Positions 1-21,612 of a stretch of 21,612 bases of DNA are shown here, one piece after another. Origin of the DNA: a virus; IMG/VR virus record IMGVR_UViG_3300046837_000192, positions 1 through 21,612 of that record; one strand, written 5' to 3'. Each line of letters begins with the position of its first letter. The first letter of the stretch is position 1. A model generated the notes under the pieces. The model searched no databases. It saw only the letters and a list, made by a program, of their open reading frames with translations, and had not been told where the DNA came from. The translations under genes were made by a program, and so were the position numbers.

Positions 1-1149
1 CCGCGCACTCTGCAGACTGATGCTGATGGGTATCTGGCCGATCCGGACGCTGGGTTTGATCCCGCTGGGATGGGATTGGACCGGAACCCGAAGGTCGTCT
101 CTTCCGACGATCCTGACATCCAGCCCCATGACTGGCCGTATCTGGTCACCTTCCACGGTCCGGGTGCCACCAACTTCCGGGCGTTCAGGACACCACTGCA
201 ATCCGACGCGGTGGTGGACATCGCCACGCTCACCCCGCAGCGGATTGCTGCTGGCTCCACCCCAACGCAGGCGGAGATTGCTGCCGCGAACGCGGCGGCA
301 AGCGCGGCAGCAGCTCAGCAGGCGGTAGCCGGGATACGCCGTGGGCAAGCCGGTGGTGTGGCGGCACTGGACGCGGACGGGGACGTCAACAACGCGGCCG
401 GGCAGAAGATTCTTGGTGGCGGAAGTGGAGGCACCCCCGATCTCACCGGGATCACCGGGATGTCGAATATCGGCAAACAGCTGGTGGCCACCCTGATCGG
501 TGGTAGTCCGGCGTCGGCCAGCCTGATGCGTGGCGTGCTCGGAGCGGGTACTGGCAGCAGCAACTTGGTGATTGGTACTACTGCCGGAACTGCCGCAGAT
601 GCGGCAGCCACCACCAATGCACTCAACTCCAAAGCAGCTGAATCAGCTGCTCTGCACAAGACCGGGGACGAGTCCAAGGACGGCGTCCTCACCCTCACCA
701 GCCCCCCGAAGATCCCAGCCGCCACTGCCGATGACAACCCTGTCACTCGGGCGCAGATGAACACGGCGCTCGCTGGTGTCTCCGGCGGCGGAGTTACCGG
801 ATCGATCAACCCCGCCACACAGATCACCGGAGCTACCGACGTCGGCGTCGGGGTACTGACCGCAGCCGGGTCCACTCTCGCGGACCGGAAGACAGCCGCT
901 CGGCAGGCAATCGATGCTGTCGGTCTCACTGAGGTCCCAACCCTGGTGTCCGGTCTTATCTCCTGGGATCAGATGCCCGCTGGGACAGCGTGCTACATGG
1001 AGTCCCCGACCGGGACCATGATCCCGAGGCTCACCGCCCGCAACGACATCAAGGGAATCTGGATTTTCCCAGCCAACACCCCACCAAGCCTGGGCGGCGG
1101 ATTGAACGCCCATGACGGGGACTTCTGGGAGGTGGAGGTTCTTGCCTGA
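1..1149 (+). CDS. Minor tail protein, 5' end outside window
   Basis: The reading frame is open from the first base, and the residues before the first ATG at 70 (TDADGYLADPDAGFDPAG) look like normal protein, so the gene very probably begins upstream of the window and 382 residues are visible. Visible order: an N-terminal folded segment, an alanine-rich likely helical stretch (bases about 275-330), a motif GQAGGVAALDADGDV that I associate with actinophage minor tail proteins, a Gly/Thr/Ala-rich low-complexity stalk, and a C-terminal small domain (bases about 930-1149) with the feel of a pyocin-knob or fibre-tip domain. Likely role: tail fibre or tail-tip protein outside the virion. It overlaps the next gene by 8 bases, which suggests coupled translation. 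Family assignment rests on composition, motif and position, not on a search. Confidence 0.75.
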   Translation, partial: PRTLQTDADGYLADPDAGFDPAGMGLDRNPKVVSSDDPDIQPHDWPYLVTFHGPGATNFRAFRTPLQSDAVVDIATLTPQRIAAGSTPTQAEIAAANAAASAAAAQQAVAGIRRGQAGGVAALDADGDVNNAAGQKILGGGSGGTPDLTGITGMSNIGKQLVATLIGGSPASASLMRGVLGAGTGSSNLVIGTTAGTAADAAATTNALNSKAAESAALHKTGDESKDGVLTLTSPPKIPAATADDNPVTRAQMNTALAGVSGGGVTGSINPATQITGATDVGVGVLTAAGSTLADRKTAARQAIDAVGLTEVPTLVSGLISWDQMPAGTACYMESPTGTMIPRLTARNDIKGIWIFPANTPPSLGGGLNAHDGDFWEVEVLA

Positions 1150-1318
1150 TTCCAGGTTCATTCGGTACACCCTGCGTGGGAACTACTGGGTCGCTCCCGG
1201 CCGGACCCCTATTACAGCACCACCGTTCACCGTGCCTCCGGTTACTCCGTCGACAGTCACCGAGGTAACACTGGACAACCCGGCTTCGAAACTAGATGGA
1301 ACGAGGGTGCTGAAGTAG
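1142..1318 (+). CDS. Small hypothetical tail-module protein (58 aa)
   Basis: Start chosen at TTG 1142 because the purine-rich run GGAGGTGGAGG (1128-1138) lies just upstream. An ATG at 1112 in the same frame would lengthen the overlap with the previous gene and has no good ribosome binding site. The product begins MPDSRFIRYTLRGNYWV and is rich in Pro and Thr, with no membrane segment or recognisable catalytic motif. It ends one base before the next ATG, so it sits inside a tightly packed tail operon and is probably a small structural or chaperone-type partner of the flanking tail proteins. Function unknown. The start is the least certain part. Confidence 0.6.
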   Translation: MPDSRFIRYTLRGNYWVAPGRTPITAPPFTVPPVTPSTVTEVTLDNPASKLDGTRVLK

Positions 1319-2587
1319 ATGCCATATCCGAATTACGTTCCCAGTGATCCGCTGTACGCCGCTGATGTCAACACCATCATCGCCCGGCTGTCTGCAGTGG
1401 AGACCAAGGCGCAGGCTGCGCAGGACACCGCCAATGCGGCGTTCAACCTGATCCCCGGGAACAACACGGTGAACGTCGGTGCCCTAGGTGGAACGATCTC
1501 CTTGTCCCAGTTCACCGGCACCCATGACCAGAAGCTGGCGGCTGCCTTCTCCTACGCCGCCGCGCAGACCTACGTCCCAGCGATCCTGCTGGAACCAGCT
1601 ATCAACTGGACATTTAACAACACCTACCCTACATACGACGGTCTTCGGCTGATTGGCAACCCGGTGGTCGGGTTCCACCGGAAAAAGCAACTGACGAAGG
1701 TCACCTTGAATTGTGGGATCGGACCAGCATCCTTCCTGGTTGGCGCGACCACCACCTATAACGGTCTGGTGGCTGACATCAGCTTCCAGGGTTCCGGTAC
1801 CGAGCAGTTCTTCCACCAGCCCGGCAGCGCAGGTACCGCGTATGGCTGGGTGTTCCGGAATCTCATGTTCGATTCGATGAAGCACGTCATCGGAATGCCC
1901 ACTGACTTCGCCGCGCTGACGCTGTGCGTCACGTCCGGTGACTGGAACACCACCACCCCACAGGATTCGCAGTACCACATCCGGGGGTCGGACAACGCGT
2001 TCTGGATCAACTCCTCGTGCAACTTGTCCAATGGGGATGTTCCGGCCACCGGAGGTGGCAAGTACCTGATGCGACTTGCGTCCTTGGAGAAGTCACCTAT
2101 TGGCGGCGTCTACTTCACTGCCTATCAGGGGTGGAGGGCATTGGAGGTAACCGGGACCCCGAGCTTCGGAGCGGGCCTACGCATCGACAAGCTCCGCTGC
2201 GAGGGCAGGAACACCGCAGATCCTTGCTACGGGTCACTGATCAAGGTCAAGTCGGGGTTTATGGGCCTGCGGGATTCCTCGATCAACTTTGCGATGGCCA
2301 ACCCAACCGGGCATCCAGATGAAACCGACCTGGGTGTCATCGAAGTAGGGGTGACCGCCAAGGTCCGGATCCACGACTGCAACTACGACCGGGCGTCAAC
2401 TCCCGCTGTTGCAGAAACGGTTCCGTTCTTGTACGTGAAGTCCGGTGGCAAGGCCAAGATCACTGACATCGACGTGGCCACCAAGGGTGGTGCGTGGACT
2501 GGTCTACCGCGTGTCTTCCAGGCGGTCAACGGTGGGGTCATCAAGGACGAGACCACCCAGTTCGCAACGGGAAGCGCCACCGGATGA
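1319..2587 (+). CDS. Putative beta-helix tail spike / receptor-binding protein
   Basis: 422 residues. The N-terminus (MPYPNYVPSDPLYAADVN) followed by a helical Ala/Gln stretch (about residues 18-42: LSAVETKAQAAQDTANAAF) resembles the attachment and trimerisation segment of phage tail proteins. From about residue 50 the protein becomes beta-rich, with repeated short turns of hydrophobic, Asn, Gly and Ser residues (for example GLRLIGNP, GLVADISFQG, FRNLMFDSMKHVIGM, LRIDKLRCEGRN, IRIHDCNYDR-like segments), as in right-handed parallel beta-helix (pectate-lyase-like) spikes. No catalytic residues can be assigned. Likely role: host surface binding or glycan processing. The gene starts immediately after the stop of the previous one and overlaps the next by ATGA at 2584-2587. 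Called from fold-like pattern and position only. Confidence 0.65.
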   Translation: MPYPNYVPSDPLYAADVNTIIARLSAVETKAQAAQDTANAAFNLIPGNNTVNVGALGGTISLSQFTGTHDQKLAAAFSYAAAQTYVPAILLEPAINWTFNNTYPTYDGLRLIGNPVVGFHRKKQLTKVTLNCGIGPASFLVGATTTYNGLVADISFQGSGTEQFFHQPGSAGTAYGWVFRNLMFDSMKHVIGMPTDFAALTLCVTSGDWNTTTPQDSQYHIRGSDNAFWINSSCNLSNGDVPATGGGKYLMRLASLEKSPIGGVYFTAYQGWRALEVTGTPSFGAGLRIDKLRCEGRNTADPCYGSLIKVKSGFMGLRDSSINFAMANPTGHPDETDLGVIEVGVTAKVRIHDCNYDRASTPAVAETVPFLYVKSGGKAKITDIDVATKGGAWTGLPRVFQAVNGGVIKDETTQFATGSATG

Positions 2588-2793
2588 ACAAGGACGGTTC
2601 TTATGAAGCCAAGTTCATCGGTGGCCCAGCAGATGATCATTGGGAACGCTTCGATGTATACGTCGAAGATGTGGTGCGACAAGGGGCGCGGTACCGCTTT
2701 ACTGGGTGGTCTCCGATGAAGGATGCGTTGCAACAGGTCTACGCCGTTTATGAGCCCCTCCGTCTTATCCTGCCTCCGGGAGTTTCACCGTGA
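2584..2793 (+). CDS. Small hypothetical tail-module protein (69 aa)
   Basis: Start chosen at ATG 2584, inside the ATGA overlap with the upstream stop. A longer in-frame start at 2494 would lie deep inside the upstream gene and is unlikely. The product (MNKDGSYEAKFIGGPADDHW...) is acidic and aromatic with no membrane segment. The segment FDVYVEDVVRQGARYRFTGW suggests a small beta-barrel-like fold. The gene ends with a GTGA overlap to the next gene, so translation of 1319-4759 is probably coupled throughout. Function unknown; a small virion or tail assembly component is the best guess from context. Confidence 0.65.
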   Translation: MNKDGSYEAKFIGGPADDHWERFDVYVEDVVRQGARYRFTGWSPMKDALQQVYAVYEPLRLILPPGVSP

Positions 2794-4193
2794 CCATTGA
2801 CTACAGGTTCTCTGCGCAGTCTGCGCTGGCAGCAGGAACCCAACTCACTACGGCGAACGCCCCACTTCCGGACCAGCCGAACTTGGTGACGGTACCCGCT
2901 GGGGGAGCGACTGCGACATTCGTTACTTCCGGTACAGCCCCTGGCACTAAAGCCCTGAAACTGACCAACATCACCGGGGCGGTCAACGTCTTCGGGTTCA
3001 CTGGTATGACCCCGGACCCGACGAACCCAAACAAGTTCACCTGCCGGTTCCTGGTGCTGTTCGAGACCATGCCGACTGCTGATTTCTCGTTCGTGCAAGT
3101 GGCCTCCTCCGGCGGCGGCACCAACCTGTTCAGCGCGCTGATCACATCTACCGGAGTTCTCAAACTGCTGATGCAGGTCGGTGCGCTGGATACAGTGTCG
3201 GCTCCGGCAACAGGTGCCAACATCCTGGTACTCAATACCTGGTACGACATTGAAATCGGGTTCGAGAACGTCACCACCACAACGGGAACCCTGTTCGCAA
3301 CGGTCCGAAACCTTGCCGGTACCACCCTGTCCTCAATCTCCACTGGAGCTGCGCAGAATAACGGCACCACGGTCCCCGGCACCTGGCGCGGTGGCAAGAT
3401 CACCACTTCCACCCAGTTCCCGAACGTCCAGTTCAAGTATCTGACGGCTCGGCAAGGCGCGTCCTCTGGGCTCGGGACGCCAGGTGGAAACACGCCTCCT
3501 GTTGTTCCGACCATTGCTCGTAAGGTGCAGGTCGCCGGAGCCACCACCTTCACCGCAGCTCCAACTGACGCTGAGGGTGACCCACTTACCTACTCCTGGG
3601 TGATCACCAAGCCGGACGGCACCACACTGTCCACCGGCATCACCGGAGCAACCACGGCCACCGTGACGATCGCTAACCAGACCACTCCTGGCACCTACAC
3701 GGTGGTAGTCACAGTCTCGGACGGTATCTCTTCTGTCTCTCAGACGACATACTTGCTGGTACAGCAGGTTTCCGGTGTCCCAGCCAAGCCGGACCGATTG
3801 ATCAGCAACGCCGGTGCCTGGGCCGCTGCCGGAGATGCAGCAACCCCACTTGCCGGTTTGATCGATCCGGACGGTTCGGGCTACGACATCTCCCCGGATG
3901 CCCCCGCTGGGAACTCGATCATCGTGCACATGGAAGCACCGGCATCCGGCCACGCTTCGGTGTCGTTCTTCATTCAGTGGGTGGACTCGGTCACTGGTCT
4001 CGGGGTCTCCGGCGCTACCGGCAACTTCACTGCTCAGGTGTTCCAGGGCACCACTGCACTGACCGCGCAGAAGATTTTCACCAACACCACCGCATCTGCG
4101 GTGCCGGTATCATTCGATTTTTCCACTGGGGAAGATGCTGCCCTAGCTGCGGATCTGACCGACATCCGGATTGAGATCACGGCAACTCAGTGA
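2790..4193 (+). CDS. Tail adhesin with LamG-like and PKD domains
   Basis: 467 residues, GTG start in a GTGA overlap. Residues about 25-222 look like a concanavalin/LamG-type beta sandwich: alternating strands and the signature stretch NTWYDIEIGFENVTTTTGTL, which matches the typical 'W-y-x-i-e-i' strand of such lectin-like folds. A Pro/Gly linker (223-238) leads to a PKD/Ig-like domain (about 239-325) with the telltale DAEGDPLTYSWVITKPDGTT and GTYTVVVTVSDG. Residues about 330-467 form a further beta-rich domain. Both domain types are common in phage tail fibres and bind carbohydrate or serve as spacers. No signal peptide, consistent with virion assembly in the cytoplasm. It overlaps the next gene by GTGA. 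Domain calls come from motif reading. Confidence 0.7.
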   Translation: MTIDYRFSAQSALAAGTQLTTANAPLPDQPNLVTVPAGGATATFVTSGTAPGTKALKLTNITGAVNVFGFTGMTPDPTNPNKFTCRFLVLFETMPTADFSFVQVASSGGGTNLFSALITSTGVLKLLMQVGALDTVSAPATGANILVLNTWYDIEIGFENVTTTTGTLFATVRNLAGTTLSSISTGAAQNNGTTVPGTWRGGKITTSTQFPNVQFKYLTARQGASSGLGTPGGNTPPVVPTIARKVQVAGATTFTAAPTDAEGDPLTYSWVITKPDGTTLSTGITGATTATVTIANQTTPGTYTVVVTVSDGISSVSQTTYLLVQQVSGVPAKPDRLISNAGAWAAAGDAATPLAGLIDPDGSGYDISPDAPAGNSIIVHMEAPASGHASVSFFIQWVDSVTGLGVSGATGNFTAQVFQGTTALTAQKIFTNTTASAVPVSFDFSTGEDAALAADLTDIRIEITATQ

Positions 4194-4759
4194 CCAACCG
4201 CGCGGTCGTCCACGGACTCCACCTCACGGGGTCGTCTACTACCCATGCGAAGATCTATGGCCTGAAACTCACCGGTTCTTCCACCAAGAAGGCCAAGGTC
4301 TATGGCCTGAAGATCACTGGCGGCGGAGTCAGCAAGAAGGCCAAGGTCTACGGACTTCGTCTCAACAATGGATTCACTGCTGGTGGAAACCCGTTGCGGG
4401 CCAAAGTGTATGGCCTCGGGTTGCTGGCCGGTACTCCGGTGGCTAATGCCGGTGGCGGACAGATCGTGGAGCCGTTGACGATGGTCACGATCACCGCGCT
4501 CGGAGCTACCGGAATCGGTACCTACTCCTGGGCGCAGGTGTCGAACGAAGCGCCCACTGTCACGCTGATCCCTACGGGTCCGAGTGTGCAGTTCACGGCA
4601 CCGGCCCGAGCAGCCGGTTGCGACGTCGTCATCCGGCTCACCGTGACGGCTGGTGCCAGCACCCTGACCGATGACGCCACCATCTCCGTCCGCCCCCAGT
4701 TGTCCTGGGTTGCGGTCAACGGTGTCTGGGTGCCACGACTGGACCATCCCACCGCGTAA
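4190..4759 (+). CDS. Repeat-containing tail protein with PKD-like domain
   Basis: 189 residues, GTG start in a GTGA overlap with the upstream adhesin. Residues 5-81 contain five copies of a short unit with the core A-K-[IV]-Y-G-L-x-[LI], beginning at residues 5 (degenerate), 20, 35, 51 and 71. The linkers grow in length and carry basic residues. Residues about 83-178 form a PKD/Ig-like domain: ANAGGGQIVEPLTMVTITA, the central YSWAQVSNEAPTVTL, and a terminal strand DDATISVRP, close to the pattern of PKD domains in surface proteins. The extreme C-terminus (SWVAVNGVWVPRLDHPTA) is aromatic. Probably a tail-tip decoration or adhesin. The repeat block is unlike its neighbours and has no function I can name. 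Confidence 0.65.
   Translation: MTNRAVVHGLHLTGSSTTHAKIYGLKLTGSSTKKAKVYGLKITGGGVSKKAKVYGLRLNNGFTAGGNPLRAKVYGLGLLAGTPVANAGGGQIVEPLTMVTITALGATGIGTYSWAQVSNEAPTVTLIPTGPSVQFTAPARAAGCDVVIRLTVTAGASTLTDDATISVRPQLSWVAVNGVWVPRLDHPTA
4202..4432 (+). repeat. Five-copy AKxYGLxL protein repeat
   Basis: The array codes for five units spaced 15, 15, 16 and 20 residues apart. At the DNA level an 18-base block, caagaaggccaaggtcta, is identical at 4285-4302 and 4333-4350 (48-base pitch), suggesting recent duplication. The first copy (AVVHGLHLTG) is diverged. Confidence 0.8.
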
Positions 4760-4786
4760 CATCAGACGCGAACGAAAGGACCGGAT

Positions 4787-5014
4787 ATGGCGCGGACTCT
4801 AACCACCTGTGATCAGTGTGGTGCAACCGACGACCACCCCAAGTGGTCGGACGGCACAGTCCAGAAGCACCACGACTGCATGTCCGTGTCCGAGAAGCAG
4901 TACGTTTCGAGCACCGACCCCCGAGCGGCGGAGATCATTCAGGCTTGCGTCAGCGGCCTTCGTGGCGATGAACTGCTGAAGTTCATCCAGTCTCCGAAAG
5001 AGGTTCTTCAGTGA
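4787..5014 (+). CDS. Small Cys/His zinc-binding-type protein
   Basis: 75 residues with ATG at 4787 and a GAAAGGA ribosome binding site about 10 bases upstream. Residues 8-31 carry CDQCGATDDHPKW followed by HHDC: two CxxC cysteines plus downstream His and Cys residues, a plausible single-zinc knuckle. The C-terminal half (AAEIIQACVSGLRGDELLKFIQ) looks helical. Zinc-knuckle proteins of this kind recur among actinophage tail genes, to my recollection; the role is not known. It could be a small regulatory or assembly protein rather than a virion part. It ends in a GTGA overlap with the next gene. Confidence 0.7.
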   Translation: MARTLTTCDQCGATDDHPKWSDGTVQKHHDCMSVSEKQYVSSTDPRAAEIIQACVSGLRGDELLKFIQSPKEVLQ

Positions 5015-5445
5015 GCAAAGCGACGACATTTGCCAACGACATCCTGGACTTCGAGTACAACGGTGCCGCGTCCGGCACCCTGACGATCGCCACCTACACC
5101 GGCCCGCTGAAGGTCATCTTCCTGTCCACGGTGTCCACCGCTGGCACCCAGGGCACCGAGTGGTCAACCGGCGGCGGCTACACGCACTCCGCTGGTGGCG
5201 CAGTCGGAGGCGTGTCCCTGTCCGGAAACTTCACCACTCCGGCTTCAGCCGCGAGCAAGGCCAATACCGCTGCCGTCACGGTGACGAATTCCCCGGCCGG
5301 TACCTGGGCTGGGAATGAAATCGTGGACTCCACCGCAGGCACGAACAAGCGGATGAACTTCAACCCCACCACCCTGGGCAAGACGGTCAACGCTGGGGAC
5401 ACCTGCACGATTGCGATTGGTGCACTTGTTGGGACTGAATCCTAG
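5011..5445 (+). CDS. Gp80-like phage tail fibre/decoration protein
   Basis: 144 residues, GTG start overlapping the upstream stop. The opening MSKATTFANDILDFEYN and the late motif GKTVNAGDTCTIAIGALVG match the layout I know from the small 'phage tail fibre protein' family (mycobacteriophage Gp80-like): an N-terminal ANDILD segment, a central strand-rich part that normally starts with 'lyva-LHT' (here GPLKVIFLSTVSTAGTQGTEW), and a final GDT..IA.G.L strand. No membrane segment. Presumed virion component assembled at the tail tip. The family name is from memory of the pattern, so moderately sure. Confidence 0.65.
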   Translation: MSKATTFANDILDFEYNGAASGTLTIATYTGPLKVIFLSTVSTAGTQGTEWSTGGGYTHSAGGAVGGVSLSGNFTTPASAASKANTAAVTVTNSPAGTWAGNEIVDSTAGTNKRMNFNPTTLGKTVNAGDTCTIAIGALVGTES

Positions 5446-5466
5446 AGGTACAGGAGTGTGCACCTA

Positions 5467-5796
5467 ATGCCGGTCAATACCGGGTTCATCCAGATGTCGA
5501 ACGATCTGGTCACCATCTTGGTCTACTACGACGCCGCCGCACCCTTGGGGGAACAACCGTTGATCAACGGCCCGCGTGGGTTCTGCTTGGATATGACGAA
5601 TCTATCCGGTAAGAACGCGAGGATCACCCTTACCCGGCCGGATGGTCAGCTGGTCCCGGTTACGGTCGGTCAGGGTGATCCTGTGACAGGTGGCCCGGCG
5701 GCAGGTAGGTCCCGAACGGTTGCGCAGGTCAATGCACTGGGGTTCACCCTGCGGACGGACATACCGACGATCACGCTCAACCCTGACGACGCGTAG
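5467..5796 (+). CDS. Small hypothetical structural protein (109 aa)
   Basis: Start placed at ATG 5467, which has AGGAG at 5452-5456 with a 10-base spacer. The in-frame GTG at 5458 would sit only one base after that site and is less likely. The product (MPVNTGFIQMSNDLVTILVYYD...) is beta-rich, with a Gly/Pro turn and a segment KNARITLTRPDGQLVPVTVGQGD. No membrane segment or enzyme motif. It lies between two tail-type genes with a 3-base gap to the next. Probably a small tail decoration protein; no family recognised. Confidence 0.6.
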   Translation: MPVNTGFIQMSNDLVTILVYYDAAAPLGEQPLINGPRGFCLDMTNLSGKNARITLTRPDGQLVPVTVGQGDPVTGGPAAGRSRTVAQVNALGFTLRTDIPTITLNPDDA

Positions 5797-5799
5797 CTG

Positions 5800-6486
5800 A
5801 TGGCTGCGTCCGTAGTCCAGTCGAACTCAGCGCTCACCACTACCACTCCCGCGACGGTGGTGCTGGGGTCGGCACCGACCGCCGGGAACACCCTGCTGGC
5901 GATCATGGCATCGGACACTACGTCATCAGCGGTTCCGTTCGCTGGGTCCGGGCTGGTCTACACGCAGCGCCTGGCGCAGGTCAGCGCTCAGGGGTTCTAT
6001 GTATGGACCCGGTTGGTGGTGTCCGGTGACAGCGCAACCACGACGTTCACCCCGAACGGGGCGAACGTCGCTGCGTTGGCGGTACTGGAGATCAGCGGGA
6101 CCTACGACAAGATCGGTGCAGGGTTCACCACGGTTGCGAACTTAGCGACCACCGTAGCTACGTCGGGTCTATCTCCGACGACGACAGACGGTCTAGTCGT
6201 TGCCATCGCCGGGTTGCACAGCTTCGCCGGTGGCACACCATCAGGCGGCGCGGTTGACAATACGTTCACGTTTTTATTGTCAAGATTCTCAGCTGCAGCC
6301 GGTTCTACGACCTGTGGCACCGTCGATGGATACAAGGTGACGTCATCCACGGCTACGACTGGCACCACTAATCTGAGCTGGACAACTACCGCGAACGATC
6401 GGGACGCCGTACAGATCGCTTTCACTGGTCTCGCGGGTGGTGCACCGGCTGCGCTGCCGGATCTTGTGATGGCATACCGAATCTAA
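5800..6486 (+). CDS. Beta-rich tail protein, paralogue of the 6976 gene N-terminus
   Basis: 228 residues, ATG at 5800, only 3 bases after the upstream stop and without an obvious ribosome binding site, so translation probably depends on coupling. The sequence alternates Thr/Ser/Ala/Val strands typical of a jelly-roll or Ig-like fold. The order of motifs (an early GNTLLAIMAS strand, FYVWTRLVVSGDS, a late TDGLVVAIAGL strand and the final NLSWTTTANDRDAVQIAFTGLAGG) parallels residues about 55-270 of the protein starting at 6976 (GDLLVFAVG, PSGLYYVPIP, TDNCLLYGFGSL, TITFSPTGAVSNFGGYMVAIKAAGG). I infer that the two derive from a duplicated domain, one free and one fused to a repeat stalk. Role: virion surface or tail decoration, inferred. 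Confidence 0.65.
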   Translation: MAASVVQSNSALTTTTPATVVLGSAPTAGNTLLAIMASDTTSSAVPFAGSGLVYTQRLAQVSAQGFYVWTRLVVSGDSATTTFTPNGANVAALAVLEISGTYDKIGAGFTTVANLATTVATSGLSPTTTDGLVVAIAGLHSFAGGTPSGGAVDNTFTFLLSRFSAAAGSTTCGTVDGYKVTSSTATTGTTNLSWTTTANDRDAVQIAFTGLAGGAPAALPDLVMAYRI

Positions 6487-6502
6487 TCCTTGAAGGAGAA
6501 CC

Positions 6503-6940
6503 ATGACTTCGTATACGGCGTCACACTTGACGAGCGCTGGGTCTACGACGTTGCCGATTTCGTCATTGTACGGGGCGGCAACGGATCGGATGGCATTGAT
6601 GTCGTTGTCAGTGTTCAACACAACGGCAACTGCCGTGTCGTTAAAACTGGTTCGCGTGACGACGGCAGGAACGCAAGGCACCGCACAGTCCCGCATGCCA
6701 TTGGATGCCGCTGATGCAGCGTCGAACGGGATCGTGTACACAACTCACACGGTAGCTCCAACCATCACCAGCGGTGACCTTTACCGGTTCCTTCTGGGTG
6801 CATCCATCGGGTCCGGTGTGGTGCTGTCATTCCAGGCCAACCCCATCATCATCCCCGCAACAGCGAACAACGGGCTCGCCCTTGTAGTGTCCACCGGCAC
6901 CGGACAGATTTGCGAAGTAACTTGGGGCTGGTCTGAGTAA
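6503..6940 (+). CDS. Small beta-rich structural protein (145 aa)
   Basis: ATG at 6503 with a strong AAGGAG site six bases upstream, better than its neighbours, consistent with a protein needed in quantity. The product (MTSYTASHLTSAGSTTLPIS...) is Ser/Thr/Ala-rich, without charged clusters or membrane segments, and contains alternating hydrophobic strands (LSVFNTTATAVSLKLVRV, GVVLSFQANPIIIPATANNGLALVV) ending in an aromatic tip ICEVTWGWSE. This layout fits a small beta-sandwich decoration protein. No catalytic motif and no named family recognised. Placed between two tail-type genes. Confidence 0.6.
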   Translation: MTSYTASHLTSAGSTTLPISSLYGAATDRMALMSLSVFNTTATAVSLKLVRVTTAGTQGTAQSRMPLDAADAASNGIVYTTHTVAPTITSGDLYRFLLGASIGSGVVLSFQANPIIIPATANNGLALVVSTGTGQICEVTWGWSE

Positions 6941-6975
6941 CCCTCGGTCCACTGATTCCGTGAGGGGGTGACTCA

Positions 6976-9651
6976 ATGGCAGTTCTGGTTCGTTACACCG
7001 CCCCTTATCTGCCAACTTCACAGCAGGTTCCTAGCCAGATCGTTACCCCTTCCATCACCACGAGGGTCACGGGTCTTACTGGTGCCGGGAACATCACCAC
7101 CTCGTTCGTCACCGGCTCCCTGACCTGTTCTATCGCACCTCCGGCGAATGCCAGCATCGGTGACCTGCTCGTCTTTGCGGTCGGGTTCCAGACCCAGGTT
7201 GGCACGATCACCCCATTCACCACTCCTGCCGGGCCAGTGCGGATGGGCCCGAACTACGACCTCACCGGGGATACCAACCGCCGACCGTCCGGCTTGTACT
7301 ACGTCCCGATCCCGGACGCCGCTGCATTGGCGGCTCTGCCTGCAACGTGGGCTTGGGAATCGGGATCCACTTCCGGTCGGATCGTGGTGTCCTGCCAGCG
7401 AGTGACTGGAGCGGACTTGTCTGCTCCAGTGGACAGTTACGGTGCTTGGAAAACACCATCTGGAACGACGGCAGATTCTCAGGCGCTTCCTTCGGTCACG
7501 GTTGCCACGGACAACTGTCTGTTGTACGGATTCGGCAGTCTTAATGCTGCTGCAGTGGTTACTCCGGTGACATCATCCTGGTCTGCTGGTACAGAAGTAG
7601 TCGATCTTCCTACCAATTCGTCAGGATCATCAGTCTCTTCATCTGTATTGACCGTCTTCAATCAACCAGTAAACACAGGAGTGACCAGCACTCGTACCAT
7701 CACGTTCTCACCCACCGGAGCGGTATCTAACTTCGGTGGCTACATGGTGGCGATCAAGGCTGCCGGAGGTGGCGTAGAGGTCACCGCCACCGTCCCGTTG
7801 GACGGCGGCAGCGATCTGAGTATTACTGCTGTAGACACGGTGCTGCCGTCTTTAGGCTTCGCCGGAGTTGGCACCCTGGCAGTTGCAGGAACAGAGACGG
7901 TCCTACCGGCCGTTCCGCTTGCGGGTTCCGGTTCCCTTACGGTTACTCCTCTCCTCACGCACCCTGTGTCTTTGTCCTTTGCCGGTGCCGGAGCACTGGC
8001 AGTTACCGGCGCGGGCACCCTGAGCAGCTCTCTTGCGCTGGCCGGAGCTGGCGGGCTGGCTGTGTCGGCCACGGTGGTGCGGTCCGCATCCCTGCCCTTG
8101 ACCGGTGCGGGCACGCTGGCCGTAGCCGGGACGCAAACGATCTCTAGTTCCGCCACCCTTGCGGGCGGCGGAACCCTGACCGTTGCGCCGTCCCAGGTAC
8201 TCCTGCCGGTCCTGGCGCTGGCAGGCACCGGAACCCTCACAGTGTCCGGCACGGACGTCATCTCTGCAGCGGTCACCCTGGTCGGGACCAGTACCTGCAC
8301 GGTGAGCGCGGACACCGTGCGCACCGGGGCCATTCCGTTGGCCGGTACCGGGGCGCTCGCGGTCTCCGGGGTTCAGACAATCTCCAGCACCGTGTTTCTG
8401 ACAGGTACTGGAACGCTGGCCGTTACTGCCACGGTGCTCCGTACCGGGGCTCTGACCCTGGCAGGGGCGGGCACCCTCACGGTGTCGGCAGCTACCTCAG
8501 TCACCGCGTCCGTCACCTTCACAGGGGCTGGAGTCCTGGCGGTCACCGGCACCAAGATCATTTCTGGTACCCCGGCCTTCGCCGGAACCGGCAGCTTCAC
8601 CGTCTCCACCACCGGCGGCGGTACCGCATCCCTGATCTTTGCAGGGGCAGGGGTACTGAGCATCACCGGCACGGACACGATCTCCAGTTCTCCCACGTTC
8701 TCCAGCACCGGCACCCTGACCATCACCGCAGCAGTACGGATGATCCCGGGCTCACCGACTTTTGCCGGTGCCGGGACACTGTCCGTTACCGGTCAGGTAC
8801 TCAGCTCCACGGTGGTCCCGCTTGACGGCACCGGAACCCTGACTGTCACAGCTACCACCAGTGGCAGCACCATACTGTCGTTCGATGGTTCCGGATCTCT
8901 GACAATCACTGCACTGAAACTAGTTTCAGTGTCCTACACTCTTTCCGGGACTGGAACCTGCACTGCCACAGCAATTGTCGTACATGCATACACGGTCTCA
9001 CTCTCGGGCTCCGGTGTGCTGTCCGTGGGAGCTACAGTCGGGACACCGGGTGTAATAACCCTTTCTGGCAGCGGGACGCTGTCTATCACGCCGTCGATTA
9101 CTCGGTTTGCGTCCCCCACCCTTTCAGGGTCGGGGACGCTCAGCATCATCGCCAGCGTGGTCGGACAGGCAACCACCGCGTCCGTCACTCTGGCCGGTTC
9201 CGGGACTTTGAGCATTTCCGGGGTGCTCACCCACTTCGCCACGCTTGCACTCCAGGGTTCGGAGTTCTTCTTCCTGGCAGGAACTGTCTCCAAGACAGCC
9301 CAAGTGCAGCTCCCCGGTGCTGGTGGCATGCAGGTCATCCCCACCCGCGTACTCACATCTTCGGTGCAACTGTCCGGTGCCGGTGCCATCAGCATCACCC
9401 CGGCCACCATCACGGTCCTGCGCGCAACCCTGGTACTGGCAGGTGTCGGGAACCTGTTCATTGAGATCGGGCAAACCCCGGGGCACATCACCATCGGACC
9501 ACCACACCGGAAGCCGGTTCAGCTCACTGGAACTGGTTCCGGCGTGATCACGGTGGGGACACCCCGGCATGCTACTCCACGAACAGTGAGCAGAGGCAGG
9601 GAAAGAATCACTCTTTCAGGTCCGGACAAATCGGGTATTCGTCTCGGATAA
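6976..9651 (+). CDS. Giant repeat tail/stalk protein, 28 x 20-residue repeats
   Basis: 891 residues, ATG 6976 behind a GGGGGTG site. Residues about 1-270 form a beta-rich domain that parallels the free protein at 5800. From residue 275 the protein is a tandem array of 28 units of 20 residues, with the core [LF]-[ATSD]-G-[ASTG]-G-[TSAV]-L-[TSA]-[VI]. Units 16, 23 and 27 carry small insertions (21, 23 and 22 residues), and units 25 and 28 are diverged. The regular hydrophobic/Gly pattern suggests a beta-solenoid or beta-prism stalk. The end (residues about 841-891) is basic and Gly/Pro/Arg-rich, unlike the array. No signal peptide, LPXTG or membrane segment, so a virion fibre is likelier than a secreted adhesin. 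It is the last long gene of the tail module. Confidence 0.75.
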   Translation: MAVLVRYTAPYLPTSQQVPSQIVTPSITTRVTGLTGAGNITTSFVTGSLTCSIAPPANASIGDLLVFAVGFQTQVGTITPFTTPAGPVRMGPNYDLTGDTNRRPSGLYYVPIPDAAALAALPATWAWESGSTSGRIVVSCQRVTGADLSAPVDSYGAWKTPSGTTADSQALPSVTVATDNCLLYGFGSLNAAAVVTPVTSSWSAGTEVVDLPTNSSGSSVSSSVLTVFNQPVNTGVTSTRTITFSPTGAVSNFGGYMVAIKAAGGGVEVTATVPLDGGSDLSITAVDTVLPSLGFAGVGTLAVAGTETVLPAVPLAGSGSLTVTPLLTHPVSLSFAGAGALAVTGAGTLSSSLALAGAGGLAVSATVVRSASLPLTGAGTLAVAGTQTISSSATLAGGGTLTVAPSQVLLPVLALAGTGTLTVSGTDVISAAVTLVGTSTCTVSADTVRTGAIPLAGTGALAVSGVQTISSTVFLTGTGTLAVTATVLRTGALTLAGAGTLTVSAATSVTASVTFTGAGVLAVTGTKIISGTPAFAGTGSFTVSTTGGGTASLIFAGAGVLSITGTDTISSSPTFSSTGTLTITAAVRMIPGSPTFAGAGTLSVTGQVLSSTVVPLDGTGTLTVTATTSGSTILSFDGSGSLTITALKLVSVSYTLSGTGTCTATAIVVHAYTVSLSGSGVLSVGATVGTPGVITLSGSGTLSITPSITRFASPTLSGSGTLSIIASVVGQATTASVTLAGSGTLSISGVLTHFATLALQGSEFFFLAGTVSKTAQVQLPGAGGMQVIPTRVLTSSVQLSGAGAISITPATITVLRATLVLAGVGNLFIEIGQTPGHITIGPPHRKPVQLTGTGSGVITVGTPRHATPRTVSRGRERITLSGPDKSGIRLG
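7798..9495 (+). repeat. 28-unit tandem repeat, ~60-bp / 20-aa period
   Basis: Unit boundaries taken at the conserved [LF]xGxG position give 25 units of exactly 20 residues, plus three with small insertions. The DNA copies are diverged (different codons for the same residues), so the array is held by protein-level selection rather than being freshly amplified. A degenerate 29th copy (LTGTGSGVITV) may follow at about 9520. Confidence 0.85.
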
Positions 9652-9659
9652 TCCCAAGT

Positions 9660-9815
9660 ATGGAAAAGCCAATCCCACTGTTCACTGAAGACCGACCCTC
9701 GTATGAGACTCAGGTCAACCAGTCCATGTCCCGCCACCCCGCCGGGAAGAAGTTGACACCAGCTCCGGAGATCAAGCCGAAGCCGGTGAACAATCCCCGT
9801 CGGGTACATACATAG
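9660..9815 (+). CDS. Possible small protein (51 aa), convergent overlap
   Basis: An open frame begins at ATG 9660, eight bases after the stop of the repeat protein, and encodes MEKPIPLFTEDRPSYETQVN and a Lys/Pro-rich tail (KPKPVNNPRRVHT). Third codon positions are G/C-biased as in real genes here. Against it: no clear ribosome binding site, and its last 44 bases overlap the end of the leftward gene at 9772-10041. It may be the last gene of the tail transcript. No family recognised. Confidence 0.4.
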   Translation: MEKPIPLFTEDRPSYETQVNQSMSRHPAGKKLTPAPEIKPKPVNNPRRVHT

Positions 9816-10041
9816 CCCGCAGCTCCGCCGGATCCTCCCATTCGTCATTGACCTTCACCGTGGCAGCGAACTGTCCAGCCGGACGGAACGCTGCCCGGTC
9901 CCCGCGCCGGATCCGGTATGCCGTCTGTGCGTACTTGTGCCGCTCATCTACCGGTCCGGCCGCAATGGCATACCACTGCCCAGGGTTCGCCTTCAGTTGA
10001 GTCACGACGGCAGCGTCCGGCTCAGCTAGGAGTCTCCTCAT
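9772..10041 (-). CDS. Small hypothetical protein (89 aa)
   Basis: Last gene of the leftward replication cluster, 12 bases after the SNF2 gene stop. It has ATG at 10041 but a weak ribosome binding site, so coupling to the helicase is likely. The product has NPGQWYAIAAGP, then a basic stretch YAQTAYRIRRGDRAAFRPAGQFAATV, then an acidic WEDPAELRAMYV. The order 'PGQWY...A..IR.G...AFRPAG.FEA' recurs, as I recall, in small proteins of actinophage DNA modules, where the basic centre would suit nucleic acid binding. No enzyme motif. Function unknown. Confidence 0.6.
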   Translation of the reverse strand: MRRLLAEPDAAVVTQLKANPGQWYAIAAGPVDERHKYAQTAYRIRRGDRAAFRPAGQFAATVKVNDEWEDPAELRAMYVPDGDCSPASA

Positions 10042-10053
10042 GACTGGACAATA

Positions 10054-12111
10054 TCAGGCACCGAACAGCTCCCTGAGTTTGTCCCGGTCGTGAACGATCG
10101 ACTCCAACCGCTCATCGTTCTGGGTCATCCGGTCCAACTGCTTCACCTCAATGGTCCCGGCGACCACGAGATCCCGGTAGGTGATCGCCGCGTGTCGCTC
10201 CGAACCGATCCGGTGGAACCTGTCGATCCCCTGAGCGTTCAGGATCGGGGACCAGGACCGCTCGAACACCACCACCGTGCTGGCAGCTGTCAACGTGATA
10301 CCCGTGCCACCGGCCGCATACGTCAACAGCACCACCCTCCGCTTCCCGGACTGGAAGTCGTTGATGTCCTCGGACCGCCGCTTCTGCGGAACATCCCCGG
10401 CGATGATGGACACCGTGTCCGGACGGATCAGCCCCTCCCCGTACAGGGCGTCCTCACACATCCGCAGAGCCTTCCGGGAGTTGAACAGCACCGCGAGCTG
10501 CTCCCCCTCCCACTCCCCGTCCTTCCACATCTGGACCAGTGCGTCCACCTTCACGGACGGCATCTTCAGACCCAGCTCACCGTCCTGGCCGATGGGGTAG
10601 CCAGTACCGGAGGCCAGCATGGACAGCCGCCCGGCCTGCACCAGGACGTTCTGCGCGGTGATCTCGCCCTCGTCCACCATGGCCAGCATCTCGGCTTTCA
10701 TCTCGTGGTAGACGCGGTACTGCGCACTGCTGCGGGACATCGTCAGGCGTTCCTCCAGGGAACCCCAGCGCAGCTGCGGCGGAAGGTCCAGCACCTGCTC
10801 CTTCAGCACGCGGCGGGTGACGGCCGACCAGGTACTGCGGAACTCAGCCTCACGCTTCTCCTGCAGACCCTGCCACTCCAGGAACCCGTAGTTGTTGTAG
10901 CCCTTGACGCAGTGCCACTCCACCCACTTGGACCGCAGTGGCCACGCCACAGGGTCCAGGAAGTGCAAGATGGACCACACCTGCTCCACCTTCGTGGCGA
11001 TCGGAGTTCCGGTCGCGGCCCACCGGAGCGGGTTCGAGGGTGAGTAGTGAGCGATCCCGTTGAGTGACATGGAAGTCTGGGATTGGTGGTTCAGCACGCG
11101 GTGCGCTTCGTCCGCGATAATCACGGACCACTCGATCTCGTTGAGTTCCTTCATGTGCGTCTGGCACTGGGCGATGGTCAGCTCGGAGATCTTCTTGAAG
11201 ACCAGGGTGTGTTCCGCCAGGTCCCAGGCAGCCTGCAGTCCGAACTGCCGGATCGGTCCGCGCCATTCGCAATCCGGGAATTTGCAGTACGCCCGGAAGG
11301 ATCTCCCATCTACAGCGATCCGAACATCTTCGTGGTAGTGCAGGTCCGGCATCGGGTTGCCCTTGTCATCCACGTTCCCCTGGCATGTCAGCCGGGGCCC
11401 ACCGCAGGCCACGCAGCGCTTCAGTGCGTGGCCGGGCATGGCCTCCAGCCTGGTGCTGGTGCGGAGGTTCGAGTAGCCGATGATGGCGACGTCGTAGAGG
11501 CCCTCCTTAATCGCAGCTACGGTCTTCCGCCGCTGGGTCGGGGTGCCAGTGATCTCCACCGTTCGCAGCTCCGGAGCGAACCGCTCCAAACTCTGGGACC
11601 AGCCGGTGGTCATCACGGACTCCGGGCAGATCACCAGGGCCGGTCCCTTGGCAGTGAGGTTCCCCTTCTGGATCGCGTGGATGAACGTGTTTGTCTTGCC
11701 GGACCCGGTCTGGTCCAACAGAGCGCGTCCTGTGGTCTCCGTGGACAGCAGCAACCAGTCCGCCCCGGTGATCTGATGCGGGTAGTAGGACAGGCCCTCT
11801 TCCTTCTCCAGATCGGAACCGAGGTAGCCAGCTGCATCCCGCAGCGTCTTCCACTCCTGCTGGTTGCGCCGGTACCAGGCCAGCACCTCTTCATCCGGAG
11901 ACAGGGTGAACCCGTACTTCGTGGCCACCGCACCGAGCGCGAGCGCGGCTGGCCACGCCTTCGGCACCGTGCACGTCCGGGCGTGCGCGGCCCACTTGTA
12001 CCCCGGGATCTCCTTGATCACGTCGTGGTAGGTGGGCGGCACGTCCACCGCGATGTGCCCGGCTAGCCTCCGGTCCAGACCGTCCGGAAGGAACGAGAGT
12101 TCCATCTTCAT
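10054..12111 (-). CDS. SNF2-family DNA helicase/translocase with Cys-rich insert
   Basis: 685 residues. Start ATG at 12111, which shares its A with the upstream stop (TAATG) and has an AAGGATGGAAG purine run before it; a far upstream TTG-type start is not needed. N-terminal 60 residues (LPDGLDRRLAGHIAV...GYKWAAHARTCTVP) resemble the HARP-like module of SMARCAL1-type helicases. Helicase motifs: Walker A DQTGSGKT (133-140), motif Ia LVICPESV, motif II DEAH (334-337), motif III WAATGTP (364-370), motif VI QGIDRFHRIG (627-636) with arginine fingers. Between Ia and II is an insert with C233, C236, C243, C276 and C281, a possible zinc site. Likely role: remodelling forks or recombination intermediates beside the resolvase and Sak4 proteins. 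Confidence 0.88.
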   Translation of the reverse strand: MKMELSFLPDGLDRRLAGHIAVDVPPTYHDVIKEIPGYKWAAHARTCTVPKAWPAALALGAVATKYGFTLSPDEEVLAWYRRNQQEWKTLRDAAGYLGSDLEKEEGLSYYPHQITGADWLLLSTETTGRALLDQTGSGKTNTFIHAIQKGNLTAKGPALVICPESVMTTGWSQSLERFAPELRTVEITGTPTQRRKTVAAIKEGLYDVAIIGYSNLRTSTRLEAMPGHALKRCVACGGPRLTCQGNVDDKGNPMPDLHYHEDVRIAVDGRSFRAYCKFPDCEWRGPIRQFGLQAAWDLAEHTLVFKKISELTIAQCQTHMKELNEIEWSVIIADEAHRVLNHQSQTSMSLNGIAHYSPSNPLRWAATGTPIATKVEQVWSILHFLDPVAWPLRSKWVEWHCVKGYNNYGFLEWQGLQEKREAEFRSTWSAVTRRVLKEQVLDLPPQLRWGSLEERLTMSRSSAQYRVYHEMKAEMLAMVDEGEITAQNVLVQAGRLSMLASGTGYPIGQDGELGLKMPSVKVDALVQMWKDGEWEGEQLAVLFNSRKALRMCEDALYGEGLIRPDTVSIIAGDVPQKRRSEDINDFQSGKRRVVLLTYAAGGTGITLTAASTVVVFERSWSPILNAQGIDRFHRIGSERHAAITYRDLVVAGTIEVKQLDRMTQNDERLESIVHDRDKLRELFGA

Positions 12112-12584
12112 TATGTCTTCCATCCTTCCCAGACGTGTGCCGTCCAGTGCAGTGCGTGGCGAAGAGCCATCAGTGCGTGGCCGTGGCCACCCTTGCCGAC
12201 TCCGGCGTCCCGGTAGGGAGCGATTTTGGTGTCCGTGCCCCACTGGTTCGCGTCCGAGGCCCGGGTCTTGTTGTAGAAATGCTCGGGACGCCAGATGTAC
12301 TCCAGCGTTCCGATGATGTAGATGACATCCGGCTGCCAAGTCTTGTTGAAATCAGCCGGGTAGAAGTACTCACAGATGCAGTGCTCCACCCCATTGTCGT
12401 GCATCTGCTGTGCCATGTCAAGGAACTCCAGGCGTTCGGTGATCTCCCACCAGTCCAGCACCTGGATCTTGAACCGCTCCAGCGGCTCGAACAGCACAGC
12501 ACCCGTGGCACCGCCCTTGCCCTGCGCCTCGCGCCGGACACTGGAGCTGGTCCCGCCGGGGTCTACACTGAGTACCCTCACCAC
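12111..12584 (-). CDS. RuvC-like Holliday junction resolvase
   Basis: 157 residues with an RNase H-like fold pattern. The first strand VLSVDPGGT holds a catalytic Asp (D8), the strand ICEYF holds Glu72, and the C-terminal helix GHGHALMALRHALHW carries H134, H136 and H143. In this family that helix usually reads HAxDAxRH; here the Asp position is Met139, so metal binding may rely on the histidines. GTG at 12584 has GAGGG seven bases upstream; GTG at 12581 (GTGA overlap with the upstream stop) is equally possible and shortens the protein by one residue. It would cut branched junctions made by Sak4-driven recombination and clear DNA before packaging. Overlaps both neighbours. Confidence 0.78.
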   Translation of the reverse strand: MVRVLSVDPGGTSSSVRREAQGKGGATGAVLFEPLERFKIQVLDWWEITERLEFLDMAQQMHDNGVEHCICEYFYPADFNKTWQPDVIYIIGTLEYIWRPEHFYNKTRASDANQWGTDTKIAPYRDAGVGKGGHGHALMALRHALHWTAHVWEGWKT

Positions 12585-13183
12585 GCCGCTGCCCTCAGAT
12601 GCCGTACGAGTGGAACAAGGTCTGCCAGAGCGCTGTCGTTGTTGATCACCTGATCTGGTTCGATCTTGTCCAGTTCACTTTCACTGGCGTGCAACCCAGC
12701 AACACACCCGGAGCGCTGCACCCGCCATACATATCCACCTAGCTCCCGCACGAACGCGGCCTCGTTCAGGAACCGCATGTCCGAGACGCAGACGTCATAT
12801 CCTTGCTTCAGCCACACCTTTGTGCGCTTGTACCAGGTCTCTGGCCAGATGTTCTCCCCGAAGATGTTGCGTCCGGCTTCCGTCCCGCCGATCTGCAGGA
12901 GACGCCGGATCTCGGGGTACTTCTCTTTGGCTTCGTCCCACCCGTCTTCGGCAATGATCTCTCTGAGGCGGACCACCTCCACATGCTTGTTTCCCTCGAA
13001 GTAGTCCGGCCCACCTCCATCGAACTCGGTACGAATGATGGCGTGAATGATCGGGTTCAGGATGTACATCTGCTCCTTCAGAGCGTCCGCCATCCCTGTG
13101 ATCTTGAATCCGTACTCCTGCTCCAGCACGTTGCATACAGCGTTCTTGCCAGAGTTCTTATATCCGGTTACCGCAATCAGCAT
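12578..13183 (-). CDS. Deoxynucleoside monophosphate kinase (T4 gp1-like)
   Basis: 201 residues. An N-terminal P-loop GYKNSGKN (7-14), followed by FKITGMADALKEQMY, and a late SDMRFLNEA with VWRVQR match the layout of phage dNMP kinases: P-loop, substrate-binding helix, then the D-x-R-[FY] strand and basic lid. They phosphorylate dNMPs to dNDPs, supplying the polymerase encoded next to it. The residue after the P-loop lysine is Asn14 instead of the usual Ser/Thr/Asp. ATG 13183 has an AGAGG site six bases upstream. The gene follows the polymerase by 44 bases and overlaps the resolvase start. Confidence 0.78.
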   Translation of the reverse strand: MLIAVTGYKNSGKNAVCNVLEQEYGFKITGMADALKEQMYILNPIIHAIIRTEFDGGGPDYFEGNKHVEVVRLREIIAEDGWDEAKEKYPEIRRLLQIGGTEAGRNIFGENIWPETWYKRTKVWLKQGYDVCVSDMRFLNEAAFVRELGGYVWRVQRSGCVAGLHASESELDKIEPDQVINNDSALADLVPLVRHLRAAAW

Positions 13184-13227
13184 TATGACCTCTTCTTGTA
13201 GTATGTGAGCTAGGTGCTTACTTATAT

Positions 13228-15030
13228 CTACTTCAATTCCGCCCAGTTGTCCCCGATGTTGGCCTTGGCGCGAATCGCCACGCCGTGTTCAGCCGGATCG
13301 ATCTGGCTGTTCATGATCTCTTCGATTTCCATGGCTGCGTCTTTCGCTTCATCACGGGGCACGGAGAAGATCAGTTCGTCGTGCACCGCCAGCCGAAGGT
13401 TGTCCCCCAGGCCAGCCGCCTTACAGCCGATCGCGGAGTCCTTCAGGATGGTCGCAGCCCAACCTTGGCCACACCAGTTGGGGAGCACCCGCTTGTCCTT
13501 CCATTCCCGCACCCGGAACCGGCGTCCGTTGGGGGTCCAGGCTTCGAAGATGCCGTCTGCGGTCTTGGTGACCATGGACTGCCCGGCGTCCTTGAAACTG
13601 GGGTACCGGTCCTTCAGCGCGTTGATGGTTGGCTGCACCTGTTCCAGTGGCAGACCGGCGGTCTCCGCGATGGTCATGTCCCCACCGGCGTAAATGGTGG
13701 CGTACGCGGTGTTCTTGATCGGTCCGCGCCGGGGGTCGGACTTTTTGAAGTCGGGCTCGTTGTAGAGATCCTTGGCCATCAGCACGAAGAAGTCCTGGCC
13801 GGTACGATCGGCCTCGTTGAACATGTCCTTCAGGAGCTGATCATTGTTCATGATCGCCCAGGTTCTCATCTCTATTTGTCCGAAATCAGCACCGATGAGC
13901 ACATGATCCGGATTGTCCGGAATGAACGCCCGCCGCGCGGTGTGGTCATTGGACGGCATCTGCTGCAGCGGAGGGTTGGACACCGACATGCGGGACGTCT
14001 TTGCAGCCATGGACCAGATGCTGGGGTGGATGACCTGTGGGGACATCTCTCCACCGATCAGCCCGAGAATCTTCTCCAGGTAGTCCTTCCGCATGCGCTG
14101 CACGAACATGTACTTCAGCCGCAGCTCCGCCAGAGGGTGCTTGTTCCCGACCTGGATCATCTGTTTCTTGTCAATTGAGATCTGACCGCCATCGGTCAGC
14201 CGCTTCTCATCCAACACACCTGCCTGATGCAGGATGCGGAGAACCTCGGTGCGCTTGTTCGGATCTCCCCAGCCCATTGCCATGCTCTCCTTCAGGAGAG
14301 CATCTTCTTCCTCCGCGAGCCGCATGATCTCGGTGGCCAGGTACTCACCGTCCACCATCATCCCGGTGCGGGACATCTGGTTGGTGATCACTGATGTCGC
14401 GATCTCCATGTCATGGTGAGCGGCGAACTGCTTACGCCACGGCTCCCAGCGCTCGTACAGCATGCTGGTGCCGACGACGTCCACCACGCCGTACATCGGG
14501 TAGGGCTTCCACCCCATCGGGATGTCGGTCCAGGTCCAACCGGCGTTCTTCATGCCGGTGTGCAGGATGTCTTCTCCCACCGATGCCCACGGCCCGAACT
14601 CCCTGCGCAGCAACGTCTTCAGCTTGCGGGACTCCCCGGCGAATCCACCGATCCCTGCGGTGATCTGGGTGTCGTGCATACAGGTGGGGTCGATGACGAT
14701 CCCCTCCTGCCAGAGCGCGGACGCGTCGTAACCGAACCCGTTGTGCCAGACATGGGTGGTGCGTGATTGGGAGACCCAGTCGAACGAGCCCTTGACCAGT
14801 CCCTTCCACTCCTGGAACGGGATGGCCCAACCGCCCTGTGCGTCACCGAACTGCATCATCCGGACGTGGAACCCTGGTCGGTAGATTTCCAGCTCATGCC
14901 CACCGGGCACGGATCCGGTTTCGATGTCGCACGCCACATAGCCCTGCGGGCGGTGGGTGAGCCACTCCCAGAACTGCGAGACCTTGTCGGGATGGTCCAG
15001 CACTCGGATTGAGAACTTAGGGACTTCCAT
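13228..15030 (-). CDS. Family A DNA polymerase with 3'-5' exonuclease
   Basis: 600 residues, ATG 15030 with a GAAAGG site. Exonuclease motifs: CDIETG with D35 and E37, HNGFGYDASAL, and YGVVDVVG carrying Tyr/Asp of Exo III, so proofreading looks intact. Polymerase motifs: TSRMSVSNPPLQQMP, motif A GADFGQIEMR (D382), motif B (O helix) RRGPIKNTAYATIYAGG (R434-G450, K439), motif C AVHDELIFSVP (D551). No 5'-nuclease domain, as in many phage enzymes. The residue equal to E. coli Phe762 is Tyr443. This is the phage replicase or repair polymerase, working with the nearby SSB-like protein, dNMP kinase and recombination proteins. No primase is seen in the window. Confidence 0.93.
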   Translation of the reverse strand: MEVPKFSIRVLDHPDKVSQFWEWLTHRPQGYVACDIETGSVPGGHELEIYRPGFHVRMMQFGDAQGGWAIPFQEWKGLVKGSFDWVSQSRTTHVWHNGFGYDASALWQEGIVIDPTCMHDTQITAGIGGFAGESRKLKTLLRREFGPWASVGEDILHTGMKNAGWTWTDIPMGWKPYPMYGVVDVVGTSMLYERWEPWRKQFAAHHDMEIATSVITNQMSRTGMMVDGEYLATEIMRLAEEEDALLKESMAMGWGDPNKRTEVLRILHQAGVLDEKRLTDGGQISIDKKQMIQVGNKHPLAELRLKYMFVQRMRKDYLEKILGLIGGEMSPQVIHPSIWSMAAKTSRMSVSNPPLQQMPSNDHTARRAFIPDNPDHVLIGADFGQIEMRTWAIMNNDQLLKDMFNEADRTGQDFFVLMAKDLYNEPDFKKSDPRRGPIKNTAYATIYAGGDMTIAETAGLPLEQVQPTINALKDRYPSFKDAGQSMVTKTADGIFEAWTPNGRRFRVREWKDKRVLPNWCGQGWAATILKDSAIGCKAAGLGDNLRLAVHDELIFSVPRDEAKDAAMEIEEIMNSQIDPAEHGVAIRAKANIGDNWAELK

Positions 15031-15053
15031 TGCAACCTTTCTCAGGAGACGAA

Positions 15054-15087
15054 ACAGCCCGCCCCTGCCGGAGCAAGAGCGGGCTGT
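15054..15087 (-). promoter_or_regulatory. 9-bp stem-loop between SSB-like and polymerase genes
   Basis: ACAGCCCGC (15054-15062) pairs perfectly with GCGGGCTGT (15079-15087) around a 16-base loop, inside the 72-base gap between the SSB-like gene and the polymerase start. On the leftward transcript only TTTCGTC follows, so it is a weak terminator at best. It could instead attenuate, stabilise or separate the two messages so that polymerase is made in smaller amounts. Confidence 0.4.
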
Positions 15088-15102
15088 GCCGCAGGGACGG
15101 AC

Positions 15103-15717
15103 TCAGGAGTCCTGGGATCCCCAGGGATCGTCGTCAACCGCCGTGGGCGTCCCGGCCGGTGCGCCGACCGACTCCAGCTGTGAAGCCGGTTCCGCTCCGT
15201 TGTCGCCGTCGTCCACGTACTTCGGGAGGGTGTTCTGCGACGGAGCTGCTGTGGTCCCCGGTGCTGACGCACCGCCCCCCTTCAGGTTCGGGTTGACGAT
15301 CAGCTTGGTGAGCTGGGTCTTGGCCCGCTCCACCTCCTGGTAGGTCTCGTGCTTGATCTTCGCGGTGATCTGCGCGTTGACCATCTTGGCCGCGATGACC
15401 TTCTGCGTCCAGCCCTCGTCCCGGACCATGCCGGAGGTGATGCCCAGCGTCTTCAGCTGCCGCCAGAAGAACTCGATCCCGGACTGCTTCTGGGTCGAGT
15501 AGTAGATGTTGTGGATCACGGACTTGCCCCGGTATGGGCCGTCGATGATCTCCAGCTGCAGGTTGATGCTGGGGTTGCCGTTGGAAGACACACCCGTGGT
15601 CGCGCCCTTCACCACCCAGTTGTACTCATCTTCGGGCAGCAGTGCGCTGCCGGTCTGGATGTCGTCCATGTTCGCAAGCTCGCCTGCGAAATCGAAATCG
15701 CTGTCCTGATCGACCAT
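15103..15717 (-). CDS. Single-strand DNA-binding-like protein (DUF669 type)
   Basis: 204 residues, ATG 15717 in a TAATG overlap with the Sak4 gene, with AAGGAG upstream. The N-terminal 130 residues have the DUF669 layout: an acidic opening (DFDFAGELANMDD), GSALLPEDEYNWVVKGA, LQLEIIDGPYRGKSVIHNIYY, FFWRQLKTLG, then AQITAKIKHETYQEVERAKTQ. The C-terminal third is Gly/Ala/Pro/Ser-rich and ends in an acidic tip, DDDPWGSQDS, like the protein-docking tails of bacterial SSBs. DUF669 proteins sit beside recombinases in many phages and are thought to bind ssDNA. Its position between the Sak4-like ATPase and the polymerase fits that. The SSB function is inferred, not shown by a catalytic motif. Confidence 0.72.
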   Translation of the reverse strand: MVDQDSDFDFAGELANMDDIQTGSALLPEDEYNWVVKGATTGVSSNGNPSINLQLEIIDGPYRGKSVIHNIYYSTQKQSGIEFFWRQLKTLGITSGMVRDEGWTQKVIAAKMVNAQITAKIKHETYQEVERAKTQLTKLIVNPNLKGGGASAPGTTAAPSQNTLPKYVDDGDNGAEPASQLESVGAPAGTPTAVDDDPWGSQDS

Positions 15718-16583
15718 TACTTCAGTACTCCTTGCTCAACTTTGACCACCGGAGGCACGGTCGTGTCCGGTGTTGGTGCTGGCTTGGGCATGGAGCCCAA
15801 ACTCATTGCGAACGCAGCCCGAATCAGTTGGCGCACAGTGGTGTTCGCCTTGCTGATCTCTTCCAGGCTGTCCCCGGTGATGACGTCCAACTCCAGAGGG
15901 TTCGGAACCCGACCGGCAATCCGGCTGCCTGCCGTGAACTTCACACCTGCGTTGTTGGACGGTTCGGTGTACAGCTCGCGGATGGTGACCCATCCGCCTC
16001 TGTTCACTTCCCTCTTGATCAGGAAAGCGTTGACATCGAACAGGTAGGGGAGCACAGACTTCATCTGGCCCTGCAGATATGGCTCCCACTTCTTGGTCTC
16101 GTCGTTGAACTTCGACATCGATGTCACCACGACCGATGCGAACGGGCGCTCAGGGTGCTTGGTGAGATCCCGGATCTCGCCGCAGAGGCTTCGCATGTAC
16201 CTCAGCGCGGTGCCCCAGTCCTGCAGCTTGACCTGGTTCAGCCCCGCGATGTCTTCGATGCACTTGTTCTGCAGCTCCGAGATCGAGTCCAGGGAAAGGC
16301 TTTTGAACGGATGCGGACGTGACTGCAGGGCTTTGATGGTGTCCGTCGCATCCTTCCAGGTGTCGATGTTGACGACGGCGGTGTCCCAGGTTCCGTCTTC
16401 AACCGGCGGCGGTGTCCGAGGATCCCAGTACACCGCGTTGATCGGCAGGAAGTGCGCTGCAGATTCGACGTCCATCAGTAGCCGGGGCGTAGCCCCGGAT
16501 ACTCCGATCATGGACTTCCCGGCCTTGCTCTCACCATGCACGAGGATGGAGAGGGACTTGCGGAGTTTTTGTGGCTGCGCCAC
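15717..16583 (-). CDS. Sak4-like RecA-type recombinase ATPase
   Basis: 288 residues, GTG start at 16583 with GAAGG nine bases before. Walker A GESKAGKS is at 17-24, close to the N-terminus as in Sak4 proteins. A Walker B-like strand SLSLDSISE follows near residue 95-103. The rest has a RecA/Rad51 core-like pattern (AAA_24 family): RPFASVVVTSMSKF, then a C-terminal TAGSRIAGRVPNPL. The last 35 residues are Pro/Thr-rich and disordered-looking. Sak4 proteins pair single strands, often with an SSB partner, and here the DUF669-like gene overlaps its stop codon. Together with the upstream Cas4-type nuclease this makes a resection and annealing set. Confidence 0.78.
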   Translation of the reverse strand: MAQPQKLRKSLSILVHGESKAGKSMIGVSGATPRLLMDVESAAHFLPINAVYWDPRTPPPVEDGTWDTAVVNIDTWKDATDTIKALQSRPHPFKSLSLDSISELQNKCIEDIAGLNQVKLQDWGTALRYMRSLCGEIRDLTKHPERPFASVVVTSMSKFNDETKKWEPYLQGQMKSVLPYLFDVNAFLIKREVNRGGWVTIRELYTEPSNNAGVKFTAGSRIAGRVPNPLELDVITGDSLEEISKANTTVRQLIRAAFAMSLGSMPKPAPTPDTTVPPVVKVEQGVLK

Positions 16584-16722
16584 GGAGGTGAACCTTCTTT
16601 CACTGGCGGTAACTGGATACTCACGCTCAGTGGGCTTACATACGCTCCCTCCTTTCGCAGGGGGAACAGAGCCGTGGCTCCGGGGTGAAGGGTGTGGGGT
16701 GAAGTTGAGTAGATCTACAATA
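16584..16722 (-). other. 139-bp intergenic region with stacked small elements
   Basis: The longest gap inside the leftward cluster. It contains a perfect palindrome GTAGATCTAC (16709-16718), a 9-base direct repeat GGGGTGAAG on the + strand at 16682-16690 and 16696-16704, an inverted repeat GAGCC/GGCTC (16669-16680), and, on the - strand, an unusually strong AAAGGAGGGAG site (16645-16655) facing a start-stop pair ATG-TAA (16636-16641). No good -35/-10 pair was seen. It may be a leader region that limits Sak4 expression or the relic of a lost small gene. Confidence 0.4.
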
Positions 16723-17700
16723 CTACAGGATGGGACGCCGGAAACCTAATGCTTCGAGCGTGTTGCTCTGGTCATCTTCGTACCTCTGCAGCGGGTTGCC
16801 CTCAGCGTAGAGATTCTCCAGCATCCGGTCTGCACCGTCCAGGTTCCCTTCCTGCATCTCGGTGCACGGCAGCCGGAACGGGCAGGTCTTGCAGGCCCAA
16901 CTGGGGTGGTAGGGGGCGACGTCCAGGTGGTTTGCACCGCGCTCCAGCTTCTCCACGATGGAAGCTATCGCAGATGCTTCTGCCACGATGTTCCGCTCCG
17001 CAGCTGCGAGCTTGGCGTCGGAGTACGGGATCTCCAGCCTGTCGTAGAACGGGGCCTTGGACCGGGGCCCGCGCAGCACCTTGCGGAGCTGGGTGAACAC
17101 CCCACCGGAAACCCACTGGTCCGGTGCCTGCCGCCGGGCCAGGATGACGTACAGCGGCAGCTGGGACTCCGAAAGCTTGGCCTGGATCGAATCCTCTGTG
17201 AGCGAGCTGGTGGTCTTGTAGTCGTCCACGAACAGCGCGCCGTCCGAGTTCCGCTGCTCCAGCAGGTCCAGCTTGCCGCGTAGCAGCACGTCCACCTGCT
17301 GGCCGTCCTCCAGTTCGATGGTGAGAGTGGTAGACAACTTGGTCTCGATCCCGACCACGGTCCACTTGGAGTAGATGCCCTCCTCCTCCAGCCACTCCGC
17401 GAAGCCCTCCAGCATCACCTGGCCCATTGCGGACTCTTTGTCCAGCTCATGTGGCCAGCCCAGCTCCTCCGCGAGAATGAATTCGCGGTCCATCAGCCGC
17501 TTCCAGATCTTGGCCGGGGGGATCATCCAGCCCGACTCTCCCCACAGCTGCAGGGCGAGGTGCACCCGGGAACCGAACGGAAGGGCACCGGTGCGGTCCT
17601 GGTCCACCTTCTGCAGTCCGAGATGCTGGCCGAGGTATCCCAGACGCGGGCACAGCGACCACTGTTTGAGGGATGAGTAGGAGACTTGTTCGAGGGGCAT
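16723..17700 (-). CDS. Cas4/RecB-type Fe-S exonuclease
   Basis: 325 residues, ATG 17700. PD-(D/E)XK nuclease features in order: helix with H47 (FGSRVHLAL), E119 in VVGIETKL, D145 in GKLDLL, D160 and K162 in VDDYKTT, and the QxxxY motif Q180-Y184 (SQLPLYV). Cysteines C17 (SLCPRL), C270, C273 and C279 (WACKTCPFRLPC) match the four-cysteine 4Fe-4S staple of Cas4 and AddB nucleases. The enzyme would resect DNA ends to give single strands for the Sak4 and SSB-like proteins. It is the first gene of the leftward cluster and faces the rightward transcript across a 55-base divergent gap. In phages such Cas4-like genes usually serve recombination; no CRISPR array is present here. Confidence 0.85.
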   Translation of the reverse strand: MPLEQVSYSSLKQWSLCPRLGYLGQHLGLQKVDQDRTGALPFGSRVHLALQLWGESGWMIPPAKIWKRLMDREFILAEELGWPHELDKESAMGQVMLEGFAEWLEEEGIYSKWTVVGIETKLSTTLTIELEDGQQVDVLLRGKLDLLEQRNSDGALFVDDYKTTSSLTEDSIQAKLSESQLPLYVILARRQAPDQWVSGGVFTQLRKVLRGPRSKAPFYDRLEIPYSDAKLAAAERNIVAEASAIASIVEKLERGANHLDVAPYHPSWACKTCPFRLPCTEMQEGNLDGADRMLENLYAEGNPLQRYEDDQSNTLEALGFRRPIL

Positions 17701-17719
17701 GCCACTACCTAACCAGTTG

Positions 17720-17756
17720 TTGACTCCGAGTGCAATACTCTGGCATGATCAGAGCA
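17720..17756 (+). promoter_or_regulatory. Sigma70-like promoter, predicted leaderless start
   Basis: TTGACT (17720-17725, five of six consensus bases) and CATGAT (17744-17749, four of six) are 18 bases apart. The expected transcription start, 7 bases after the -10 box, is base 17756, the A of the ATG of the next gene. That gene lacks any Shine-Dalgarno sequence, so a leaderless message, common in actinobacteria, explains both facts. Confidence 0.5.
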
Positions 17757-17761
17757 TGCCA
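17741..17761. promoter_or_regulatory. 21-bp operator-like inverted repeat
   Basis: Perfect 7-bp arms TGGCATG (17741-17747) and CATGCCA (17755-17761) with a 7-base spacer. The element covers the -10 box, the predicted start point and the start codon, and lies about 40 bases from the start of the opposite gene. A bound dimer would block rightward transcription and might affect the leftward cluster. No repressor gene is visible in the window. Confidence 0.45.
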
Positions 17762-17992
17762 AGAGACAGAAACAACACTGCCCGAGTGGAACAGAACCGT
17801 TGGATCCCTGAGAACGTAATGGTCGGGTACAACGGTCGCTGGACGGATCTTCCCTACTCAGAGGTACCCGACCTGATCACCGCACTCCGCCGGGCGTACA
17901 ACAACCGCCCCGGCCAGTCCCAGGCAGACGGCGTTGTAGCCTCTGTTCTCCTGCAGTCCGCCGTCGCAGACGCGCCCGGCGATTTCTCCTAA
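17756..17992 (+). CDS. Small hypothetical protein (78 aa), leaderless
   Basis: ATG 17756 chosen because the promoter above places the transcript start there and because an in-frame ATG at 17699 would run through the promoter and operator. The product (MPRDRNNTARVEQNRWIPEN...) has a basic start, then GYNGRWTDLPYSEVPDLITALRRAYNN, suggestive of a small helical protein with a two-strand head, and an acidic end APGDFS. It has no membrane segment and no recognised family. As the first gene of the rightward early-type transcript it may be a regulatory or host-directed protein. Confidence 0.6.
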   Translation: MPRDRNNTARVEQNRWIPENVMVGYNGRWTDLPYSEVPDLITALRRAYNNRPGQSQADGVVASVLLQSAVADAPGDFS

Positions 17993-18011
17993 CGAAAGGC
18001 ACTTCCGAGCA

Positions 18012-18974
18012 ATGGGTAAGGCAATCGCAGCAATCGTAGGAACAGGACTCGTCCTGCTCTGCATCATCATCGGGCTTTCCGGTCCGACCTTCAGCAAGAC
18101 AGACGGTGGCACTGTGATCGTTGTCCGCAACGGTGGATGGCTGGACGACACCTCCATCCGAGACGTGGTCTACCCCAACTCCGGCAACACCTGGGAAGGA
18201 TGGCACTCCACCGAGCACCCCTACCCGGCCAGCCAGCGGTTCTTCAAGGTCGGCAACAGTGCGGACGCCGACAGCAACGAGGTCATCAACGTGCCCACTA
18301 AGGACGGGGTGAGCGTCGGGGTCACAGGCACGTTCTACTTCCAGCTCAACACCGATCGAGCGGTCTTGGAGCAATTCGACAACGCTTTCGGCACAAGGAC
18401 TTTTCCTTCTGGTAACGATCAGAAGCACGCATGGGACGAAGACGGTTGGTCCCCGTTCCTGAACGCCACCCTGGGCAATCTGGTGCAGAACGTGCTGCGG
18501 ACCGAGATCGGAACCGTGCGTTGCCAGGATCTGGTGGCCTCCTGTGCACTGGCATTTAATGCCACCGCAGCAGTTGATAGCACCAACGCCACGGGGAACG
18601 CCACACTGGCGAGTATCCAGGATGCGGTGAACAAGTCCTTCGAGACCGATGTGCAGACCAACCTGGGGATGCCGTTGTTCACGGGCATTCAGTTCGTGCT
18701 GTCTCAGGTGACACTGCCGCAGGCAACTCAGGATGCGATCAACGCCAGCTTCTCGGCAGTCGCTACTCAGGCCGGTGCAACTCAGGCTTCGCAGGGCAAA
18801 CTGGCGCAGGCACAGATCGATGCGCAGACCAACGCCACCAAGCAGCAGGGCTACAACTCCTGCCCGGTCTGCGGTGAGATCGACCTGCGCGCCGCCATCC
18901 CTTCCGGAATCACGGTGTGGGCACCGGGTGGGGACCTGTCCGTTCCGGCTGCTGCTCCCGCCCCCACAGGCTGA
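18012..18974 (+). CDS. SPFH/band-7 (prohibitin-like) membrane protein
   Basis: 320 residues, ATG 18012 with GAAAGG upstream. Residues 3-24 (AIAAIVGTGLVLLCIIIGL) are one membrane segment near the N-terminus. The SPFH pattern follows: GGTVIVVRNGGWLDDTSI, YPASQRFFKVG, VINVPTKDGVSVGVTGTFYF, then an acidic WDEDGWSPFLN and FNATAAVDS before a helical Ala/Gln region (about 235-285) that could form a coiled coil. The tail has CPVCGEIDLRAAIPSG, a possible metal or redox pair, and a Pro/Ala end. Such proteins make oligomeric membrane rings. In phage the role is open: membrane protection, exclusion of other phages, or timing of lysis. It is next to the DnaB-N gene, 3 bases downstream. Confidence 0.8.
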   Translation: MGKAIAAIVGTGLVLLCIIIGLSGPTFSKTDGGTVIVVRNGGWLDDTSIRDVVYPNSGNTWEGWHSTEHPYPASQRFFKVGNSADADSNEVINVPTKDGVSVGVTGTFYFQLNTDRAVLEQFDNAFGTRTFPSGNDQKHAWDEDGWSPFLNATLGNLVQNVLRTEIGTVRCQDLVASCALAFNATAAVDSTNATGNATLASIQDAVNKSFETDVQTNLGMPLFTGIQFVLSQVTLPQATQDAINASFSAVATQAGATQASQGKLAQAQIDAQTNATKQQGYNSCPVCGEIDLRAAIPSGITVWAPGGDLSVPAAAPAPTG

Positions 18975-18977
18975 CCC

Positions 18978-19847
18978 GTGCCCTGCTCACCTGGGATGTC
19001 CGCGTGCAAGGCGAGCTGCATGCACCGGAAGTTCGTCATGGAACACCGTGACGATATGGCCGCATGGGAGGTCCGGAAGGAGAACGCTACCAACCTCTAC
19101 CCTACGGAGCTGAAGGAATGGCTGGAGAGCAAGGTGGATCCTGCTCCGCAGCTGAAAGAGAAGATGATCTTCAACAAGCGGCCCGATGATTGGAACACAG
19201 TGCAGGACAACCCGATCGGTGGGAATGTGGTGGCGGAGGAGAGTCTGCTCGCGGTCGCGATGTATGACCCGGCTGCCATCCCGGTGGTGATGCAGCTCAG
19301 CCCACAGGAGTTCGGGGATCCGCTGAATCAGAAGATCGCACAGGTGCTGGTAGATAACTACCGGCTCAACGAGCCTACTGATTCGATCGCTGTAGAGCAG
19401 GTGCTGCGATCGGACCCAACTGTTCCGCAGGAGGCTCGCTGGGATTCCAGCATGCCTCTCGGGGAGAATGTGGACCGTACGAATTACGGTCTCCAGAGTT
19501 GGGAAAAGAATGCCGGTGTGATCGAGAACGCCGTGCACTATGCAGGTGAGATCCGGGAACAGTACCGGGCCACCCAGACAATGGAGGTCACTACGTGGGC
19601 ACACCAACAGTCACAGGCGTTGGTGGATGTCGGTCCGAGCCCTTCCCAGACGGACCAGTTGCACCGGACGCTGCGGGCGAAGCTGGCACTGGTCCCGGGA
19701 TCCCTACCCAGCCAGGGTCTCGGACCACCCTCTCCGGCATGGGAGTCTCCGACGCGCCCGTTCGCGCGTTCAGTGGGGAGAGGACACCTGACTCCGTCTC
19801 CGAAGACCTCCCGCCCACCCCGGACCACTTCACGAGCAAGGACGTAG
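18978..19847 (+). CDS. DnaB N-terminal-domain protein lacking helicase motor
   Basis: 289 residues without frameshift, GTG 18978 (ATG 18996 is an alternative). The first 80 residues are helical and charged with C3, C10 and C14. Residues about 83-200 (NVVAEESLLAVAMYDPAAIPVV... PQEFGDPLNQKIAQVLVDNY... NEPTDSIAVEQVL) closely match the all-helical N-terminal domain of DnaB-type helicases, the part that binds primase and loader. There is no P-loop or other RecA-type motif. From base 19700 on, this frame turns into a Ser/Pro/Arg-rich tail, while the -1 frame reads like a normal acidic protein end up to 19861, see the slippery site entry. Could recruit or jam host DnaB or primase. Moderately sure of the domain, not of the role. 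Confidence 0.65.
   Translation: MPCSPGMSACKASCMHRKFVMEHRDDMAAWEVRKENATNLYPTELKEWLESKVDPAPQLKEKMIFNKRPDDWNTVQDNPIGGNVVAEESLLAVAMYDPAAIPVVMQLSPQEFGDPLNQKIAQVLVDNYRLNEPTDSIAVEQVLRSDPTVPQEARWDSSMPLGENVDRTNYGLQSWEKNAGVIENAVHYAGEIREQYRATQTMEVTTWAHQQSQALVDVGPSPSQTDQLHRTLRAKLALVPGSLPSQGLGPPSPAWESPTRPFARSVGRGHLTPSPKTSRPPRTTSRART
19694..19700 (+). other. Candidate -1 frameshift site CCCGGGA
   Basis: The heptamer fits the X XXY YYZ rule in the reading frame of the DnaB-N gene (codons CCG at 19695 and GGA at 19698). A -1 slip continues with ATC at 19700 and ends at the TGA 19859-19861, giving a 294-residue protein that ends in SVSEDLPPTPDHFTSKDVDDRD-like acidic sequence. Third-position G/C is higher in the -1 frame after this point (about 46 of 61 codons) than in the zero frame (about 33 of 52). 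Confidence 0.4.
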
Positions 19848-19853
19848 ACGATC

Positions 19854-20162
19854 GTGATTGATGCCAAGGAACGCGCTGCCAAGGCGCAAGAGACGGCGCT
19901 GCGGAAGCAGCATGAGTGTGAGCTGGAGTTCGGGTTCAAGCGCCGGACATTCGTCCGCGTGGTGTCTGCCGGGAGGTACCGGGGACGTGTCGGCCGGTTG
20001 ATGTCCTACAACGATCAGCGGGACGTGTCGCATCCCGGGATCGCAGTGGAGGCTGCGGTGGTGTTCACGGCCGGGGAGAACCAGCGGCCGGTGTACTTCC
20101 TACCGAAGGAGCTGGAACCGGCGCAGCAGCCCGCCAACTGGGGGTCGCAGAAGTCTGCGTAG
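19854..20162 (+). CDS. Small SH3/KOW-like hypothetical protein (102 aa)
   Basis: GTG 19854, six bases after the zero-frame stop of the DnaB-N gene and overlapping the -1 frame product by 8 bases. An N-terminal charged helix (AKERAAKAQETALRKQHE) is followed by a compact beta part GRYRGRVGRLMSYNDQRDVSHPG and VYFLPKELEP, which looks like a KOW/SH3-type barrel (basic first strand, Gly turn, closing strand). Such folds bind nucleic acid or proteins. It is the last gene before the hairpin terminator. No named family recognised. Confidence 0.6.
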   Translation: MIDAKERAAKAQETALRKQHECELEFGFKRRTFVRVVSAGRYRGRVGRLMSYNDQRDVSHPGIAVEAAVVFTAGENQRPVYFLPKELEPAQQPANWGSQKSA

Positions 20163-20165
20163 ACA

Positions 20166-20208
20166 TACAGAAGACCCCCGTACATTGTGTGTACGGGGAT
20201 CTTCTGTA
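20166..20208. terminator. Bidirectional hairpin terminator
   Basis: A 43-base element with 18 base pairs and one mismatch (C20175/A20199), stem TACAGAAGA-CCCCGTACA against TGTACGGGG-TCTTCTGTA around a 5-base loop TTGTG. It lies between convergent genes ending at 20162 and 20221. There is no T run on either side, as often seen for actinobacterial hairpin terminators. Confidence 0.75.
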
Positions 20209-20220
20209 CCCCGGGGAGGG

Positions 20221-20622
20221 TCAGACAGGCTGGTTGGGGTCCACCGGCGGTGCGGGTTCCGGGGCCGGTGCGTCCGGAATGCGGTCCGCGAGGGCCTGGG
20301 ACTGGTCAACGACAGCCTGCAGGGCCTGGTTCTGCGCCTCCTGGGCTGCCTGAACCTGTGCGGCGACTTCAGCCGGGAGACCATCAACGGCGGTCTGCAG
20401 AGTAGCGTTCGTACCCTGAAGTGCGGTGATCGATGCCTGGAGGCCGTCGATGTCACCTGAGATGTTCGTCAGGTTGGTACTGATCTGTTCGGCACTGCTC
20501 ATGAGCGAATCCACCTTCTCTTCGATAGCCCCGACCCGGATGGCCAGTGCTTCCATGATCTTTACAGCTTTTCCGACGCCCTTCACCTTGACGGACGTCC
20601 AGGGGCTTCCGATTCCGGACAT
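20221..20622 (-). CDS. Coiled-coil protein after lysis genes (133 aa)
   Basis: ATG 20622 chosen because AAGGAG lies four bases upstream and the start shares its A with the upstream stop (TGATG). The opening KVKGVGKAVKIMEALAIRVGAIEEK is helical and amphipathic. Residues about 30-105 show heptad-like spacing of Leu, Ile and Val (VDSLMSSAEQISTNLTNISG, DIDGLQASITALQGTNATL), then an Ala/Gln helix and a Pro-rich end (PAPEPAPPVDPNQPV). No membrane span strong enough for a holin. It may be a lysis-associated scaffold or a virion protein. Its place as last gene of the unit, ending 12 bases from the terminator, fits the convergent arrangement. Function unknown. Confidence 0.65.
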   Translation of the reverse strand: MSGIGSPWTSVKVKGVGKAVKIMEALAIRVGAIEEKVDSLMSSAEQISTNLTNISGDIDGLQASITALQGTNATLQTAVDGLPAEVAAQVQAAQEAQNQALQAVVDQSQALADRIPDAPAPEPAPPVDPNQPV

Positions 20623-21098
20623 CAAGCTCCTTGTTTGGTGAAGTACAGCACGTCTGCAGCAAGGGCATCCGTCTGCGCCTGGCGGTCCTTGTAATTGGCA
20701 GCGAACGGGTACGGCTTGCCGGTTGCAGGGTTAATCTTAACTCCGTCAAACGATGATTGCTGAACCCACTGGCATGTCGTTGATTCGTCCTCGGTGAACC
20801 ACAGTGGTGAGTTGATGATCATCACGGACAGGAACCGCACGGTTGCAGTGAACGGGTCCATGGACCCCACCACTGTCCCCCACCAGCGTGCCCGCTGCTG
20901 GTACAGGCCGGTGGAATCCAGATCCCGTCCGAACCCATCGTTCGGCACCACCAGCAGGGACTCCGGTACGGACGGGTTGGCGAGGTTCCGCCAGTCCGAC
21001 TCCGTCCACACGGTTCTGTAGCAGATGCGCTTGGCCTTCATAACTTGCGCGTCCGACCATTTCCTGTCCAGTCCGAACTGCTCCGCAGCTCGGTCCAC
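20622..21098 (-). CDS. Lysozyme/transglycosylase-like peptidoglycan hydrolase
   Basis: 158 residues, GTG 21098 without a clear ribosome binding site, 38 bases after the LysM gene. The pattern TVWTESDWRNLANPSVPESL followed by DSTGLYQQRARWWGTV and MDPFTATVRFL matches the lysozyme-like domain of actinobacterial transglycosylases, which read 'TA.QES.LRNL... DS.GLFQQR...WGT...MDP'. Glu33 would be the catalytic acid. The late WVQQSSFDG and PYPFAANY complete the fold. It has no signal peptide, so export would need a holin, which I do not see in the window. It would cut the cell wall glycan at lysis, next to a LysM protein that binds the same polymer. Confidence 0.72.
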   Translation of the reverse strand: MDRAAEQFGLDRKWSDAQVMKAKRICYRTVWTESDWRNLANPSVPESLLVVPNDGFGRDLDSTGLYQQRARWWGTVVGSMDPFTATVRFLSVMIINSPLWFTEDESTTCQWVQQSSFDGVKINPATGKPYPFAANYKDRQAQTDALAADVLYFTKQGA

Positions 21099-21136
21099 TT
21101 CGGCCCGGTATCCGTCTCGCTTGTCCCGGACCGGGC

Positions 21137-21612
21137 CTACGAGGGGCCCAGGCGGAGCACCTGGCCGACGTTGATCGAGTTGGGGTCCGTGATGTTGTTC
21201 CAGGCTTGTAGGTCAGCAACAGACTTACCGGTCTTGGCGGCGATGCCGGACAAGGTATCCCCAGAGACCACGGTGTAGGTAGCTACCGGAGCCGGAACGG
21301 GAAAGGTCCCGCCACTGGAGGGCACACCTGCTGCCTGGTTCTTGCGGACCTGGACTTCGATGAAATCGATCAGATTCTGTTCCGACACGGGAGCCTGCCC
21401 ATGCGGGGTGTCGATCAGATGGGCCGCCGTGTAAAAGAAATACTCGGCTTCCGTCTCGACCTTGTCGAAGTAGTTCGGCCCGTAGACGTAGTCCACCCCC
21501 TGCTTGTTACGCATGACTTTGAGCATGTCCTCATCCTCTTCGGTAGGTGCAGATGGAGTTGTTGGGATAGTAGGAGGTGCAATACCTCCGGCCAGGTTCC
21601 GTCTGGCCAGGG
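21137..21612 (-). CDS. LysM cell-wall-binding protein, 5' end outside window
   Basis: The reading frame is open to the right edge: before the internal ATG at 21526 it encodes a Pro/Thr-rich linker (GGIAPPTIPTTPSAPTEEDED), so the gene probably begins outside the window and this is its C-terminal part (158 residues visible). After ATG 21526 comes a compact segment MLKVMRNKQGVDYVYGPNYF ... YFFYTAAHLI, then FIEVQVRKN, a Pro/Ala linker, and a LysM domain YTVVSGDTLSGIAAKTGKSV ... GQVLRL at the end. LysM binds peptidoglycan. Likely a larger endolysin whose catalytic part is off the right edge. If ATG 21526 were the real start it would have a GAGG site and be 129 residues. Confidence 0.7.
   Translation of the reverse strand, partial: LARRNLAGGIAPPTIPTTPSAPTEEDEDMLKVMRNKQGVDYVYGPNYFDKVETEAEYFFYTAAHLIDTPHGQAPVSEQNLIDFIEVQVRKNQAAGVPSSGGTFPVPAPVATYTVVSGDTLSGIAAKTGKSVADLQAWNNITDPNSINVGQVLRLGPS

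Follow-up and report, generated by a model that had tools for sequence, protein, structure and literature searches.

A candidate length-variable beta-solenoid stalk of DUF2807-type coils in a modular phage protein

What structure is formed by 28 tandem units of about 20 residues in a single viral protein, and what could such a structure do for the virus? This question is raised by one gene in IMG/VR record IMGVR_UViG_3300046837_000192, of which we analyzed a stretch of 21,612 nucleotides (hereafter the window). An initial annotation made from the sequence alone read the array as a new kind of beta-solenoid stalk in which copy number sets fiber length. Our analysis leads us to think it fairly probable that the protein is a virion adhesin of a tailed phage, with a folded head on a solenoid of 28 DUF2807/Toastrack-type coils that is varied by coil insertions and deletions and by swaps of head and stalk. 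The phage host is probably an actinobacterium. The features discussed here are collected in Table 1.

Table 1. Coordinates of the repeat-protein gene, its parts and its neighbors in the window.
Feature	Position	Strand	Description
Small neighbor gene	5458..5796	+	Homologue near the equivalent repeat-protein gene of L074 (47% identity, E 4e-28)
Gene directly upstream	6503..6940	+	Homologue directly upstream of the L074 repeat-protein gene too (47% identity, E 2e-30)
Full ORF	6976..9651	+	891 aa: N-terminal module, 28-unit array and C-terminal tail
N-terminal module	7063..7779	+	Residues ~30-268; mobile domain of ~230 aa
Repeat array	7798..9495	+	Residues 275-840; 28 units of ~20 residues, core [LF]xGxGx[L]x[VI]
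Units 1-17	7798..8820	+	40-residue (two-unit) super-repeat strongest here; lag-2 p=0.0014
C-terminal tail	9496..9648	+	Residues 841-891
Adjoining genes (helicase-like, DNA polymerase I)	9803..16630		81.2% nucleotide identity to L073 over 6.9 kb

The array is strongly periodic. Counting again with a relaxed core recovers the 28 units that had been placed in the protein, and an identical protein (100% in the best segment, residues 1-891) is present on a second IMG/VR contig. Self-identity of the array lies 15, 16 and 12 standard deviations above that of shuffled sequences at lags of 20, 40 and 60 residues, respectively. The strict period claimed at the outset holds as far as the dominant spacing is concerned, which is 20 residues in 24 of 27 intervals (the other three are 21, 23 and 22), but the strict core [LF]xGxGx[LF]x[VI] fits only 21 of the 28 units. 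Units also resemble each other at a 40-residue period: across all units, similarity in the variable columns at a lag of two units gave p=0.0002 against unit-order shuffles, compared with p=0.08 for adjacent units. Hydrophobic residues occupy 47% of odd unit positions and 16% of even ones, Thr and Ser occupy 54% of even positions and 7.5% of odd ones, and 21 of the 566 residues are charged. A GHIT[IV]G motif is found in the end of the array and in the tail, and at the same end of a relative, L058.

Mean identity between units is 32% for amino acids and 45% for nucleotides, and Tandem Repeats Finder did not detect the 60-bp array in the window DNA. Where two units have the same amino acid they share the codon in 31.6% of cases, close to the 31.2% expected from codon usage alone, so that synonymous sites are saturated and the protein pattern alone is conserved. 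These data bear out the earlier claim that the DNA copies have diverged in codon use while the protein shape is selected. With units this diverged and codon matches at expectation, the repeat is old and maintained at the protein level.

To the structure prediction that the initial annotation had proposed for the array as a monomer, AF2 runs on two separate regions with alignments of natural segments gave a confident all-beta answer: residues 345-514 (model 1) with a pLDDT of 90.7 and a pTM of 0.83, and residues 586-715 (model 2) with a pLDDT of 81.7 and a pTM of 0.72. Because AF2 is reported to yield confident false beta-solenoids from repeats (PMC11795689), we take the array to be a regular all-beta repeat that is most likely a solenoid. 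Foldseek searches of both models against the PDB returned no match at E<=0.001, and by this comparison neither model qualified as a DUF2807 fold match. No DUF2807 structure was among the best 50 matches of model 1, whose nearest neighbor was the C-terminal beta-helix of tapirin (6n2b and 6n2c; E 0.03-0.04, TM 0.3-0.4, not significant), while the list for model 2 includes 3pet, 4ygu, 3lyc, 3ljy and 4opw at E 0.25-2.7. Tapirin, which is likewise a beta-helix, is a surface adhesin. Among viral models the best TM-scores, 0.6-0.7, were to uncharacterized phage proteins at E-values that are not significant.

Sequence profiles lead to one known family, DUF2807 (Pfam PF10988, the "head GIN domain" or Toastrack beta-helix). 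The window protein scores 31.5 bits on the Pfam profile, over its curated cut-off of 24.2, and L051 and L058 score 54-56 bits. A phmmer search of the window protein against the PDB gave a single match, 3jx8 (E 4e-4). We also built a phage repeat profile from 29 eight-unit segments of the window and its relatives; against all PDB sequences it matched 3jx8, 4opw, 3lyc, 3ljy and 3pet at E 1e-8 to 1e-3. All five matches below E=0.1 are of the DUF2807 type, the next being OspA at 0.12, and other beta-helix families gave none below E=0.1. Shuffled sequences never attained these scores. The DUF2807/Toastrack fold is a single-stranded beta-helix preceded by an N-terminal seven-stranded intertwined region (PMC11237479). 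Solved DUF2807 fragments with clear motifs have a spacing of 18-21 residues, and the 28 array units show the family's coil of ~20 residues with a hydrophobic-x-G-x-G-x-hydrophobic-x-hydrophobic core. With DUF2807 over the Pfam cut-off and every PDB match of the profile below E=0.1 belonging to this type, the claim of a new kind of beta-solenoid is not supported; what survives of the proposed stalk is its regular all-beta, probably solenoid character in what the relatives indicate is a virion protein.

There are also clear differences from the bacterial proteins. DUF2807 structures have chains of ~220-250 residues and the bacterial pattern matches listed are mostly 240-300 residues long, whereas phage arrays reach 33 units. 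The phage arrays are rich in Ala, Thr and Ser and almost chargeless, and the bacterial GSGD is mostly GxGT in the window array. The phage arrays stand behind unrelated modules, and Pfam DUF2807 alignments begin at profile position 31 in the window protein and at 56 or later in the relatives.

It is quite possible that the likeness to DUF2807 is convergence, with a hydrophobic-x-G-x-G-x-hydrophobic motif every 20 residues sufficing to produce it and the phage arrays representing an independent beta-solenoid. Against Pfam DUF2807 the window array reaches 43.2 bits when reversed, more than in the forward direction, and we have dropped the Pfam match as proof of homology for this reason. The phage profile likewise scores four of the five PDB DUF2807 fragments higher when reversed, and the Foldseek result also fits convergence. 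That a reversed copy matches as well is a further difference between the phage arrays and the solved DUF2807 proteins. A directional profile argues against it. Built from half of the bacterial pattern matches, this profile separated the two directions in 33 of 33 held-out proteins; it gives the window protein 119.6 bits forward and 82.6 reversed and favors the forward direction in 14 of 18 phage proteins and the reversed one in 4 (sign test p=0.015, the sequences being non-independent). The absence of other beta-helix families from the PDB matches below E=0.1, and the mostly DUF2807-like proteins among the bacterial-genome matches listed for the DNA pattern described below, also speak against convergence. 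Since the reversed copy passes the cut-off and Foldseek gave no significant match, common descent is unproven, and we describe the coil as DUF2807 type by its pattern and do not assign the protein to the family. A match to a known repeat family had been named in advance as the observation that would count against the initial reading; the DUF2807 match comes close to this, with the reversed control leaving membership unproven. Agreement between Pfam and AF2 on such repeats calls for reversed-sequence controls.

Other regular repeats extend virion appendages, including collagen-like GXY repeats, the triple beta-helix of the T4 gp5 spike (PMC4576200) and Ig-like/PKD domains, but their periods and motifs are unlike the 20-residue unit. 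Unlike these known phage stalk repeats, the unit would form its coil without a trimer.

How widespread is this coil among viruses? A tblastn search of phage records with the whole protein found no match, probably owing to the low-complexity filter, and we therefore searched instead with a DNA pattern spanning three consecutive units. This pattern identified 56 stretches in IMG/VR and, after removal of simple repeats, ~38 viral contigs with arrays of 3-33 units, mostly of 20-residue period. Pfam DUF2807 matches 9 of 15 such array records, 5 of them over the cut-off. In genomes, the matches listed for the same pattern are often from Bacteroidota and Sphingomonadales. The wider search for the unit that had been suggested also reached an isolate: gp27 of Microbacterium phage Magritte (OR553905.1, "hypothetical protein") carries ~11 units behind a GDPD domain. 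Its units have the same core as those of the window and lie 20 or 22 residues apart; it differs in having fewer units, a different head and a gene between the capsid and tail-terminator genes. In two short proteins, L037:1610-2119 and L009:8588-9172, 4-5 units precede a C-terminal domain of the Dit type, which in L037 exceeds the Pfam cut-off; both proteins match PHROG 31951, a family without an assigned function. In the open-licence PMC literature we found no paper tying DUF2807 or Toastrack to phage virions.

The place of the protein in the particle had to be inferred from relatives, because the genes beside it in the window have no convincing PHROG match and the window is truncated on the left; the left genes gave no matches to phage records or to relatives. 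In L074 the repeat gene has a head gene on one side and, on the other, the genes for the major capsid, major tail and connector proteins. The array gene adjoins a capsid gene in L045, is downstream of one in L038 and L021, is flanked by the major tail protein and head-tail adaptor genes in L050 and stands downstream of the tape measure gene in L029, and the L037 protein joins four units to its Dit domain. A virion location is well supported by this gene order. A tail location is unproven since array genes in the relatives are often among head or connector genes, and a competing idea, which we hold only tentatively and which is compatible with a solenoid stalk, is that the protein is a capsid (head) fiber or decoration, with one end on the head and the array projecting an adhesive module toward cells or glycans. 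The capsid-side positions in L074, L045, L038, L021 and Magritte are what this idea would predict. The L037 fusion to a domain of the distal tail protein (Dit) and the gene positions in L050 and L029 are at odds with it, and where a protein sits in the particle cannot be read from gene order alone.

Elsewhere in the window, the 467-aa product of positions 2790-4193 contains a PKD domain that passes the Pfam cut-off, and its gene directly precedes another PKD-like gene; it is possible that these two encode further adhesion proteins. A 189-aa protein (4190-4759) has four to five short KVYGL[KR]LTG-type repeats followed by a K319L-like_PKD match just under the cut-off, and a 129-aa ORF on the minus strand (21137-21526) has, as read by eye, a LysM-like end (TYTVVSGDTLSGIAAKTGKSVADLQAWNNI).

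The N-terminal module is exchanged between proteins of different kinds. That of the window is 28-36% identical to modules on a Samistivirus hydrolase and on proteins of L067, L069 and L072, where its partners are the hydrolase, a GDPD-like enzyme, a large protein and PKD-like repeats, respectively. A shared origin with the N-terminal modules of L031, L025 and L038 was not supported by hhalign, the window module being related instead to those of Samistivirus, L066-L069 and L072, and kinship of the protein's N-terminal part with window gene 5800 had no BLASTP support. The heads that precede arrays in relatives include GDSL lipase, GDPD and SPRY domains. Stalks may be exchanged as well: in L074:7867-11775 the GDSL module is 80% identical to that of L058 (best segment), and a different ~20-residue repeat (ATVTTAGVVGRSSAA-like) stands where L058 has GxG coils, which suggests that the stalk was replaced behind a kept GDSL module. 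Judged by this pattern of swapped heads and stalks, the repeat protein is a hypervariable, modular surface protein.

Copy number varies among relatives, a comparison that the initial annotation had proposed, and in one close pair it does so by whole units: between L051 and L040, whose flanks are 83-90% identical in DNA, the array indels are exactly 60 and 20 residues, or three units and one. The idea of a ruler, in which coil number sets length, fits these whole-coil indels. In the closest relative of the window, L058/L073, the repeat protein counts 33 units and its head, unlike that of the window protein, contains a GDSL lipase; blastn found no similarity between the window and the L058 repeat-protein DNA. 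Unit-by-unit orthology of the two arrays was rejected, the alignment being no better than with the units in random order (40 of 500 shuffles), so that gained or lost units are indistinguishable there. The 81% identity between the window and L073 ends just past the repeat gene, which places this gene at a hypervariable boundary between related phages.

In the model we favor, the N-terminal module would fold into a head, and the 28 coils would stack into a rigid beta-solenoid that carries it. One unit would supply one coil: a hydrophobic residue followed by a GxG turn, then a strand whose L and V point inward and whose Thr and Ser point outward, and finally a return strand. Beta-strands are generally spaced 0.48 nm apart, and the predicted stalk would measure ~13 nm at 28 coils (28 x 0.48 nm) and ~16 nm at 33. 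Whole coils would be gained or lost, and recombination would swap the head or the whole stalk. Contact with the host, or with glycans of its envelope, would be made by the head or by the stalk surface. For the repeat protein we infer a solenoid fold, a role as a stalk and contact with the host; it probably serves in attachment, as a stalk that is modular and variable in length.

It is less likely that the array is itself a binding surface, in which outer faces of Thr and Ser bind glycan, cell wall, mucus or ice and added coils add sites. Regular ladders of Thr and Ser at the outward (even) positions and the near absence of charge would suit such a role, as would the description of a P. gingivalis DUF2807 protein as an adhesin (PMC10949514), but many arrays bear separate enzymatic or other folded modules, as expected of a carrier. 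Although the false solenoids that AF2 builds from random repeats and the lack of a clear Foldseek match would allow for a low-complexity chain without a regular fold and artefactual models, we consider this very improbable given the strict in/out alternation and near absence of charge in units only 32% identical, the same unit pattern in solved beta-helices and the same all-beta pattern from two different regions.

One coil type recurs across dozens of diverse viral contigs and is nearly invisible to PHROGs. We see about an even chance that these arrays define a class of phage virion appendage that is widespread and has gone unannotated: a single-chain beta-helix of DUF2807-like coils would act as a stalk of adjustable length (3-33 coils), carry enzymatic or binding heads that can be exchanged, and differ between close relatives by whole coils. 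Appendage length and head swapping help to shape which cells a phage can reach. The L051/L040 and window/L058 pairs and Magritte provide natural material for comparing copy number, particle geometry and adsorption.
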